Below are positions 1 through 64,000 of a stretch of DNA of 64,000 nt, piece after piece. The DNA lies in contig NZ_JAUSQZ010000001.1 in the NCBI RefSeq assembly GCF_030811555.1, forward strand, positions 7,871,241 through 7,935,240, written 5' to 3'. Numbering within the stretch: position 1 is the first letter of the stretch; each line of letters begins with the position of its first letter. This stretch comes from Kineosporia succinea (GTDB lineage Bacteria > Actinomycetota > Actinomycetes > Actinomycetales > Kineosporiaceae). The notes beneath the pieces are model-generated. The model saw nothing but the letters and a program-made list of their open reading frames with translations. It had not been told where the DNA came from and did not search any database. The position numbers were made by a program, and so were the translations under genes.

Positions 1-198
1 GCTCAGGGCGGCGGCCTCGGGCGTCAGCTCATCGCCACCTTCCTGCGTGAGCTCGCGGCGGCCGGGGTTCCCGCCGTGCACCTGGGCGTCGACCCGGCCA
101 ACGTCAGGGCCCTGGGGTTCTACGCCCACCTCGGCTTCCGCGAGATCCCGACCGCCGTCCCGGGCCTGCACCTGGGACGCGCGACCGGCGAGCTGTGA
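1..198 (+). CDS. GNAT family N-acetyltransferase, C-terminal part
   Basis: The first 65 codons read in frame from base 1 and end at TGA 196-198; the start lies left of the window. The visible part contains the acetyl-CoA-binding loop (QGGGLGRQL, residues 2-10) and the alpha4/beta7 signature ANVRALGFYAHLGFRE, both typical of GCN5-related acetyltransferases that transfer an acetyl group from acetyl-CoA to an amine. The acceptor cannot be deduced. The next gene is convergent and only a few bases away. The family call is fairly safe; the specificity is unknown. Confidence 0.8.
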   Translation, partial: AQGGGLGRQLIATFLRELAAAGVPAVHLGVDPANVRALGFYAHLGFREIPTAVPGLHLGRATGEL

Positions 199-202
199 CC
201 GC

Positions 203-1003
203 TCAGGCCTGTTCCTCGCTGCACCACCAGGTCGTGCGCCCACCGACCGTGCCCTGCACCATCGGCGCCCGGTCCCGGGGGCAGCGAGCCGCCTTCTTGC
301 GGTAGGCCACGACTTTCAGGGTGTGCACTCCCCCGCCGGCGATCGCGTCGCGGATCGCGGCCCGGGTCGCGCGCAGCAACCGGGCGACCTCGTCGGGATC
401 CAGCTCGTCGGCCGGGCGGGACGGGCTGACGCGGGCGGCCCAGAGGATCTGGTCGGCCAGCAGGTTGCCGATGCCCGCGATCCGGTCCTGGTCCATCAGC
501 CGCGCCTTGACCGGTGCACCGCTGGACGCCAGCAGCGCCCGGAAGGCGTCGGGCCTGATGAACTGGGCGTCCGGGCCGAGCTTCTCGACCGGCGGGTCCA
601 GGCGTACCCGGCCCAGCCGGCGCGGGTCGATGAGCAGCAGACCGCCGCCGTCCTCGAAGGTCACGCCGAACCGGGTGAAGCGGTGGTCACCCGGTTTCCG
701 GCCCCGCTCCCAGTAGTCACCACCGTCGACCTCGGTGCCCTCGCCGTCGCTGATCACGATCTTGCCGGACATCCCCAGGTGGATCCCGACCACGGGCCCG
801 TCACCGGACGAGTCCACCCACATGCTCTTGCCCCGCCGGTGCGCGGCCGTCAGGGTGCGGCCCAGCAGCGCGGCGCGGATCTGGCCGGGCGCGTGCGGAC
901 GGCACTCGTAGGTATCGGTGTCGTCGACGTCCACGATCGTGCGGTTCAGGGCCAGTCTCTCGATGACGGCACGCGCGGACTCGACCTCGGGCAGCTCAGG
1001 CAC
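203..1003 (-). CDS. Fpg/Nei-type DNA glycosylase with degenerate zinc finger
   Basis: A base-excision repair enzyme of the Fpg/Nei family, expected to remove oxidised bases and nick the abasic site. The start is taken as GTG 1003, because the enzyme needs Pro as the first mature residue, giving M-PELPEVE with catalytic Pro2 and Glu3. The conserved Lys is in RRGKSMWV near residue 59, and the helix-two-turn-helix is visible in RIAGIGNLLADQIL. At 266 aa it has normal length. The C-terminal zinc finger is unusual: only Cys241 and Cys261 of the usual four cysteines remain (CPRD and CSEE). It could therefore be a zinc-less actinobacterial paralogue rather than the main MutM. The substrate (8-oxoG or oxidised pyrimidine) cannot be told. 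Confidence 0.88.
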   Translation of the reverse strand: MPELPEVESARAVIERLALNRTIVDVDDTDTYECRPHAPGQIRAALLGRTLTAAHRRGKSMWVDSSGDGPVVGIHLGMSGKIVISDGEGTEVDGGDYWERGRKPGDHRFTRFGVTFEDGGGLLLIDPRRLGRVRLDPPVEKLGPDAQFIRPDAFRALLASSGAPVKARLMDQDRIAGIGNLLADQILWAARVSPSRPADELDPDEVARLLRATRAAIRDAIAGGGVHTLKVVAYRKKAARCPRDRAPMVQGTVGGRTTWWCSEEQA

Positions 1004-1101
1004 CGCAGCAGCTTCGCACACCGGGATTTAACCGGTTGCGCGCGCCGTCACCACTCCCGATGCTGAACGACGCAGCGACCGCCTTCGAGGGAGAGACCAG
1101 C

Positions 1102-1206
1102 ATGCGCACAGCCACCACGCCCCGCGTCCTGACCGGATCGATCGTGGAGCTGCCGCATGTCCCGTCCCACCCGCTGCCTCACCCTCGGCGTCGTCGCCCA
1201 TGTTGA
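1102..1206 (+). other. Candidate leader ORF overlapping the ribosomal-protection gene
   Basis: A 34-codon ORF starts at ATG 1102 behind a purine-rich ribosome-binding site (gaggGAGAGacc). It runs past the start codon of the downstream tetracycline-protection gene (1157) in another frame and stops at TGA 1204-1206. Leader peptides govern tet(M)-type genes in other bacteria by attenuation, so this could couple or gate translation. The peptide has no recognisable motif and translation is not shown. Confidence 0.35.
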
Positions 1207-3112
1207 CGCCGGCAAGACCAGCCTGACCGAACGGCTGCTGTTCGCCACCGGCGCGTCCACCTTCCTCGGGAGCGTCGACGCCGGCACCACCCGCACCGAC
1301 TCGATGGACCTCGAGCGCCGTCGCGGCATCACCATCCGCGCGTCCGTCACGGCCTTCGCCCTGGGCGACCTGACCGTGACGCTCGTGGACACTCCCGGCC
1401 ACCCGGACTTCATCGCCGAGGTCGAGCGCTCGATCGGGGTGCTCGACGCGGCCGTGCTCGTGGTGTCCGCCGTCGAGGGCGTGCAGTCGCAGACCGTGCA
1501 GATCTGGCGTGCCCTGCGCCGCGCCGGCGTTCCCACCCTGATCTTCGTGAACAAGGTCGACCGTTCGGGCGCCGACACCGCGAACGTGCTGCGGCAGATC
1601 ACGAACCACCTCACCGACACACCCGTCCCCCTCACCCGGGCCGACCACGAAGGACGCCCCGACGCGTCCGTACGCGCTCTGGACCTCACCGCGGAGCCCG
1701 TGGTCACCGCACTGGCGGGCGTGAACGACGAGGTACTGGAAGACTATGTGCACGAACGCCTTCCGGGTTCCGAGCAGCTGGACAAGCTGCTCTGGGCCAG
1801 CATTCCCGCCGTGACCCCGGTGCTCTTCGGTTCGGCCCTGACCGGGGCGGGTCTCGACGAGCTGCTGAAAGCCCTGCGGCGCCTGCCCGTCTCACCCGCC
1901 GACCTCTTCGGTGAACCCACCGCCACCGTCTTCGCCATCGACCGCGACGAGCAGGGCCGGCGCCGTACCTGGGTGCGCGTGTGGCGAGGACGTCTCGTCC
2001 ACCGTTACCGCTACGCGTTCGGTGAGGGGCGCACGCAACTGGTCACCGCGCTGTCGGTCAGCACCGCCGGTGGCCTGCGGCCGGCGCACGAGATCAGCGC
2101 CGGTCAGGTGGGTGCCGTGGCGGGACTCACGCACGCCCGTATCGGGGACGTCCTCGGGCCCGGCTCCGGGCGCCCCACCACCCGTTTCCCGCCGGCCACG
2201 GTGCGCGCCCTGGTCGAGCCGGTCGACGCCTCCCGGCGGACGCAGGCCTTTCAGGCGCTGCAGGAGCTCGCCGAGGAGGACCCGCTGATCAACCTGGAGC
2301 TCAGCGAGACCGACCAGGAGGCCGCGATCAGCCTGTACGGGGAGGTGCAGCAGGAGGTGATCGCGGCGGTCCTGGCCGAGAGGTTCGGCGTGCAGGTGCG
2401 TTTCAGCGGTCAGTCGGTGCTGCACAAGGAACGTCTGCGCGGGCCGGGATCGGCGGTGGAACGGCTCGGGGAGAACGGCAACCCGTACCTGGCCGGGCTC
2501 GGGCTGCGCGTGGAACCCGGCCCGGAGAACAGCGGCGTGACGTTCTCGGCCGGCCAGGAACCCGGGCGCCTGCCGACCGCGTTCATCGCCGCCACCCAGG
2601 AGGGCGTGCGCAGAGCCCTGCGGGCCGGGCGCTTCGGCTGGGAGGTGCTCGACTTCCACGTCAGCATGACCTTCTCGCAGTACTGCCCCCGTCAGAGCCG
2701 CCCGCACGAGAAGTTCAACAAGTCGATCTCCACGGTGGCGGGCGACTTCCGCCACCTGGCCCCGGTGGTGCTGCACACCGCCCTGGCCCGGGCGGGCACC
2801 TACGTGTGCCACCCGGTCGACCGCTTCGAGCTGGAGGTCCCCGAACCCGCCCTGCCCGCCGTGCTCGCCGCCCTGGCCCGCCTGGGCGCCGAGGTCACCG
2901 GTTCACAGGGTGACGTGCTGACCGGTTTCGTGCAGTCGGCGCGGGGGCCCGAGCTCAGCCGCGGCCTGCCCGACCTGACCTCCGGCCACGGCATCCTGAC
3001 CACCCGCTTCGACCACTACGACGCCTCCCGCTCACCGCAGAGCGCGGTGCGTCCCCGTCGCGGCGCGGATCCGGCCGACCGCACGGCCTGGTTCCGCAGC
3101 CACCCTCGGTAG
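1157..3112 (+). CDS. Tetracycline-resistance ribosomal protection protein, Tet/Otr(A) type
   Basis: An EF-G-like translational GTPase of the TetM/OtrA family. It binds the ribosome, displaces tetracycline and hydrolyses GTP in the cytoplasm. GTPase motifs are complete: P-loop AHVDAGKTS (14-22), switch region RRGITI (55-60), DTPGHPD (78-84) and NKVD (132-135). The length of 651 aa matches the family (about 640-660) and is shorter than EF-G. The start ATG 1157 has GGAG seven bases upstream. It stands alone between convergent or unrelated genes, so it is more likely an intrinsic actinomycete gene than an acquired cassette; base composition is the same as its neighbours. It could also serve a general ribosome-rescue role. 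Confidence 0.9.
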   Translation: MSRPTRCLTLGVVAHVDAGKTSLTERLLFATGASTFLGSVDAGTTRTDSMDLERRRGITIRASVTAFALGDLTVTLVDTPGHPDFIAEVERSIGVLDAAVLVVSAVEGVQSQTVQIWRALRRAGVPTLIFVNKVDRSGADTANVLRQITNHLTDTPVPLTRADHEGRPDASVRALDLTAEPVVTALAGVNDEVLEDYVHERLPGSEQLDKLLWASIPAVTPVLFGSALTGAGLDELLKALRRLPVSPADLFGEPTATVFAIDRDEQGRRRTWVRVWRGRLVHRYRYAFGEGRTQLVTALSVSTAGGLRPAHEISAGQVGAVAGLTHARIGDVLGPGSGRPTTRFPPATVRALVEPVDASRRTQAFQALQELAEEDPLINLELSETDQEAAISLYGEVQQEVIAAVLAERFGVQVRFSGQSVLHKERLRGPGSAVERLGENGNPYLAGLGLRVEPGPENSGVTFSAGQEPGRLPTAFIAATQEGVRRALRAGRFGWEVLDFHVSMTFSQYCPRQSRPHEKFNKSISTVAGDFRHLAPVVLHTALARAGTYVCHPVDRFELEVPEPALPAVLAALARLGAEVTGSQGDVLTGFVQSARGPELSRGLPDLTSGHGILTTRFDHYDASRSPQSAVRPRRGADPADRTAWFRSHPR

Positions 3113-3121
3113 CTCATCTTC

Positions 3122-3139
3122 ACAGAATCGTACTTCTGT
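3122..3139. repeat. Inverted repeat after the ribosomal protection gene
   Basis: ACAGAA-6-TTCTGT is a short inverted repeat ten bases after the stop codon of the ribosomal protection gene. It is AT-rich for this genome. It may be a protein-binding site or a weak terminator; the stem is too short to call. Confidence 0.3.
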
Positions 3140-3167
3140 CAGACGATGCACGGAACGGAGACCCTCG

Positions 3168-3317
3168 GCACGAAACCTTCTGGAAGCCAAGGGGTACGAC
3201 GTCGAAGACACCGCCCTCACCCTGTACGGCGGCGCCGGTTTCACGCAGGAACTGCACGATGCGGCCGCGACCGTCGAGCGCATCGTGCTGGTCGGTGCCG
3301 GCCGCCTGTACTCGTAG
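3168..3317 (+). pseudogene. Remnant of the C-terminal end of an unidentified gene
   Basis: An open frame without a plausible start codon reads about 50 residues with normal codon use and ends at TAG 3315-3317. It contains LYGGAGFTQELHDAA and VERIVLVGAGRLYS. This pattern resembles the last helix-strand of some archaeal/actinobacterial ATPases (DUF234-like, which end in SGFTxEL...LVDLxxLY). No upstream coding sequence of that gene is present, because the ribosomal protection gene ends at 3112. It looks like a leftover after deletion. The family match is from memory and weak. Confidence 0.35.
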
Positions 3318-3323
3318 GGCCAC

Positions 3324-3878
3324 TCATCCCGCGCCCTGACGCCGCTCCCGAAAAGCCGTCATGTTCACCCGGTTTCCGCACCGCACCCCGCAGAACCGCT
3401 TGGACCCGTTCCGTGACAGGTCCAGCAGCAGCCCGGTGCAGTCGGGCGCCGCGCACACCCGCAGGCGGCCGGTCTGCCCGCTGCGGATCACGTCGACGAA
3501 GGCCAGCGCCGCCTCCACCTGCACGCGCTGGGCCAGCGGCGCGTCGGGCGGGGCACCGTGCAGGTGCCAGTCCGAGCCGTCGTGCCGCGCCAGCTGGGGC
3601 AGGGCCCGGGCCTGGCGCAGCATCCGGTTCACCTCCCGCACCGCCTCGTCCCGCTCGAGCATCCAGACCCGGCGCAGCAGATCGCGAGTGTTCCGCACCG
3701 CCACCAGCTCGGCCTCGTCGTGGTCGATCCGCCCCGAGTACGAGTAACGGACGAGCAGAGCGGCCAGGTCCGCGACGGTCGCCAGCTCGTCGTCCCCGGC
3801 CCGGGTGGCGCCCGGATCGGTGTTCCCGAGGTCGGCGACGAACACCAGCGTCTCTTCCGTGTCAGGGGCAAAATGCAA
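3324..3878 (-). CDS. CGNR zinc-finger (ABATE domain) transcriptional regulator
   Basis: A 184-aa protein with an all-helical N-terminal stress-responsive (ABATE-like) region and a C-terminal CGNR zinc finger. Cys142, Cys147, Cys163 and Cys167 would hold the zinc, followed by the family signature CGNR and a basic helix (FRERR). These proteins are thought to bind DNA. The gene is divergent from the EamA transporter, with only 79 bp between starts, so it probably regulates that exporter. Start ATG 3878 is the only good one. The effector is unknown. Confidence 0.85.
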   Translation of the reverse strand: MHFAPDTEETLVFVADLGNTDPGATRAGDDELATVADLAALLVRYSYSGRIDHDEAELVAVRNTRDLLRRVWMLERDEAVREVNRMLRQARALPQLARHDGSDWHLHGAPPDAPLAQRVQVEAALAFVDVIRSGQTGRLRVCAAPDCTGLLLDLSRNGSKRFCGVRCGNRVNMTAFRERRQGAG

Positions 3879-3879
3879 G

Positions 3880-3908
3880 TTGACTCCTTACCGGGGCAGA
3901 CCTAGCGT
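3880..3908 (+). promoter_or_regulatory. Promoter of the EamA transporter gene
   Basis: TTGACT (3880-3885), 17 bases, then TAGCGT (3903-3908) fit a housekeeping sigma promoter in spacing and sequence. Transcription would start near 3915, leaving a 40-base leader before the Shine-Dalgarno at 3948. It lies in the gap to the divergent CGNR regulator, whose binding site may overlap it. Confidence 0.55.
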
Positions 3909-3957
3909 CATGAGTGTCGCGCTGATAGCTCCTGACGGTACTCGCCTGAGGAGAACC

Positions 3958-4896
3958 ATGAAGCCCCTGTCGTACGGACTGCTCTGCGCCCTGCTGGCCG
4001 CCGCGTTCTTCGGCACCTCCGGCAGCCTGGCGAAACCCCTTCTGGACGGTGGCTGGTCACCGGTCGCGGCCGTGACCCTGCGCGCCCTGGTCGGCGCGGC
4101 CCTTCTCGCCCCCGTCGCCCTGGTCACGGTGCGCGGACGCTGGCGGGTGCTGTGGCAGGCCCGCTCCCGGGTCCTGCTCATGGGCGTCGCCGGCGTGGCC
4201 TGCACCCAGCTGGCGTACTTCGCGGCGATCCAGACCATCCCGGTCTCCACCGCGCTGCTCATCGAGTTCCTGGCCCCGCTGATCCTGGTCGCGTACGCCT
4301 GGGCCTCCACCCGCCGCACCCCGAGTGCACCCGTGCTGCTCGGGTCGGCCCTGGCCGTGGGCGGGCTGCTGCTGGTCATCGGCCCGGGCGCGCTGCGGCC
4401 GGTCGACCCGCTCGGCCTGGCGTTCGCGTTCACCGCGGCCCTGGGCTGCGCGGTGTACTTCGCGGTGGCGGCCCAGGCCGGTGACGGCCTGCCCCCGGTC
4501 GCGCTGGCCGCGTCCGGGCTGCTCGTCGGCGGCGTCACCCTGGCCCTGGTGGGCGCGAGCGGGCTGCTGACGTTCACCGTCGAGTTCGGCGACCTGGACA
4601 TGTTCGGCGCCACCACGCCCTGGTGGGTGCCCCTGCTCCTGCTGGCCGTGATCGGCACGGCCGTGGCCTACGCCGCCGGGATCACCGCCTCGGCCGCGCT
4701 CGGCTCGCGCCTGGCCTCGTTCGCCGGCCTGCTCGAGGTGGCCTTCGCGGCCCTGTTCGCCTGGGTGCTGCTCGGCGAGAACCTGGGCCTGCTGCAGATT
4801 CTCGGCGGCGCGCTCATCCTGGGTGGCATCGCGGCGGTCAGGTCGGAGCGAACGGACGCACCGGTCACCGAACCTCTGACCGAGACACTTCGGTGA
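3958..4896 (+). CDS. EamA/DMT-family transporter
   Basis: A 312-aa integral membrane protein with about ten hydrophobic helices in two EamA repeats. The first repeat opens at LLCALLAAAFFGTSGSLAKPLL; the second contains the typical end LASFAGLLEVAFAALFAWVLLGE. Drug/metabolite transporters of this family usually export amino acids or metabolites by proton exchange. The start was set at ATG 3958 because GAGGAG lies just upstream. An in-frame ATG at 3910 would fall almost on the predicted transcription start. Substrate unknown. It is probably controlled by the divergent CGNR protein. Confidence 0.88.
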   Translation: MKPLSYGLLCALLAAAFFGTSGSLAKPLLDGGWSPVAAVTLRALVGAALLAPVALVTVRGRWRVLWQARSRVLLMGVAGVACTQLAYFAAIQTIPVSTALLIEFLAPLILVAYAWASTRRTPSAPVLLGSALAVGGLLLVIGPGALRPVDPLGLAFAFTAALGCAVYFAVAAQAGDGLPPVALAASGLLVGGVTLALVGASGLLTFTVEFGDLDMFGATTPWWVPLLLLAVIGTAVAYAAGITASAALGSRLASFAGLLEVAFAALFAWVLLGENLGLLQILGGALILGGIAAVRSERTDAPVTEPLTETLR

Positions 4897-4901
4897 GAGA
4901 C

Positions 4902-4937
4902 GACGTCCCGTCCCGTCCGCGATCGGGACGGGACGTC
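4902..4937. terminator. Bidirectional terminator between EamA and FGGY kinase genes
   Basis: A perfect 14-bp stem (GACGTCCCGTCCCG pairing with CGGGACGGGACGTC) with an 8-base loop lies between two convergent stop codons. It has no clear U tract, which is common in GC-rich actinobacteria. Confidence 0.75.
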
Positions 4938-4946
4938 GCCACAACC

Positions 4947-6563
4947 TCAGCGCACCGCCGCGACCGCCGCGTGCTGCAGCGCCAGACCGGCCTGCCAGCG
5001 CTCGATGAACGCCGCGTAGTCGGCGATCTCGGCGTCGGTCGGCACGACCGGCTCCACCGCCGCCGCCGCGAACACCGTCTCGTCCAGCCAGGTTCCGAGG
5101 TCACGCCCGGCCGCGGAACCGTCGGCGACGGCGCGCGTGTACGCGGCCAGCAGGGCGATGCCCCACGAGCCGCCCTCGCTCGCGCTCTCACCGACGGCCA
5201 CCGGCGAGCCGACCGCCGCGGCGAGCGCGCGCTGCGCGATGCCACCGGTGCGGAACAGGCCACCGTGGGCGAACATGGTGTCGACCGCGACGCCCTCGCT
5301 CGCCAGGATGCGCATGCCCAGGCTCAGCGTGCCGAACACGCCGAACAGCTGGGCCTTGGCGAAACCGGCCAGGGTGAGCCGGGATCCGGGGGTGCGCACG
5401 AACAGCGGGCGGCCCTCGTCGGTGCCCGCGATCGGCTCGCCGGACAGCAGGTTGTAGGCCAGCAGGCCGTCGGCGTCGGCCTCGAGCGCGCCGCCGAGCA
5501 CCGCGCCGAAGATCGCGTCGGAGTCGGCCTGCACGCCCAGCGCGGCGGCGAACTCGCCGAAGATGCCGACCCAGGCGCCCAGTTCGCTGGAGCCGTTGTT
5601 GCAGTGCACCATCGCGACCGGCAGGCCCTCGGGAGTGGTGACCACGTCGATCTCGTGGTGCACGCCACCGAGGGGGCGCTCGAGCACGACCATCGCGAAG
5701 ATGCTGGTGCCGGCGCTGACGTTGCCGGTGCGCTCGCTCACCGCGTTGGTCGCGACCATGCCGGTGCCCGCGTCGCCCTCGGGCGGGCAGAGCAGGGCGC
5801 CGGGCCGCAGGGTGCCGCTGGGGTCGAGCAGGGCCGCGCCCTCTTCGGTGAGCGTGCCCGCGTCGGCGCCGGCGGCCAGCACCGGCGGGAGCAGGTCGAG
5901 CAGCGGGGCCTGGGCACCGTGGGCGGCGGCGAGCGCGTCGAAGCGGGCCAGCAGGGCGCTGTCGTAGCCGCCGGTGGCCGCGTCGATCGGGAACATGCCG
6001 GAGGCGTCGCCGACGCCGAGCACGGTGCGCCCGGACAGCAGCTGGTGCACGTAGCCGGCCAGGGTGTTGAGCGAGGTCACCCGGGCGACGTGGGCCTCCC
6101 CGTCGAGCAGGGCCTGGTAGTGGTGGGCCACCGACCAGCGCAGCGGGATGTTCACGCCGAACTCCTGCGACAGGGTCGCGGCGGCGGGCCCGGTGTTGGT
6201 GTTGCGCCAGGTCCGGAACGGCACCAGCAGCTCGCCGTCGGCGCCGAAGGCCAGGTAGCCGTGCATCATCGCCGAGACGCCGAGGGCGCCGTAGCCGGTG
6301 GGCGTCACCCCGAAGGTGCCGTTCACCTGCTTCACCAGGTCGGCGTAGGCGTCGCGCAGACCGGCGTGCACCGCCTCGAGGGAGTAGGTCCACAGCCCGT
6401 CGGCGAACTGGTTCTCCCAGGTCGAGGAGCCGGACGCGAGCGCGGTGCCGCTCTCGTCGATCAGTGTGGCCTTGATCCGCGTCGAGCCGAGCTCGATGCC
6501 GAGCGCCGTGCGCCCCTCGGCGATAGCCGTCTGCACTGCCTCAGCTGTCCTAGCCGATTCCAT
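4947..6563 (-). CDS. FGGY-family carbohydrate kinase
   Basis: An ATP-dependent sugar or polyol kinase of the FGGY superfamily (538 aa, two actin-like domains). The N-terminal phosphate loop ALGIELGSTRIKATLID (residues 19-35) and the second-domain glycine-rich loop GNVSAGTSIFAM are clear. A histidine-rich substrate segment (SVAHHYQALL) lies between them. It differs from ordinary xylulokinase and glycerol kinase and resembles the long FGGY proteins found beside arabinose or tetritol genes in actinobacteria. No isomerase or transporter is next to it, so the sugar remains unknown. It is monocistronic and ends at the shared terminator. Confidence 0.8.
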   Translation of the reverse strand: MESARTAEAVQTAIAEGRTALGIELGSTRIKATLIDESGTALASGSSTWENQFADGLWTYSLEAVHAGLRDAYADLVKQVNGTFGVTPTGYGALGVSAMMHGYLAFGADGELLVPFRTWRNTNTGPAAATLSQEFGVNIPLRWSVAHHYQALLDGEAHVARVTSLNTLAGYVHQLLSGRTVLGVGDASGMFPIDAATGGYDSALLARFDALAAAHGAQAPLLDLLPPVLAAGADAGTLTEEGAALLDPSGTLRPGALLCPPEGDAGTGMVATNAVSERTGNVSAGTSIFAMVVLERPLGGVHHEIDVVTTPEGLPVAMVHCNNGSSELGAWVGIFGEFAAALGVQADSDAIFGAVLGGALEADADGLLAYNLLSGEPIAGTDEGRPLFVRTPGSRLTLAGFAKAQLFGVFGTLSLGMRILASEGVAVDTMFAHGGLFRTGGIAQRALAAAVGSPVAVGESASEGGSWGIALLAAYTRAVADGSAAGRDLGTWLDETVFAAAAVEPVVPTDAEIADYAAFIERWQAGLALQHAAVAAVR

Positions 6564-6660
6564 ATCCCAGTCCCGTCCCGAACCACTCTGTCGCTTTGAA
6601 CTTCAGCCCCACATGATCCCGGTAACCGGGACGCGGGTGCACACCAGGGCGGGGAGTGGG

Positions 6661-8271
6661 TCAGCGGCCCTGTTCGCGCAGCCAGGCCCAGGCCTCGCCG
6701 AGGGCGCCGTCCAGGTCGGTGCTGCGCAGTTCGTCGACCACCGCGTCGGGGATCGGGTAGCGGGCGTCGGCCGTGCTGGAGGCGAGCAGGGCCGCGAACA
6801 GAGCGTTCTCGCCGAGGGTGCGGCGCAGGGCGGGCACCACCTCGTCGTACTGGTTGCGGGCCAGCTCGGCGAGCGCGTCCGCCACCCAGGGGGTGCCGGT
6901 GCGGGTGCCCAGCGGGTCGGACGGGTCGAGGGCCGCGAGCGGGTCGAGCGGGGCGTCGTAGGTGGCGTCGGCGCCGGCGTGCACCCCGATCCAGAACGGC
7001 TCGGCGCGCGGGTAGCTGCCGACCAGGCCGGCGGCGGGCACGCTGTAGCCGGCCTCGTCGTCGGGGCCGCCGTAGGCGCCGAAGGCCTGCTGGTGGAACC
7101 GTGAGCGCAGCTTGTGCAGGGCGAGCACGGAGGCGACGCCGCGCACGTGCTCGACCTGGCTGCGGGTGCGCACCAGGCCCTTCTCCTTCAGCACCGACCA
7201 GAGGAAGACGACCAGGTCGTTCTCCGGGCCCGGGTGCCAGGTCGCGGGCAGCTCCTCGAGCAGCACCGACAGGTCGCCCATCACCTCGCCGGCGTCGAGC
7301 GGCTCGATGTCGTCGTCGGGCTCGTCGTAGACCAGGCGGGGCAGGGTGGGCGTGACCGGTTCGCCGGGCCCACCCCGCAGGTACGACAGGCTGCGGGCGA
7401 CGAGGATGTCGGTGACGTCCTCGTCGAGCTCGGCGAACTCGGCGATCCGGCGCAGGGCGGGCATCCACCAGCCGGTCAGGCGTTCACCGAGGCGGTCGGC
7501 GGCGAAGTCGACCGCGAGGGCCCCGCGCACGACGTCGAGCAGGCCCGGGCCGTGCTTGTCGAGGAACAGGAACCAGTAGGGGAACTGCGCGTCGAGGTGC
7601 TGCAGGAAGGTCCGGACCTCGGTGATCTCCCACAGCGGCTGGCCCCGGTCCTCGTAGCCGGTGACGTTCAGCGACACCGCCTCCACCGCTCGCCGCGTCA
7701 GCGGCGGGCTGGTGAGCAGCGGCGCGAGCACCCGCAGGACGCCGGACACGTCGCGGGCGCGGACCTCCTGACGGGTGACGGTCACCGACCACTCGCTCTG
7801 GCCCGACGAGAGCATCCGGTGCGCCGACGCGTCCGCCATCTCGGTCGGCACCAGGGTCTCGACGTCGTGCAGCGCCTCGTCGCAGGCACGCACGATCGCG
7901 GTGCCGAGCGCGCGGGCGTCCTGCGCGCTGGTGACCCGCAGTTCGGTGAAACGGCCCTCGACGCTCTCGATGTCGGCGCGGTGGCCGAAGCCGTCCTGGC
8001 CGAGCTCGGCCCGCACCACCGTGCGCACCGCGAACTCGGAGGCGATCGTCTGCCGGCGCCGGTCGAAGGCGAGGCAGCGCTGCTGCGTGACGACGTGCAG
8101 GCGACGCTGGGAGTGGTCCTCGGGGATGATCGCGCGGATCTTCTCCCCGGCGCGCAGCAGCGGCTGGACGGTCAGCGCGACGACACCGGCCGCCATCGGA
8201 TCGAGCATGGTCCCGGTGACCATGGGTGATCCGGGCGCCGGCGTTTCATCCCTTCCTGACCTGTCCGACAT
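6661..8271 (-). CDS. Hypothetical protein with N-terminal PH-like region
   Basis: A 536-aa soluble protein. Start ATG 8271 is chosen because GGGAAGG precedes it at proper spacing and it clears the divergent neighbour at 8459. Residues 30-120 alternate strands in the manner of a bacterial PH-like domain (RAIIPEDHSQRRLHVVTQQR, then FDRRRQTIASEF). The rest is mainly helical and acidic, ending with DGALGEAWAWLREQGR. No catalytic motif or membrane segment was seen. The gene is divergent from another protein without a known family, and the pair may work together; no function is proposed. Confidence 0.7.
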   Translation of the reverse strand: MSDRSGRDETPAPGSPMVTGTMLDPMAAGVVALTVQPLLRAGEKIRAIIPEDHSQRRLHVVTQQRCLAFDRRRQTIASEFAVRTVVRAELGQDGFGHRADIESVEGRFTELRVTSAQDARALGTAIVRACDEALHDVETLVPTEMADASAHRMLSSGQSEWSVTVTRQEVRARDVSGVLRVLAPLLTSPPLTRRAVEAVSLNVTGYEDRGQPLWEITEVRTFLQHLDAQFPYWFLFLDKHGPGLLDVVRGALAVDFAADRLGERLTGWWMPALRRIAEFAELDEDVTDILVARSLSYLRGGPGEPVTPTLPRLVYDEPDDDIEPLDAGEVMGDLSVLLEELPATWHPGPENDLVVFLWSVLKEKGLVRTRSQVEHVRGVASVLALHKLRSRFHQQAFGAYGGPDDEAGYSVPAAGLVGSYPRAEPFWIGVHAGADATYDAPLDPLAALDPSDPLGTRTGTPWVADALAELARNQYDEVVPALRRTLGENALFAALLASSTADARYPIPDAVVDELRSTDLDGALGEAWAWLREQGR

Positions 8272-8458
8272 GCCTTCCCGCGCGATTTCCACACATGTGA
8301 CCTTATGCAACGCGGGCGCCGATCCGGCGGACCACCCCACCGAACGGCCGATCCGTCTTTCGGCGGGCCGTTCACCGCACCTGGCCCCGGCACCGCAGCC
8401 GGGCTGGGCAGCCCCCCTCGTCACCCCCACGCTGGAGAGGGATGACGAGGAGGTCACC

Positions 8459-9730
8459 ATGACCGTGACGCAGCCGACGAGCCCGGCCCGGCACCGCTGG
8501 GCCGACTGGGGCCCGGTCGCCGAGTTCACCCGCGCGCAGCGCCCGGCCGGCGCGGTCGGGGTGCCCCGCCGCTCGAACGGGTTCCGCACCACGCCGCACG
8601 AGCTGACCCTGAAAGACCGCGCGGGCGCTCACCGTTACCTGATCAGCGCGCCACACCCGACGACGACCACGGCCGCCTGGCACCTGCACCTGCTCCTCGA
8701 CCAGCAGTGGCCGGTGGCGCTGCGCGAGCGCCTCGCCCCGCTCGGTGACGTGTACGTGTTCGAGCAGCTCGGCTGGCCGTACACGAGCTCGCTGCCCGCC
8801 GTGCCGGTCGGTGAGCAGGGTCGGGCGCTGATCGCCGACCACGCCGACCTGCGCCGCTGGAACGCCGCCCGCACCGCGCTCACCGAGCTGGCCGGGGAGA
8901 TCGGCGACAGCATCCGGCACGACTGGACCGAGGCCGACGCCCTGCCCGGGCGTCTGCTGCCCTGGCGCCGCCGGGCCTGGCGCGACGCCCTGGAAGCGCA
9001 CGCCGGCCGCCTGGTCGCGGCCTACGAGGAGTACCGCCCCGTGATCCCGGAGATCGAGGCCGCCCTCGACGCCACGGCCTCGGCCCTGGCCGACGTGAAG
9101 ACCCGGCTGTCGGTCGTGCACGGGTGGTACGGGCGCACCCGCTGGCAGCTGGTCCCGGCCGGTGACGAGTCGTTCCGGCTGGTGCGCCCCGACCTGGATC
9201 CGCAGGCCCCCACCCGACGGGCCGGGCTGCTCCACGACGTCCAGCACCAGGCCCGCGACCTGCGCTTCGGCCAGCTGAAAGCGGTGCTGTGGGACGAGGC
9301 CTCGGTGCGGTTGTGCGACCGGGAACTGGCCGATGCGTCGGCCGACCTGCCGCGGCCGGTGCCGCGCCCCGGTGATTCCGCCGGGCCGGAACCCTCGTGG
9401 CGCAGCGAGCAGCTCACCTCGACCGGCGATCCCCTGGTCACGCTGGTGCCGGCCACGTTCGACGGGGTCTACCGGATGCGTCTGGGCACCCCGCCCGACG
9501 AGCTCACCGACCCGGTGAGCCTGGAGGCCGACCGGCATCGCGAACGCGAACGCCAGGAGCGCGAGAAGGAGCAGGAACGGCGCTGGCGCGAGCGGGTGAA
9601 CCGGCCCGGCGGCAGCTGGCCGACCACTCCGGGCAGCGGTGACTTCGGGGCCGGGCACGGCGGTGGTGACCACGGCGGGGGCGGGTACTCCGGCGGCGGG
9701 CACAGCGGGGGGTTCGGCGGGAGCTTCTGA
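8459..9730 (+). CDS. Hypothetical protein with coiled coil and glycine-rich tail
   Basis: A 423-aa protein starting at ATG 8459 behind GACGAGGAGG. The middle is helical (residues about 150-240). A charged helix near residues 355-380 (HRERERQEREKEQERRWRER) should form a coiled coil. The last 40 residues are Gly/His/Ser rich (GHGGGDHGGGGYSGG). There is no signal peptide or membrane helix. The gene is divergent from the 536-aa protein at 6661-8271 across a 187-bp gap. I do not recognise the family; the low-complexity tail suggests a scaffold or interaction role, which is inference only. Confidence 0.7.
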   Translation: MTVTQPTSPARHRWADWGPVAEFTRAQRPAGAVGVPRRSNGFRTTPHELTLKDRAGAHRYLISAPHPTTTTAAWHLHLLLDQQWPVALRERLAPLGDVYVFEQLGWPYTSSLPAVPVGEQGRALIADHADLRRWNAARTALTELAGEIGDSIRHDWTEADALPGRLLPWRRRAWRDALEAHAGRLVAAYEEYRPVIPEIEAALDATASALADVKTRLSVVHGWYGRTRWQLVPAGDESFRLVRPDLDPQAPTRRAGLLHDVQHQARDLRFGQLKAVLWDEASVRLCDRELADASADLPRPVPRPGDSAGPEPSWRSEQLTSTGDPLVTLVPATFDGVYRMRLGTPPDELTDPVSLEADRHRERERQEREKEQERRWRERVNRPGGSWPTTPGSGDFGAGHGGGDHGGGGYSGGGHSGGFGGSF

Positions 9731-9758
9731 CCTCAGAACACCTGAGCCGCAATCCGTT

Positions 9759-10388
9759 TCAGGTGCGACGCAGCACCGAGACCACCTTGCCCAGGATGCG
9801 CGCCCCGTCACCGTCGATGTCGGCGTAGGCCGGGTTGCGCGGCTCGAGGATCACGTGACCGTCGCGGCGGCGGAACACCTTGACCGTGGCCTCGTCGTCG
9901 ATCAGGGCCGCCACGATGTCACCGTTGTACGCCTCGGGCTGCTGCTTGACCACGACGATGTCACCGTCGCAGATCGCCGCGTCGATCATCGAGTCGCCCC
10001 GCACCCGCAGCGCGAACAGGGTGCCGCGCCCGACCAGCTCACGCGGCAGGGCGAGCACCTCGTCGAAGCTCTCCTCGGCCAGGATCGGGGCGCCGGCCGC
10101 GATGTCACCGAGCACCGGCACACCCGTCGTGACCGGCTCGCGCTTCTCCTCACCGCCCAGGAACATCCGCACGTCGACCGGCCGGGTGGCCCGGCCCCGG
10201 CGCAGAAAACCGAGCCCCTCCAGCGCTTTCAGGTGCCGGCTCACGGTCGAGGTGGACGCCAGGCCGACCGCGTCGGCGATCTCGCGGGTGCTGGGCGAGT
10301 AGCCGTTGCGCAGGGCCGACGTCCGGATGACCGCGAGGATCCGGCGCTGCCGGTCGTTCAGGACGGACGTGTCCAGGTCTTCAAGCAC
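9759..10388 (-). CDS. lexA: LexA SOS repressor
   Basis: LexA represses DNA-damage genes and cleaves itself when RecA filaments form. The start GTG 10388 gives 209 aa and is supported by a -10-like CAGAAT exactly six bases upstream (leaderless layout). A winged HTH occupies residues 10-70 ([20 protein letters not shown] is the recognition region). The cleavage site is Ala98-Gly99, with Ser133 (RGDSM) and Lys170 (ATVKVF) as the catalytic dyad. The gene is alone on its strand. I see no TCGAAC-N4-GTTCGA box in its own upstream region, which is unusual. A matching box lies at the polymerase gene at 49975. The in-frame extension up to 10538 is probably not translated. Confidence 0.95.
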
Positions 10389-10394
10389 GTCCGG

Positions 10395-10400
10395 ATTCTG
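10395..10400 (-). promoter_or_regulatory. -10 element of lexA (leaderless layout)
   Basis: CAGAAT on the minus strand ends six bases before the GTG start of lexA, so transcription would begin at or next to the start codon. No good -35 is seen. Confidence 0.4.
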
Positions 10401-10461
10401 CCAGAGGCCGGACTTGCCCCTCCGGGCGGACCGGCTGCCCGCGAGGACACCCGTGGCGCAG

Positions 10462-10474
10462 GTCACATCGTGAC
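10462..10474. repeat. Palindrome upstream of lexA
   Basis: GTCAC-ATC-GTGAC is a perfect 5-bp inverted repeat 74 bp upstream of the lexA start. It does not match the SOS box. It may bind another regulator or be chance. Confidence 0.25.
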
Positions 10475-10610
10475 GCTGGGTCGCAGGTCGGACACGCTCA
10501 CCGACCGCTCGCCGAAGAATCCCGCCCCGGGCGGGCATTGACGCGCGAGCCGCCGCGTCCGTTCCTGGTGCCCGAGGTCCGTCCCGTCACCGCAGGCCCG
10601 TTCGCCCGTT

Positions 10611-10640
10611 CGCAGGCACTCGCAGGCACTCGCAGGCAGG
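10611..10640 (+). repeat. Three 10-bp direct repeats before the phospholipase gene
   Basis: CGCAGGCACT occurs twice back to back, then CGCAGGCAGG. The last copy runs into the AGGAGAG ribosome-binding site of the phospholipase gene. Copy-number slippage would alter the 5' leader, not the protein. Confidence 0.6.
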
Positions 10641-10653
10641 AGAGCACCACGCC

Positions 10654-11442
10654 ATGAAGGCAATCCGCACCGCCGGTCTCGCCGGTTCCCTGATCGTCGT
10701 CGTTCTCGCCCTGGTCGCCCCCACCCCGGCACACGCGTCCATGGTGGACGCCGCGGTCACCTCGGTCTCCGAGGTGCCGGGCGCGAGCGTCCCCCCGGTG
10801 AGGATCACCGAACCCGGCACCTACTCCTACGAGTTCGCGGCGCGGGTACCGGCCGGCGGCCGCCTGCAACCGGTCGACGCCGACACCGGGTCCCGTTTCT
10901 CCAGCGAGGTTCTCGTCGAGAACGCGGCCGGTGACGTGGTCGGCGCCTACGACGCGCCCTACACCGTGACCGAGGACGGCGCGTTCCTGCCGACCACCTA
11001 CCGCATCGAGGGCACCTCCCTGATCCAGACGGTGACGGTGGACGCGTCGGTGAAGCTTCCCGCCTACGTGCTGTTCTCGGACTACACACCGACAGGGACC
11101 ACCCCGGCCGCCACCTCCAGGGGCGTCACGCCCCTGGCCGCCACGTTCGTGAGCGTGCCGTCGGACTACGTGTACAACCCCGACCTGGGCAGCCTGCACG
11201 ACTACTGCACGAGCTCCCCGGACTCGTTCGGCAGCGCCGACTTCCGAGGCCCGTGCGCCCGGCACGACCTGTGCTACGAGGCGCCGGGCGACCACAAGGC
11301 CGCCTGCGACTCGGCCCTCAAGAGCGACCTCGTCACGAACTGCAACTACGCCTACGGCTCGCTCAACCCGCTGCGGGGCACCTGCCAGGGCGTGGCCAAC
11401 GTGTACTACGCGGCGGTGACGGCCTTCGGCGACGACGACTGA
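10654..11442 (+). CDS. Secreted prokaryotic phospholipase A2
   Basis: A 262-aa exported enzyme of the bacterial phospholipase A2 family, which releases the sn-2 fatty acid from glycerophospholipids. A Sec signal peptide covers residues 1-28 (KAIR, a long hydrophobic stretch, then AHA). The catalytic segment is CARHDLCYE, with His204 and Asp205 and paired cysteines. Further Cys residues (189, 218, 230, 244) fit the disulfide pattern of this family. The N-terminal 150 residues form an additional beta-rich domain not present in the minimal streptomycete enzyme (about 120 aa). The ribosome-binding site AGGAGAG sits in a 10-bp repeat array. It is monocistronic and convergent with iolD. Confidence 0.85.
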   Translation: MKAIRTAGLAGSLIVVVLALVAPTPAHASMVDAAVTSVSEVPGASVPPVRITEPGTYSYEFAARVPAGGRLQPVDADTGSRFSSEVLVENAAGDVVGAYDAPYTVTEDGAFLPTTYRIEGTSLIQTVTVDASVKLPAYVLFSDYTPTGTTPAATSRGVTPLAATFVSVPSDYVYNPDLGSLHDYCTSSPDSFGSADFRGPCARHDLCYEAPGDHKAACDSALKSDLVTNCNYAYGSLNPLRGTCQGVANVYYAAVTAFGDDD

Positions 11443-11447
11443 GCCGA

Positions 11448-13376
11448 CTAGGCCCTGTCCTGGCGCAGGCGCGCCGGCGCCAGGTAGGGCTTCTGACGCC
11501 GGCGCTGCCGCAGGTACTCCTCGTAGGCCGCGGTGGTGCTGTCCAGGTCCGAGACCTCGCTGACCGGCACGTCCCACCACGACTCGCTGTCCGGCGAGGG
11601 CACGAGCGGGTCGGTCTCGACGTGGATGAGCACCGGCCCCCCGTCGGGCGGCGCCGCCTTCGCCGCCCGGATCGCCGCCGCCAGCTCCGCGGACGAGCGG
11701 GCCTCGATGACGTGCACCCCCAGACTGCGGGCGTTCGCGGCCAGATCGACCGGCAGCCGGTCACCGTCGAGACCGTGCGCGCCCCGGAACCGGTACCGCG
11801 TGCCGTAACGCTGCGAGCCCAGGCTCTGCGACAGCGAGCCGATCGAGTGGAAACCGTGGTTCTGCACCAGCACCACGACGACCTTGACCCGCTCCTGCAC
11901 GGCCGTGACGAGCTCGGTCGGCATCATCAGGTAGCCGCCGTCGCCGACCATCGCGAACACGTCCCGCGAGGGGTCGGCCAGGCGGATCCCGATCGAGGCC
12001 GGCACCTCGTAACCCATGCACGAGTAACCGTATTCGACGTGGTAGCCGCGCCGGTCGCGCACCCGCCACAGCTTGTGCAGGTCACCGGGCATCGAGCCGG
12101 CCGCGCACAGCACCACGTCCCGGGGGTCGCTCAGCTCGTTCACCAGGCCGAGCACCGTGCTCTGGGCGAGCGGCTGCTTCTCCGGCGAGACACCGGCCCT
12201 CTCGACCGAGGAGTCCCACGCCGACCACAACCGGGCCTGCTCCGCCCGGTACTCCCCCGGCACGCTCCAGCCCTCCAGCGCCGCGGTGAGAGCGGTGAGG
12301 GCCTCACGGGCGTCGGCGACCACCGCCAGCCCGGCCTGCTTGCCCGCGTCGAAGTTCGCGACGTTGACGTTGACGAACCGCACCCCCTCGGCCTGGAACG
12401 CGGTACGCGAGGCGGTGGTGAAATCGCCGTACCGGGTGCCGATCCCGATCACCACGTCGGCGTCGCGGGCGATCGCGTTCGCGGCCGTGGTGCCGGTCGA
12501 GCCGACCGCCCCCATCAGCTGCGGGTTCCCGTGCAGCAGCGAGCCCTTACCGGCCTGGGACTCCCCCACCGGGATGCCCGTCGCCGCGCAGAAGGCCTCC
12601 AGTGCGTCCTCCGCTCCGCTGTAGTGCACCCCGCCGCCGGCCACGATCATCGGCCGGTGGGCGGCGCGGACGATCGCGGCGGCCCTTTCGATGACGGACG
12701 CCTCGGCCGGCGGGCGCGCGACGTGCCAGTCCCGGTCGTGGAAGAGCTCGAGCGGCCAGTCGTGGGCCTCGGCCTGCACGTCCTGCGGCAGGGCCAGGGT
12801 GACGGCACCGGTCTGCGCCGGGTCGGTGAGCACCCGCATCGCGTTCAGCAGCGCCGAGGGCAACTGCTCGGCCCGGGTCACCCGGTCGAAATACGCCGAC
12901 AGTGGCCGGAAAGCGTCGTTCACCGTGACGTCGCCGGCCTGAAGGTGCTCCAGCTCCTGCAGCACCGGCGCCGAGCGGCGGGTCGCGAACGTGCCCGAGG
13001 GCAGCAGCAGCACCGGGATCCGGTTGATCGTGGCCAGCGCCGCGCCGGTGAGCATGTTGGTCGAGCCGGGCCCGACCGAGGCGGTGCACACCCAGGTCCG
13101 CAGCCGGTCGCTCTGTCTCGCGTAGCCGACGGCGGTGTGCACCATGGCCTGCTCGTTGCGGGCCAGAACGTAGGGCAGGCCGGGGCTCTCACCGGCCTCC
13201 AGCGCGGCCCGCTCGTGCTGCAACAGGGCCTGGCCGATCCCGGCGACGTTGCCGTGCCCGAAAATGCCCAGGCAACCGGCGAACAGCCGGCGCCGCACCC
13301 CGTCCCGCTCGGAGAACTGATGGGTGAGGAACTCGACCGTGGCCTGGGCCACCGTCAGACGCACCGTTGCGCTCAT
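11448..13376 (-). CDS. iolD: 3D-(3,5/4)-trihydroxycyclohexane-1,2-dione hydrolase
   Basis: A thiamine-diphosphate enzyme that opens the diketo-inositol ring to 5-deoxy-glucuronate in inositol breakdown. The 642 residues show the three-domain ThDP fold. The catalytic-Glu region lies near SFSERD-FGHGNVAGIGQAL, the central domain near residues 210-350, and the C-terminal ThDP/Mg site at GDGGYLMMPTEL followed by NHGF. The length matches IolD (about 640). It is the last gene of the ten-gene inositol operon and overlaps iolB by four bases (ATGA), so it is translationally coupled. Confidence 0.95.
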   Translation of the reverse strand: MSATVRLTVAQATVEFLTHQFSERDGVRRRLFAGCLGIFGHGNVAGIGQALLQHERAALEAGESPGLPYVLARNEQAMVHTAVGYARQSDRLRTWVCTASVGPGSTNMLTGAALATINRIPVLLLPSGTFATRRSAPVLQELEHLQAGDVTVNDAFRPLSAYFDRVTRAEQLPSALLNAMRVLTDPAQTGAVTLALPQDVQAEAHDWPLELFHDRDWHVARPPAEASVIERAAAIVRAAHRPMIVAGGGVHYSGAEDALEAFCAATGIPVGESQAGKGSLLHGNPQLMGAVGSTGTTAANAIARDADVVIGIGTRYGDFTTASRTAFQAEGVRFVNVNVANFDAGKQAGLAVVADAREALTALTAALEGWSVPGEYRAEQARLWSAWDSSVERAGVSPEKQPLAQSTVLGLVNELSDPRDVVLCAAGSMPGDLHKLWRVRDRRGYHVEYGYSCMGYEVPASIGIRLADPSRDVFAMVGDGGYLMMPTELVTAVQERVKVVVVLVQNHGFHSIGSLSQSLGSQRYGTRYRFRGAHGLDGDRLPVDLAANARSLGVHVIEARSSAELAAAIRAAKAAPPDGGPVLIHVETDPLVPSPDSESWWDVPVSEVSDLDSTTAAYEEYLRQRRRQKPYLAPARLRQDRA

Positions 13377-14278
13377 GATCGCACTCCCCCTCCGAAAGGC
13401 AGTCGCGGATCGGGTTCCTGCCCCGGCCAGGTGCCCCGCACCCAGCCGTGGCCCGGATCGTCACGGATCAGCCAGTCCCGCTCGTCGCCCGGCCCGGCCA
13501 TCACGTTGAGGTAGTACAGGTCGTAACCGGGCGCGGCCATGGCCGGGCCGTGCCAGCCGTGCGGCACCAGCACCACGTCACCGGTGCGCACCTCGGCGAA
13601 CACGTCGATCGGCCGCTGCGCGGTGCCGTAGACCCGCTGATAGCCCACCGGATCCGCGCCCTCGACCACCGCGCCACCCTCGACCCGCGTCTCGAAGTAG
13701 TAGATCTCCTCGAGCTCGGCCTCCTGCCCGGGCCGGTGCTCGTCGTGCTTGTGCGGCGGGTACGAACTCCAGTTCCCGGCCGGGGTGATCACCTCGCAGA
13801 CGATGATCGAATCGGCCTCCAGCACCCCGGGCACACCGAAGTTGCGCACCTCCCGGGTGCTGGCGCCCGCCCCACGGATCTCCACCGGCACACCGGTCGC
13901 CGGGTAATACGTGAAGGGCAGCTCCGCAACAGTTCTCGCCGCGCACACCGCCACCCGGGTCCCGGCGGCCCCCGAGAGCCCCAGGCGCGCACCGGAGGGC
14001 ACGTAGGCGACGTCGGTCGGGCCCACCCACACGCTCTCACGCCCGTCCAGACGCACCGTGTGCCGCTCCCCGGAAGCGGCCGCCACGTCCACCGTCACCC
14101 CACCGCTGAGCGGCACGACCACGAATTCCCAGCCGCTCCCGGGCATCTCGTGCCGCACCCCCTCGGCCAGGGTGACCACCCGCAGCCCGGTGTGCGCCCA
14201 GCCCTCGACACGATCGTCGATGAGCACGTCGCAGCCCTCACCGGCGGCCGTGCCCAGGGGGCGCTCCCAGGCGCTCAT
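13373..14278 (-). CDS. iolB: 5-deoxy-glucuronate isomerase
   Basis: IolB converts 5-deoxy-D-glucuronate to 2-deoxy-5-keto-D-gluconate. The 301-aa sequence is a bicupin with metal ligands in YPPHKHDEHR and a conserved EEIYYFE segment, followed by VPHGWHGPA. This is the characteristic IolB pattern and the length is normal. It overlaps the aldolase gene upstream and iolD downstream by four bases each. It is cytoplasmic and follows IolD in the pathway. Confidence 0.95.
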   Translation of the reverse strand: MSAWERPLGTAAGEGCDVLIDDRVEGWAHTGLRVVTLAEGVRHEMPGSGWEFVVVPLSGGVTVDVAAASGERHTVRLDGRESVWVGPTDVAYVPSGARLGLSGAAGTRVAVCAARTVAELPFTYYPATGVPVEIRGAGASTREVRNFGVPGVLEADSIIVCEVITPAGNWSSYPPHKHDEHRPGQEAELEEIYYFETRVEGGAVVEGADPVGYQRVYGTAQRPIDVFAEVRTGDVVLVPHGWHGPAMAAPGYDLYYLNVMAGPGDERDWLIRDDPGHGWVRGTWPGQEPDPRLPFGGGVRS

Positions 14279-15144
14279 CCGTGCACCAGGCCGGCCGCGA
14301 CGTCCACGGCCGCGGCGACGTCACCGTCGGGCGGGTACAGCAGCGCCCGCCCGACGACGAGCCCCCGCACCGCCGCCAGTTTCAGCGCCTCCGCCCACTG
14401 CGTGTACGTGTCCTGCGGATCACCCTGGGGATCACCGCCCAGCAGCAGCGACGGCAGTGTGGTCGACTCCATCACCCGTTCCAGCTCGGCCACGACCGGC
14501 AGCTTGAGCCAGGTGTGCGCGCTGCCGGCGCCCAGCCCGGAGGCGATGCCGATGGAGGTGATGGTGCTGTCCGGGTCGAGCAGGTTGCGGACCTTGCCGC
14601 TCGGGGCGTCGCGCACCGACAGGAACGGCTCGATCATCGCGACCAGCCCCCGGGCCGCGAGCGCGTCCACCGCGCGGGCGGTCGACTCGAGCGTGGCGAC
14701 GGTGCCCGGATCGTCGAGGCAGATGCGGGTCAGGGTCTTGCCGCCGTCCAGGCCGCGGGCGGCGATCTCGTCGGCGGTGTACCCGGTGAAGCGGTCGTCG
14801 AGCTCGAACCGGGCGCCCTGCAGCCCGCCCCGGTTCATCGAGCCGAAGACCAGCTTGCCCTCCAGGGCGCCCATGAGCAGCAGGTCGTCGAGCACGTCGG
14901 CGGTGCCGAGCACCCCGTCGACGCCGGGGCGCGACAGGGCGGTGGCCAGGCGCTCGAGCAGGTCGCGGCGACGCCCCATGGCCAGGGCGTCACCGCGCAC
15001 GCCGAGCGCGCCGCGGGCGGGGTGGTCGGCGGCCACGACGAGCAGCTGCCCGTCGGGAGGCAGCAGGTCGCGGCGGGTGCGGGAGGCCCAGGCCGACCGG
15101 ATGCGCTCGGGGTGCCGGGCGCGGATCTCGGTGAGGTCCAGCAT
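14275..15144 (-). CDS. Cgl0158-type (beta/alpha)8-barrel aldolase of the inositol cluster
   Basis: A 289-aa class I aldolase-like TIM barrel of the family named after Corynebacterium glutamicum Cgl0158, which is also in an inositol cluster. Start ATG 15144 is used because TAAGGA lies upstream at good spacing. The sequence has LVVAADHPARGALG early and the motif LVAMIEPFLS in the middle. No iolJ is present, so this enzyme probably cleaves 2-deoxy-5-keto-gluconate-6-phosphate to dihydroxyacetone phosphate and malonate semialdehyde. That is inferred from position and family, not shown. It lies 11 bp after iolC and overlaps iolB by four bases. Confidence 0.85.
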   Translation of the reverse strand: MLDLTEIRARHPERIRSAWASRTRRDLLPPDGQLLVVAADHPARGALGVRGDALAMGRRRDLLERLATALSRPGVDGVLGTADVLDDLLLMGALEGKLVFGSMNRGGLQGARFELDDRFTGYTADEIAARGLDGGKTLTRICLDDPGTVATLESTARAVDALAARGLVAMIEPFLSVRDAPSGKVRNLLDPDSTITSIGIASGLGAGSAHTWLKLPVVAELERVMESTTLPSLLLGGDPQGDPQDTYTQWAEALKLAAVRGLVVGRALLYPPDGDVAAAVDVAAGLVHG

Positions 15145-15155
15145 GTCGGAAGTCC

Positions 15156-16112
15156 TTACCTGGTGGGGTGGGTGGACAGGGCGGCCCGGACCTCGCCCTC
15201 CGTGGGCATGGCGGTGGAGCACTCCAGGCGGCCCGCGACCAGGGCCCCGGCGACGTTCGCGAACTCGACGACCCGGCGCAGGTCCCAGCCCGCGAGCAGG
15301 CCGTGCACGAGGGCGCCGCCGAACGCGTCGCCGGCGCCGAGGCCGTTGACGACCTGCACCGGGTGCGGCGGCACCTCGACGCGCTCATGAGCGGTCGCGG
15401 CCAGCACCCCCCGGGGTCCCTGCTTGACCAGCACCAGTTCGAGGCCCCGGTCGAGGAGGGCGTCGGCCGCCCGGCCGGGATCGCTCTCCCCGACCGCGAT
15501 CTCGCACTCCTCGCGGTTGCCGACGGCGACCGTCACGTTCTCCAGAGCCGCGGCGACGGCGGAGGCGGCCTGTTCCGGCGCGGCCCAGAACATCGGCCGG
15601 TAGTCGAGGTCGAGCACGGTGAGCGGGGTGCGCCCGCGGGCGGCCCAGGCCGCGTGATGGGCCGCGCGCGAGGGGTTCTGGGACAGGCCGGTGCCGGTGG
15701 CCCAGAAGACGCGGGCCTCGCGGATCTCGTCCAGGGGCAGGTCGTCGCTCTCGATGAGCAGGTCGGGTGCGGTCGGGTAGCGGTAGAACCAGAGCGGGAA
15801 GTCGTCGGGCGGGAACACCTCGCAGAAGGTGACCGGGGTGGGTGGCCCGGCGACCTCGGCGATGAACCGCGGGTCGACGCCGAGCCGCTGGGCCTCGCGC
15901 CGCACGTACCGGCCGAACGCGTCCTCGCCGGTGCGGGTGATCAGGGCGGTGCTGCGCCCGTAGCGGGCCGCGGCCACCGCGACGTTGGTGGCGCTGCCGC
16001 CGAGGAACTTCTCGAACGTGCGCACGTCTTCCAGGCCGACGCCGTGCTGCAGCGGGTAGATGTCCACCCCGGTGCGCCCGATCGCGACCAGGTCGAAGCG
16101 GTCGGAGCTCAC
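15156..16112 (-). CDS. iolC: 5-dehydro-2-deoxygluconokinase
   Basis: A PfkB-family kinase (318 aa) that phosphorylates 2-deoxy-5-keto-gluconate in inositol breakdown. The start is GTG 16112, forming a GTGA overlap with the stop of iolG. Much longer in-frame extensions exist but run through iolG. The N-terminal PfkB signature is FLGGSATNVAVAAARYG, and the C-terminal anion hole with the catalytic Asp is NGLGAGDAFGGAL. IolC is often fused to a second domain in other phyla; here it is the single-domain form, with the aldolase encoded next to it. Confidence 0.92.
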   Translation of the reverse strand: MSSDRFDLVAIGRTGVDIYPLQHGVGLEDVRTFEKFLGGSATNVAVAAARYGRSTALITRTGEDAFGRYVRREAQRLGVDPRFIAEVAGPPTPVTFCEVFPPDDFPLWFYRYPTAPDLLIESDDLPLDEIREARVFWATGTGLSQNPSRAAHHAAWAARGRTPLTVLDLDYRPMFWAAPEQAASAVAAALENVTVAVGNREECEIAVGESDPGRAADALLDRGLELVLVKQGPRGVLAATAHERVEVPPHPVQVVNGLGAGDAFGGALVHGLLAGWDLRRVVEFANVAGALVAGRLECSTAMPTEGEVRAALSTHPTR

Positions 16113-17080
16113 CGGTACAGCTCCGGACGGGGCCCGGGATCGACGCTCTCGGTCCGGCCGGAGGCGAGCGAGGCGACCCCGGCGCGGGCCGCCACCGTGG
16201 CCGCGTACCCGTCCCACGCGCTCGGGCCGCCGGGCGTGCCCTGTCCCACCGACTGCACCCAGCTGCCCAGCTCGATGCGGTACGCGTCGGCGAAGTGGGC
16301 CACGAAGTCGTCGCGCACCCGCCGCCCGTGCAGCCCGGCGACCCGGGTACTGAGGGTGGAGGCCGGCTCGAGGCTCCCGCTGCCCCTGGTGCCGACGACC
16401 TCGCAGCGCACGTCGTAGCCGTAGCCGGCGTTGACGAACACCTCGACACTGGCCATCACCCCGCGCCGGGTCCACAGCGTCGCCAGCTGCGGATCGCGAA
16501 AGCCCTGCGTCACCGGCGATTCCACCCGGATCGCGGTGAGTTCGTCGCCGAGCAGCCAGGGCACCGTGTCCAGCTCGTGCACCATCGAGCCGGTCACCAG
16601 GCTCACGTCGTCGGTGCTGGTGGTGGAGGACGCGTTGCGGTGCACGGCGTGCACCAGGCGCACCTCCCCCAGCTCGCCGTCGGCGATCGCCGCTCGCAGC
16701 GCGACGAAGCCCGGGTCGTAGCGGCGCATGAAACCGATCTGCACGAAACGTCTTCCGGCGGCGACCTCGGCGTCCACGACGCGCCGGGCGTCTTCCGCGG
16801 TCACCGCGAGCGGCTTCTCGCACAGCACCGGCTTGCCCGCCTTCACGCAGGCCACCGCCAGGTCGGCGTGCGTGAAGTCGGGTGAGGCGATGACGACCGC
16901 GTCCACCTCCGGGTCTTCGATCAGCGCCTCGGCGCTGTCGGCCGGCGGTATCCCGACTCCCGTTCTGACGGTGTCGAAGACCTGGGTGACGCGGGCGGCG
17001 GGGACGCTCGTGGTCAGGGTGCGGATGTGGTCGGCCCCCATCGCCCCGACCCCGACGACGCCGATCCGGACCTCGTTCAT
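16109..17080 (-). CDS. iolG: Inositol 2-dehydrogenase
   Basis: A Gfo/Idh/MocA oxidoreductase (323 aa) that oxidises myo-inositol to scyllo-inosose with NAD+. The Rossmann motif is GVVGVGAMGADH (residues 7-18); the conserved Lys of the EKP motif is in VLCEKPLAV. The IolG-typical GFMRRYDPGF and a catalytic HELD (MVHELDTVPWLLGDE) are present. The length is a little below B. subtilis IolG (344). It overlaps both neighbours by four bases. It is the more IolG-like of the two dehydrogenases in this operon. Confidence 0.9.
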   Translation of the reverse strand: MNEVRIGVVGVGAMGADHIRTLTTSVPAARVTQVFDTVRTGVGIPPADSAEALIEDPEVDAVVIASPDFTHADLAVACVKAGKPVLCEKPLAVTAEDARRVVDAEVAAGRRFVQIGFMRRYDPGFVALRAAIADGELGEVRLVHAVHRNASSTTSTDDVSLVTGSMVHELDTVPWLLGDELTAIRVESPVTQGFRDPQLATLWTRRGVMASVEVFVNAGYGYDVRCEVVGTRGSGSLEPASTLSTRVAGLHGRRVRDDFVAHFADAYRIELGSWVQSVGQGTPGGPSAWDGYAATVAARAGVASLASGRTESVDPGPRPELYR

Positions 17081-18240
17081 GTGGCTCCCTCCAGCGTGAC
17101 CCAGCGGCGTTCGTCCGCCGAGACCTTCATCGCCTCCACGGTTTCCGCGGCGACCAGTGCGTCCCGGATCGTGGCGCCGACCGGCCTGCCGGTGACGATC
17201 GACTCGGCCAGCCGGTACGCCTCGACCACTTTCAGGTCGTCGTAGCTCATCGGGTTGGCCGCGCCCGGCTGGAACGCGCCCAGCTCACCGTGCGCCGGGG
17301 TCACCATCAGCGTCGCGTACTGCGCGTCCTGCACGTCCTGGTCCAGGCACACGCGCAGCTCGCCCATGCGCCGGTAGTTCCAGGCCAGCGCCCCCTGGGT
17401 GCCGTGAACCTCGATGGAGTAAGCGTTCTGGTCGCCGACCTCGGTGCGGCTCGACTCCAGCACGCCCCGCGACCCGTCGCGCAGACGCAGCAGGGCCGCG
17501 ACGTAGTCCTCGTTCTCGACCGGCCGGCGGGGCCCGTCCGCACCCCGGCTGAAGTGCGAGGCGGCCCCGACCGCGGCCGGGCGCTCGGGGATGAACGTGG
17601 CCCGGTCGACCACCAGCTCGGACAGCTCGCCGACCACGAACCGGGTCAGGTCGACCGCGTGGCTGACCAGGTCGCCCAGCACCCCCGACCCCGCGTACTC
17701 GTTCTGGAAACGCCACGTCAGCGCCCCGTCCGGGTGCGCGGAGTAGTCCGAGCAGAAGCGCACGGCGGTGTGCTCGACCCGGCCCAGGCGGCCCGAGCGC
17801 ACCAGCTCGCGGGCGTGCTCGACGGCCGGGGCGTTGCGGTAGTTGAACCCGGCGGCCGCCTGCACCCCGGCGGCCTCCACCGCCTCGGCGATCTGGCGGG
17901 TCTCGCCCGCGCCCCGGCCCGCGGGCTTCTCCACCCACAGGTGCTTGCCCGCCGCGGCCGCCGCGACGGCCACCTCCCGGTGGATGAAGTTCGGCCCGGT
18001 CACGCAGACCACGTCGATGTCGTCGCGGGCGACCAGTTCCCGCCAGTCCCGGAACCGGTACTCGAAACCGAACGCCTGCGAGGCTCTTTCGGCCCGATCG
18101 TCGGACGCGGTGTCGGCCACCGCCACGAGCCGCGGCCGGAGGGACAGGCCCGGGTAGTGCTGCGGCAGGCGGCTGAAGGCCCGGGCGTGCACCTGCCCCA
18201 TCCAGCCGAACCCGACGACACCGATCCCGAGTTCCCTCAC
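17077..18240 (-). CDS. Gfo/Idh/MocA family oxidoreductase of the inositol operon
   Basis: A second NAD(P)-dependent dehydrogenase (387 aa). It shows [13 protein letters not shown] at the N-terminus, the EKP motif as WVEKPAGRG and the substrate-domain segment [16 protein letters not shown]. It is longer than IolG and more like proteins assigned to scyllo- or D-chiro-inositol oxidation (IolW/IolX type) or other polyols. The operon may therefore handle more than one inositol isomer. It overlaps the ABC ATPase gene upstream and iolG downstream by four bases. Confidence 0.85.
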
Positions 18241-19058
18241 TGCAGGTCCGCCCTCAGCTCGCTGACCACGCTGGAGTCGGTGCCCATCGTGCGTTCCAGC
18301 TCGTGCGCCAGCGACTCCAGCTCCGCACCCCCGGCCATCATCGAGACCAGCTCGTCCATCGGCAGGTCCTTCTTGGCGAAGTCGCCCAGGCTGCGCCCGC
18401 GCCGCAGCAGCACGAACCGGTCGCCGACCGGATGGGCGTGGTGCGGGTTGTGGGTGATGAAGACGACGCCCAGTCCCCGGTCACGCGCCTTGGCGATGTA
18501 CTTCAGCACCACTCCGGACTGCTTGACGCCCAGCGCCGCCGTCGGCTCGTCGAGGATGAGCACCCGGGCGCCGAAGTGCACGGCCCGGGCGATCGCCACG
18601 CACTGCCGCTCCCCGCCCGAGAGCGTGCCGATCGGCTGGTCGACGTCACGCAGGTCGATGCCCATCGCGGCGAGCTCGGTGCGGGTCGTCTCCTTCATCC
18701 GCGCCACGTCCAGCCGCCGCAACGGACCCCGGCCGCGGGTGACCTCACTGCCGAGGAAGAAGTTGCGCCACACCGGCATGAGCGGCACCACGGCGAGATC
18801 CTGGTACACCGTGGCGATCCCGGCGTCCAGCGCCTCGCGGGGGCTCGAGAGGCGGCGCTCCTGGTCGTCGATCAGCAGGGTGCCCTCACCGTGCGGGTGC
18901 GACCCCGCCAGGATCTTGATGAGCGTCGACTTGCCCGCGCCGTTGTCACCCAGCACGCAGGTGACCTCCCCCGAACGCACCGAGGTGCTGATCCCCTGCA
19001 GGGCGATGACGTTGCCGAACCGCTTGCCCAGGTCGCGGACCTCGATGAGCGCGCTCAC
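18237..19058 (-). CDS. ABC transporter ATP-binding protein (inositol/sugar uptake)
   Basis: A 273-aa single-domain ATPase of a sugar-type importer. Start GTG 19058 overlaps the permease stop (GTGA). Walker A is GDNGAGKST, the signature is LSGGERQ, Walker B is [12 protein letters not shown] and the switch His is in FITHNPHHA. Most ribose/inositol importers use a double-domain ATPase; this one is the single-domain FrcA-like kind. With the permease and lipoprotein upstream it should form a complete importer for myo-inositol or a related cyclitol. Confidence 0.9.
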
Positions 19059-20092
19059 CGGGCCAGCTCCGCCCGGCGGCGCACCCATTCGTTGAGCAGC
19101 ACCGCCCCCAGCAGCATCGCGCCGAGAAAGGTGCGCAGCCAGTTGCTGTCCCACCCGGAGTAGACGATGCCCTGGTTGACCATCCCGTAGATCAGGGCGC
19201 CGAAGGCCGCCCCGATCGCCGAGCCGTAGCCCCCGGTGAGCAGGCACCCACCGACCACCGCGCAGATGATGTAGATGAACTCCTGGCCGACACCGGTGTT
19301 GCTCTGCACGGTGGAGGTACGGAACAGCGTCAGCATCCCGACCAGCCACCCGGCCGCCGCGGTCGTCATGAAAAGACCCACCTTGGCCCGGAACACGGGC
19401 ACCCCGACCTGCCGGGCCGCCCCCTGCGCGCCGCCCAGCGCGAAGATCCAGTTACCGACCCGGGTGCGCATCAGCACCCACGTCGCCACCGCCGTCACCG
19501 CGACCCACCAGAACACCGAGGCGTAGACGGAGCCGTTCTCACCCCAGTGCAGCGCCGACCCGAAGAGCACCCGGGGCTGGTCGTAGAACGGCACCCGGGA
19601 CATGCCCTGGATCGCGACCTGCCCGATCAGCGCCTTGGTGCCGGCCAGGTCGACGCCCTGCAGCACGAAGAACGTGCCCAGCGTGACGATGAAACTCGGC
19701 AGGCCGGTCTTCATCACCAGCACCCCGTTGAGCGCACCGACGGCCAGGGCCAGCACCAGCGCGACCAGGATCGCCACCCAGATGTTCAGGCCGTACTCGG
19801 TGGTGAGGACGCCGACCAGCAGACCGGTGAACCCCGTCATCGCCCCGGCCGACAGGTCGAACTCACCACCGATCATCAACAGCGCCACCGCGACCGCCAT
19901 GATCCCGATGGTGGACGAGCCGAGCAGCCACGTGCTCGAGCCGCCCGAGGTCGCGAACGCGTCGGTGGTGAACGAGAACCAGGCGAAGATGACCAGCGCC
20001 GCGACCATCGCGCCGCTCTCCGGTCTCTTCAGCACCTTCGTGACGCCCGACGAACCGCTGACCCGCTCGTCCTCCGCCACCGCGGCCGCCAT
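19055..20092 (-). CDS. ABC transporter permease (inositol/sugar uptake)
   Basis: A 345-aa membrane protein of the RbsC/XylH (BPD_transp_2) family with about ten transmembrane helices. The hallmark loop [16 protein letters not shown] and the later [17 protein letters not shown] are present. It would form the homodimeric channel of the importer. Its start overlaps the stop of the binding-protein gene by one base (TGATG) and its stop overlaps the ATPase start. A short charged cytoplasmic tail precedes the first helix. Confidence 0.92.
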
Positions 20093-21066
20093 CAGCGCGT
20101 GCCCTTGGCCGCGTACTCGGCCACCTGCGCGGCGTTGTCCTTGGTCACGAACGCCGGGCCGGAGTTGATCGGCTGGCCGCCACCCACGTCGTTGCCGTTG
20201 ACCGACTTCAGGTACAGCGTGGTCACCCCGAGAAAGCCCTGCACGTAGGGCTGCTGGTCGACGGCGAAAAGGATCTTGCCGTCCTCGATGTTGCTGACCA
20301 CGTCCTCGGACAGGTCGAACGTCGCGATCTTGGCATCGCTGCCCGACTCCCCGACCGCGTTCACCGCGTCCACCGCGTACTGACCGCCGAGGGTGAGCAC
20401 CGTGTCGACGTCCGGATCCGCCTGCAGCTTGGAGGTGACCGAGGCCTGCACGGCCGCGTCGTCGGTGCCGTCGACCTGGAGGTTCTCCATCGCGCCGAAC
20501 GCACCGGCCGACGACTTGCAGCGTTCCTCCAGGCCCACGTTGCCGGCCTCGTGGATCACGCAGATCGCCTTCTTCAACCCCTCGGACTTCAGACGCTCAC
20601 CGACCGCCTCGCCCGCGACCGACTCGCTCTGGCCGATGTGCGTGATCGCCCCGAACTCGGCCGAGCGATCCACCCCGGAGTTGATCGTGACCACCGGGAT
20701 GCCCGCCGCCACGGCCGCTTTCACGCTCTCCTCGAGCCCGTCCGGGTTGGCCATCGAGACCACGATGCCGTCGGACTTGCTCGCCACCGCCGCGTCGATC
20801 AGCTGCGCCTGCTTGGCCGGGTCCGGATCGGCGTTGTACTCCACGGTCGCGCCGTAGTCCTTGCCCGCCTTCTCGGCGCCCGACTTCACCCGGTCCCAGA
20901 ACGCGTCGCCCGGGCCGGAGTGCGTGATCACCGCGTAGGTGAACCCGCTGTCCGCCGTCCCCGACGCGTCCTCCTCCTTGCCCGTGCCGCTGCACGCGGC
21001 CAGCACACCGCCGGCCAGCAGGACCGCCCCGATGGTGCCGAGCACTCGCTTGGTGTTCACGTGCAT
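20092..21066 (-). CDS. Periplasmic-binding-type lipoprotein (inositol/sugar)
   Basis: A 324-aa substrate-binding lipoprotein of the PBP1 sugar-binding (RbsB/XylF-like) class. The lipobox is LAAC (Cys25) after KRVLGTIGAVLLAGGVL, with a Ser/Gly/Glu linker behind it. Typical ligand-pocket segments follow (GDAFWDRVKSGAEKAG, DGIVVSMANPDG and TVLTLGGQYAVDAV). It is anchored to the outer face of the membrane. The cognate sugar is inferred as an inositol from the operon. It is followed directly by the permease gene. Confidence 0.92.
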   Translation of the reverse strand: MHVNTKRVLGTIGAVLLAGGVLAACSGTGKEEDASGTADSGFTYAVITHSGPGDAFWDRVKSGAEKAGKDYGATVEYNADPDPAKQAQLIDAAVASKSDGIVVSMANPDGLEESVKAAVAAGIPVVTINSGVDRSAEFGAITHIGQSESVAGEAVGERLKSEGLKKAICVIHEAGNVGLEERCKSSAGAFGAMENLQVDGTDDAAVQASVTSKLQADPDVDTVLTLGGQYAVDAVNAVGESGSDAKIATFDLSEDVVSNIEDGKILFAVDQQPYVQGFLGVTTLYLKSVNGNDVGGGQPINSGPAFVTKDNAAQVAEYAAKGTR

Positions 21067-21127
21067 CCCCTGTCGTCAGGGAGACCACCACCGGTCTCCG
21101 TGGAAGCACCGCAGGCCGAACGCTGAA

Positions 21128-22000
21128 CTACGCCAGAGCATCTTCGACGAAGGCCAGGCAACGGCGCACGTCGGCGACCGGGCCCTCGCCGTCGGGCTCA
21201 CCGTCCCGCAGCATCAGATCCTGCTCCAGGACGTACCACCCGCGATACCCCGCGGCCTCGAGCGCGTCGATCATGGCCCGTACGTCCACCGATCCCTGAC
21301 CCAGAACCCTCCACAGGCCCCCGGCGACCGCGTCGGAGAACGAGATCTCCCCCGCCCGGACCCGGGCCGCCAGCGCCGCGTCCACGTCCTTGAGGTGCAC
21401 GTGAGCGACCCGCGCCGGATTCGCCAGCGTGATCGCGACCGGATCGGCCCCCGCGGCCACCAGGTGCCCGGTGTCGACGCACAGGCCGATGCGCGAGCCC
21501 TCGAGCACCCGCCGCACGTCGTCGGCGTTCTCCACCAGGGTGCCCATGTGCGGGTGCACCACCGCGAGAAGGCCACGCGCACCGACGTGTTCGGAGATCC
21601 GGTCGAGACGTGCGAGCAGCGTCGTCCACTGCGTGTCGTCGAGCACCGGCCGCGCGTCGTACCCCTGGCCCCCGGTGACCGCGGCCAGCACCACCACGCC
21701 CGCGCCGGCCGCCCGGCAGGCATCGACGAACGCGTCGACCGCGGGCAGCGGGTCGTGGCGGTCGTCGTGCAGCACCACCGGGAGGAAGCCGCCGACCGCG
21801 CGCAGACCGTACGAGCTCAGGGTCGCGGCCTTGTCGGCGGGGGCGTCGGGCAGGAAACCGTCGGGGCCGAACTCGGTGGCCCTCAGACCCAGTGAGCGCA
21901 TGTCACCCAGCACGCGCTGTGCGGGCAGCTGGTGGCCCCAGCCCGGGACCTCGCAGACGCCCCACGAGATCGGGGCCCCGGCAATACGGTCGGTGAACAT
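21128..22000 (-). CDS. iolE: Inosose dehydratase-like TIM-barrel protein
   Basis: IolE dehydrates scyllo-inosose to the diketo compound used by IolD. The 290-aa protein has the opening APISWGVCEVPGWG that matches the conserved N-terminus of IolE. Metal-binding barrel residues are in VVHPHMGTLVE, LCVDTGHL and HVHLKDV, ending with GWYVLEQDL. It is the first gene of the operon and lies next to the palindromic operator. Related xylose-isomerase-like epimerases cannot be fully excluded, but the context makes IolE the best reading. Confidence 0.9.
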   Translation of the reverse strand: MFTDRIAGAPISWGVCEVPGWGHQLPAQRVLGDMRSLGLRATEFGPDGFLPDAPADKAATLSSYGLRAVGGFLPVVLHDDRHDPLPAVDAFVDACRAAGAGVVVLAAVTGGQGYDARPVLDDTQWTTLLARLDRISEHVGARGLLAVVHPHMGTLVENADDVRRVLEGSRIGLCVDTGHLVAAGADPVAITLANPARVAHVHLKDVDAALAARVRAGEISFSDAVAGGLWRVLGQGSVDVRAMIDALEAAGYRGWYVLEQDLMLRDGEPDGEGPVADVRRCLAFVEDALA

Positions 22001-22020
22001 CGTTGTTCCTTCCGCTCACG

Positions 22021-22038
22021 AGTTTGTCATGACAAACT
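22021..22038. promoter_or_regulatory. Palindromic operator between iol operon and GntR gene
   Basis: AGTTTGTCATGACAAACT is a perfect 18-bp palindrome 21 bp upstream of iolE and 80 bp upstream of the divergent GntR start. Its length, AT-rich flanks and symmetric TGTC...GACA core fit a GntR/HutC-family dimer site. A half-site TTGTCA recurs at 22076-22081. It probably controls both directions, released by an inositol intermediate. Confidence 0.75.
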
Positions 22039-22117
22039 GTTCCGGATCCCTGCACTGTGGTTGCTGCCACACTCGTTGTCAAGGGTCGATCACCAGCACC
22101 GGAAGGGGTGGACGAGC

Positions 22118-22849
22118 ATGGATCCCTTCGCCCTCGACCGCTCGAGTCCGGTCCCCCTGTACTTCCAGATCGCCGAGCAGTACGAGCAGGCGATCGTGGA
22201 CGGACGGCTCCGGCCGGGCGACCGGCTCGAGACCGAGGTCGCCCTGGCCCGGCAGCTGGGGCTCTCGCGCCCGACCGTGCGCCAGGCCATCCAGCTGCTC
22301 GTCGACAAGGGCCTGCTGGTGCGCAAGCGCGGCGTCGGCACACAGGTGGTGCACGCGCAGGTGCGCCGGGCGCTGGAACTGACCAGCCTGTTCGACGACC
22401 TGAGCCGCGCCGGTCAGGCGCCGCGCACCCAGATCCTCGGGCTGAGAAGGGTTTCCGCCGAGCCCGCCCAGGCCCAGCCGCTGCAGGTGGCGCCGGGCGA
22501 GCCGATCTGGCTCCTGGAACGGCTGCGCCTGGTGGGCGACGAACCGCTCGCGGTCCTGCGCAACTGCCTGCGCACCGGCCTGGTCGACCTCGAGGCCTTC
22601 GATCTCGAGCGCCAGGGTCTGTACGGCTCGCTGCGCCGGGCGGGCATCTCGATGTCGGTGGCCCGGCAGCGCGTCGGGGCGCGCCGGGCCTCACCCGCCG
22701 AAGCGGCTCTGCTCAGCGAGGATCCGGGCGCGCCCCTGCTGACCATGGAGCGCACGGCCTACGACAACGCGGGGCGCGTGGTCGAGTTCGGGCAGCACGT
22801 GTACCGACCCGACCTGTACTCCTTCGAGACGACGCTGGTGCAGCGGTAG
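22118..22849 (+). CDS. GntR-family regulator with UTRA effector domain
   Basis: A 243-aa HutC-subfamily repressor. The start ATG 22118 follows GGAAGGGGTGGACGAG. The winged HTH covers residues 5-75 (TEVALARQLGLSRPTVRQAI is the recognition unit). The UTRA ligand-binding domain covers about 90-240 (LERLRLVGDEPLAVLRNCL and the end VVEFGQHVYRPDLYSFE). It is divergent from the inositol operon across a perfect palindrome, so it is the likely iol repressor. The ligand would be an inositol metabolite. It is different from the DeoR-type IolR of Bacillus. Confidence 0.92.
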   Translation: MDPFALDRSSPVPLYFQIAEQYEQAIVDGRLRPGDRLETEVALARQLGLSRPTVRQAIQLLVDKGLLVRKRGVGTQVVHAQVRRALELTSLFDDLSRAGQAPRTQILGLRRVSAEPAQAQPLQVAPGEPIWLLERLRLVGDEPLAVLRNCLRTGLVDLEAFDLERQGLYGSLRRAGISMSVARQRVGARRASPAEAALLSEDPGAPLLTMERTAYDNAGRVVEFGQHVYRPDLYSFETTLVQR

Positions 22850-22919
22850 ACCTGGGTGCGGCGGCAGACCTCGGGTGGCAGGAGACCTGGGTGCGGCGGC
22901 AGACCTGGGTGCGGCGGCA
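22849..22919 (+). repeat. 18-bp direct repeats after the GntR gene
   Basis: GACCTGGGTGCGGCGGCA occurs three times (22849-22866, 22884-22901, 22902-22919), with one imperfect 17-bp copy between the first and second. The array starts on the last base of the GntR stop codon and fills the gap to the convergent reductase gene. It may be a slippage product or part of transcription ending. Confidence 0.7.
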
Positions 22920-22935
22920 GAACGGGTCGCCGCAC

Positions 22936-23508
22936 TCAGCGCACGACGTCGAAGACGTTCTTCTGCACACCGTTGCCGTAGGTCTCGTGCTCGACGAGAA
23001 CCAGCTTCTGCCTGGCCTTGTCGGTGTCGCTGAACAGCCGCTTGCCCGCGCCCAGCAGCACCGGGAAGACCAGCAGGTGGTAGCGGTCGATCAGGCCGGC
23101 GTCGGACAGCGCGTGGTTGAGCCGGGCGCTGCCGTGCATCAGGATCGGGCCGCCCTCGGTCTGCTTCAGCGCGGCGACCTCCTCGAGCGATCGCAGGATC
23201 GTGGTCGGCCCCCAGTTGTCGACCAGGTCGCCCTCACCCAGCGTCGTCGACACGACGTACTTGGGCATCTCCTTGTAGGTCGAGAACTCCTCCATCGCGG
23301 GCCAGACCGGGCTGAACGCCTGGTAGCTGACCCGCCCGAGCAGCAGGGCGCCGGCCTCGGTCTGCTCCCGGCCCTTGATCTCGTAGGCCTCGGGCACGAA
23401 CTCGATGTCCTGGTAGGTCCAGCCCGAGTTGCGGTACTCGGGCTCCCCGCCGGGGCCCTCCACGACGCCGTCGAGCGAGACGAACGCGGTGCTGATCAGA
23501 GTGCGCAT
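22936..23508 (-). CDS. Dihydrofolate-reductase-family (RibD C-terminal) protein
   Basis: A 190-aa protein of the RibD-C/DHFR-like superfamily that usually binds NADPH. Landmarks are the N-terminal TAFVSLDGVVEGPGG, LLLGRVSYQAF in the middle and GPILMHGSARLNHAL with LLVFPVLLGAGKRLF near the end. It is neither a true FolA nor the bifunctional RibD (no deaminase domain). The natural substrate is unknown. AGGAAG precedes ATG 23508. It is a monocistronic gene. Confidence 0.85.
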   Translation of the reverse strand: MRTLISTAFVSLDGVVEGPGGEPEYRNSGWTYQDIEFVPEAYEIKGREQTEAGALLLGRVSYQAFSPVWPAMEEFSTYKEMPKYVVSTTLGEGDLVDNWGPTTILRSLEEVAALKQTEGGPILMHGSARLNHALSDAGLIDRYHLLVFPVLLGAGKRLFSDTDKARQKLVLVEHETYGNGVQKNVFDVVR

Positions 23509-23674
23509 GGCTGCTTCCTGTCGTCGGGTCCGAGCGGCGCGAGTCTACGCAGGTCATCCTTTGGTTGACCGGTGATCTCGCACTTCGGGCGGACGCCGGT
23601 GAACGATCCGGTGCGTACCTTCATCAACAGGACGAAGCGCCACCCAGGCCTTCCAGTCACGTGGGGAGCACATC

Positions 23675-23974
23675 ATGAACAGCACCGCCGGCCACCGGCC
23701 GAACCCGGCCCAGCTCGTCCTGGCCAGCCGCCCGGCCCTCGCCTACCTGGCCGTGGTGACCGCGGCCGGGCTCTTCACCGTCTGGTCCACCTCGACCCAC
23801 GACGCCCCGGACGCCGACCTGTCCGGTGTCTGGCCGATTTTCGCGACGCTGCCGTGGTCACTGCCCCTGATGACGGTGACGCCGGAGAACCCGGCCGCCT
23901 TCGCCGCGGTCATCGCGATCAGCGCTCTGGTGAACGCCACCCTGATCGCCTGGGCCACCCGGCGTCGCTCCTGA
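23675..23974 (+). CDS. Small membrane protein, SCO4225-like
   Basis: A 99-aa protein with three hydrophobic stretches (about residues 21-37, 47-62 and 73-93) and a positively charged end. The arrangement, with ATLPWSLPL in the middle, resembles small actinobacterial membrane proteins of the SCO4225 type. Function is unknown in that family. GGGGAG precedes ATG 23675. It stands between the reductase gene and the Nramp-like carrier in the same direction as the latter, with 121 bp between. Confidence 0.65.
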   Translation: MNSTAGHRPNPAQLVLASRPALAYLAVVTAAGLFTVWSTSTHDAPDADLSGVWPIFATLPWSLPLMTVTPENPAAFAAVIAISALVNATLIAWATRRRS

Positions 23975-24095
23975 GACGCGTCCACCCGGGCCGCCGGCAG
24001 CGCGCCCGTTCACCGACACGTCACCCCACCGACCCCGCGTCCGTCGGATCATGGTCGTTCCCGCACCTGCCGCTCCCTGGCGACAAGGACGACGC

Positions 24096-25511
24096 ATGAG
24101 CACAGACGCCTTCGACCTGAAGACCGGGAACCTGCCCGCCCCCGAGGTGCGCGACCTGCCCGAACCACCGCGGAGAATGGCCCGGCTGATCGGCCCGGGC
24201 ATCGTCGCCTCCGGTGTCGGCCTGGCCTCGGGCGAGTTCATCCTGTGGCCCTACATCACCAGCCAGGTCGGGCTCGTCTTCCTCTGGGGAGCCGCGCTCG
24301 GCCTGACCGTGCAGTGGTTCCTGAACATGGAGATCGAGCGCTACACCCTGGCCACCGGCGAGACCGCGCTCAGCGGGTTCAACCGCTACTGGAAGCACTG
24401 GGGCCTGTTCTTCGTGCTGCTGGCCGTGTTCCAGAATCTCTGGCCGGGCTGGGTGACCGCCGCCGCGACGATGCTCACCTACCTGTTCGGCGGGAACGTC
24501 ACGGTGATCGCCGTGCTCATGCTGCTGACGATCGGGGCCCTGCTCACGCTCGCCCCGGTCGTCTACACGCTGATGGAGCGGCTGCTCGTGGTCAAGGTCG
24601 CGGTGATCGGGCTGTTCTTCGTCGTCGCGGTGAGCCTGGCGATCACGGCCGACACCTGGAAGGCCCTGCCCGACGCCGTCACCCACGCCGGGCAGTTCCC
24701 CGGCGACATCGAGTTCGCCGTCCTGATGGGGGCCATCGCCTTCGCCGGGGCCGGCGGCGGGCAGAACCTGTGCCAGAGCAACTGGATCCGTGACAAGGGC
24801 TTCGGCATGGGCGCCTACCTGCCCCGGCTGACCAGCCCGATCACCGGCCGGCCGACGGCCGCGACCGCTTCCGGCGCAACGGTCTTCGAACCGACCCCGG
24901 TGAACCTGCGCCGCTGGCAGCGCTGGTGGCGCTTCGCCAACTGGGAGCAGGCCCTGACCTTCGCCCTCATCACCTTCGTGACGATCCTGCTGACGTCGAT
25001 GCTGGCGCACTCGACCGTGCTCGGCTCGGCCGGCCTGGTCAACACGATCGACTTCCTCGACGTCGAGGGCCAGGCCCTGAAAACCGCGGTGGGCGGCTGG
25101 TTCGGCACCCTGTTCTGGGCGGTCGGCGCGTTCTCCCTGTTCGCCGCGGCCGCCGGGATCGTCGACTACACCAGCCGCCTGATCGCCGACAACCTGAAAG
25201 TCACCTACCTGGGCCGCCGCCCGGTCAGCGAGAACACGATCTACTTCGCCGGCGTCTGGGTGCTGGTGCTGATCGGTGCGTCGATCCTCGCCGTCGGCCT
25301 CGATCAACCCCTGGTGCTGCTGGTGATCTCCGCCTGCGTGGCCGGCGTCAGCATGTTCTTCTACAGTTTCCTGCTGCTCCTCATGAACCGCCGGGCCCTC
25401 CCCCAGGCCATCCGAGTCGGCGGGATCCGCGCCGCCGCACTGCTTTTCAGCACGGGTTTCTTCGGCACCCTGTCGGTGATCACGATCTCCACGCAGGTGC
25501 AGAAGTTCTGA
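24096..25511 (+). CDS. Nramp-family-like membrane transporter without metal-site motifs
   Basis: A 471-aa integral membrane protein with about eleven helices and the fold signature of Nramp carriers. Its first helix reads IGPGIVASGVGLASGEF. The metal-binding DPGN of true manganese/iron Nramps is replaced by GLAS, and the helix-6 MPH motif is replaced by AFAGAGGGQN. A divalent-metal role is therefore doubtful; it may move another ion or a small solute. Start ATG 24096 was chosen because it gives the natural N-terminus with a GACAAGGACG upstream region. No regulator is adjacent. Confidence 0.8.
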   Translation: MSTDAFDLKTGNLPAPEVRDLPEPPRRMARLIGPGIVASGVGLASGEFILWPYITSQVGLVFLWGAALGLTVQWFLNMEIERYTLATGETALSGFNRYWKHWGLFFVLLAVFQNLWPGWVTAAATMLTYLFGGNVTVIAVLMLLTIGALLTLAPVVYTLMERLLVVKVAVIGLFFVVAVSLAITADTWKALPDAVTHAGQFPGDIEFAVLMGAIAFAGAGGGQNLCQSNWIRDKGFGMGAYLPRLTSPITGRPTAATASGATVFEPTPVNLRRWQRWWRFANWEQALTFALITFVTILLTSMLAHSTVLGSAGLVNTIDFLDVEGQALKTAVGGWFGTLFWAVGAFSLFAAAAGIVDYTSRLIADNLKVTYLGRRPVSENTIYFAGVWVLVLIGASILAVGLDQPLVLLVISACVAGVSMFFYSFLLLLMNRRALPQAIRVGGIRAAALLFSTGFFGTLSVITISTQVQKF

Positions 25512-25635
25512 CCCCACCGACGGGGCACGCGCCGGTCACCACCGGCGCGCCCCTCACCGGACGTCGTGATTCCCCCCCCCGAAGAGGTCGTCTGGAAGAC
25601 TCGCCCCGTCGAGTCGCCCGGACGAAGGAGCATGC

Positions 25636-26223
25636 ATGAACGCCGAACGCGAGGTCCGGGCCCGGATCGAGCAGGGGCTCGTCCACACCGAGTCGCAGGC
25701 CGCGTTCCGGAACCACCTCCGCCGCACCGACGAGATCTTCGCGTACAACCACACCCCGCCGGGCGAGGCGTCCCGGCGCCGCGAACTGCTCGAGGCCATC
25801 CTCGGGTCGGTCGGGGCCCGCACGGTGCTGCTGCCGCCGTTCCACGCCGGGTTCGGCAGCAACGTGCATATCGGCGACGACTTCTTCGGCAACGTCAACC
25901 TCACGTTCGTCGACGACGTGGACATCCGCATCGGCCACGGCGTGATGATCGCGCCCGGCGTCACGCTCACCACCACCGGGCACCCGGTGCACCCCGACCG
26001 CCGCGTCGACTTCGCCCGCTTCTCCGAGCCGATCGTGATCGAGGACAAGGTCTGGATCGGCAGCAACGTCGTCGTCCTGCCCGGGGTGCGGATCGGCCGG
26101 GGCTCCGTCATCGGCGCGGGAAGCGTTGTCAGCCGGGACATCCCGCCGATGGTCGTGGCCCTCGGCGCGCCCTGCCGGGTGCTGAGACCGATCACGGACG
26201 ACGACCTCACCACCCGCGCCTAG
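25636..26223 (+). CDS. Maltose/galactoside O-acetyltransferase-like hexapeptide enzyme
   Basis: A 195-aa left-handed beta-helix acetyltransferase of the Maa/LacA/NodL family, transferring acetyl from acetyl-CoA to a sugar hydroxyl. The N-terminal cap (ARIEQGLVHTESQAAFRNH) is followed by hexapeptide turns. The catalytic His is in TTTGHPVHPDRR, and the end carries IGRGSVIGAGSVVSRDIP. Start ATG 25636 follows GGAGC. A run of nine C lies in its leader (25572-25580). The sugar is not identifiable; such enzymes often act as detoxifying thiogalactoside acetylases. Confidence 0.88.
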   Translation: MNAEREVRARIEQGLVHTESQAAFRNHLRRTDEIFAYNHTPPGEASRRRELLEAILGSVGARTVLLPPFHAGFGSNVHIGDDFFGNVNLTFVDDVDIRIGHGVMIAPGVTLTTTGHPVHPDRRVDFARFSEPIVIEDKVWIGSNVVVLPGVRIGRGSVIGAGSVVSRDIPPMVVALGAPCRVLRPITDDDLTTRA

Positions 26224-26259
26224 GCCTGTCCGGGCCGGGCGGGGCCAGACTGTTGTCCC

Positions 26260-26265
26260 TACCCT
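26260..26265 (+). promoter_or_regulatory. -10 element of the PLP dehydratase gene (leaderless layout)
   Basis: TACCCT ends seven bases before ATG 26273 and no Shine-Dalgarno is visible, so transcript and translation probably begin together. GTG 26267 is an alternative start but would be too close to the -10. Confidence 0.5.
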
Positions 26266-26272
26266 GGTGACC

Positions 26273-27241
26273 ATGCCCGATCACTCGTTCCCCCAGGCGT
26301 CCGCCATCGAGCAGGCCGCCCGGCAGATCGACCCGGTCTTCACCGGCACACCCCTGACGAGCACGGCCTCACTCGACCGCACCCTGGGGTGCCGGATGCT
26401 GGTCAAGGTCGAGACACTGGGCCCGCTGCGCTGTTTCAAGGGCCGCGGCACCGACTGGTTCGTGCGGGGCCTCGACGCGGAGCCGGGCACCGAGCTGGTC
26501 ACGGTGTCGGCCGGCAACTTCGGTCAGGGCGTCGCGCGGGCCGCGGCGAGCCGGGGGCTCCGCGCGACGGTGTTCGCCGCGCGGGCCGCGAATCCGGCCA
26601 AGGTCGAGGCCATGCGCGCGCTGGGGGCGCAGGTGCACCTCGTGGGCCGCGACTTCGACGAGGCGAAGGAGGCCGCGCTCGACCACGCCCGGGCCGGCGG
26701 TCTGCGGATGGTCGTCGACGGTGACGAGCGCGCGATCGCCGAGGGGGCGGGCACGATCGCCCTGGAGATCGAGAGGGCGGTGCCGCAGACGGTGAACGCG
26801 ATGGTCGTCCCGGTCGGCAACGGCGCCCTGGCCGGTGGGGTGGGCACGTGGTTCCGGCACGCGTCGCCCGGCACCGAGGTCGTGGGCGTCGCCGCGGCCG
26901 GGGCCCCCGCGACGGCCCGCTCGTGGCGGGAGGGCCGTCTGGTCGAGACCAGCAGCGTCGACACGATCGCCGACGGCCTGGCCGGGCGCACGGCCGTGGC
27001 GTACGCCGTCGACGTCATGCGCGAGGTGGTGCACGACCTGGTCGAGGTCGACGACGAGCTGCTGGTGCGGGCCGTGCGCCTGGTGCACGAGCACCTCGGG
27101 CTGGTCGCCGAACCCTCCGGGGCCGCCGGTCTGGCCGCGGTGCTGGCCGATCCCGCGCGGTACGCGGGCCGCACGGTGGCCACGGTGCTGTGCGGCAGCA
27201 ACATCGATCCGGCCCGCGCCCGCGAGTTCCTGTTCGGCTGA
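26273..27241 (+). CDS. Threonine/serine dehydratase-like PLP enzyme
   Basis: A 322-aa fold-type II PLP protein. The PLP lysine is in RCFKGRGTDW, the substrate loop is VSAGNFGQGVA, the phosphate-binding glycine loop is PVGNGALAGGVG and the C-terminal segment is AEPSGAAGLA. These fit serine/threonine dehydratases that deaminate to 2-oxo acids, or the related racemases. There is no ACT regulatory domain, so it is a catabolic-type enzyme. The gene ends within a 12-bp repeat array in which each copy brings a further in-frame stop. Confidence 0.85.
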   Translation: MPDHSFPQASAIEQAARQIDPVFTGTPLTSTASLDRTLGCRMLVKVETLGPLRCFKGRGTDWFVRGLDAEPGTELVTVSAGNFGQGVARAAASRGLRATVFAARAANPAKVEAMRALGAQVHLVGRDFDEAKEAALDHARAGGLRMVVDGDERAIAEGAGTIALEIERAVPQTVNAMVVPVGNGALAGGVGTWFRHASPGTEVVGVAAAGAPATARSWREGRLVETSSVDTIADGLAGRTAVAYAVDVMREVVHDLVEVDDELLVRAVRLVHEHLGLVAEPSGAAGLAAVLADPARYAGRTVATVLCGSNIDPARAREFLFG

Positions 27242-27280
27242 CGGTTCGGCTGACGGTTCGGCTGACGGTTCGGCTGACGG
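27233..27280 (+). repeat. Four 12-bp repeats carrying tandem in-frame stops
   Basis: TTCGGCTGACGG occurs four times without a gap. The first copy contains the natural TGA of the dehydratase gene. Because the unit is 12 bp, each further copy gives another TGA in the same frame. Expansion leaves the protein unchanged, which may be why it is tolerated. Confidence 0.8.
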
Positions 27281-27281
27281 G

Positions 27282-27320
27282 CCCCGCTCACGAACCCCGC
27301 TCACGAACCCCGCTCACGAG
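27282..27320 (+). repeat. Three 13-bp repeats
   Basis: CCCCGCTCACGAA occurs three times (last copy ends in AG), directly after the 12-bp array. Both arrays are non-coding and lie between the dehydratase and the next small gene. Confidence 0.75.
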
Positions 27321-27392
27321 TTCGCCCGACCGCTGGGCGTCGTCACCCGGACGGGTCTATCCCGGGGGCTTCGACGTGACGACCGTGACTGG

Positions 27393-27635
27393 ATGACGTA
27401 CCGCGAGCACCGCCCCACGCAGCGGTACATCGACCTGATGAACGAGCGCTACGACGTGCTCCGCTCACACGCCCACGACGGCCAGGTCGAACTGCTGTAC
27501 GACGGCACCTGGGTGGCCCAGCTGGCGGTGCGCGCGACCGGGCCCCTGCGCTGGGTGGCCGGCGAGGGCGTCACGATGGAACTGGCGCTGGCCGCCCTGG
27601 AGCGGGAGCTCGGCATCCCGAAGTGGTCGGGCTGA
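27393..27635 (+). CDS. Small hypothetical protein
   Basis: An 80-aa protein (ATG 27393). It begins MTYREHRPTQRYIDLMNERY and continues with alternating strands (VELLYDGTWVAQLAVR) and a helix (LALAALERELGIP). It looks like a compact alpha/beta domain with no cysteine and no membrane segment. The ribosome-binding site is weak. Codon use is normal for the genome, which supports real coding. No family was recognised, and neighbours give no hint. Confidence 0.6.
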   Translation: MTYREHRPTQRYIDLMNERYDVLRSHAHDGQVELLYDGTWVAQLAVRATGPLRWVAGEGVTMELALAALERELGIPKWSG

Positions 27636-27698
27636 GGTGACCACCCGCGACGGCGCACGCGACCCGCACCGGGGCGGGCCGCGTCCGCCATCGCGCTC

Positions 27699-28232
27699 TC
27701 AGCCCGTGATCTCGGCGGTCGCGACCACGGTCGCGCGGGCCAGGATGTGCGAGGCGATGGTGAAACCGAGGTAGGCCGGGGTGCCCTCGACGGGCACGCC
27801 GATGTCCTCGACGTCGAGCGCGTGCACCGTGATGAAGTAGCGGTGCTCACCGTGACCGGCGGGCGGGGCGGCACCCACGAACCGGGCGAGGCCCGCGTCG
27901 TTGCGCAGCTGGAAAGCGCCCTCGGGCAGACCGGAACCGGTGTCGTCCCCGGCGCCCGCGGGCAACGAGGTCACCGCCGCCGGGATGTTCGCGACCGCCC
28001 AGTGCCAGAAACCGGACTGGGTGGGGGCGTCGGGGTCGTACACGGTCACCGCGTAGCTCTTCGTGCTCTCGGGAGCGCCGGACCAGGTCAGGTCCGGGGA
28101 GACGTCCTGGCCACCGGGAACACCGAACGCGCCGGACATCTGGGCGTCGGCGAACGCCTGGCCCGGCGCGGCGGCGGTGCTGGTGAGGGTGAAGGAGGGG
28201 ACCTGCGGGAGGCGGTCGAACGGGTTGTTCAT
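27699..28232 (-). CDS. YbhB/YbcL-type Raf kinase inhibitor-like protein
   Basis: A 177-aa bacterial member of the phosphatidylethanolamine-binding (PEBP) family. Conserved pocket segments are visible: GQDVSPDLTWSGAPESTKSY, VYDPDAPTQSGFWHWAVANI and HGEHRYFITVHALDV. The start ATG 28232 gives the usual N-terminus (MNNPFDRLPQVPSFTLTS). The biochemical role of the bacterial proteins is not settled. It is divergent from the MmyB-like regulator gene across about 150 bp, so that regulator could act on it. Confidence 0.9.
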   Translation of the reverse strand: MNNPFDRLPQVPSFTLTSTAAAPGQAFADAQMSGAFGVPGGQDVSPDLTWSGAPESTKSYAVTVYDPDAPTQSGFWHWAVANIPAAVTSLPAGAGDDTGSGLPEGAFQLRNDAGLARFVGAAPPAGHGEHRYFITVHALDVEDIGVPVEGTPAYLGFTIASHILARATVVATAEITG

Positions 28233-28381
28233 GCGGGTGCTGCTCCTGAAACGGGGCGACTGGCTGACGGGCTCAACTCTGCGGCCCGGCCGCCGGCACA
28301 GGGAGATCTCCCGCATGCTGGTGCCCGGAGTGCCACCCTGCGCGGTGGACGCCGGTGCCCGTGAGCAGGGACGCTGGGGCG

Positions 28382-29227
28382 GTGACGGTTCCGAGGACGA
28401 AGAGCAGGCCGGAGCTGTCCGCGTTCCTGATGGCGATGCGGGCACGGCTGCGGCCCGAGGACGTCGGCCTGCCGCCGGCCGCCCGTCGCCGCACCCCCGG
28501 CCTGCGCCGGCAGGAGGTCGCGCAGCTCGCGGCCGTCAGCATCGACTGGTACATCCGCCTCGAGCAGGGCCGGGTCGGGGTGCCGGGCACGGCCGTGCTC
28601 GACGCGGTGGCCCAGGCCCTCGCGCTGTCCGAGGCCGAGCGGCATCACCTGCACCTGATCGCCCGCGGTGAGGCGCCGCCGCCCACCCCGGTGCCGGCCC
28701 CGGTCAGCGACTCGCTGCGGACCCTGCTGCACGGCCTGCCGACGACCCCGGCCTGGATCCTCGACCACCGCTTCGACGTGCTGGCCCACAACGCCGCCTC
28801 GAACGCCCTGTTCGGGCCCGGCTTCACGGTCGGCGTGAACTCCGCCGAGCAGCTCTTCCTCGATCCGGGCGCCCGCGACTTCCAGCTCGACTGGCCCCGC
28901 ATCGCCCGCGAGAACGTCGGCAACCTGCGCGCGAACCTGGCCCGCCACCCGTCCGACCCCCGTCTGAGCGCCCTGATCGAGAAGTTGCGCAGCGGCAGCG
29001 CCGATTTCGCGCAGTGGTGGGACGACCAGACGGTCGGCGAGCGCACCCACGGCACCAAGCGCCTGCGTCATCCGGCCGTGGGCGTGATCACCGTTCGCTA
29101 CGACGTGCTCGCCGTGCAGGACGGCTCGGGCCAGCGCCTGTCGGTGGTCACCCCGGCCGACACCCACGCCCAGGACGCCTTCCTCACGATCCTCGCCCGG
29201 GGGCCGGGTCTGCGCGTGGTCGGCTGA
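28382..29227 (+). CDS. MmyB-like XRE-family transcriptional regulator
   Basis: A 281-aa cytoplasmic regulator with an N-terminal XRE-type HTH (RRTPGLRRQEVAQLAAVSID, residues about 40-60, then WYIRLEQGR). It has a C-terminal MmyB-type ligand-binding PAS-like domain (PAWILDHRFDVLAHNAASNA). The GTG at 28382 is preferred because GACGCT lies six bases upstream in leaderless fashion; a GTG nine codons further up is possible. It is divergent from the Raf-like gene, which is its most likely target. A second member of the same family lies at 58113. Confidence 0.88.
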   Translation: MTVPRTKSRPELSAFLMAMRARLRPEDVGLPPAARRRTPGLRRQEVAQLAAVSIDWYIRLEQGRVGVPGTAVLDAVAQALALSEAERHHLHLIARGEAPPPTPVPAPVSDSLRTLLHGLPTTPAWILDHRFDVLAHNAASNALFGPGFTVGVNSAEQLFLDPGARDFQLDWPRIARENVGNLRANLARHPSDPRLSALIEKLRSGSADFAQWWDDQTVGERTHGTKRLRHPAVGVITVRYDVLAVQDGSGQRLSVVTPADTHAQDAFLTILARGPGLRVVG

Positions 29228-29244
29228 TCCCGCACCGCCCGGGC

Positions 29245-29250
29245 TATCGT
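29245..29250 (+). promoter_or_regulatory. -10 element of the HAD hydrolase gene (leaderless layout)
   Basis: TATCGT ends six bases before ATG 29257, with no ribosome-binding site in between. Confidence 0.55.
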
Positions 29251-29256
29251 GCACGG

Positions 29257-29961
29257 ATGACTGCACCTGTGGGTGGGCTCGGAGCGGCGTCGGCCGTGCT
29301 GTGGGACATCGACGGCACCCTGCTGACGTCGGGCGGGGTGGCGGCCCAGGCGTTCCTGCGCGCGGTGGAGGAGGTCGTGGGGCGTCGGCCGGTGCTCGAC
29401 GGGCTGGAGTTCGGCGGGCGCATCGACCCGGAGATCGCCACGCTGCTGCTGGCCTCGATCGACCACGACGACAGCCACGTGCCGGCGGTGCTGAAGCGCC
29501 TGGACGAGCTGGTCCAGGCCGACCTCGAGGCCCTGCACGCGCACACCCGGGTGCTGCCGGGCGTGACCGGCGTGATGGCCCGGCTGGTGGACGCGGGGGT
29601 ACCGCAGACCGTCGTCACCGGCAACATCCGTAGCGTCGCGCGGGCGAAACTCACCGCCGGTGAGCTGATTCCGCCGATCGACCCGGAGCTGGGCGGGTAC
29701 GGCGACAGCGGCACCACACGGGTCGAGGTGGCCCGTTCCAGCCTGGTCGCGGTGTTCGGCGACGACTGGGCGGCGCACGCCGACAACTGCTGGATCATCG
29801 GCGACACCCCGCGCGACCTGGCCTGCGCGCAGGCGCTGGGGTTGCGGTGCGCGCTGGTCGCGAGCGGGCGCACGGGTGTGGACGCGCTGAGCGGCCTGGG
29901 TGCGGACGTCGTGCTGGGCGGGCTCGGGACGACGGACGACGTGGCCCGCCTGTGGGGATGA
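29257..29961 (+). CDS. HAD-superfamily hydrolase
   Basis: A 234-aa phosphatase of the haloacid-dehalogenase superfamily, PGP/beta-phosphoglucomutase-like subclass with a helical cap. Motif I is LWDIDGTLL with nucleophile Asp; motif II is VVTGNI; the motif III Lys is in RAKLTAGEL; motif IV is IIGDTPRDLACA. The substrate may be phosphoglycolate or a similar small phosphate ester. The start at ATG 29257 fits a TATCGT box six bases upstream. Direct repeats of GATGAGCCGGGC follow the stop. Confidence 0.88.
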   Translation: MTAPVGGLGAASAVLWDIDGTLLTSGGVAAQAFLRAVEEVVGRRPVLDGLEFGGRIDPEIATLLLASIDHDDSHVPAVLKRLDELVQADLEALHAHTRVLPGVTGVMARLVDAGVPQTVVTGNIRSVARAKLTAGELIPPIDPELGGYGDSGTTRVEVARSSLVAVFGDDWAAHADNCWIIGDTPRDLACAQALGLRCALVASGRTGVDALSGLGADVVLGGLGTTDDVARLWG

Positions 29962-30024
29962 GCCGGGCGGGATGAGCCGGGCAGGGTGAGCAGGACGGGG
30001 CCCACCCGGCCCGGCACCCTGCCG

Positions 30025-31170
30025 TCAGCCGATCGTCGTTCTCCCCGAGGCGATCTCGAGCAGCCGGTCGAGCGCGGCCTCGGCCGGGTAGGACGAGCAG
30101 ACACTCTCGGCGACGTGCGCCGCGGCCCGGGCGTGGGCCGGGGTGGCCAGCACCTCGGCCACGGCCGCGGCGATCTCACCGGGTGCCGTCACCGTGCGCC
30201 CGGCCCCGACGGAGGCGACCCGCTCGGCGTTCATCGGCTTGTCGACCCCCATCGGCAGCACCACCAGCGGGATTCCGGCGGACAGGGCCGAGAGCACGGT
30301 GCCGGCCCCACCCGCGGTGACCACCACGTCCACACCGCTGTCGAGAAGGTCTTTCATGGGCACGAACCCGGCCACCTGCACCCGATCGGGGTCCGGCTGC
30401 CGATCGCCGAGGTCACCGGCGACGTGCGGGGCGACGATGACGTCGACGTCGAGCTCGAGCAGGGAGTCCAGCGCCCCGCCGAGGGCCTGCGGGTCGTCGA
30501 CGAGCGTGCCCAGCGTGAGCAGCACGGTCGGCCGATCGCCGCGCCGGGTGCGCCGCCACGGCGCTCCCTCGCCACGGTGCGGCACGGCGCGCACCGGGAT
30601 GCGCGGCGCCGGGTACACGTCGGACGGGCGCAGCAGGGCGTCCGGCCACGGGTCGAGATAGGCGACGGGACTCGTCAGCGTCACCCCCTCCTGGGCCACC
30701 CGCTCGGCCGCGGCCACGTCGAAGAACTTCGCCAGCTGCTCGTTGAACGGCAGGCTCGCACCGTGCACGGCCCACGGAACTCCCAGTGCCGCAGCCGTGT
30801 ACGGGCCGAAGAGATCCGCCGCGTCGGCCACGACCAGCCCCGGCGCGAACTCCCGCACCGCCGCCCGGGCCGCCGCGGCCCCCAGGTCCATCCGGGCGTG
30901 AACGAAGAAGTCGACGGGGATACGGGCGTTGGCCTCGGTCTCGTCGATCGCGACGTCGCGGGCGTCGACACCGGAGCGGCGCATCACCTCGGCCAGGTTC
31001 TCCTCGAGCGAGGGCCCGGCCGGCAGCAGCGTCAACGACGGCGCCAGGTGTGCGACGGACGGGTGGCTGAGCAGGGCGACCTCGTGCCCGGCCCGCTGGG
31101 CCGCCCGGGCCAGGGGCAGGATCGGCAGCAGGTGACCGACCGCGGGGCAACTGCTGATCAGGATACGCAA
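30025..31170 (-). CDS. MGT/UGT-like glycosyltransferase (GT-B)
   Basis: A glycosyltransferase of the macrolide/UGT type (about 381 aa). The N-terminal domain begins RILISSCPAVGHLLP and the donor-binding motif is TAGGAGTVLSALSAGIPLV, where the usual His-Gly-Gly is Ala-Gly-Gly. These enzymes move a nucleotide-activated sugar to a small molecule, often an antibiotic or xenobiotic. The start is uncertain. TTG 31170 has GGAG at ideal spacing; ATG 31176 sits on that same site and ATG 31206 has a weak one. The gene is divergent from a TetR regulator by at most 76 bp, suggesting control by it. Confidence 0.85.
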   Translation of the reverse strand: MRILISSCPAVGHLLPILPLARAAQRAGHEVALLSHPSVAHLAPSLTLLPAGPSLEENLAEVMRRSGVDARDVAIDETEANARIPVDFFVHARMDLGAAAARAAVREFAPGLVVADAADLFGPYTAAALGVPWAVHGASLPFNEQLAKFFDVAAAERVAQEGVTLTSPVAYLDPWPDALLRPSDVYPAPRIPVRAVPHRGEGAPWRRTRRGDRPTVLLTLGTLVDDPQALGGALDSLLELDVDVIVAPHVAGDLGDRQPDPDRVQVAGFVPMKDLLDSGVDVVVTAGGAGTVLSALSAGIPLVVLPMGVDKPMNAERVASVGAGRTVTAPGEIAAAVAEVLATPAHARAAAHVAESVCSSYPAEAALDRLLEIASGRTTIG

Positions 31171-31234
31171 GAACATTCTCCGGTTTCTGGAGGCAAGTAT
31201 TTTCATCAGAGCCGACTCTGGCGAACATAGCAGC

Positions 31235-31240
31235 TAGGAT
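31235..31240 (+). promoter_or_regulatory. -10 element of the TetR-ATPase pair (leaderless layout)
   Basis: TAGGAT ends six bases before GTG 31247 and there is no ribosome-binding site in the gap. It lies in the short region shared with the divergent glycosyltransferase. Confidence 0.55.
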
Positions 31241-31246
31241 CGAGCC

Positions 31247-31855
31247 GTGGTGAAAGAGGCAGGCAAGGGCCGGCGGGCGGAGTACGCGGAGCAGACCCGG
31301 CAGGCGATCCTCGAGGCCGCCCGCGAGCTCTTCGTCGAACAGGGCTACTTCGCCACCAAGGTCGACGAGATCGCCCGCACCGCCCGGGTCGCCCCGGCCA
31401 CGGTCTACGCGGTCGGCGGCGGCAAGAGCGGTCTGCTGCGGGCCCTGCTGCTGAGCGGCACCGAGACCGACGACATCGACGGCATCCTTACCCGCATCAC
31501 CACCGCCGACGACCCGCACGACCTCATCGCCTACCTGGCCCGCAGCACCCGCGAGAAGTTCGAGGGCTGGTCGTCGCTCATGCGTCAGGTCGCCGCCGCC
31601 GCACCACAGGAACCCGCGGTGCGCGAGAGCCAGGAGATCGCCCACCGCGCCCTGCGCCACGGTCTCGACCTGGGCGCACGGCGGCTCGGCGAGCTCGGCG
31701 CCCTGGCGGTGCCGGTCGAGCGGGCCGCCGACATCCTGTGGCTGAACCTCTGCAACGCGGCCTATTTCATCCGCACCGACGACCTGGGCTGGTCGCTCGA
31801 CGAGTCCGAGCAGTGGCTCACCCGCACCCTCCCCCAGCAGCTGCTCACGGCGTGA
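31247..31855 (+). CDS. TetR-family transcriptional regulator
   Basis: A 202-aa TetR protein. The HTH is at residues 12-60 (ILEAARELFVEQGYFATKVD followed by VAPATVYAVGGGKSGLL, where the usual YxxFxxKxxLL is altered to YAVGGGKSGLL). The C-terminal two-thirds is the helical ligand-binding domain. It overlaps the large ATPase gene by four bases (GTGA) and is divergent from a glycosyltransferase, so all three may belong to one detoxification or signalling unit. The inducer is unknown. Confidence 0.9.
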   Translation: MVKEAGKGRRAEYAEQTRQAILEAARELFVEQGYFATKVDEIARTARVAPATVYAVGGGKSGLLRALLLSGTETDDIDGILTRITTADDPHDLIAYLARSTREKFEGWSSLMRQVAAAAPQEPAVRESQEIAHRALRHGLDLGARRLGELGALAVPVERAADILWLNLCNAAYFIRTDDLGWSLDESEQWLTRTLPQQLLTA

Positions 31856-34044
31856 GCCTGATCGGGCGGCAGCGCGAACTGGCCGCACTCGAAACCCTTC
31901 TCGCGCGATCGGCGAGGGGCGTCGGCGGCCTGCTGGTCTTCGCGGGCCCGCCGGGTTCGGGGCGCACGAGCATGACGGACGCGGCGGTCGCCTCCGCCTC
32001 CCGGCTCGGCCTGGAGGTCTCCACGGACTTCGGTGCCGGACCGGGCCTGACCGTGCTCGACGACGCCGGCCCGCTGGACGCCGCGGACCTCGGGCGCATC
32101 ACGTCCAGCGGGCGGGCCGTCGTGGTGACAGGCCCCGATCCCGGGCTGCCCGTGGACTTCCGCCTCGGCCCGGTCGACCTGCGGCAGCTGCTGCCCGGGC
32201 GACCGGCCGAGGCGATCCACGCGATCTGGCTGGCCTCCGCGGGCTTTCCCGGTCCGGCACTCGAGAATGCCTCGTACCTAGAGACTCTCGCCGACGACAC
32301 CGATCCCGTCACCGCCCTGGCACTGCGCCCGGCGCCGGGCGGCGAGTTCCTGGTTCCGGACGTCACCCGCCTGCGCCTGCTGGAAACCGCCGCCTCTCAG
32401 CCTCTTCCGCCCGCGGTCGAGGCCCGGGTCCGGATCCGCTGGGCCCGTGAGCTGCTGAGCGACCCCTCGGCCGCGGCCCGGCGCCGCGAACTCGCCGACG
32501 AGGCCGCCCGCCGGGCGCGCGACGCCGGCGACCCGGGGGTGCTGGCCGAGGTTCTCGACGGCCGCCTGCACGCGCTGTGGGACCCGCGGGCCGCGGCGGA
32601 ACGCCTGGGCACCGCCACCGAGATCATCGACCTCGCCCGGCGGGCCACCGCCCCGGACCTCGAGATGCGCGGCCTGTTCTGGCGGTTCATCGCCCTGGTC
32701 GAACTCGGCGACCTGGAGGCGGCCGAGGCCGCGCTGGTGGTGTACGGACGCACCGGGGAACTCGTCGGCGACGCCCAGGCCGCCGTGGTGGTGCTGTCGC
32801 GGCAGGCGGTGCTGGCCGTCGTACGGGGCCGTCCCGATCTGGCGGAGGCACTCACGCACCGCGTCGCCCGGGCCGGCCGCAACGCGGGTGTCGCTGACAC
32901 CGGCCGCCTCACCGCGTCCGTCATCGGCGCTCTGGCCCTGCTGCGGGATGACGCCGAAAGCCACCTGGAACCGCTGCGTCTCACGGCCTGCCGGCTGCCC
33001 GGCCACTTCTACGAGGCGACCGCCGCGCGGGTGCTGGCCGTGAGCGGACGCGACGACGAGGCTCGCCTCGAGCTCGAGCGCCTGCTGCCGTCGGTGCGGG
33101 CGGGCACCGGACCGCGCTGGCTGGGGGCGGTCGCCGACCTGTCGTTCGTGGCCTCCCGTCTGGGCGATCAGGACACCGCACGGGAGCTGTACGGGATGCT
33201 CACGCCGTTCGCGGGCCGGCTGGTCGTCTCGGGCGGGGCGAGTCTGGTGACCGGGCTGGTCGACGACCTGCTCGGACGGCTCGCGACCCGCCTCGCCCGC
33301 CCGCTCGAGGCCCGCGCCCACCTCGACCGCGCGGTGGCCCAGGCCGAACGACTCGGGGCGCTGGGCTGGCTCGGGGCGATCCTGCAGGCGCGCGGGGCCC
33401 CGGGAGACCGGGAACGCGCGCGGGAACTGGCGGTGCGGCTCGGGTTCGGTGACGTGCGTGCCGACGCCGACGCCGACACCGGCACCGGCACCGAGGGCAC
33501 GGACGAGTGGCGCCTGACCCGCGAGGGCGACGCCTGGCTGCTGGAGGCGGACGGGGAGACCGCACGGCTGCGCGACATCCGGGGGCTGCACTACCTGAGG
33601 CTGCTGGTCTCCGCCCCCGGCCGTGAGATCCCCGCGCTCGATCTGGTGGCCGGGGGCGCCGGACTGCGCACGTCCGCGCCGGATCCGGTTCTCGACGCCC
33701 CGGCCCGCGAGGCCTACCGCGCCCGGCTGGCCGCCCTGGAGGCCGAGCTCGACGACGCCGACCGCACCGGCGACGCCCCCCGCGCCACCCACCTGACCAC
33801 CGAACGTGACGCCCTGATCGCGGAACTGCGCTCGGCGAGCGGTCTTTCCGGACGGCCGCGGCGCCCGGGGGCGGAGGCCGAGCGGGCCCGGGTCAACGCG
33901 ACCCGGGCGCTCGGCACCGCCCTCGGTCGGCTGGACCCGCTGGCGCCCCGGGCCGCTGCCCACCTGCGAGCCTCGCTGCGCACCGGCGGCCACTTCCGCT
34001 ACCAGCCCACCGGCGCCGGACCCCGGCGCTGGCGGGTGTCCTGA
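31852..34044 (+). CDS. Large AAA/LAL-like ATPase with altered Walker A
   Basis: A 730-aa protein starting at GTG 31852 inside the TetR stop. The order is an N-terminal P-loop region with GPPGSGRTS (32-40), where the Walker Lys is Arg38, then VLDDAG as Walker B. A long helical TPR-like array follows (about 180-520), then a C-terminal domain with LRDIRGLHYLRLLVSAPGRE and a coiled coil of Asp/Glu/Arg. This last part occurs in several actinobacterial ATPase regulators. It looks like the LuxR/LAL or STAND class without the LuxR HTH. The changed P-loop suggests weak or no ATP hydrolysis. Function unknown. Confidence 0.75.
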   Translation: MSLIGRQRELAALETLLARSARGVGGLLVFAGPPGSGRTSMTDAAVASASRLGLEVSTDFGAGPGLTVLDDAGPLDAADLGRITSSGRAVVVTGPDPGLPVDFRLGPVDLRQLLPGRPAEAIHAIWLASAGFPGPALENASYLETLADDTDPVTALALRPAPGGEFLVPDVTRLRLLETAASQPLPPAVEARVRIRWARELLSDPSAAARRRELADEAARRARDAGDPGVLAEVLDGRLHALWDPRAAAERLGTATEIIDLARRATAPDLEMRGLFWRFIALVELGDLEAAEAALVVYGRTGELVGDAQAAVVVLSRQAVLAVVRGRPDLAEALTHRVARAGRNAGVADTGRLTASVIGALALLRDDAESHLEPLRLTACRLPGHFYEATAARVLAVSGRDDEARLELERLLPSVRAGTGPRWLGAVADLSFVASRLGDQDTARELYGMLTPFAGRLVVSGGASLVTGLVDDLLGRLATRLARPLEARAHLDRAVAQAERLGALGWLGAILQARGAPGDRERARELAVRLGFGDVRADADADTGTGTEGTDEWRLTREGDAWLLEADGETARLRDIRGLHYLRLLVSAPGREIPALDLVAGGAGLRTSAPDPVLDAPAREAYRARLAALEAELDDADRTGDAPRATHLTTERDALIAELRSASGLSGRPRRPGAEAERARVNATRALGTALGRLDPLAPRAAAHLRASLRTGGHFRYQPTGAGPRRWRVS

Positions 34045-34089
34045 CCGAAGCCGCTCACCCGCAGGGGGCGAGGGCCGTGGAGCCCTGCC

Positions 34090-34824
34090 CTACGGCCGGG
34101 GACCCGAACCGGCCGACTCCAGCACCCGGGCCACGGCCGCCGGATCGGCCAGGTGCGGGAAGTGCCCACTGCCCGGGATCACCGTGATCGCGACCCGCGG
34201 CAGCAGCGAGCGCAGCCAGTCCGCATAGGCCGCGGGCGGTTCCGACGACGTCACCCAGTGGTACCCGACGCCCCGGGCGGCGAGTTCCGCCAGTTCCCCG
34301 CCCACCCGCGCGTCGATCGTCTCGTCGCTGTCGCGCAGGATCTCGTCCCAGTAGCCGAGCAGCAGGTCCGGACGCGGGTCGGTCGCGGTGGTCACCAGCT
34401 CGCGGGCCTGCGGCGGGAGTGCGTCGATGCCCATCCCGGCGAGCATCCGGTTCCAGACGTCACGCCATCCCGGGCCTCGCAGCTGCGGTTCGGCGGCGCG
34501 GACCAGGGCGAAGAACGGCCCGGGCCGCAGCATCTGGTCGAGGTTGACCACGGCCGCGGCCGGGTGCACGGCGGCGTACGCGTTCGCGACGATCGCCCCG
34601 ACCGAGTGGCCCACGACCACCGGGCGCGTGAGGTGGGCCGCCGTGACCTGCTGGTGCACGTCGTCCACCGTGCCGCTCAGGGGGTAACTCTCGCGTCGCG
34701 GGGAGCTGCCGTGGCCGGGCAGGTCGATCGCCAGCACCCGGTCGGCGGGGTCGAGGTGGCGGCGCAGCGGGCCGAAGCTGCGGTGGTCGTAGGTGAGGCC
34801 GTGGATGAGCAGGTAGTCAGTCAC
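34090..34824 (-). CDS. Alpha/beta-hydrolase
   Basis: A 244-aa hydrolase with the alpha/beta fold. The oxyanion segment is LIHGLTYDHRSFGPL, the nucleophile elbow is GHSVG (Ser73), and the catalytic His is near the end in PGSGHFPHLADP. DLPGHGSSPR follows strand 4. No signal peptide is present, so it acts inside the cell. The substrate is unknown; esterase or haloperoxidase-like activity is usual in this group. It lies just downstream of the MarR gene in the same direction (36 bp), so the two may be co-transcribed. Confidence 0.88.
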   Translation of the reverse strand: MTDYLLIHGLTYDHRSFGPLRRHLDPADRVLAIDLPGHGSSPRRESYPLSGTVDDVHQQVTAAHLTRPVVVGHSVGAIVANAYAAVHPAAAVVNLDQMLRPGPFFALVRAAEPQLRGPGWRDVWNRMLAGMGIDALPPQARELVTTATDPRPDLLLGYWDEILRDSDETIDARVGGELAELAARGVGYHWVTSSEPPAAYADWLRSLLPRVAITVIPGSGHFPHLADPAAVARVLESAGSGPRP

Positions 34825-34860
34825 ACCCCTGGGGGCGTAACCCGGGAACGAACAATCCGT

Positions 34861-35349
34861 TCACTCCGGCGGGGGCGTCCAGGGCTGGCCCATCTCGGCG
34901 TTGATGCGCAGCAGCAGGCGGGCGAAGAGCTGCACGTCGTCGTCCGGCCAGTGCGCGAGCGTCGACTCGTACCGGGCCCAGCGCGCGCCCCGGGCCTGGT
35001 GCACCAGCTCGGCGCCGTGGGCGCTCAGCGTGACCCGCTGCGCCCGCCGATCGCCCTCCTCGACCTCCCGGGTGATCAGGTCGAGGCCCTCCATGATCTT
35101 CAGCTGCCTCGACACGGTGGGCTTGCCGATGCCGAAGAAGGCCGCCAGGTCGGTCATCCGCACCGGCCCGGCGTCGTCGAGCCACAGCAGCATCGCGTAC
35201 GCCCCGGGCTCGAGGTCGGGGTGCAGGTCACGCGACATCCGGGCGGAGAAACCCCGGGCCCGCCGCACCAGCACACCGAACTCGCGTTCGAGCGCGTCGT
35301 AGACCTCCTGGCGGGAGCCGTCCTCGGTCGTCGGTTCGGGGGCGGGCAT
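34861..35349 (-). CDS. MarR-family regulator
   Basis: A 162-aa winged-helix regulator. The recognition helix is in MTDLAAFFGIGKPTVSRQLK and the wing is in REVEEGDRRAQRVTLSAHG. The start ATG 35349 has TAGGAT exactly six bases upstream (minus strand), a leaderless arrangement. It is followed by the alpha/beta hydrolase gene at 36 bp, and it starts 9 bp downstream of the NUDIX stop. It probably regulates itself and the hydrolase. Ligand unknown. Confidence 0.9.
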   Translation of the reverse strand: MPAPEPTTEDGSRQEVYDALEREFGVLVRRARGFSARMSRDLHPDLEPGAYAMLLWLDDAGPVRMTDLAAFFGIGKPTVSRQLKIMEGLDLITREVEEGDRRAQRVTLSAHGAELVHQARGARWARYESTLAHWPDDDVQLFARLLLRINAEMGQPWTPPPE

Positions 35350-35355
35350 CCCGTC

Positions 35356-35361
35356 ATCCTA
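35356..35361 (-). promoter_or_regulatory. -10 element of the MarR gene (leaderless layout)
   Basis: TAGGAT on the minus strand ends six bases before the ATG at 35349. It overlaps the last codons and stop of the NUDIX gene upstream. Confidence 0.5.
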
Positions 35362-36090
35362 CTGACCGGCCCCGGCGCGGGTGGACGCGTAGCGCTCCAG
35401 GAGCGCGGGCAGCGCCACCGCCGGGGTGCCGTCCAGACGGGCCAGGTCGGCGGGCGTGCTCACGAAGTCGATCGCGGACAGCTCCGGCTCCTCCCGGCGC
35501 TGCACCGCGTCGGCCAGCAGCGCGGCGAACCGTTCACGCACCTCGGGCTCGGGCCGGGGCGGTGCCCCGAAGCACACCCCCAGGTTCCCGTTCGGCGCCC
35601 ACAGCACGGCCCAGCGGGTCAGGTCCGGGGCCGGCACCTCGACGCCCGTCTCCTCCCCGAGCTCGCGCGCGGCGTGCTGACGGATCAGCTCCTCGTGCAG
35701 GGGACGGCCGGGTTCCGGCGGCTCCACCGTGCCGCCCGGGATCACCCAGCGCCCGGCCCCGGTGGACGTCCAGGCCGCCGTCCGCCCCACCACGACGCCG
35801 GCCGGGGTGGGCTGCGCCGTGGCCACGAACAGGAAGGCGGGTGTCGTGACCTCCGGCATCTCCCTGAGCAGGTGGCGGCGGTAGGTGGCGCGGGCCCATC
35901 TGACGAGCAGGCCGCCGCGCCCGTCCGGCTCGGCCCCGAGCACGGTGACCACCGGCCCGTCGAACATCAGCGGGTTGGCGTGCACCCCCTCGCCCCACCG
36001 CTCGGCGAGTGCGGCCTCCTGGTGCGGCGCGAGGGCGGGCACCGGCACCTCGGTGAACCTCAGCGGCCCGTCGGCGTCCAGAAATTTCAT
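35359..36090 (-). CDS. NUDIX hydrolase-domain protein
   Basis: A 243-aa protein with a NUDIX fold, normally cleaving nucleoside diphosphates linked to another group. The NUDIX box is present but stretched: GGTVEPPEPGRPLHEEL is followed by the core ARELGEETGV. ATG 36090 has GGGGAGG eight bases upstream, a strong signal that fixes the start and discards a 39-residue extension. The N-terminal 60 residues are outside the fold. It is upstream of MarR and divergent from the penicillin-binding protein. Confidence 0.85.
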   Translation of the reverse strand: MKFLDADGPLRFTEVPVPALAPHQEAALAERWGEGVHANPLMFDGPVVTVLGAEPDGRGGLLVRWARATYRRHLLREMPEVTTPAFLFVATAQPTPAGVVVGRTAAWTSTGAGRWVIPGGTVEPPEPGRPLHEELIRQHAARELGEETGVEVPAPDLTRWAVLWAPNGNLGVCFGAPPRPEPEVRERFAALLADAVQRREEPELSAIDFVSTPADLARLDGTPAVALPALLERYASTRAGAGQ

Positions 36091-36217
36091 CGTCGCTGCC
36101 TCCCCGTTCCCGACGGCTGAAACAGTGCACGGGTGCACCCGCCGCCCGGCACGAATTCGATGCGCGAGAATCCTCACACGGGCGCTCCGATGGCGCGGGG
36201 CACACACTTTCGTGCCT

Positions 36218-36223
36218 TATTGT
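36218..36223 (+). promoter_or_regulatory. -10 element of the PBP gene (leaderless layout)
   Basis: TATTGT ends seven bases before ATG 36231, and the seven bases between hold no ribosome-binding site. Confidence 0.5.
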
Positions 36224-36230
36224 CCGGATC

Positions 36231-38576
36231 ATGGCTAAGGCACCTGTCCCACAGAACATTCCAGGCCTGCTCGGCGCTTTCGGGATTCTCAGCCTGGTGG
36301 CCGGGCTCCTGGCCGCGGGACTGGCCGTTCCCGGGGCCGCCGCCACCGGCCTGGCCTCCAACAACGCGGTCGACGCGTTCATGGCCCTGCCCAGTGACCT
36401 CGAGACCACCCAGGTCTCCGCGACCACCCGCGTCCTGGCCTCCGACGGCTCCCTGATCGCGACGTTCTACGACGAGAACCGCACGCCGGTGAAGCTGGCG
36501 AAGATCTCGAAGTACCTGCAGGACGGCGTGATCGCCATCGAGGACGAGCGTTTCCGCGAGCACGGCGGCGTCGACAGCACCGGTCTGCTGCGAGCCCTGG
36601 TGGTCAACCAGATCGCCGGTGACGCCTCGCAGGGCGCCTCCACCCTGACCCAGCAGCTGGTCAAGAACCTGCTCAAGCAGGCGGCCTACGCCCAGGACGA
36701 CGAGGACGCCTACAACGCGGCCTCGGCCAAGTCGAACTCGCGCAAGCTGCGCGAGATCCGCCTGGCCACGGCCCTCGAGAAGAAGATGACGAAGGACGAG
36801 ATCCTCGAGGGTTACCTGAACATCGCCTGGTTCGGGCGCCAGACCAACGGCGTGCAGGCCGCCGCCAAGTACTACTTCGGCACCACCGCCGAGAAGCTCT
36901 CCCTGGCCCAGGCCGCGATGCTGGCCGGGATGATCCAGTCGCCGACGATGTACGACATCTCCGACCCGGACAAGCTCGAGAAGGCCGAGGTCCGCCGGAA
37001 CCTGGTGCTGCGCAACATGCTCGCCCAGGGCAAGATCACCCAGGCCGAGCACGACGAGGCCGAGCGCACGCCGATCCGCCCGAAGATCACGCCGACCTAC
37101 CAGGGCTGCGCCAACGCCGGCACCCGCGGCTACTTCTGCGACTACGTCTACAACGTCATCACCAAGGACTCCGGCTTCGAGGCCCTCGGCGAGACCCAGG
37201 AGGAGCGCGAGACCGCCATCAAGCGCGGCGGTTACACGATCCGCACCACCCTCGACCCGAAGGTGCTCAAGGCCGCCTGGGACTCGGTGAAGACCCGGAT
37301 CCCGCCGAACGACCCGAGCCGCGTCGCCACCGCGACCGCCACGGTCGAGCCCGGCACCGGCAAGGTGCTCTCGCTGATCCAGAACAAGTTCTACAACCCC
37401 AAGCAGAGCGCGAAGAACACCACGATCAACTACGCCACCGACTACAAGTACGGCGGCTCCTCGGGCTTCCAGACCGGCTCGACCTTCAAGCCGGCCACGC
37501 TCGCGGCCTGGCTCGACGCCGGGCACTCGCTCTACGACCAGCTCGAGGGCTCCGCCGGCACGCTGCCCGAGAACTCGTTCAGCTACTGCGGCCAGAACCT
37601 GCAGAGCTCGGCCAGCTACACCTTCACCAACTCGGCCGACGGTGAGGGCCAGGGCATGATGAGCGTCTGGGACGCGACCAAGAACTCGGTCAACGGCCCG
37701 TACATCCGGATGACCCAGAAGCTCGACATGTGCGACATCCAGGACATGGCCACGAAGCTCGGCATGCACCGCGCCCAGTCGGTGATCGACCCCTGCATCG
37801 CGGGCAACTACAGCGCCAAGGCGCCCAAGATGACGAACAAGGTCCCGCAGTGCCAGCCCTCGGTGACCCTGGGTACCGCCAGCCAGTCGCCGCTGACCAT
37901 GGCCAACGCCTACGCCACGTTCGCCTCGGGCGGTGTGCGCTGCAACCCGACGGTGGTCACCTCGATCAAGGACCGCAACGGCAAGAGCCTCAAGGTGCCC
38001 GGCGCCAACTGCAAGCGCACCATCTCGGCCGCGGTCGCCAACACCGTCGCCCTGGGCCTGAGCAAGACCCTGACCGAGGGCACAGCCAAGGGTGTCGGCG
38101 CGCTCGCCTCGGGCCAGCCCGCCTCGGTCAAGACCGGTACCACGAACCGGTCGCAGGACACCTGGTTCGTCGGCTTCACCCCGCAGCTGGCCACGGCCGT
38201 CTGGGTCGGCCCGGAAACGGTGAACGGCAAGCGCCCGTTCATGCGGAACATCACCATCAACGGCACGTACTACAGCGCCGTGTACGGCTCCAGCATCGGC
38301 GGCAAGATCTGGAAGGACGTCATGGCGGCGGCCCTCCAGGGCAAGCCGGTCAAGCAGTTCCCGGACGCCGCGGGCAACCTGGTCGGCACCCCGCCGGCGC
38401 CGCCGGAGCCCGAGGAGACCGAGGAGGAGACGCCCGGCGGGGCCACCCCCGGCGGCGGCAACACCCCGGGCAACGGTGACACTCCGGGTAACGGCAACAC
38501 CCCGGGCAACGGTGACACCCCGGGCAACGCCGGCCCCGGTAACGAGAACACCAACCTGCCCGGGAACGGCCGCTGA
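36231..38576 (+). CDS. Class A penicillin-binding protein (transglycosylase/transpeptidase)
   Basis: A 781-aa bifunctional cell-wall synthase. A membrane anchor (residues about 11-45) is followed by the GT51 glycosyltransferase domain with EDERFREHGGVDSTG, GASTLTQQLVKN and the helix RLATALEKKMTKDEILEGYL. The transpeptidase domain has the active serine in TGSTFKP (Ser417) and KTGTTN. Acting outside the membrane, it polymerises lipid II and cross-links peptides. The tail consists of PGNGDTPGNGNTPGNG repeats, probably a flexible wall-spanning region. It ends at a strong terminator. Confidence 0.95.
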   Translation: MAKAPVPQNIPGLLGAFGILSLVAGLLAAGLAVPGAAATGLASNNAVDAFMALPSDLETTQVSATTRVLASDGSLIATFYDENRTPVKLAKISKYLQDGVIAIEDERFREHGGVDSTGLLRALVVNQIAGDASQGASTLTQQLVKNLLKQAAYAQDDEDAYNAASAKSNSRKLREIRLATALEKKMTKDEILEGYLNIAWFGRQTNGVQAAAKYYFGTTAEKLSLAQAAMLAGMIQSPTMYDISDPDKLEKAEVRRNLVLRNMLAQGKITQAEHDEAERTPIRPKITPTYQGCANAGTRGYFCDYVYNVITKDSGFEALGETQEERETAIKRGGYTIRTTLDPKVLKAAWDSVKTRIPPNDPSRVATATATVEPGTGKVLSLIQNKFYNPKQSAKNTTINYATDYKYGGSSGFQTGSTFKPATLAAWLDAGHSLYDQLEGSAGTLPENSFSYCGQNLQSSASYTFTNSADGEGQGMMSVWDATKNSVNGPYIRMTQKLDMCDIQDMATKLGMHRAQSVIDPCIAGNYSAKAPKMTNKVPQCQPSVTLGTASQSPLTMANAYATFASGGVRCNPTVVTSIKDRNGKSLKVPGANCKRTISAAVANTVALGLSKTLTEGTAKGVGALASGQPASVKTGTTNRSQDTWFVGFTPQLATAVWVGPETVNGKRPFMRNITINGTYYSAVYGSSIGGKIWKDVMAAALQGKPVKQFPDAAGNLVGTPPAPPEPEETEEETPGGATPGGGNTPGNGDTPGNGNTPGNGDTPGNAGPGNENTNLPGNGR

Positions 38577-38595
38577 CCCGAAAGGGCAGATGAGA

Positions 38596-38633
38596 AACGG
38601 GGTGGTGTCCGCGCTCGCGGACACCACCCCGTT
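38596..38633. terminator. Bidirectional terminator after the PBP gene
   Basis: A perfect 17-bp stem (AACGGGGTGGTGTCCGC and its complement) with the 4-base loop GCTC lies between the convergent PBP and fascin-like genes. It is one of the strongest hairpins in the window. Confidence 0.85.
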
Positions 38634-38647
38634 CTCGTGCGTGCCTG

Positions 38648-39214
38648 TCAGGCCGCGGTGCAGACCGGGCGGAACAGCTCCCAGGAACCGATCCGGGTGG
38701 CGTCGGAGTGGATCGTGTCGGTGATCCGCCCGCCCCCGCCGACGGCGGTCAGGTAGTGCCCGTTCGTGGTGCGGATCGCGTACCAGCCGCTGCCCTGGGA
38801 CAGGAACGTGAACCGCTCCCAGGCCTGGATGCGGGTGGCGTCGGAGTGGATCACGTCGGTGATCCGGCCGCCGCCGCCGACCGCGGTCAGGTAGTTGCCG
38901 GTCGTGGTGCGGATGCCGTACTCGATGAACGCCTGGCCGGTGCCCGAGTCGACGAGCGTGAACCGCTCCCACGAACCGACCCGGGTGGCGTCGGTGTGCA
39001 GGACGTCGGTGAGACGCCCGCCCCCGCCCACCGCGGTCAGGTAGTTGCCGGTACGGGTCTGGATGGTGCAGTTGACGGGCGCGACATCGGCTTTCATCGC
39101 TGCGCCCGGCGTCGCCGCGCTCGCCGCGCCCGCCGACGTCACCCCGCCCAGGCCGAGGCCCAGCACTCCGAGCACGACGGCTCCGGCCTTGATCATTCTT
39201 CCCGTGATCGTCAC
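38648..39214 (-). CDS. Secreted fascin-like beta-trefoil protein with three repeats
   Basis: A 188-aa exported protein. A signal peptide is at residues 1-33. Three near-identical repeats start at about 51, 101 and 147; each contains G-x-YLTAVGGGGR-[IL]-TD followed by HSDATR and SWExF. Cys49 and Cys185 could close the ring. The pattern fits a beta-trefoil (fascin/ricin-B-like) with threefold symmetry, usually a carbohydrate-binding module. There is no catalytic domain, so it is a free-standing lectin-like protein. The repeats are nearly identical, indicating recent duplication. GTG 39214 follows GGAGGGGGAGAC. Confidence 0.8.
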   Translation of the reverse strand: MTITGRMIKAGAVVLGVLGLGLGGVTSAGAASAATPGAAMKADVAPVNCTIQTRTGNYLTAVGGGGRLTDVLHTDATRVGSWERFTLVDSGTGQAFIEYGIRTTTGNYLTAVGGGGRITDVIHSDATRIQAWERFTFLSQGSGWYAIRTTNGHYLTAVGGGGRITDTIHSDATRIGSWELFRPVCTAA

Positions 39215-39323
39215 GTCTCCCCCTCCGGGTGAACTGGTTTCGTGCTGCTCACCCTGACGGGACCCACGGCGACGGCCATCGGTCGTCCGACCTATGCGGG
39301 CCGGATCGGCCCTTTCGGGAAGC

Positions 39324-40265
39324 TCACTCCACGCCCGCCTCCGCCAGCAGTTCGGTGGTGACCTGCCGGGCGTCGATCCCGGGCACGCCGCGGCTCCCGA
39401 ACCAGGCGGCCAGATTGCGGACGTCGCGGTACAGGAAGCCGGGTCCGTGCGGGTTGGCGATGAGGTCGACGACCTGGGGAAGATCGATCAGCACCAGGCG
39501 CCCGTCGTGCACCAGGACGTTGTAGGCGGACAGGTCGCCGTGGGCCAGGCTGCACCGGGCCAGCACGCCCATCGCCCCTATGGCCTGCTGCCAGAGATCC
39601 TGCGCCTGGGCGGCCGGCGGACGCACCTGGGCCAGACGGGGCGCACCCTCCCCGGTTTCGTGGTTGCCCACGAACTCCATCAGCAGCTCGGTCTCCAGCA
39701 CCTGCACCGGGTACGGCACGATCGGCGCGCCGTAGGCCGAGCTCACCGTCCAGAGCTGGCTCAGGGCACCGAATTCGGATCCGGCCCACTGCCCGGCGAT
39801 GAGCTCACGGCCGAAGTCGGTGCGCCGGGCCATCGCCCGGTTGCTGCGGGACTCCTTGACGCGGCGGCCCTCCAGGTAGCCGGAGTCGCGGTGGAACATG
39901 CGGTGCTCGGTGGAGCGGTACTGCTTGCGGGCCAGCAGACACGAACGGCCGGTGTCCGGCACGGCCCGGCGCAGCAGCGAGACGTCGGCCTCCTTGCCGG
40001 TCTTGAGCAGGCCGAGATCGCTGTCCACGGCGGCCAGTTCGGTCACCAGCCAGTCGGGGTACGGACGCGGTCCGCGCCCGGTCGGGGGCGAGTCGGCCCA
40101 GGTGCTCCAGCGGTCGCCCCCGCCCGGGACGTCCGGGGCGGGGTCGGGTTCGAGGTCCGGCAGCGGACCGCGGGACGAGCGGGACCTCAGCTCGTCGATC
40201 TCGTCGTCGAAACGGGGGCGGCCACGACGGCGGCCGGGATGCTGGTCATATTCGCTTTCGCGCAC
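39324..40265 (-). CDS. RIO1-like serine protein kinase
   Basis: A 313-aa atypical protein kinase. The ATP loop is LLKTGKEADV (87-95), the catalytic Lys is in LARKQYR (Lys114), the catalytic loop is AHGDLSAYNVL (241-251, Asp244) and the metal-binding loop is LIDLPQ (259-264). The first 70 residues are disordered, rich in Arg, Pro and Asp. RIO kinases mature ribosomes in eukaryotes; the bacterial role is unknown. GTG 40265 follows GAGGA at 8-9 bases. A short ORF with a better ribosome-binding site overlaps this start. Confidence 0.88.
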   Translation of the reverse strand: MRESEYDQHPGRRRGRPRFDDEIDELRSRSSRGPLPDLEPDPAPDVPGGGDRWSTWADSPPTGRGPRPYPDWLVTELAAVDSDLGLLKTGKEADVSLLRRAVPDTGRSCLLARKQYRSTEHRMFHRDSGYLEGRRVKESRSNRAMARRTDFGRELIAGQWAGSEFGALSQLWTVSSAYGAPIVPYPVQVLETELLMEFVGNHETGEGAPRLAQVRPPAAQAQDLWQQAIGAMGVLARCSLAHGDLSAYNVLVHDGRLVLIDLPQVVDLIANPHGPGFLYRDVRNLAAWFGSRGVPGIDARQVTTELLAEAGVE

Positions 40266-40353
40266 GGGAGATGTCCTCGGTGAAGATCGGAGTCGAGAGA
40301 GAAGGAAGAAGGGCAGGCAGCAGTCGGACAGGCGTCAGCACGGTCACTCGCAC
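40246..40353 (-). other. Candidate upstream ORF of the RIO kinase gene
   Basis: GTG 40353 sits behind AGGAGG (a full consensus Shine-Dalgarno) and opens a 35-codon frame that ends at TGA 40248-40246. It overlaps the first 20 bases of the kinase gene in another frame. The peptide is Leu/Pro rich and ends in basic residues. Stop and start are close enough for ribosomes to re-initiate, so it may set kinase expression. Whether it is translated is unknown. Confidence 0.4.
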
Positions 40354-40513
40354 GGTCTTTCCTCCTCTCGGCTCCGGGACCCCTCGGGCACCCGGTGATC
40401 AGTTCGAGCAGATCGTCGCGCGTCCGGATTCCGGGCGCAACCGAATTACCGCGGCCCGCCCCGGTGGCCGGTGACCGGCACGCCCGGGGCGAGCATCCGT
40501 CCCCCGTGGATCA

Positions 40514-41905
40514 TCAGCGGGCGAACCCGGCGGGAGTGAATTCCCCCTCCTCGAGGCGCGTCTCGATCTCCTCGAGGCTATGACCGGTCATCTCGGGCAT
40601 CGTGCGGTAGAGGAACACGAACGCCGCGACGTTGAAAAGGCCGTACATCCAGAAGGTCTGGCCGGTGCCGATGGTCTCCATGATGGTCAGGAGCGTCAGT
40701 GTGATGAGCACGTTGGTGCCCCACAGCGACGCCGACTGCGCGGCCGCCCCGGCGGCCCGGGTGGCGAGCGGGTAGATCTCCGAACCGGTGAGCCAGCCCA
40801 TCAGCTGGATCCCGCCGGCGGTGAAGGCCATGAACGCGATCAGGGTCGCGATGATCCACGGGATCGCGGACTTGCCGTCGTGACCGGTGACGAAGAACGA
40901 GCCCAGCACGAACAGGGCGACGGCCGCGCAGGGCAGGGTCGTCAGGGTCAGCCGGCGGCGCCCGACCCGGTCGATCACGGCCAGCCCGATCAGCTGCGCG
41001 ATCAGGTAGGTCAGGCCCAGCGCGACCGAGACGCGCAGGGCAGTGGAGTCGGAGAAGCCGTTGTCGGTGAGGATGGTCGGCGTGTAGTAGACGATCATCT
41101 CGATGCCCGACAGCTGCGTGAAAATGGCCAGCCCGCAACCCACCACGAGCGCCGGCCGCACCCAGCCGGCCCGCAGACCCGACCAGCCGCGGGTGCCCGC
41201 CTCACGCTCGGCCTCGACGTTGCGCCGGATCTCACCGAACTCGCCGTCCAGGTCGGCGTCCGGGTGCCGCACCCGCTGCAGCGCCGCCCGGGCCCCCTCG
41301 GGATCACCGCCGCGCAGCAGCCAGCGCGGGCTCTCGGGCAGCCGGAGCATGAGCAGGAACATGAGAGCGGCCGGTACGGCGGCGATTCCGATGGCCAGAC
41401 GCCAGGCGACGGCCTCACTGGCCCCGACGATCGTGGCGATGACGATGCCGACGCCGATCGCGATCTGGAAGAACAGCACCAGCCGGCCGCGGTAGGCGGT
41501 CGGCGCGAGCTCGGCGACGTAGACGGGCGCGGTCTGGGTGGCCCCGCCGACCGCGAAACCCAGCACCAGACGGCTGAGGGACAGCAGGATCGGGCTGGGC
41601 GCCAGCGCGGCCGCGGTGGCCCCGACCACGAACACGATGCCGACCAGCAGCAGCGTGCCCCGCCGGCCGCGCCGCTCGGCCAGGTGACTGCAGGTCAGGG
41701 CCCCGATGACGGCGCCGACCAGGATCGAGGCGGCGATCACCTGTTCCCAGCCGGAGCCGATGTCGAAGTCGTCGCCGATCTGCAGCAGCGCACCGGAGAT
41801 GATGCCGGTGTCGTAGCCGTACAGCAGGCCGGAGATGGCCGAGACCAGGGCCACGACCACCACCGATCCGGTCAGTCCCGCGTCATCGTGTGCCTGGCTC
41901 GTCAT
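40514..41905 (-). CDS. Sugar-porter MFS transporter
   Basis: A 463-aa twelve-helix carrier of the sugar porter family (proton-coupled sugar or inositol uptake). Signatures: YDTGIISGALL in helix 1, ERRGRRG between helices 2 and 3, RLVLGFAVGGATQTAPVYVAE, PESPRWLLRGG before helix 7 and the PETxG-like end PEMTGHSLEEIE. The pattern resembles IolT/XylE proteins. It lies 18 kb from the inositol operon, so a joint role is possible but not shown. GGAGG precedes the start at 41905. It is divergent from a TetR gene. Confidence 0.9.
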   Translation of the reverse strand: MTSQAHDDAGLTGSVVVVALVSAISGLLYGYDTGIISGALLQIGDDFDIGSGWEQVIAASILVGAVIGALTCSHLAERRGRRGTLLLVGIVFVVGATAAALAPSPILLSLSRLVLGFAVGGATQTAPVYVAELAPTAYRGRLVLFFQIAIGVGIVIATIVGASEAVAWRLAIGIAAVPAALMFLLMLRLPESPRWLLRGGDPEGARAALQRVRHPDADLDGEFGEIRRNVEAEREAGTRGWSGLRAGWVRPALVVGCGLAIFTQLSGIEMIVYYTPTILTDNGFSDSTALRVSVALGLTYLIAQLIGLAVIDRVGRRRLTLTTLPCAAVALFVLGSFFVTGHDGKSAIPWIIATLIAFMAFTAGGIQLMGWLTGSEIYPLATRAAGAAAQSASLWGTNVLITLTLLTIMETIGTGQTFWMYGLFNVAAFVFLYRTMPEMTGHSLEEIETRLEEGEFTPAGFAR

Positions 41906-42095
41906 TGCGCCTCCGGCCCTCGAACGTCACTCTCTCGCCCGCAATGCTGACAAGAGGGTGCCTTCCCGGCCATTCGAGGTTCGGCGCGCCCGGTTCTCGG
42001 CGCGGGCCTCTGGCTCGCGATGTCCATCGCGATCACGTCCGCACCCTCTTCGGCGCACCGGATCGCAGGGCTGCGGCCCCGGCCGCGAGCGGCCC

Positions 42096-42101
42096 TATCC
42101 T
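42096..42101 (+). promoter_or_regulatory. -10 element of the TetR gene at 42108 (leaderless layout)
   Basis: TATCCT ends six bases before ATG 42108. No ribosome-binding site separates them. Confidence 0.55.
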
Positions 42102-42107
42102 GAGGCG

Positions 42108-42704
42108 ATGCCAGCCCTGCCGTCCGACGACCCCCGCTACGCGCGCACCCGCCAGGCACTGCTCACCGCGCTGCTCGAGCTCGGCGACGACGACCTGGCC
42201 GAGGTCTCCGTGGGGCTGCTGGCCCGCGCCGCCGGGGTGCACCGCACGTCGTTCTACAACCACTTCACCTCGCTGCCCGAGGCGGCCGCGGCCGCGCTCG
42301 GCGTCGGCATGCACGAGATCATGCGCGAGGACGCCTCGGCCCGGCGCACCGGCATCGCGCCCGAGGAGGCCGCCCTGGCCACCACCCGGCGCACGTTCGA
42401 GTACCTGGCCGGGCACCGGGGCCTGTACCTGCTGGCCTCCGACTGGCGCTCACCGTCGGGGCTGCGCGGCATCGCCGACGTTCTGGCCCAGCAGCTGCGC
42501 GAGTACCGGAACCGGTTCGGCGCCGGCCAGAACGCCCGGCCGGAGCACGAACTCCAGGCCGAGGACGTCTACGTGGCCTCCGCGGTCGAGGGCTACTACG
42601 CGGCGATGCTGCACGACGGTCTCGCCGTCGAGTCCGGCACGGCCTCCCGCCTGCTCTACGCGATGCTGCCGTCGTGGATGCGCACGCCCCAGGACAGGTC
42701 CTAG
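42108..42704 (+). CDS. TetR-family transcriptional regulator
   Basis: A 198-aa regulator. The HTH region spans about residues 12-58 (VGLLARAAGVHRTSFYNHF), of the type often named TetR/AcrR. The C-terminal part is helical with YLASDWRS-like ligand-domain segments. It is divergent from the sugar-porter gene (start at 41905), which makes that carrier its likely target. Its TAG stop overlaps the stop of the convergent 48-codon gene within a CTAG tetranucleotide. Confidence 0.88.
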   Translation: MPALPSDDPRYARTRQALLTALLELGDDDLAEVSVGLLARAAGVHRTSFYNHFTSLPEAAAAALGVGMHEIMREDASARRTGIAPEEAALATTRRTFEYLAGHRGLYLLASDWRSPSGLRGIADVLAQQLREYRNRFGAGQNARPEHELQAEDVYVASAVEGYYAAMLHDGLAVESGTASRLLYAMLPSWMRTPQDRS

Positions 42705-42847
42705 CGATTCTGCGTCCGGGCCAGATCCTCACGCAGGCCGCGGATCTCCTCGATCAGGATCAGCAGCAGCGCCTCCTGGCCGTGGTTCTGGTTCGACGCC
42801 GTGCGTTCGGCCTGCTCGGCGTTCTCGGTCCACAGCGGTGCGCGCAT
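42701..42847 (-). CDS. Small 48-aa hypothetical protein
   Basis: A short gene with a strong ribosome-binding site (GGAGGGGG, five bases before ATG 42847) and 48 codons. The product begins MRAPLWTENAEQAERTAS, then has a helix with LLLILIEEIRGLREDLART. It looks like an amphipathic or coiled-coil peptide that could dimerise. It shares the palindromic CTAG with the TetR gene, so both stops overlap by two bases. No family recognised. Confidence 0.6.
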   Translation of the reverse strand: MRAPLWTENAEQAERTASNQNHGQEALLLILIEEIRGLREDLARTQNR

Positions 42848-42926
42848 GGTGTCCCCCTCCAGAGGTGGTGTGGCGCGGACATCCTGCGGCCTACCTCCGG
42901 GTACACCTGAACCGACGCGCCGGTCG

Positions 42927-43853
42927 TCAGGAGTCGCACGCGACGCCGTCCCCGTCGCGGTCCAGGTCGTAGACGTCCGGCCCGACGACCCGGACCTCCT
43001 CGCTCAGGTACGCCGGGCCGTTGCCGCCACCCCCTTCGCAGTCGACGTCGGCGGCGAAGGGGACGCACGCGCCGGTGTAGCTGGGATGACACTCGGGCTC
43101 GGGTTCCGCTTCGACCTCAGGCTCGGCCTCGACCGGGGGCTCGAGTTCAGCTTCCGTGACGACCTCGGGTTCAGGTTCGGGTTCGGGTTCCGGTTCGGGG
43201 GCCGCGGCCAGGATGTACATCCCCTGCCCGGGAACCAGATTCGCCCCGGTGCGCGGCCAGGTGCCCGCCGCCGGGTCGTTCTCGCCGCCCTCGTGCAGAG
43301 CCGGCGCCCTGACCCGCTCGTGCCAGCTGACCGTCGCGGCCGATGCCCCGGGCAGCAGCGGCGGCACCGGTGACGTGCCGGCGGACCGCGCCCGGGTACC
43401 CCGCAGGTCCTGCGGCTCCCGGCCCCGCGCGTAGTGGAACTCGACGAGTTCCGTGACCCCCGCGAACTGCCCGCCCTCGTCGGTCAGGTCACCCGCCGCG
43501 GTGCGGCCGCCCCGCAGCCGGGGCATCCGCGGATTCGCCGCGAACCACTGCGCCTCGGAGTTCTTCAGCACGTACAGCCGCACCTCGTCCTCGTCCGCCA
43601 GGGCCGTGCCGGCCGCCGGATCCTGGTCGAGCACGGTCCAGTTGCCCGTGTCCCAGACGCTGCGCCCCAGCGGCGAGGCGTCTTCGTCGTCCACGGACAC
43701 CCCGGCGTCCAGATCGCCGACCAGGTCCCGGGCCTCGGCGTAGCCCAGGCCCACGACCTGAGGCATCGTCACCGGCTCCGACGTTCCGCCGCAGCCGCTC
43801 AAGAGCCCCGCCACGACCAGGAGCAAGGCCCCCACCGATCCTGATTTCGCCAC
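42927..43853 (-). CDS. Lipoprotein with PASTA-like and Excalibur domains
   Basis: A 308-aa surface lipoprotein. The lipobox is LLSGC after a hydrophobic stretch (GTG 43853 chosen; ATG 43886 is possible). A PASTA-like domain covers about residues 30-105 (MPQVVGLGYAEARDLVGD through VRLYVLK). A Glu/Pro repeat spacer (EPEPEPEPEPE) follows. The C-terminal Excalibur-type calcium motif ends with DLDRDGDGVACDS. PASTA modules bind peptidoglycan or muropeptides; Excalibur domains bind calcium. A cell-wall role outside the membrane is likely. The combination is not a standard architecture that I know. Confidence 0.8.
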   Translation of the reverse strand: MAKSGSVGALLLVVAGLLSGCGGTSEPVTMPQVVGLGYAEARDLVGDLDAGVSVDDEDASPLGRSVWDTGNWTVLDQDPAAGTALADEDEVRLYVLKNSEAQWFAANPRMPRLRGGRTAAGDLTDEGGQFAGVTELVEFHYARGREPQDLRGTRARSAGTSPVPPLLPGASAATVSWHERVRAPALHEGGENDPAAGTWPRTGANLVPGQGMYILAAAPEPEPEPEPEPEVVTEAELEPPVEAEPEVEAEPEPECHPSYTGACVPFAADVDCEGGGGNGPAYLSEEVRVVGPDVYDLDRDGDGVACDS

Positions 43854-43969
43854 TGTCGTCCCGCTCCCCCTGAAGCACTCCCCCATCGGCTCCGCCAGCG
43901 TAGGAAAGCGGGGACGAGCGCACGGGCGAACGCCGAGAATGTGACCCGGACGATATCCAGGAGGCCGGC

Positions 43970-44626
43970 GTGACCCTCATCTTCCCGGACGGCCCGTGGC
44001 GGGTCGCCCCGCTCGACGAGGTAGCCGCCCGTCTGCCGGCGACAGCCACCCGGCATCCGGAGACAGCCGACCGACCACCGGCGTCCAGCGCCCTCACCGT
44101 GGTCGCCGTCGACGGTCACGGCGGCTCCGGCAAGAGCACCCTCGCCACCGCCCTGGCCACCCGCGTCCCCCGCACCGCGATCGTGCACACCGACGACATC
44201 GCCTGGCACCACTCGATCTTCGGCTGGTCCGACCTGCTCGTCGACGGGGTGCTGGCCCCGGCCCGCCGTGGCGAGGAGGTCACCTTCCGGCCCCCGGCCT
44301 GGCAGCGGCGCGGGCGCGAGGGCGCCGTACACGTACCCGCCGGCACCCGCACCCTCGTCGTGGAGGGCACCGGTGCGGGCCGGCTCGAGCTGGCCCCGTT
44401 CACCGACCTGGTCATCTTCCTCGACGCCGATCTCGACGAGGGCCGGCGCCGCTGCCTGGCCCGCGACGGCGACACCCCGCAGGCCCGCGCGTTCTGGGAC
44501 GGGTGGATGGCCGAGGAGACCCCGTTCATGGCCGAGCACCGCCCCTGGGAACGGGCGGGCCTGATCCTGTGCGGCACGTCGGACCTGCCCCACGACCCCA
44601 CCCGCGAGGCAGTAGTGCGGGATTAG
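43970..44626 (+). CDS. Uridine-kinase-like P-loop protein
   Basis: A 218-aa P-loop NTPase. Walker A is GHGGSGKST (residues about 49-57), the substrate-side acidic pair is HTDDIAWHHS, and Walker B is LVIFLDADLDE. The pattern resembles Udk-like nucleoside kinases and actinobacterial proteins annotated as such. The true substrate is unknown. GGAGG stands before GTG 43970. It is divergent from the PASTA lipoprotein gene. Confidence 0.8.
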   Translation: MTLIFPDGPWRVAPLDEVAARLPATATRHPETADRPPASSALTVVAVDGHGGSGKSTLATALATRVPRTAIVHTDDIAWHHSIFGWSDLLVDGVLAPARRGEEVTFRPPAWQRRGREGAVHVPAGTRTLVVEGTGAGRLELAPFTDLVIFLDADLDEGRRRCLARDGDTPQARAFWDGWMAEETPFMAEHRPWERAGLILCGTSDLPHDPTREAVVRD

Positions 44627-44670
44627 CCGCACCAGTCCAAACCGCCTGCCGCAAGCAATGATTCATCTCC

Positions 44671-44700
44671 TTGACACCATCACCTCGGGCGGGACAGATT
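44671..44700 (+). promoter_or_regulatory. Promoter of the sugar ABC importer operon
   Basis: TTGACA (44671-44676), 18 bases, CAGATT (44695-44700). The -35 is a perfect consensus; the -10 is weak, as expected for a regulated promoter. The Shine-Dalgarno GGAGG follows at 44725. Confidence 0.5.
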
Positions 44701-44734
44701 GCGCCCGAAGCTGCTGGTCAACATGGAGGTTGTC

Positions 44735-46039
44735 ATGGCTGCGCACCGTTCCCCGGCCGGTCTGCCCGGCTCGTTCCTGGCCACGTCGTCGATCACCCGC
44801 CGCACCCTGTTCCGGGGCCTCGCGGTGGGCGGCGGGCTGGCCGCGACGCTCGCGGCCTGCGGTGACGGTGACAGCGGCGGGGGCAGCGGCCCGCTGCGCG
44901 TCGGCATCAACGAGGCCCCCGGCTCGGGCCGCGCCTACGACCAGCAGAAAGCCCGCCTGGACGCCTTCACCGAGGCCGAACTCGAGGTCAACTACGTCGA
45001 CCACAACACGTTCCAGGAGGGCATCAACAACTACCTCCAGGGCAGCCCGGCCGACGTGTTCACCTGGTTCGCCGGCTACCGGGCCCGCTCGTTCTACACC
45101 AACGGCCTGATCGGCGACGTCTCCGACGCCTACCCGGCCGACGTGAGCGAGGCGATCAGGAAGGCGTCCACCGCCGACGACGGCAAGCAGATCTTCGTGC
45201 CGACCAACAACTACCCCTGGGCCGTCTTCTATTTCAAGAGCCTGTGGGAGAAGAACGGGTACGAGCCGCCGGCCACCCTCGACGAACTGGTCACCCTGTC
45301 CCGGAAGATGCAGGGCGACGGCCTGACCCCGATCGGCTTCGCCGACAAGGACGGCTGGCCCGCGATGGGCACCTTCGACATCCTGAACATGCGGATCAAC
45401 GGCTACGACTTCCACATGAGCCTGATGGCGGGCCAGAACTCGTGGACCGACCCGAAGGTGAAGACCGTCTTCGACACCTGGCGCGGACTGCTCCCCTACC
45501 ACCAGAGCGACTCCCTGGGACGCACGTACCAGGAGGCGGTTTCGTCTCTGCAGCAGAAGAAGTCGGGCATGTACTACCTGGGCCTGTTCCTCACCGACTC
45601 CCTCGAGATCGAGGAGCAGGAGGACATCGCGTTCTTCACCTTCCCCGAGATCGACTCGACCGTCGGGGCCGACGCGATCGACGCTCCCATCGACGGCTTC
45701 TGCCGCTCCGCCGCCCCCCGGAACGAGGGCGCGGCGACGGATCTGCTGAAGTACCTCGGATCCGGCGACAGCGGGAGCGCCCTCGACACCGCCGAGATCC
45801 CCCAGATCGCCACCAACGCGAAGGCCACCACGGGCAACTACACCGATCTGCAGCAGCGGGCGGTCGAATTCATGGGGACGCAGAAGTCGATCGCGCAGTT
45901 CATGGACCGCGACACCGACCCGGGCTTCGCGTCCACCGTCATGATCCCCGCCATCCAGACCTTCATCAAGAATCCCGACGACGTCGACGGCCTGCTGAAA
46001 TCCATCGACGCGCAGGCCAAGTCGATCTTCGTGAGCTGA
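44735..46039 (+). CDS. Extracellular sugar-binding lipoprotein (ABC importer)
   Basis: A 434-aa family-1 solute-binding protein. The N-terminus carries a twin-arginine pair (ITRRTLFRGLAVGGG) followed by a lipobox ending LAAC, so export by Tat and lipidation are likely. The mature part shows the oligosaccharide-binding fold: FTEAELEVNYVDHNTFQEGI and later SPADVFTWFAGY. Start ATG 44735 is fixed by GGAGG five bases upstream; an ATG four codons earlier lacks one. It leads an operon with two permeases and no ATPase. The sugar is unknown. Confidence 0.9.
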   Translation: MAAHRSPAGLPGSFLATSSITRRTLFRGLAVGGGLAATLAACGDGDSGGGSGPLRVGINEAPGSGRAYDQQKARLDAFTEAELEVNYVDHNTFQEGINNYLQGSPADVFTWFAGYRARSFYTNGLIGDVSDAYPADVSEAIRKASTADDGKQIFVPTNNYPWAVFYFKSLWEKNGYEPPATLDELVTLSRKMQGDGLTPIGFADKDGWPAMGTFDILNMRINGYDFHMSLMAGQNSWTDPKVKTVFDTWRGLLPYHQSDSLGRTYQEAVSSLQQKKSGMYYLGLFLTDSLEIEEQEDIAFFTFPEIDSTVGADAIDAPIDGFCRSAAPRNEGAATDLLKYLGSGDSGSALDTAEIPQIATNAKATTGNYTDLQQRAVEFMGTQKSIAQFMDRDTDPGFASTVMIPAIQTFIKNPDDVDGLLKSIDAQAKSIFVS

Positions 46040-46041
46040 AA

Positions 46042-46944
46042 GTGCTTCTCCGGGGTGGACGCCGTGGTCGCCGGCGGCGGCTGACCGACCGGGACCGGGT
46101 GGTCGTCTCGGTCATGGTGGGTGTTCCGACGCTGCTGGTGATCGCGCTGGTCTGGGTGCCGGCCCTGCTGTCGGTCGCGCTCAGTTTCGTGCGGTGGAAC
46201 GGGCTCGGCAGCGTGGGCGACGCCGACTGGGTGGGCCTGCAGAACTACCGCGACATCGTGGAGATCTACCCGCCCTTCTGGCCTGCCGTGCGGCACAACC
46301 TGATCTGGCTCGTGGCCCTGTTCCTCGGCCCGACGGTGCTCGGCATCGCGCTGGCCGCCGTGCTCGACCGCGAGCTGCGCGGCAGCCGTCTCTACCAGAC
46401 CGCGTTCTTCCTGCCGACCGTGCTGTCGCTGGCGCTCATCGGTTTCGTCTGGCAGCTCGTCTATTCCGCCGACCAGGGCCTGCTCAACGGCCTGACCGGC
46501 AGCTCGATCGACTGGTACGGCGACCCGGAGTACAACCTGGGGGCTGTCATCGTGGCCTCCGGCTGGCGTCACACCGGTTACATCATGCTGCTGTACCTGG
46601 CGGGCCTGAAGGGCGTCGACCCGGCGCTGCGCGAGGCCGCGAAGCTCGACGGCTGCGGTGAGGTGCAGACGTTCTTCCGCGTGGTGTTCCCGGTGATGCG
46701 GCCCGTCAACATCATCGTGCTGGTCATCACCGTGATCGAGTCGCTGCGCGCGTTCGACCTGGTCTGGGTGATCAACAAGGGCCGCAACGGCCTGGAGCTG
46801 ATCAGCGCCCTGGTCACGCAGAACATCGTGGGCGAGGCCAGCCGCGTCGGGTTCGGCTCCGCGCTGGCCACGATCATGCTGGTCGTCAGCACCGTCTTCA
46901 TCGTCGTGTACCTGAGAACCGTCATGCGGGAGGACAACTCGTGA
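46042..46944 (+). CDS. ABC sugar permease, MalF type
   Basis: A 300-aa membrane protein with six helices and the EAA loop (REAAKLDGCGEVQTFFRVVFP) that contacts the ATPase. Start GTG 46042 lies two bases after the binding-protein stop. The basic N-terminus (RGGRRGRRRRLTDRDR) precedes the first helix. It is the first of two permeases; its stop overlaps the second (GTGA). Confidence 0.9.
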   Translation: MLLRGGRRGRRRRLTDRDRVVVSVMVGVPTLLVIALVWVPALLSVALSFVRWNGLGSVGDADWVGLQNYRDIVEIYPPFWPAVRHNLIWLVALFLGPTVLGIALAAVLDRELRGSRLYQTAFFLPTVLSLALIGFVWQLVYSADQGLLNGLTGSSIDWYGDPEYNLGAVIVASGWRHTGYIMLLYLAGLKGVDPALREAAKLDGCGEVQTFFRVVFPVMRPVNIIVLVITVIESLRAFDLVWVINKGRNGLELISALVTQNIVGEASRVGFGSALATIMLVVSTVFIVVYLRTVMREDNS

Positions 46945-47789
46945 ACGCCCGGCTGCGCGCGGTCTACGCCCTGGTCGCCGTGCTGGCCCTGGCCTGGCTG
47001 TTCCCCGTGATCTGGGCCCTGCTGAACAGCTTCCGTTCCTACGCCTACACCGCGCAGCACGGCTACGTCTCGTTCGGCGGCTGGACCCTGAAGAACTACG
47101 CCGACGCCTGGGAACGCGGCAACTTCGCCCACTACCTGCTGAACTCGCTGTACGTGACGGTGCCGGCCGTGATCGCCAGCATCGGCCTGGCGGCGTGCGT
47201 CGCGTTCGTCATCGCCCGGTTCAGCTTCCGGTTCAACGTGGCCCTGCTCGGCCTGTTCACGGCCGCGAACCTGCTGCCGCCCCAGGCCCTGCTGATCCCG
47301 GTCTACCGCATCTTCCGGCAGGTCCCGATGCCGTTCTGGATCAGCAGCAGTGGCTCGCTGCTCAACAGCTTCCTCGGGCTGATCCTGGTCAACACCGCCT
47401 TCCAGACCGGGTTCTGCACGTTCGTGCTCTCGAACTACATGAAGACCCTCCCGGCCGAGATGTTCGAGGCCGCCGAGGTCGACGGCGCCGGGGTCTGGAC
47501 CCGCTTCTGGCGCCTGGCCCTGCCCCTGTGCCGCGCCCCGCTGGCCGCCCTGGCCGTGCTGGAGGTGACCTGGATCTACAACGAGTTCTTCTGGGCCACC
47601 GTGCTGATGCAGGACTCGTCCAAGTTCCCGATCACCAGCTCGCTCAACAACCTGCGCGGCGCCTTCTTCACCGACAACAACCTGGTGGCCGCCGCCTCGG
47701 TCATCGTCGCGATGCCCACGCTCATCGTGTTCCTCGTGCTGCAACGACAGTTCGTGGCCGGGCTCACGATGGGCTCCACCAAGGGCTGA
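46941..47789 (+). CDS. ABC sugar permease, MalG type
   Basis: A 282-aa six-helix permease with the EAA loop FEAAEVDGAGVWTRFWRLALP, the usual partner of the MalF-type subunit. Start GTG 46941 overlaps the upstream stop by four bases. No ATP-binding gene follows, since the next gene is convergent. The importer probably shares a multitask ATPase such as MsiK encoded elsewhere, as is common in actinomycetes. Confidence 0.9.
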   Translation: MNARLRAVYALVAVLALAWLFPVIWALLNSFRSYAYTAQHGYVSFGGWTLKNYADAWERGNFAHYLLNSLYVTVPAVIASIGLAACVAFVIARFSFRFNVALLGLFTAANLLPPQALLIPVYRIFRQVPMPFWISSSGSLLNSFLGLILVNTAFQTGFCTFVLSNYMKTLPAEMFEAAEVDGAGVWTRFWRLALPLCRAPLAALAVLEVTWIYNEFFWATVLMQDSSKFPITSSLNNLRGAFFTDNNLVAAASVIVAMPTLIVFLVLQRQFVAGLTMGSTKG

Positions 47790-47793
47790 AACC

Positions 47794-48486
47794 TCACCCG
47801 GCCGCGTAGAAGCGGTAGGCGGCCGTGTACGCGACGCCCTGCGTGGCGCCGTCGGCACAGGCCCCGACCGGCGCCACGCCGCCCGTGGTGTCGAGCCGCT
47901 GCACGTAGGTCACCGAACCGAACAGCCCGTCGCCGCGCGTGGTCGTGGCCCGCAGCAGCAGCTGCGGGATCGAGCCCTCCACCGGCGACGAGGCGATCGA
48001 CGCGGCCTCCACCAGCGAGCCGTCGTCCAGGGACTCCCAGCTCGGGCCCCGGAAGTGCACAGCCTGGACCGGGCGGTGCGTCGCGGTCGCGAAACCGGCC
48101 AGCCGCGCGGCCGGTTCGAGGAAGACCCAGGCGCCCCCGGTGCAGCGGTAGACCTGGACGCCGGTGGCCCGGAACCGGGCCACCTCGCGGTTGCCGGCCG
48201 GCGGGACGAGATTCGCGGGAACGGACGAGGGGCGCGCCGAGGACTGCGCGGCGGCCGGCAACGGCGACCGCGCGGACCACGGGGCGGACGGCTCGGCCGA
48301 CGACTGGGCGGACGACTGGGCGGACGACTGCGCGGACGACTGCGCGGACGACTGCGCGGACGACTGCGCGGACGACTGCGCGGACGACTGCGCGGACGAC
48401 TGGGCCGCCCCGGCCGTCGCCAGCCCCGCCGTCATCGTCAGGCCGAGGGCCACCACCACTCGGAGGGTCCGGGTGCTGATCTTCAT
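47794..48486 (-). CDS. Secreted DUF3455-type protein with AQSS repeat
   Basis: A 230-aa exported protein. Signal peptide residues 1-28 (KISTRTLRVV, hydrophobic, AGAA). A low-complexity stretch of nine AQSS-like repeats follows (about residues 28-63), coded by a 12-bp DNA array. The conserved domain then begins at VPANLVPPAGNREVARFRAT and runs to the end (RATTTRGDGLFGSVTYVQRL, CADGATQGVAYTAAYRFY). Fungal and bacterial relatives are extracellular proteins of unknown function (DUF3455). GGTGGAG precedes ATG 48486. The repeat number could vary between strains. Confidence 0.82.
   Translation of the reverse strand: MKISTRTLRVVVALGLTMTAGLATAGAAQSSAQSSAQSSAQSSAQSSAQSSAQSSAQSSAQSSAEPSAPWSARSPLPAAAQSSARPSSVPANLVPPAGNREVARFRATGVQVYRCTGGAWVFLEPAARLAGFATATHRPVQAVHFRGPSWESLDDGSLVEAASIASSPVEGSIPQLLLRATTTRGDGLFGSVTYVQRLDTTGGVAPVGACADGATQGVAYTAAYRFYAAG
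48299..48406. repeat. 12-bp tandem repeat array, nine copies
   Basis: GACGACTGSGCG (S is C or G) is repeated nine times without a gap. On the minus strand it encodes the AQSS repeats of the secreted protein. Since 12 is a multiple of three, copy-number changes keep the reading frame. Confidence 0.9.
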
Positions 48487-48702
48487 CGATGCTCCACCTC
48501 TCGCTCCGGAAACGGGACACCGGACATACGACGGGTGCCCGGCCGATGGTTCACCCCCTGCCCCAACCCTCACCTCGGGGGATGGTTCTCCAGCCGTCAC
48601 CGGCTCCTTCTGAGCATAACCACAGCTCAATCGCCTCTCAGCAAACTCTCCCCCAACGTGAGATTGGGTGAGGAGGTGTCTGCCGGACGAGAACGAGGCT
48701 CC

Positions 48703-49833
48703 GTGAGCATCCATACCGGGCGCCGCGTGGCCCGGCGCTACGCCACCCCACCCCTCGCCCGCCACGCCGTCCACCCACCGACCCTCGCCACCGCGTTCGA
48801 CCCCCGCGACAACGCGCTCAACGTGATGCGGCTCGCCCTGGCCGTTCTCGTCGCCGTCGTGCACGCGTCCTTCCTCGGCTACGGGTGGCAGCCCCACATC
48901 GGGCACACCGAGGTCGGCGCCCTCGCGGTCGACGCGTTCTTCGTGCTCAGCGGGTTCCTGGTGGTCCGCAGCTACCTTCGGCTGAAATCGCTGCCCCGCT
49001 ACGTCTGGCACCGCGCGCTGCGGATCCTGCCCGGGTTCTACGCCTGCCTGACCGTCACCGCCCTGTTCATCGCGCCCCTGCTCGCGGTGGTCGTGGGGCG
49101 CCCGGCCACCTCGGTGCTCAGCGGCGAGGACTCGTCCGTCGGGTATCTCACCGCCAACGCGGGCCTGCTCATGCGCCAGTTCGGCATCGCCGGCCTGCCC
49201 GGCACCGGCGGCAACCCGGACGTGGTCAACGGTTCGCTGTGGACGCTGTTCTACGAGGCCTTCTGCTACGGACTGGCCGCCGGGCTGGGCCTTCTCGGCA
49301 TCCTGACCCGCCGGCTGTGGGTGCTGCCGATGCTGATCGCGGGCCTGTGGGTGGCCACGCTCGCGAGTGCCGTCGGCGTGAACCCGCTGGGCTCGGAGTA
49401 CCTGCTGCGCTTCGCGCTGGTGTTCCTGCTCGGCACCGCCGGGCTGCTGTTCGCCGACCTGATCCCGATCCACGCCGGGCTCGCGCTGGGCGCTTTCGCG
49501 GTGCTGATGCTGAGTCTGCTGCACTTCGAGAACTACCGGGTGCTGGGTGCTCCGGCGTTCGCGTACCTGTGCCTGTACGCGATGGTGCGCCTTCCGGTGC
49601 CGTGGGAGCCGCGCTGGGACGTCTCGTACGGCATGTACGTCTGGCACTGGCCGGTGGCCCAGCTGCTGGTGGCCCTGCGGATCACCGAGTTCCCCGGCGT
49701 CGTCTTCGTTCTCGCGGTCGTCGCGGTGGCGGGGGCGGTGTCGGCGCTGTCGTGGAACCTGGTGGAGAAACCGGCGATGGGCCTCAAACACGCGGCGTGG
49801 GTGAGCCGGCTGGAACGAGCGCGGCCGGCGTGA
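48703..49833 (+). CDS. Acyltransferase family 3 membrane protein
   Basis: A 376-aa integral membrane acyltransferase of the OafA/YrhL group with about ten helices. The catalytic His is in VVHASFLGYG (helix 1-2), then DAFFVLSGFLVVRSYL and LRILPGFYACL are present. Such enzymes acetylate or succinylate exported glycans, lipids or antibiotics. Start GTG 48703 with GAGG upstream is preferred; GTG 48676 lacks spacing. There is no extra SGNH domain. Substrate unknown. Confidence 0.88.
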   Translation: MSIHTGRRVARRYATPPLARHAVHPPTLATAFDPRDNALNVMRLALAVLVAVVHASFLGYGWQPHIGHTEVGALAVDAFFVLSGFLVVRSYLRLKSLPRYVWHRALRILPGFYACLTVTALFIAPLLAVVVGRPATSVLSGEDSSVGYLTANAGLLMRQFGIAGLPGTGGNPDVVNGSLWTLFYEAFCYGLAAGLGLLGILTRRLWVLPMLIAGLWVATLASAVGVNPLGSEYLLRFALVFLLGTAGLLFADLIPIHAGLALGAFAVLMLSLLHFENYRVLGAPAFAYLCLYAMVRLPVPWEPRWDVSYGMYVWHWPVAQLLVALRITEFPGVVFVLAVVAVAGAVSALSWNLVEKPAMGLKHAAWVSRLERARPA

Positions 49834-49969
49834 CGTGGCCCGCACGGCCGTGGCTGCGGTGGGGTGCTCGCGGCGGCCAGGGACCTGGGCGTGTCCGGCG
49901 CGGACACGGGCACGGTCGTCGTCGCGGGTGCGGCGAGCACCATGTTCGTCACAGATGCTCGTCAGGGCT

Positions 49970-49975
49970 TATCAT
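49970..49975 (+). promoter_or_regulatory. -10 element of the Y-family polymerase gene (leaderless layout)
   Basis: TATCAT ends seven bases before ATG 49983, and its last base is the first base of the SOS box. No ribosome-binding site is present. Confidence 0.6.
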
Positions 49976-49990
49976 CGAACGTATGTTCGA
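49975..49990. promoter_or_regulatory. SOS box (LexA operator) covering the polymerase start codon
   Basis: TCGAACGTATGTTCGA is a perfect palindrome and an exact match to the actinobacterial/Bacillus-type LexA site TCGAAC-N4-GTTCGA. Its central bases include the ATG start codon (49983-49985). LexA bound here would sit on the -10, the probable transcription start and the first codons. Confidence 0.88.
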
Positions 49991-51044
49991 GTCGCGGGCG
50001 GGAGAGACAGGGCCTTCAGGGCGGCCTCTCCTGCACGTCGACGCCGACTGCTTCTTCGCCGCGGTTGCACTGCGGGGCCGTCCCGACCTGGCGCGGCGCC
50101 CGGTGGCGGTCGTGAACCACATGTTCGTGGCCAGCGCGAACTACCCGGCCCGCCGGCGGGGAGTGCGCGGTGGCACGACGGTCGCGGAGGCCGTGCACGC
50201 GTGCCCGGGGCTGGTGCTGCTCGACGTGCCGCACGCGGAGGTCGAAGAGGTCTCCGACGCGTTGTTCGGCGTCTTCCACCGCTTCGCCGCCGCGGTCGAG
50301 CCGGGCTCGGTCGAGGAGGCGTTCCTCGACGTGCGGGCGGGTGACTGGGGCGAGGCCGCGCGCACCGCCCAGACCCTGCGCGCCCAGGTGCTTCTCGAGC
50401 TCGGCGTCACGGTCAGCGTCGGGGTGGGGCGCACCAAGCTGATGGCGAAACTGGCCTCCCGGGCGGCCAAGCCCGACGGCCTGCACCTGATCGAGCCGCA
50501 CCACGAGGCCGAACTGCGCGCTGGGCTGCCGATCTCGCGGGTCTGGGGCATCGGCCCGAAGACCCTCACCCGCCTGGCGAACCTCGACGTGCACCGCCTC
50601 GCCGACCTCGACCGGGTTCCCCGCGAGGCGGTCCAGCGCCTGTGCGGCACCACGATGGCCCGGCGCCTCACCCAGATCCGCAACGGCACCGACGACGCGG
50701 TGGTGCGCCCGGTGCAGCACCGCGAGAGTCTCAGCGCCGAGGTCTCCACCGAGGGCTACGCGCGGCCCGACCACACGCCGGCGGCGATGGCCCGGCTGTG
50801 CACCGAGCGGGTACTGCGGCGGGCCGAGAAGGCCGGGCTGAGCGGCACCGGCATCCTGCTCACCCTGCAGCCGCGCGACGGCGGGCGGCCCGAGCGGCGC
50901 CGCCAGAGCGGCACTCCGGGCGACGGCTGGGTGCACACGGCCTCAGCCCTGCTCGAGCGGGAACCGGTGCCGCCGCTCGCCGGGCTGCGGGTGACGCTGA
51001 CCGGCCTGGCCCCGGCCGGGCAGGAGCCCGAAACCCTTTTCTGA
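49983..51044 (+). CDS. dinB: DNA polymerase IV-like translesion polymerase (DinB)
   Basis: A 353-aa Y-family polymerase that bypasses damaged template bases. Catalytic motif I is HVDADCFFAAVA (Asp20). Motif III reads GSVEEAFLDV, where the usual SxDE is SVEE: Asp is replaced by Glu111, followed by Glu112. The helix-hairpin-helix GIGPKTLTRLANLDV and the little-finger domain follow, and the extreme C-terminus PETLF resembles a beta-clamp-binding peptide. It starts inside a perfect SOS box and should be strongly induced by DNA damage. Convergent with LysR (5 bp). Confidence 0.92.
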   Translation: MFESRAGETGPSGRPLLHVDADCFFAAVALRGRPDLARRPVAVVNHMFVASANYPARRRGVRGGTTVAEAVHACPGLVLLDVPHAEVEEVSDALFGVFHRFAAAVEPGSVEEAFLDVRAGDWGEAARTAQTLRAQVLLELGVTVSVGVGRTKLMAKLASRAAKPDGLHLIEPHHEAELRAGLPISRVWGIGPKTLTRLANLDVHRLADLDRVPREAVQRLCGTTMARRLTQIRNGTDDAVVRPVQHRESLSAEVSTEGYARPDHTPAAMARLCTERVLRRAEKAGLSGTGILLTLQPRDGGRPERRRQSGTPGDGWVHTASALLEREPVPPLAGLRVTLTGLAPAGQEPETLF

Positions 51045-51049
51045 CGCGG

Positions 51050-51895
51050 TTATCGGCTCGCGACGTCCTGGGCGGTACGCACGAACGCGGCGACGGCCGG
51101 GGAGCGTGACCCGACGGCCCAGACCACCGCCAACGTCGAGGGCTCCAGGTCTTCGACGGCGCGGTAGACCAGGTTCGGGCGGGGGAAGCGCTCGGCCAGC
51201 CACTGCGGCAGGAACCAGACCAGGTTGCCGGTCTCGACCAGGCTGAAGATCTGCGAGAGGTCACGCCGCACGCGCTGTCCCGTGGGCGCGGTGACGTCAC
51301 CGAGCTCGGCGGCGGTGCCGTTGGGCAGCATCCGCCCGGCCAGGTCGCTCAGCCGCAGCGGGCCCGGGTGGGTGACCAGGGGGTCGGAGGCCGCGAGCGC
51401 CACCACGCGCGGCGCGGTCACGAGCGGCTCGGACTCCAGGCCCTGCGGGTCGTAAGGCGTTGGCACGAGAGCCACGTCGGCCCGCCCGTCGCGCACGGCC
51501 CGCACCTGGTCGCCGGGACCGCCCAGCAGCAGCTGGACGGGCAGCTCGCGGTACTCCTCGACGATGCGGGGCAGCAGCCCGGCGTCGAAGTCGGCCTTCA
51601 GCGCCACCGTCAGTGCGGGGGCCGGCCGGCCGGAGCGGTGGGCGCGGCGGCCCGCGGCCTGCACCGCCTCGAGCGCACGGCGGGCGTCGTCGAGCAGGGT
51701 CTCCCCCACCGGGGTGAGCGCGACCTGTCGGGTGGTGCGCACCAGCAGCTGCACGCCGAGCTGCCGTTCCATCTCCCGGATCGCCCGCGACAACGGCGGC
51801 TGGGCCATCCCGAGCCGCTGCGCCGCGCGTCCGAAATGCTGTTCCTCGGCCACGGCGACGAAGTACCGCAGCTGTCGCGTCTCGAGGTCATTCAT
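51050..51895 (-). CDS. LysR-family transcriptional regulator
   Basis: A 281-aa regulator with the N-terminal LysR HTH (FGRAAQRLGMAQPPLSRAIREME, residues about 20-42) and a C-terminal periplasmic-binding-like effector domain. It is divergent from the NmrA-like gene with 97 bp between starts; that gap holds an inverted-repeat-like ATCAATCGAGAGCGAA. It most likely activates the NmrA gene in response to an aromatic or oxidised small molecule. Effector unknown. Confidence 0.92.
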   Translation of the reverse strand: MNDLETRQLRYFVAVAEEQHFGRAAQRLGMAQPPLSRAIREMERQLGVQLLVRTTRQVALTPVGETLLDDARRALEAVQAAGRRAHRSGRPAPALTVALKADFDAGLLPRIVEEYRELPVQLLLGGPGDQVRAVRDGRADVALVPTPYDPQGLESEPLVTAPRVVALAASDPLVTHPGPLRLSDLAGRMLPNGTAAELGDVTAPTGQRVRRDLSQIFSLVETGNLVWFLPQWLAERFPRPNLVYRAVEDLEPSTLAVVWAVGSRSPAVAAFVRTAQDVASR

Positions 51896-51992
51896 ATCTC
51901 CACGGTATCAATCGAGAGCGAACCGGTCCTTCTGTCCGGGCGGGTAACGGCGTTGACTTCGAACCCCCCGCCACTCTCCGGAAGGAACCCTC

Positions 51993-52871
51993 ATGATCGT
52001 CGTCACCGCCCCGACCAGCCAGATCGGCTCCCAGGTCGTGCAGAACCTGCTGCGGGCCCAGGCCCCGGTGCGGGTCGTCGCCCGGGACCCGCAGCGCCTG
52101 AGCCCTCAGGTGCGCGAGCACGCCGAGGTCGTGACCGGCTCCCACCGCGACCCGGCCGTCGTCGCCGAGGCGCTCACCGGGGCCGACGCCGTGTTCTGGC
52201 TGGTGCCCGCCGACCCCAGCGCGCCGTCGGCCGACGACGCGTACTCGGGCTTCGCCCGGGCCGGGATCGAGGCCTTCACCGCGCAGAAGGTGGGCCGCGT
52301 CGTGGGTGTTTCGGCGCTCGGCCGCGGGACCGCGGTGCAGGAGTCCGCCGGATACGTGAGCGCCACCCTGCGGATGGACGACGCGATCGCCGCCACCGGC
52401 GTCCCCTACCGGGCCCTGACCATGCCCTCGTTCATGGACAACACGCTGCGCCAGATCGTCCCGATCACCACGCAGGGCGTGTTCTCCGGGCCGATCCGAC
52501 CCGACCTGCCGCTGCCCCTGGTCGCGACCCGCGACATCGCCGAGGTCGCCGGCCGGCTGCTGACCGACGCGAGCTGGACCGGTTCCGAGGAGCGGCCGGT
52601 GCTCGGCCCGGAGGACCTCACCTTCGAGCAGATGGCCGCGACCGTCGCGGACGTTCTCGGCAGAAGCGTTCGGTACCAGCAGATTCCGGTCCAGGCGCAC
52701 CGGGACAACCTCCTCGCGCGGGGCAGCTCACCGGCGATGGCACAGGCCGCCGCCGACATGGGGCGGGCCAAGAACGAGGGCCTCGACCTCGGCGTCACCC
52801 GCACGCCGGAGTTCAGCACCCCGACCACGTTCCGGCAGTGGTGCCAGGAGGTGCTCAAGGCGGCGGTGTGA
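51993..52871 (+). CDS. NmrA-type NAD(P)-binding protein
   Basis: A 292-aa atypical short-chain dehydrogenase with a Rossmann fold. The nucleotide loop is VVTAPTSQIGSQVVQNLL (a variant of GxxGxxG), and later landmarks are AVFWLVPAD, VGVSALGRG and RALTMPSFMDN. It resembles NmrA/HSCARG or QorB proteins, which act as redox sensors or quinone reductases. GGAAGGA precedes ATG 51993. It is under a divergent LysR regulator. Confidence 0.88.
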   Translation: MIVVTAPTSQIGSQVVQNLLRAQAPVRVVARDPQRLSPQVREHAEVVTGSHRDPAVVAEALTGADAVFWLVPADPSAPSADDAYSGFARAGIEAFTAQKVGRVVGVSALGRGTAVQESAGYVSATLRMDDAIAATGVPYRALTMPSFMDNTLRQIVPITTQGVFSGPIRPDLPLPLVATRDIAEVAGRLLTDASWTGSEERPVLGPEDLTFEQMAATVADVLGRSVRYQQIPVQAHRDNLLARGSSPAMAQAAADMGRAKNEGLDLGVTRTPEFSTPTTFRQWCQEVLKAAV

Positions 52872-52910
52872 CTCTCGCCCCGGGGCCGGCCGGTCCGGGC
52901 AGACCTGATG

Positions 52911-54236
52911 TCACGGCCCGGCCGGGCGCACCCGCTCGCCGGTCAGCCACCGCGTCAGTTCCGCGGCCGGCACCGGCCGGGAGAAGTGGTACCCCTGAGC
53001 CCCGGCGTACCCGAGAACCCGCATCTGCTCGGCCTGTTCGGCGGTCTCGATGCCCTCGGCCACCGTGTCGAGCCCCAGCGCCCGGCCCAGCCCCGCAACC
53101 GCCTGCGCGATCGCGACCGAGGGCCCCGTCTCGTGCCCGTCGTGCACGAAGCACCGGTCGAGCTTGAGGATGTCCACCGGCACCTGCACCAGCCGGGCCA
53201 GCGAGGAGTAGCCGGTGCCGAAGTCGTCCAGCGCGACCCGGATCCCCCGGGCGCGCAGCTGCGCCAGGTGCGGCCCGGCCCGGCCGACCTCGAGCACCGC
53301 GGTCTCGGTGACCTCGAGCACCAGGTCGTGCGGATCCAGGCCGGCCGCGGCGAGTTCGTCCAGCACCTCGGCCACCAGGTCGGGACGCTGCAGCCGGGCC
53401 GGGGAGAAATTCACGTTCAGGTGCAGGCCACGGCCCGCCGGAAGGCTCTGCTGCCAGGAACGCACGTCCCGCGCGGCCCGTCGCATCACCCAGGCGTCGA
53501 TGCGCTCGATCAGGTCGCCGCCCTCGGCCAGCGGCAGGAACTGCGCAGGCGTCAGCAGTCCGTCGCGCGGGTGCTGCCAGCGCACCAGAGCTTCCACCCC
53601 GGACGCCGTGCCCGTGGCCAGCGACACGACGGGCTGGTAGTACACCACGAGTTCGTCGTCGAGCAGCGCGTTCTCGAGCTCGGCCTCGAGCTGGGCCTGC
53701 GCCTGGCGGGCCTCCCCCATCCCCGGCTCGTACAGGCACCAGCCCAGCGATTTGCCGCGCTTGGCCTCGTACATGGCCACGTCCGCCTGCCGCATCAGAT
53801 CACCGGTCTGCGCCCCGTCCACGCTGAACGCGACGCCGATGCTGGCCCTGATCCCGATCAGCTGACCGCTCACCGGCACCGGGGGGCCGAGAGCGTCCAG
53901 GATGCGCCGGGCCACGGCACTCGCCTCGGTGGCCGAGGGGGTGTCGCTGAGCACGACGGCGAACTCGTCGCCGCCCAGCCGCGCGCACAGGTCACCGCCG
54001 CGCACCTCGCGGCGCAGGATCCGGGCGAACGCCACCAGCAGCTCGTCACCGGCCTCGTGGCCCAGCCGGTCGTTGACCGGTTTGAAGTCGTCGAGGTCGA
54101 TCAGCAGGATCGCCACCGGACGCGGGTCGTGCGCGGAGCGGTCGGTGAGCCCGTTGACCACGTCGCGCAGCCGCACCCGGTTGGCCAGCCCGGTCAGGGC
54201 GTCGGTCGTCGCCATCGCCCGGTTCTCGCGCAGCAC
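52911..54236 (-). CDS. GGDEF-EAL c-di-GMP enzyme, part after the amber codon
   Basis: The second half of a split gene: 441 aa with an intact GGDEF cyclase domain (CARLGGDEFAVVL) and an intact EAL phosphodiesterase domain (EALVRW, LDDFGTGYSSL, AEGIE, GYHFSRP). Both active sites look complete. It is in the same frame as the upstream membrane part and separated from it only by TAG 54245-54243 plus two codons. GTG 54236 could re-initiate, but no good ribosome-binding site precedes it. Without suppression this half would be soluble and lack its membrane sensor. Confidence 0.85.
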   Translation of the reverse strand: MLRENRAMATTDALTGLANRVRLRDVVNGLTDRSAHDPRPVAILLIDLDDFKPVNDRLGHEAGDELLVAFARILRREVRGGDLCARLGGDEFAVVLSDTPSATEASAVARRILDALGPPVPVSGQLIGIRASIGVAFSVDGAQTGDLMRQADVAMYEAKRGKSLGWCLYEPGMGEARQAQAQLEAELENALLDDELVVYYQPVVSLATGTASGVEALVRWQHPRDGLLTPAQFLPLAEGGDLIERIDAWVMRRAARDVRSWQQSLPAGRGLHLNVNFSPARLQRPDLVAEVLDELAAAGLDPHDLVLEVTETAVLEVGRAGPHLAQLRARGIRVALDDFGTGYSSLARLVQVPVDILKLDRCFVHDGHETGPSVAIAQAVAGLGRALGLDTVAEGIETAEQAEQMRVLGYAGAQGYHFSRPVPAAELTRWLTGERVRPAGP

Positions 54237-54242
54237 CAGGAA

Positions 54243-54245
54243 CTA
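54243..54245 (-). other. In-frame amber codon splitting the GGDEF-EAL protein
   Basis: TAG (CTA on the plus strand) interrupts one long frame between AVSSR and FLVLRENRAM. In related proteins the segment usually reads RQFLALREN, so a CAG glutamine codon changed to TAG by a single C-to-T change is the simplest reading. Confidence 0.8.
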
Positions 54246-55229
54246 CCGCGACGACACCGCCGCCGTCATCACGATGCTGCCGACGATCAGGCCGCCCCAG
54301 GGGAAGAGCCCGGTGCGCACCGCGGCCACGGCCATCAGGCCGGAACTGAGCAGCAGGGCACCGTAGGGCAGCCAGGTCACCGGGCGCAGCGAGCGCGAGG
54401 AGACCGGCTGACCCCGGCGCCGGCGCAGGTTGCGGCGCCGCTGCTCGGTGGCGGCCAGCACCAGGAACAGCTGCGGGACGAGCTGGAACAGGTTGGCCGC
54501 GCGGCGGGTGAAGACGTCCGGATCGGTCAGCCCGAGCACGAAGTACACGTCGGCGACCAGGAACGTCACGCTGGCGGCCAGCAGCAGGAGCACCGGGCGC
54601 CGGTCCGGCGGTGACACCCCGCTGAGCAGCACGCTCGAGACCCCGAGCACCAGCACCAGGTCGGCCAGGGTGAGCACGCCGAAACTGATGCCGAACAGCG
54701 GGTTGTCGAGCTGCCTGCGGGTGAGCACCGGCCCCAGCACCAGGTACCACAGCGCCATCAGGCCACCGCCGACGACGGTCAGCACGTCCAGACCCAGCCG
54801 CCAGCGCGCCGATCCGGTCACCGGGCGGGTGTTCAGCATGAGCAGCGCGGACAGGAGCACCAGGGCGAACCCGAACCGCAGCAGCAGCCCGGCCAGGAAC
54901 CCACCGGTGGAGACGTCCTGCAGCGAGTCCGGGTGCTCGCCGAAACCGGAGGCCACCAGGGCGACGCCGGTCAGGGCCAGGAGCACGAAACCGCCGGCCA
55001 GCAGCCACCAGGCCCGGGCCCCGCGCCGGTCGACGCTGCCCCGGGCGGCGGTGACCGTGGTCAGGAGCCCGGCCAGCTCGATGACCGGGAAGGTGGCCGG
55101 GCCCACCAGTTCGGGCGACAGGATCCAGAGGTTGGCGACCACCAGTACGACGCACAGCACGTACGGGGCGCGCAGCGACCACCGCGGAAGGTGCCGGCCG
55201 GCACCCACGTCCGGCACGTCGTCCTTCAT
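54243..55229 (-). CDS. Membrane part of the split GGDEF-EAL protein
   Basis: The first half: 328 aa with about nine transmembrane helices (such as RAPYVLCVVLVVANLWILS and LLFGFALVLLSALL-like stretches), ending at the amber codon. ATG 55229 is chosen as start, giving MKDDVPDVGAGRHLPRW; upstream in-frame codons run into the terminator region. The helices probably sense a ligand or set localisation for the enzymatic half. If translation stops here, a short membrane protein without enzymatic activity results. The total unsplit protein would be 772 codons. Confidence 0.8.
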   Translation of the reverse strand: MKDDVPDVGAGRHLPRWSLRAPYVLCVVLVVANLWILSPELVGPATFPVIELAGLLTTVTAARGSVDRRGARAWWLLAGGFVLLALTGVALVASGFGEHPDSLQDVSTGGFLAGLLLRFGFALVLLSALLMLNTRPVTGSARWRLGLDVLTVVGGGLMALWYLVLGPVLTRRQLDNPLFGISFGVLTLADLVLVLGVSSVLLSGVSPPDRRPVLLLLAASVTFLVADVYFVLGLTDPDVFTRRAANLFQLVPQLFLVLAATEQRRRNLRRRRGQPVSSRSLRPVTWLPYGALLLSSGLMAVAAVRTGLFPWGGLIVGSIVMTAAVSSR

Positions 55230-55314
55230 CGACCGAGACCCCCGCGATCCCCCGGCGCCCCCAGACCGGAACGCTCCGCTCTGGGGATCGGAAACCCGGC
55301 GACGGACTTGAGGG

Positions 55315-55344
55315 CCGTGTGCCGGGCTCGCACCCGGCACACGG
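55315..55344. terminator. Terminator after the F420-dependent oxidoreductase gene
   Basis: CCGTGTGCCGGG pairs with CCCGGCACACGG across a 6-base loop (12-bp stem). It lies six bases downstream of the stop of the minus-strand oxidoreductase gene and upstream of the GGDEF gene, so it should insulate the two. Confidence 0.75.
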
Positions 55345-55350
55345 GGGGAC

Positions 55351-56232
55351 TCACACGTTCGTGAGCCGCGGAATCACGTTCTGCACCAGCCCGGTCGCCC
55401 ACGGAACCGGGTTCTCGTACTGCGGGGTGGTGAGCGAGATCAGGTCCACGCCGAGCGCCTTGTACTTCTCGGCCTGGGCCAGGAAACCGTCCACGTCCTC
55501 GAGAACCGGCCCGCGGTAGAGCATCGTCTTCTCGATCGCGTCGTAGTCGGTGCCCAGCTTCTCGCAGTGCCCGCGCAGCACCCCGAGCTTGTGCTTCACG
55601 GTCTCGTAGGACTCCTCGTCGGCGCCCCCGAACAGGTTGCAGGCCTGCGCGTACTGGGCCACCAGGCGCAGCGTCTTCTGCTCGCCGCCGCCACCGATCA
55701 TGATCGGCACCCCGCCCCGTCGCGGCTGCGGCAGGTTGATGGTCTCCTCGAGCTGGAAGTGCTTGCCGTGGAAGGCACCGTCGTTGTCCGACCACATCTG
55801 CCGGCAGATCTGCAGCGTCTCCTCGAGGCGCTCGAACCGCTCCGAGGTGGAGGGGAACGGCACGCCCAGGCCGGCGTGCTCGCGGTCGTACCAGGCCGCA
55901 CCGATGCCCAGCAGCGCGCGCTCGTGCGAGAGCACGTCGAGCGTGGAGACGATCTTGGCCAGCAGGCCCGGGTGGCGGTAGGTGACGCCGGTGACCAGCA
56001 GGCTCAGCCGGACCTTCCGGGTGATGCCGGCCAGGTACCCCAGCGAGGTGTACCCCTCCAGCATGGGCTCGAAAGGCCCTCCGGCGTGCAGCATCTGGAA
56101 CCAGTGATCCATGACCGTCAGGAGGTTCACGCCACCCTCGTCGGCAATCTGCGCCGTCTCGGTGAAGCGATCGGTCAGGGTCGTTTCCCACTCCGGGTGG
56201 GTGAAGGTGAAGTAATGAATCCCGAGATCCAT
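55351..56232 (-). CDS. LLM-class F420-dependent oxidoreductase
   Basis: A 293-aa luciferase-like flavin/F420 oxidoreductase (TIM barrel). Conserved pieces include DHWFQMLHAGGPFEPM, LLVTGVTYRHPGLLAKI, LGIGAAWYDREHAGLGVPF and PIMIGGGGEQKTLRLVA. This pattern is common in F420-using actinobacteria. GGGAAGG six bases before ATG 56232 sets the start and removes a 7-residue extension. Substrate unknown. Single gene with a hairpin at its end. Confidence 0.88.
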   Translation of the reverse strand: MDLGIHYFTFTHPEWETTLTDRFTETAQIADEGGVNLLTVMDHWFQMLHAGGPFEPMLEGYTSLGYLAGITRKVRLSLLVTGVTYRHPGLLAKIVSTLDVLSHERALLGIGAAWYDREHAGLGVPFPSTSERFERLEETLQICRQMWSDNDGAFHGKHFQLEETINLPQPRRGGVPIMIGGGGEQKTLRLVAQYAQACNLFGGADEESYETVKHKLGVLRGHCEKLGTDYDAIEKTMLYRGPVLEDVDGFLAQAEKYKALGVDLISLTTPQYENPVPWATGLVQNVIPRLTNV

Positions 56233-56337
56233 GAGTTGCCTTCCCTCGTTCACGTCGTCACACAGACGTCACCACCCTAACCCCAAAACGGAGGCTCGTC
56301 CGTATCTGCCGACGGGCGCGCCTGACATGCTGCCCGG

Positions 56338-57180
56338 ATGCGCGCTTTCTCGACCCTCGACCGCCTGACCCGCACCTTCTGGCGGCACACCGGTCGCCCG
56401 GTCGACCTGGCCGGCCGGCACGCCTGGCTGGACGCTCCCCGCAACGACGGCCCGAACGTGGCGGACGCGTGGGTCGAGTCGGCCGCCCGGGCGATGGGTG
56501 GGCACGCACAGCACGGACGCGCGGACGCGGGTCTGGTGCGCGACCTGGCGGTTCTCGACGGACCCGGTTTCGCGGCCGCGGACCTGCACCCGCTGGTGCG
56601 CGACTTCTACGAGCACACCTCGGCCTGGCGCCTCGAGGCCTGGACGCAGTGGAGTCCCGTGTTCCAGCCCGGGGGTGAGCTGATCGCCCGCTTCTTCGGA
56701 CGCCGCCTGCAGCAGCTCGCCCTGCCGATGCGCCCTCTCGACGTCTCCCGCGGCATGGACAGCCGGGTCGTGACGCTGCACGACGCGAACGGCACCCAGC
56801 AGGGGGCCGCCTGGCTACGCACCCTCAAGGCGACCGGCGAGTGGGTCTTCAGCGGCGCCTACTCCACGCGTTCACTACCCGGCGCCGACCGCCCCAGCGT
56901 GCACGTCGCGTTCCCGCTGGAGTCGGGCAACGTGCAGGTGTTCCTGCGCCCCCGTGTCCTCGACGGTGGGGCGCTCGAACTGTCGTCCCCCCGTGGCCGT
57001 TTCGGGCAGGACGGCGCCTACGTGACCACTCTCGACCGGGGCCGGGCGTTCGCCGCGCGGGTGCCCCTGCACGAGACGTTCCGGGTGTTCGTCGACGACG
57101 AGGGCGTCCTGCGCACCGACCACGAGCTGTGCCTGTGGTCGGCCACCGTGGTACGGCTGCACTACCGGTTGTCGCGGTGA
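56338..57180 (+). CDS. Hypothetical protein, possibly a small conserved actinobacterial family
   Basis: A 280-aa soluble protein with no signal peptide. It starts MRAFSTLDRLTRTFWRHTGR and has a Trp-rich middle (YEHTSAWRLEAWTQWSP) and a beta-rich second half with several aromatic residues (VHVAFPLESGNVQVFLRP). No catalytic motif was recognised. ATG 56338 has CATGCT six bases upstream, matching the leaderless pattern. Function is not proposed. Confidence 0.7.
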   Translation: MRAFSTLDRLTRTFWRHTGRPVDLAGRHAWLDAPRNDGPNVADAWVESAARAMGGHAQHGRADAGLVRDLAVLDGPGFAAADLHPLVRDFYEHTSAWRLEAWTQWSPVFQPGGELIARFFGRRLQQLALPMRPLDVSRGMDSRVVTLHDANGTQQGAAWLRTLKATGEWVFSGAYSTRSLPGADRPSVHVAFPLESGNVQVFLRPRVLDGGALELSSPRGRFGQDGAYVTTLDRGRAFAARVPLHETFRVFVDDEGVLRTDHELCLWSATVVRLHYRLSR

Positions 57181-57252
57181 ATCTGGCCTCGCGGGCCCGG
57201 GTGGGGTGTGGAAGGGTTCCGGGCAGCATCACGATCGCAACGGAGGTAGCCC

Positions 57253-57618
57253 GTGCAGGTTCAGGTTCAGACCGACAAGCACATCCGGACCGAGACGGAC
57301 TGGATCGAGGACCAGCTCACCGATTCGCTCGCGCGTTTCGCCGAGCAGCTGGTCCGGGTCGATGTCCACCTGAGCGACGAGAACGGCGACAAGCCCGGCA
57401 CCGACGACATCCGGTGCGGCCTGGACGCGCGGCTCGCCGGCGTGAAGGACCTGGTCGTGACCCACTCGGCCGGCAACGTGCACGACGCCTTCCACGGCGC
57501 GCTGGGCAAGCTGACCAAGTCGCTCGAGAGCAGCACCGCCAAGCTCTCCACACGCCGCGGACGGGACTCGATCCGCACGGCCGAGCCGACCGAGCTCCCC
57601 GAGGACATCATCTCCTAG
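57253..57618 (+). CDS. HPF/RaiA-family ribosome-associated protein
   Basis: A 121-aa protein with the beta-alpha-beta-beta-beta-alpha pattern of ribosome hibernation factors. It begins QVQVQTDKHI and contains VRVDVHLSDENG, an alternating central part, and a long second helix (VHDAFHGALGKLTKSLES). It is shorter than the long HPF of actinobacteria (no C-terminal dimerisation domain), so it is closer to short RaiA/HPF proteins that bind the decoding centre under stress. GTG 57253 follows GGAGG. The fold call is from pattern, not from a database. Confidence 0.75.
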   Translation: MQVQVQTDKHIRTETDWIEDQLTDSLARFAEQLVRVDVHLSDENGDKPGTDDIRCGLDARLAGVKDLVVTHSAGNVHDAFHGALGKLTKSLESSTAKLSTRRGRDSIRTAEPTELPEDIIS

Positions 57619-57644
57619 GCACCGTTTCCCGCTCCGGGGCCTTT

Positions 57645-57684
57645 CCGTTCTGGGCCGGCCTGTCGTGAGACAGGCCTAGAACGG
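57645..57684. terminator. Bidirectional terminator between HPF-like and NTF2-like genes
   Basis: Two nested stems (CCGTTCT/AGAACGG outside, GGCCTGTC/GACAGGCC inside, loop GTGA) lie between the convergent stops. The outer arm reaches into the last codons of the minus-strand gene. Confidence 0.7.
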
Positions 57685-58050
57685 GAACGCCCCGCGCGGG
57701 GTGTGGGTGCGGCAGATCATGCTCCAGTCGCCCGCGCCCCACACGTACACCGAGGTGATGTAGGCGTCGTAGCCCGGCAGCCAGTCCGCCTCCAGGTGCG
57801 CCTCGTAGTTCATCACCAGGTTGCCGCCCTCGATCACGGTGAACGACGGCTGCCCCAGCTCCCACGTCCTGAGCGGGCCCCGGTCGCTCCACCCGTGCAC
57901 CAGCCCGTCACGGGAGACGACCCGGTTGGGCAGCACGATGAACCCGTCCGCGGCCATGTACCGCGCGAACCAGTGGGCCGGGCCCGGGCCGGCCGAGTCC
58001 TGCCAGAATTCCTGCTCGATCTGCCACGCCCGGTCCATCGACTGACCCAT
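57676..58050 (-). CDS. NTF2-like small protein
   Basis: A 124-aa protein with the cone fold pattern of the SnoaL/DUF4440 group: N-terminal helices (MDRAWQIEQEFWQDSAG), then a curved sheet (FIVLPNRVVSRDGLVHGW, WELGQPSFTVIEGGNLVMNY, DWSMICRTHTPRGAFPF). Such proteins bind or isomerise small hydrophobic molecules. ATG 58050 is used; ATG 58038 is an alternative. It lies just downstream of the MmyB-like regulator gene in the same direction. Confidence 0.72.
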   Translation of the reverse strand: MGQSMDRAWQIEQEFWQDSAGPGPAHWFARYMAADGFIVLPNRVVSRDGLVHGWSDRGPLRTWELGQPSFTVIEGGNLVMNYEAHLEADWLPGYDAYITSVYVWGAGDWSMICRTHTPRGAFPF

Positions 58051-58112
58051 CGTTCGTCCCGCACAGCTGTGCCACCGCCCTGATGCTAGCCAGATCCGGC
58101 GCACCGGGGCGA

Positions 58113-58952
58113 TCAGGGTGAGACGGGTGCTGCCAGCACCGACAGCAGCCGCAGCCTCTCGTAGCTCTCACTGCCCGGGTTGGCGGTGTAGACCATCAGC
58201 CAGTGCGACTGCAGCGGGTCGAGCAAGACCTGGCAGTTCAGCTCCATCACCCCCACCTCGGGATGACGGAAACGCTTCACCTCGTCGGGACGCACCCCGA
58301 TCTCCTGGCCCTCCCACAGCTCGCGGAACTCCTCGCTCTCGTCGCGGAGCCGGGCGGCCAGCCCGGCCGCCCGCGAGTGCGGGCCCCGCTGCCCGATCAC
58401 ACCCCGCAGACCCGAGACGTACATCCGGGACAGGAACGCGTGGTCCTCGGGCAGGTAGCGCTCCCGCGACGACGGGTCGGCGAACCAGCGGTAGCCCCGG
58501 CTGCGCAACGGCCCCTCGTAACGGCTCGCCTCGCCGGTCAGGGCCGCCGCCAGCGGGGTCTGACGCAGCGTCTCGCCCAGCTCGGTGCCGATCTCGGCCG
58601 CGGTGTCGACCAGCTGGTCGAACACCCGCAGCATCCCGGGGCTCACGTGCTCGCTGCCCGCGCCCCGGCCCGGCGGCTCGTGCCCGGCCAGCCGGAACAG
58701 GTGGTCGCGCTCGTCGAGCGACAGGTGCAGCCCCTGCGCGATCGAGGCGATCATCTGCGTCGAGGGCGCCGGGCCGGACGCCCGCTCCAGCCGCGCGTAG
58801 TAGTCGGGCGACATGTGGCACAGCACCGCGACCTCCTCACGCCGAAGCCCGGCCGTGCGGCGCCGCTGGCCACGCGGCATCCCGACGTCCTCCGGCTGCA
58901 GCGCTTCCCGGCGGTGCCGCAGGAACTCCGCCAGCGCGTCCCGGTTGATCAT
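58113..58952 (-). CDS. MmyB-like XRE-family transcriptional regulator
   Basis: A 279-aa regulator. XRE HTH: RRTAGLRREEVAVLCHMSPD followed by YYARLERASG (residues about 31-60). The C-terminal MmyB-type ligand domain contains YRWFADPSSRERYLPED-like segments and the conserved end VMELNCQVLLDP. It is divergent from an SDR gene (109 bp), an arrangement known for MmyB-like proteins in actinobacteria, where they control the adjacent dehydrogenase. The NTF2-like gene follows downstream and may belong to the same unit. Confidence 0.88.
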   Translation of the reverse strand: MINRDALAEFLRHRREALQPEDVGMPRGQRRRTAGLRREEVAVLCHMSPDYYARLERASGPAPSTQMIASIAQGLHLSLDERDHLFRLAGHEPPGRGAGSEHVSPGMLRVFDQLVDTAAEIGTELGETLRQTPLAAALTGEASRYEGPLRSRGYRWFADPSSRERYLPEDHAFLSRMYVSGLRGVIGQRGPHSRAAGLAARLRDESEEFRELWEGQEIGVRPDEVKRFRHPEVGVMELNCQVLLDPLQSHWLMVYTANPGSESYERLRLLSVLAAPVSP

Positions 58953-59061
58953 CTCAGCCCCTCACTCGTGCCCACGGACCCACCCTGGCGTCCACCGCGT
59001 CCCTCAGCCACTGATTGTCAGGTCGTGGATAACATCCGCCCGGCCGGACAGGCTCCTGGCC

Positions 59062-59979
59062 ATGACTGATCTCCAAGGACGTCGCGCTCTCGTCACCGGT
59101 GCCAGCGACGGCATCGGCCTCGCCGTCGCCACCCGGCTGGCGGCCGCCGGCGCCGAACTCGTGCTGCCCGTGCGCAACCAGCGCAAGGGACTCGCCGCGA
59201 TCGACGCCGTGCAGCGGCAGGTCCCCGGCGCCCGGGTGACGCTGCACCAGCTCGACCTGTCGTCGCTGGCCTCCGTCGCGGCCTTCGGCGAAACCCTGCT
59301 CGCGGCCGGTGATCCCGTCCACGTCCTGGTCAACAACGCCGGTGTCATGAACCCACCGGGCCGGATCCCCACCGCCGACGGCCACGAACTGCAGTTCGGC
59401 ACCAACCATCTCGGCCACTTCGCGCTCGTCGCCCACCTGATGCCGCTGCTGCGGGCCGGCCGGGCCCGGGTCACCTCCCAGATCAGCGTCGCCGCCGCGC
59501 GTGGCCGCATCCGCTGGGACGACCTGGGCTGGGAACGCTCATGGAACCGCACCGTCGCCTACCGCCAGTCGAAGATCGCGCTCGGGCTCTTCGGGCTGGA
59601 ACTCGACCGGCGCAGCCGGGCCGGTGGCTGGGGCATCTCCAGCAACCTCTCCCACCCGGGCGTCGCCCCCACCAGCCTGCTCGCGGCCCGGCCCGAGGTG
59701 GGCCGCGAACGCGACACCTTCGAAGTCCGCCTCATCCGGGCCCTTTCACGCCGCCGGATCCTGCTCGGCACCGTCGAGACCGCCTGCCTGCCCGCCCTGC
59801 ACGCCGCCACCTCCCCCACCGCCGAGGGCGGAAAGCTCTACGGGCCGGACGGACCCGGGCACCTGGGCGGTTCCCCGGCCGAGCAGCGGCTGTACCGGCC
59901 GCTGCTCGACGAGCGGGAGGCGGGGCGCGTCTGGGAGGTCTCGGAGGACCTGACCGGTCTGCGGCTCGTGGGCAGCTGA
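59062..59979 (+). CDS. Short-chain dehydrogenase/reductase
   Basis: A 305-aa NAD(P)-dependent oxidoreductase of the classical/extended SDR group. TGASDGIGLAVA is the cofactor loop, LVNNAGVMNPP the structural motif and AYRQSKIAL the catalytic YxxxK (Tyr and Lys). It resembles retinol-dehydrogenase-like SDRs of actinobacteria. The start is ATG 59062. It is divergent from the MmyB-like regulator, which is its probable controller. Substrate unknown. Confidence 0.9.
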   Translation: MTDLQGRRALVTGASDGIGLAVATRLAAAGAELVLPVRNQRKGLAAIDAVQRQVPGARVTLHQLDLSSLASVAAFGETLLAAGDPVHVLVNNAGVMNPPGRIPTADGHELQFGTNHLGHFALVAHLMPLLRAGRARVTSQISVAAARGRIRWDDLGWERSWNRTVAYRQSKIALGLFGLELDRRSRAGGWGISSNLSHPGVAPTSLLAARPEVGRERDTFEVRLIRALSRRRILLGTVETACLPALHAATSPTAEGGKLYGPDGPGHLGGSPAEQRLYRPLLDEREAGRVWEVSEDLTGLRLVGS

Positions 59980-60039
59980 GCGGGCTCACCACCTCGCCGG
60001 GCCCGGTTCAGTTCTGGGTCCCGTTCTCGCCCGACCCAG

Positions 60040-60389
60040 GCAGGGCCAGGAGCACGTCCGGACGTCCCGGTGGATCATCACCTCGTGCCCGGCGCCCGTT
60101 CCGGCCGGGGGCGTGCCGGTAGCTGTGCGGGTCCCCGGCGTCGTCGCCGGTGTCGGGCGGGACCGTGGCACCGCCCACCAGGCCGGGCGCGGCCTCGTGC
60201 AGCACCGGCCAGGCGCCTGGCGCGGGAGTGGCGCACCGCCTCCGTCGCCACCTCCCAGCCGACCGGGAGGAGGCTCCGGCCGGCCCGGGCCAGGCCCACG
60301 GCCCGCAGACGGCGGACGTCCGGAAGCGGGGCCGGCACGAGAGCCCCGACCCAGGCGAGCCCGCAGTCCGATCGTGACCCCACACACAC
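60040..60389 (-). pseudogene. Possible frameshifted gene remnant
   Basis: The 515-bp gap between the SDR and the next gene contains coding-like sequence on the minus strand that changes frame. One frame reads LLPVGWEVATEAVRHSRARRLA; the adjacent frame then gives AWPVLHEAAPGLVGGATVPP and DTGDDAGDPHSYRHAPGRNG. In each piece the third codon positions are strongly G/C, as in real genes here. At least one indel separates them. No family was recognised. The boundaries are approximate. It could also be chance in such GC-rich DNA. Confidence 0.3.
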
Positions 60390-60494
60390 CCTGGCGGCCG
60401 GTGACCATCACGAATCGGCACCCGGGAGAACACCCAGCGCTCTCGGACAGGCGTCGATTAGACGCCGGGGATCCCGAACCTTCACAGTGGGTCC

Positions 60495-60773
60495 GTGAAC
60501 ACCGAGGACATCGCCGAAGCCCGCTCCCGGCTCCACATCCTGCGGGGCATCGAGGTGGCGCTGAACCACCGGGACGAGGTCTTCGAGATCGTCGAGGCGG
60601 CCGACGACGCCGAGGCCGCCCAGGTGAGCCTCTCGGCCCGTTTCGACCTCACCGAGGACCAGGCCATGGCCCTGCTCAGCCTCCAGGTGCGGCAGTGGAG
60701 CAAGGGCATGCGCGCCTGGTGGACCGACGAGATCGCCCGCTGCGAGAAGCTCGCCGCGAGCGACCCGGCCTAG
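60495..60773 (+). CDS. GyrA tower-like free-standing mini-protein
   Basis: A 92-aa protein. Its sequence follows the coiled-coil/tower segment of type IIA topoisomerase A subunits. ARSRLHILRGIEVALNHRDE corresponds to the GyrA stretch with ...RxHIxxGLxxALxNID...; then VFEIVEAADDAEAAQVSL, RFDLTEDQAMALLSLQVRQW matches ...FxLSExQAxAILDMxLRxL. The catalytic Tyr domain and the DNA-wrapping domain are absent. It might interfere with or regulate gyrase, or be a domesticated fragment. GTG 60495 has CACAGT six bases upstream (leaderless). The similarity is from memory of GyrA and should be tested. Confidence 0.75.
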   Translation: MNTEDIAEARSRLHILRGIEVALNHRDEVFEIVEAADDAEAAQVSLSARFDLTEDQAMALLSLQVRQWSKGMRAWWTDEIARCEKLAASDPA

Positions 60774-60856
60774 GCCCGATCCAGCCTTCCTCCAGCCGGG
60801 CCGGCGCGCCCTGCTTTCGCTCGGCCCCGATCACCCTCAGACCTCGAGCCACCCGC

Positions 60857-61486
60857 TCACGGCCGGGGCTGCTTCTGCCCGAGGAAGGCCAGCACCTCGC
60901 CGAGCACGAACATGACCGCCTCGGGGTCGGGCTCGCGCCCGTCGGCGTCTTCGCCCGCGGGGTAGGCGACCCGGTGCAGCAGGTACGCCACCGTGCCGTT
61001 GCTCCCGCGACCGCACTTCGCCGACAGGTGTTCGCGGAAGCCGTCGAGCAGCGTCCAGCCGGTCGCCGCGTCCGTCCCGGTGACGAACGCGAGCGTCTCG
61101 TCGAACGTGCTGAGCCCGTACAGCCGGGGCCGGGCCCGAACGTCGGCGAGACGCTCGCGGTGGCCGAGGAAGCGGGGGGGCGAGCGCGGCGATCATCTGC
61201 CGGAACCACCCGGACGTCCTGATGCCATCGGCCCGGGGGTCGTACGAGGCCCGGAGCCGGTGCGACCACACGTGCCGCAGGCCGTTCTCCCCCAGGTCGG
61301 ACAGGACGAGCCGGCGCAGGGTGTTCTGCAGTTCCCGCACCGTGCCGGGCGACTCACGATCGCGGAAGCTGACGACCACCACCTCGATCGGCGAGTCCAC
61401 GTCGAGGTCGAAGTCCTGGCGGAAGGAGTCGCGCGCGAGGCGGCGCAGATTCTCGATGCTCGTCCCGTCCGTCCCGAAAAACCCAT
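60857..61486 (-). pseudogene. Unknown gene with two compensating homopolymer frameshifts
   Basis: A protein-like sequence of about 208 residues is spread over frames. ATG 61486 opens in one frame; after the A5 tract (61477-61481) the coding signal moves to a second frame (IENLRRLARDSFRQDFDLDV, then ESPGTVRELQNTLRRLVLSD). At the G7 tract (61174-61180) it returns to the first frame (RFLGHRERLADVRARPRLYG to VLGEVLAFLGQKQPRP), ending at TGA 60859-60857. One T fewer and one C more than needed explain both shifts. The family is unknown. It may be broken, phase-variable, or carry sequencing errors. Confidence 0.55.
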
Positions 61487-61504
61487 TCTACCGGGATCGA
61501 TCGG

Positions 61505-63181
61505 TCACAGCAGGGCCGTCACCGACTCCTTCACCAGCGCCCGCACCGCGGCCCGTGCGGAGGTGGCGTCGTCGGCGTCCCGCGCCGCCTCGGCCATCGC
61601 CCGGCACTCGGCCAGCGAGTGGGCCGCCAGCACCAGCCGCACCGTGGCGACCAGGCCCGGCGCCATCGACAGGCTCCGCACCCCCAGCCCGACCAGCACA
61701 CAGGCCAGCAACGGGTCACCCGCCGCCTCGCCACAGACCCCGACCGGCACCGCACGGGAGGAACCCGCCTCACCGACCGCCGCGATCAGGTCGAGCAGCG
61801 CCGGCTGCCAGGGGTCGAGCAGCCCGGCCAGCTCACCCTGCATCCGGTCGGCCGCGAAGGTGTACTGGGCCAGGTCGTTCGTGCCGATGCTGACGAAGTC
61901 CACGGTCGCCAGCACGCGGGACGCCCGCAGCGCGGCCGCCGGCACCTCGATCATCGCCCCGGCCACGGACAGACCGGCCGCCCGCGCCGCCTCGACGAAA
62001 CCGGTCGCCTCCGAGGGGGTCGCGACCATCGGGGCCATCACCCAGACCTCGGTGTCGACGGCCGCGGCGGCCCGGCCCAGCGCCTCGAGCTGCGTCTGCA
62101 GCAGGCCCGGGTTCTTCCACGACACCCGCAGACCCCGCAGGCCCAGCGCCGGGTTCTCCTCGTCGCCGTGGTCGACGAACGCCAGCGGCTTGTCGGCCCC
62201 CGCGTCCAGCGTGCGCACCACCACCTTGCGCCCGGTGAAATACCCCAGCACCTCACGGTAACTGGCTTCCTGCTCCTCGAGCGAGGGAGCGCTCTGCCGG
62301 CCGAGATACAGGCCCTCGGTGCGGAACAGGCCCACCCCCTCGCAGTCGAGGGCGCCTGCGCGCCGCGCGTCCTCGACCGTGGCGATGTTGGCCAGCAGCG
62401 CCACCGGGACGTCGTCGGCGGTACGGCCCGGGCCGCTGCCGGTGGCCGCGAGAGCCTTTCGCACACGCGCCTGTTCGGCCACCGCCGCCACGAGCTCGGG
62501 AGACGGGTCAACGGTCACGAGACCGGTCGAGCCGTCGACCACCACCGTCGAGCCGTCCGTCAGGCCGGCGGCCGAAACCGCCTGCACCACGGCCGGAACC
62601 CCGAGTCCCTTGGCCAGGATCGCGGTGTGGCTGGTCGGCCCGCCCTCGACGGTGACGATGGCCAGCACCTCGGCCGGGTCGAGCGTGGCCGTGTCGGCGG
62701 GCGACAGGTCGTGCCCGACCAGCACGAAAGGGTGCCCGGGGTGCGGGATCCCGGGCATCGGCAGGTCGAGCAGCACGGCCAGCGCGCGGTTGCGCACGTC
62801 ACGCAGGTCGCTGACCCGCTCGGCCATGTACCCGCCCAGCCCGGCGAGCACGTCGCAGACGCTCTCGACGGCCGCGTCGAGGGCCGCGGCGGTGGGCCGG
62901 CCCTGCTCGAGAAGGCCCTTCACCGAGGCGATCAGCGACGGGTCGCGGGCCATCAGGGCGGTGGCGGTGAGCACGTCACCGGCCTCGCCCCCCACCTGGA
63001 CGGCCCGCTCCGACAACAGCACCGCCACCTGCTCCAGCGCCGCGCCCACCCGGCCGAGTTCGGCCGCCGGGTCGGCACCGGGCTGCTCACCGGCCGGTGG
63101 CCGCGGTGGCGGGGCCAGCCGGGCCACCGGCCCGTGGGCCGTGCCCGGGCTGACGCCGAGCCCCTCGATCCGGGTGGGCAT
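61505..63181 (-). CDS. ptsI: PTS enzyme I (phosphoenolpyruvate-protein phosphotransferase)
   Basis: Enzyme I transfers phosphate from phosphoenolpyruvate to HPr, starting all PTS sugar uptake. The 558-aa protein has its phospho-His185 in GGPTSHTAILAKGLG. The PEP-binding barrel follows with GVGLFRTEGLYLGR, VVVRTLDAGADKPL, DFVSIGTNDLAQYTFA and GVCGEAAGDPL. All conserved residues are visible. It lies one base after the HPr stop, downstream of the fructose permease gene, so the order is EIIC-HPr-EI on the minus strand. It is cytoplasmic. Confidence 0.95.
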   Translation of the reverse strand: MPTRIEGLGVSPGTAHGPVARLAPPPRPPAGEQPGADPAAELGRVGAALEQVAVLLSERAVQVGGEAGDVLTATALMARDPSLIASVKGLLEQGRPTAAALDAAVESVCDVLAGLGGYMAERVSDLRDVRNRALAVLLDLPMPGIPHPGHPFVLVGHDLSPADTATLDPAEVLAIVTVEGGPTSHTAILAKGLGVPAVVQAVSAAGLTDGSTVVVDGSTGLVTVDPSPELVAAVAEQARVRKALAATGSGPGRTADDVPVALLANIATVEDARRAGALDCEGVGLFRTEGLYLGRQSAPSLEEQEASYREVLGYFTGRKVVVRTLDAGADKPLAFVDHGDEENPALGLRGLRVSWKNPGLLQTQLEALGRAAAAVDTEVWVMAPMVATPSEATGFVEAARAAGLSVAGAMIEVPAAALRASRVLATVDFVSIGTNDLAQYTFAADRMQGELAGLLDPWQPALLDLIAAVGEAGSSRAVPVGVCGEAAGDPLLACVLVGLGVRSLSMAPGLVATVRLVLAAHSLAECRAMAEAARDADDATSARAAVRALVKESVTALL

Positions 63182-63182
63182 C

Positions 63183-63464
63183 TCAGTTCCCCGCCGGCGC
63201 CGCGTCGAGATCCCGCGAGAGCAGGTCGGCGAGCGAGTCGAGCACCGCGTCGGCGCCCTCCCCCTCGGCGGCCAGCGTGACCGTCTCGCCGTTCTTCACG
63301 CCGAGGCTGAGCACCAGCAGGATGCTGCGGGCGTCCACCGGCTCACCTCCGGCCCGGGCGATGGTCACGGGAACGGACGCGGCGGTGGCGGCCTGGGTGA
63401 AGAGGCTGGCGGGACGCGCGTGGAGACCCACGCTGGAACCGATCACAACGGTACGTTCGGGCAT
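63183..63464 (-). CDS. ptsH: PTS phosphocarrier protein HPr
   Basis: A 93-aa HPr. His15 is in SVGLHARPAS, the phosphorylation site used by enzyme I. A serine at the place of the regulatory Ser46 lies in DARSILLVLSLG (Ser47). The length and alternating beta-alpha pattern fit HPr. The gene ends just before ptsI and starts about 20 bp after the EII stop. AAGG precedes the ATG at 63464. Confidence 0.95.
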   Translation of the reverse strand: MPERTVVIGSSVGLHARPASLFTQAATAASVPVTIARAGGEPVDARSILLVLSLGVKNGETVTLAAEGEGADAVLDSLADLLSRDLDAAPAGN

Positions 63465-63485
63465 GACAGAGAACCTTTCGAAAGA

Positions 63486-64000
63486 TCAGGCGTCGACGAG
63501 AGCGGGGTCGGCCACGGCCGCGCGGGTTCGCAGGCCCTTGAGCGCCACCACCGCGAAGGCCGTGATGACGGTGCCGACGACCAGGGCGATCAGGTAGGGC
63601 AGCACCCCGCCGATGAGCGGCGTGACCCACAGGCCACCGTGCGGGGCGCGCAGCGTGCTGCCGAAGCCCATCACCATGCCGCCGGTGACGGCCGAGCCGA
63701 GCATGAGCGACGGGATGACCCGCAGCGGGTCGCCGGCCGCGAACGGGATCGCGCCCTCGGTGATGAACGAGGCCCCGAGAAGCCAGGCGGCGTTGCCGTT
63801 CTCGCGCTCGGGCTCGCTGAACAGGGCCGGGCGCAGGCGGGTGGCGAGGGCCATGCCGAGCGGCGGCACCATGCCCGCGGCCATCACCGCGGCCATGATC
63901 TTGAGCTGCGTGGCGTCGGTCGAGTTGCCGACCGCGGCCAGGCCGGTGGTGGCGAAGGTGTAGGCCACCTTGTTGACCGGGCCGCCCATGTCGAACGCCA
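63486..64000 (-). CDS. Fructose-type PTS permease EIIC, C-terminal part
   Basis: The right end of the window holds the last 170 or so codons of a PTS EII of the fructose family; the start is outside. Membrane helices and conserved segments are visible (GGPVNKVAYTFATTGL, NAAWLLGASFITEGAIPFAA, GGLWVTPLIGGVLPYLIA). The NTEGAIPF-like loop binds sugar. With HPr and EI downstream it forms a complete fructose uptake operon. Domains A and B, if fused, would lie upstream of the window edge. Confidence 0.9.
   Translation of the reverse strand, partial: AFDMGGPVNKVAYTFATTGLAAVGNSTDATQLKIMAAVMAAGMVPPLGMALATRLRPALFSEPERENGNAAWLLGASFITEGAIPFAAGDPLRVIPSLMLGSAVTGGMVMGFGSTLRAPHGGLWVTPLIGGVLPYLIALVVGTVITAFAVVALKGLRTRAAVADPALVDA

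Follow-up and report, generated by a model that had tools for sequence, protein, structure and literature searches.

Genes repressed by LexA are released when LexA is cleaved after RecA activation, and an overlap between operator and promoter elements is commonplace for a repressor of this kind. Leaderless mRNAs under operator control are known as well, the textbook case being lambda cI transcribed from PRM, although this is a phage repressor gene whose operator and geometry differ from those of the polymerase gene described below. RecA-driven LexA cleavage is also found in the parts of PMC5656591 and PMC8151990 covered here. In S. venezuelae, the LexA/SOS regulon includes the translesion polymerases DinP and DnaE2 (PMC9380542, sections covered), and for the selected targets in Table 1 of that paper the first base of the box is placed, relative to the predicted start codon, at -14 to -199 or at +91. 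In the -14 case, an operon on a plasmid that includes a polymerase IV gene, the box just reaches the start codon. Leaderless genes of Actinobacteria are marked by a TANNNT core that precedes the start codon by about 12 bp, and have no Shine-Dalgarno (SD) sequence (PMC3160421, in part). The M. tuberculosis lexA gene, which is LexA-regulated and has its start codon at the transcription start, provides the precedent of a leaderless LexA target; the section of PMC2897130 covered here does not mention an SOS box that overlaps the start codon.

The gene considered here lies in a 64-kb window (the whole stretch of DNA analysed, G000:C1:7871241-7935240) of an 8.07-Mb single-contig Kineosporia genome. 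The 21 bp at 49970-49990, read on the + strand as TATCATCGAACGTATGTTCGA, hold a promoter -10 element, an operator and an ATG, an arrangement that we call the composite. The -10 element, TATCAT (49970-49975, of the form TANNNT), is identified by its letters, by a promoter scan and by the register common to both Kineosporia orthologues, and its final T is base 1 of the predicted LexA operator (49975-49990, TCGAACGTATGTTCGA), an SOS box with two perfect arms that is kept in both congeneric orthologues. The ATG of a Y-family polymerase gene (49983-49985) comes seven bases after the end of the -10, and the operator covers the predicted transcription start and runs through codons 1 and 2 into codon 3, of which it includes two bases. 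This composite is confirmed: the original prediction had described a perfect 16-bp SOS box including the ATG and a TATCAT ending seven bases earlier, and its letters, coordinates and distances are all correct. Compared with the S. venezuelae targets, the operator is of the same TCGAAC-N4-GTTC type, but it begins at -8 and spans the start codon (PMC9380542, in part). The gene resembles the TANNNT-led leaderless genes of PMC3160421, as far as that paper was covered, with the difference that discriminator and first codons would double as a repressor operator. A literature search on LexA, SOS and leaderless starts found no statement of the arrangement in the passages covered, the main studies of the LexA regulon in M. 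tuberculosis and C. glutamicum lying outside its scope.

The polymerase gene (49983-51044, + strand) encodes a DinB-like protein of 353 aa that begins M-F-E, and it is identified by its translation, a Pfam match and the frame plot. The IMS catalytic domain (PF00817) scores 122.7 bits against a cut-off of 23.2 (E=1.5e-35). Against the NCBIfam equivalog models for DNA polymerase IV, the scores stay under the curated thresholds (best 199.4 bits versus 256), and the protein is filed as a Y-family relative rather than as DNA polymerase IV. A coding G+C pattern appears in the ATG frame from about 49983, and the first in-frame ATG, GTG or TTG on going upstream is a GTG at a distance of 153 bases, within the preceding ORF (48055-49833).

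We consider it likely that this is a LexA-repressed, leaderless SOS gene whose operator shares bases with its start codon. RNA polymerase would recognise TATCAT and begin the transcript with the A of the start codon (49983), so that translation would begin at the very 5' end of the mRNA. In an undamaged cell, a LexA dimer on 49975-49990 would cover the start site and first codons as well as the final base of the -10, and its occupancy of these bases would exclude RNA polymerase; upon DNA damage, RecA would trigger LexA self-cleavage and the polymerase would be made. With bases common to operator and coding sequence, M-F-E would also be fixed by the operator. We infer LexA binding, the start site, leaderless translation and SOS induction at this gene from what the sequence itself shows: the letters, a register that is conserved, an M-F-E that does not vary, a -10 enriched at one offset from SOS boxes, and coding frames that open at RTG codons inside them.

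A Y-family match of some kind is present in 13/13 genomes of the family, while close orthologues (70-71% identity) were found in only two of the five Kineosporia congeners, K. babensis and K. rhizophila (G005 and G008), and none in the other three. They read TATGATCGAACACATGTTCGA and TACACTCGAACACATGTTCGA, and keep the exact register TANNNT-CGAAC-NN-ATG-TTCGA: the -10 letters vary (TATGAT, TACACT), as does the box centre, yet the register is identical. By eye, the DNA further upstream differs among the three orthologues, whereas the distance of TANNNT is the same in all. This exact register, together with the first T of TATCAT lying 13 bp ahead of the ATG at 49983 and the absence of an SD-like sequence directly upstream of that ATG (letters read), supports the leaderless start that had been proposed. 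M1-F2-E3 is invariant in the three proteins while residues 4-13 show indels, with 10, 0 and 2 residues between M-F-E and R-P-L-L-H; an invariant M-F-E amid a variable N-terminus is expected if the operator constrains the first codons, and this part of the original prediction is thus supported as well. K. babensis has an additional in-frame ATG 12 nt upstream, within its -10.

Comparison of the same region in more distant relatives gave a different picture. In the tree (37 rows from 41 loci, L034, L035, L036 and L040 giving none), one group with support of 100/100 unites the window protein, its two orthologues, a Microbacteriaceae protein (52% identity) and ten proteins of genus g60 (L227-L236), the latter being, apart from the gene itself, all that a search of 394 genomes of the class gave at E<=1e-60. 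The Microbacteriaceae gene has no box near its start, and a scan of the 100 nt ahead of the first motif showed none in the g60 genes (10/10). The box is therefore near the start in only 3 of the 14 clade members read, and its conservation across the whole polymerase clade is rejected: it is kept in 2/2 congeneric orthologues, and none was seen near the start in 11/11 more distant relatives.

Two further observations concern this clade. Y-family polymerases have an acidic pair of the form S-x-D-E; the window protein has S-V-E-E in its place, a departure that, E for D being a conservative change, we do not take as excluding it. S-x-E-E is found in 14/14 members of the clade, and S-x-D-E in the 23/23 other tree rows. 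The ten g60 genes have no conserved standard start codon: ATC (9/10) or ATA (1/10) opens their conserved I-D-x-x-P N-terminus, a TTG occurs within 23 codons of it in just 3/10 (codon 11), and in 6/10 an in-frame stop stands just before the third codon upstream of ATC. Six to seven nt separate ATC/ATA from a TAGGCT, TAGTCT or TAAGCT, and an element resembling that of PafBC (5 to 8 of 9 matches) lies exactly 8 nt before that hexamer. These genes are candidates for a leaderless AUC/AUA start.

How widespread is the arrangement? Perfect TCGAACNNNNGTTCGA sites number 12 in the Kineosporia genome, against 0 for the pattern read backwards, and the composite TANNNTCGAACNNRTGTTYGA occurs once, at the polymerase gene (backwards control, 0). 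Across the actinomycete class, composites were found in 104/394 genomes and 55/138 genera, the reversed pattern giving 0 among the matches listed for the 394 genomes. The arrangement is thus not rare, contrary to the suggestion that it is unusual; it is the leaderless start that is the unusual part.

The question arises as to whether the overlap of operator and start codon is itself selected. The operator may be real and the gene leaderless, and the overlap still incidental; we hold this to be a serious possibility, if somewhat short of even. It is compatible with the mechanism preferred above and competes only with the claim of a selected fusion. We collected 89 distinct perfect boxes (178 orientations) that were not chosen for a -10: 12 from the Kineosporia genome, 29 loci given by a search for boxes, and 48 further sites from the list of that search. 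TANNNT starts at offset -5 in 24/178 orientations; elsewhere it reaches at most 9 (9 at -14, 8 at +17), except at +7, inside the box, where 38/178 are supplied by the box itself. An RTG at +8 is present in 96/178 orientations regardless of a -10, so that its presence alone says little and part of the overlap comes free; the operator would supply a start codon cheaply. An excess of co-occurrence of -10 and RTG is unsupported, as 11/24 orientations with TANNNT at -5 have the RTG, where the two frequencies predict about 13. The -10 does go with coding: an ORF that reaches 100 aa or more and lies in the best G+C frame begins at the +8 RTG in 9/11 orientations with a -10 versus 16/85 without (Fisher p=6e-5, the boxes from related genomes being not fully independent), and among all RTG from -2 to +44, 21/35 with TANNNT 5-8 nt upstream are coding by the same test versus 78/306 without (p=6e-5).

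The existence of other layouts also favours an incidental overlap. A box of at most 2 mismatches was sought within 220 nt before the first motif at 30 Y-family loci of the family; 12 have one, 14 have none and 4 gave no motif. Three of the 12 are composites, and the other nine, DinB paralogues (L017, L022, L029, L030, L032, L033, L037, L038 and L039), have the box directly upstream of a TANNNT at +17, with ATG or GTG 6-7 nt after it in the printed letters. We predict this to be a second leaderless LexA layout, in which case leaderless SOS polymerases would be common in the family; the Kineosporia genome contains both, the window gene as a composite and L038 with the box before the -10. In addition, a start inside the box at offset 6 occurs in 4/178 orientations. 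Against an incidental overlap stands the register that is static in three orthologues despite a drifting N-terminus, but the need for an operator plus a start codon would also account for this.

To describe the composites themselves, we assembled 107 distinct sites from the loci returned by searches, sites already in hand and a hand-picked part of the class listing; one duplicate was dropped, the L157 box is counted on both strands, and the three Kineosporia sites are included. The frame of the RTG is the best frame in 92/107, and also at least 100 aa long in 82/107. The 82 proteins include, by Pfam, 61 DUF222, 3 UvrD helicases, 3 IMS, which we take to be the Kineosporia genes, and 1 LexA. An SD-like 4-5-mer lies within 20 nt upstream in 4 of the 82 genes. 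The one protein that matches LexA_DNA_bind also matches S24, and L225 is, by its letters, a lexA gene with its own start codon in a composite (M-F-E-F).

When DUF222 genes were sampled by protein instead (30 loci, one per genome, from 30 genomes), 12 had, close to the start of the ORF, a box with no more than 2 mismatches and none was a strict composite (0/30), so that the composite as a rule for DUF222 genes is rejected. Five putative HNH endonucleases of M. tuberculosis show RecA-dependent induction (PMC8151990, in part), which fits SOS control of HNH proteins. A literature search joining DUF222, SOS and LexA found nothing.

A second damage signal may act at some of these sites. The promoter of the RecA-independent regulator PafBC is described as tTGTCRgtg-8 nt-TAnnnT (PMC5656591, in part), and the same element (TTGTCRGTG, at least 7 of 9) stands at the same spacing, offset -22 and exactly 8 nt before the -10, in 24/107 composites (for example L184, L186 and L193), compared with 0-6 of 107 at each of 32 other offsets. 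We predict that such composites respond to PafBC as well as to LexA. The window gene differs from them, with 2 of 9 matches counted by hand, and is outside the 24 sites; PafBC control of it is rejected, the motif being absent at the right spacing, though TCGTCAGGG lies 2 nt before the -10.

As to which LexA would bind the polymerase operator, the genome has two LexA_DNA_bind matches, one of 98.6 bits at 393 kb of the contig and one of 63.8 bits in the window. The original prediction had pointed out a lexA in the same window; LexA_DNA_bind and Peptidase_S24 domains are indeed matched at 9759-10538 (- strand), but this is a second paralogue, and the stronger match, with boxes of its own, is the one at 393 kb, which sits behind a perfect SOS box and, by eye, two near-perfect ones. 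It is unlikely that the window paralogue, and not the autoregulated LexA, controls the polymerase operator. It has the full LexA domain order and shares the 64-kb window with the operator; however, its recognition-helix region differs by eye from that of the 393-kb LexA, no perfect SOS box lies beside it (no GAAC-N4-GTTC in 9601-11000), and the polymerase box is of the same type as the box at the other lexA. We infer that the autoregulated LexA is the likelier binder.

Transcription might also start further upstream and give a normal leader, LexA at 49975-49990 then acting as a roadblock inside the transcript. The preceding ORF (48055-49833), which has an acyltransferase domain, is on the same strand and ends 149 bp before the polymerase gene, with no terminator-like site found in 49600-51200. 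Nevertheless, in a consensus scan of the same interval the promoter-like sites are solely two versions ending in TATCAT (2 versus a shuffle mean of 0.0), one with a weak candidate -35, TCGTCA (49946-49951, 18-nt spacer), and the other with GTCACA (49948-49953, 16-nt spacer); by eye, no conservation of the candidate -35 was seen in the two Kineosporia orthologues. The lack of an SD near the ATG, and TANNNT at equal distance in three orthologues whose upstream DNA differs by eye, also speak against a leader, and we judge the roadblock to be quite improbable.

It is very improbable that the -10 is instead the TATGTT within the box (49982-49987), with transcription starting downstream of the ATG. 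This hexamer does fit TANNNT, as do the +7 matches in 38/178 orientations, but the latter arise whenever the box centre gives TA before the fixed GTT. Moreover, after the ATG at 49983 no further in-frame ATG, GTG or TTG occurs before the conserved LLHVDAD block, which in K. babensis is preceded by MFERP alone.

Finally, no second match to TCGAACGTATGTTCGA at up to 3 mismatches exists in the 64-kb window, its own reverse strand aside, and shuffled sequence gives 0.20 on average. The shorter core CGAAC-N4-GTTCG is exact at two more places (35277 and 59385), and its 6 matches at up to 1 mismatch are unremarkable against 3.05 expected, so that the core is weak evidence by itself. That the box is a chance palindrome is barely credible: chance does produce such shorter cores in the window, but the 16-mer is unique there, the perfect boxes and the single composite of the genome stand against backwards controls of zero, as do the composites of the class among the matches listed, and the register is kept in the orthologues.

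The preferred reading is a leaderless polymerase gene under LexA. Since the composite recurs before other genes in many related bacteria, it appears to be real, though a compact variant of known SOS control. We see about even chances for a broader reading, in which Actinomycetes would repeatedly have made the LexA operator into a module that carries the start codon of leaderless genes for the damage response (DUF222/HNH proteins, UvrD-like helicases, Y-family polymerases and even a lexA). The 21-bp TANNNTCGAACNNRTGTTYGA would then be -10, operator and start in one, stamping (M/V)-F-(E/D) on the proteins, and the subset with a PafBC element 8 nt before the -10 would form a 38-bp unit that reads both damage signals. 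If this is true, regulatory and coding DNA are the same bases, and the operator dictates the first residues and places the start codon. The 21-bp signature could then be used in actinomycetes to locate SOS genes and to put right the annotation of start codons, and combined control by LexA and PafBC would be directly testable.
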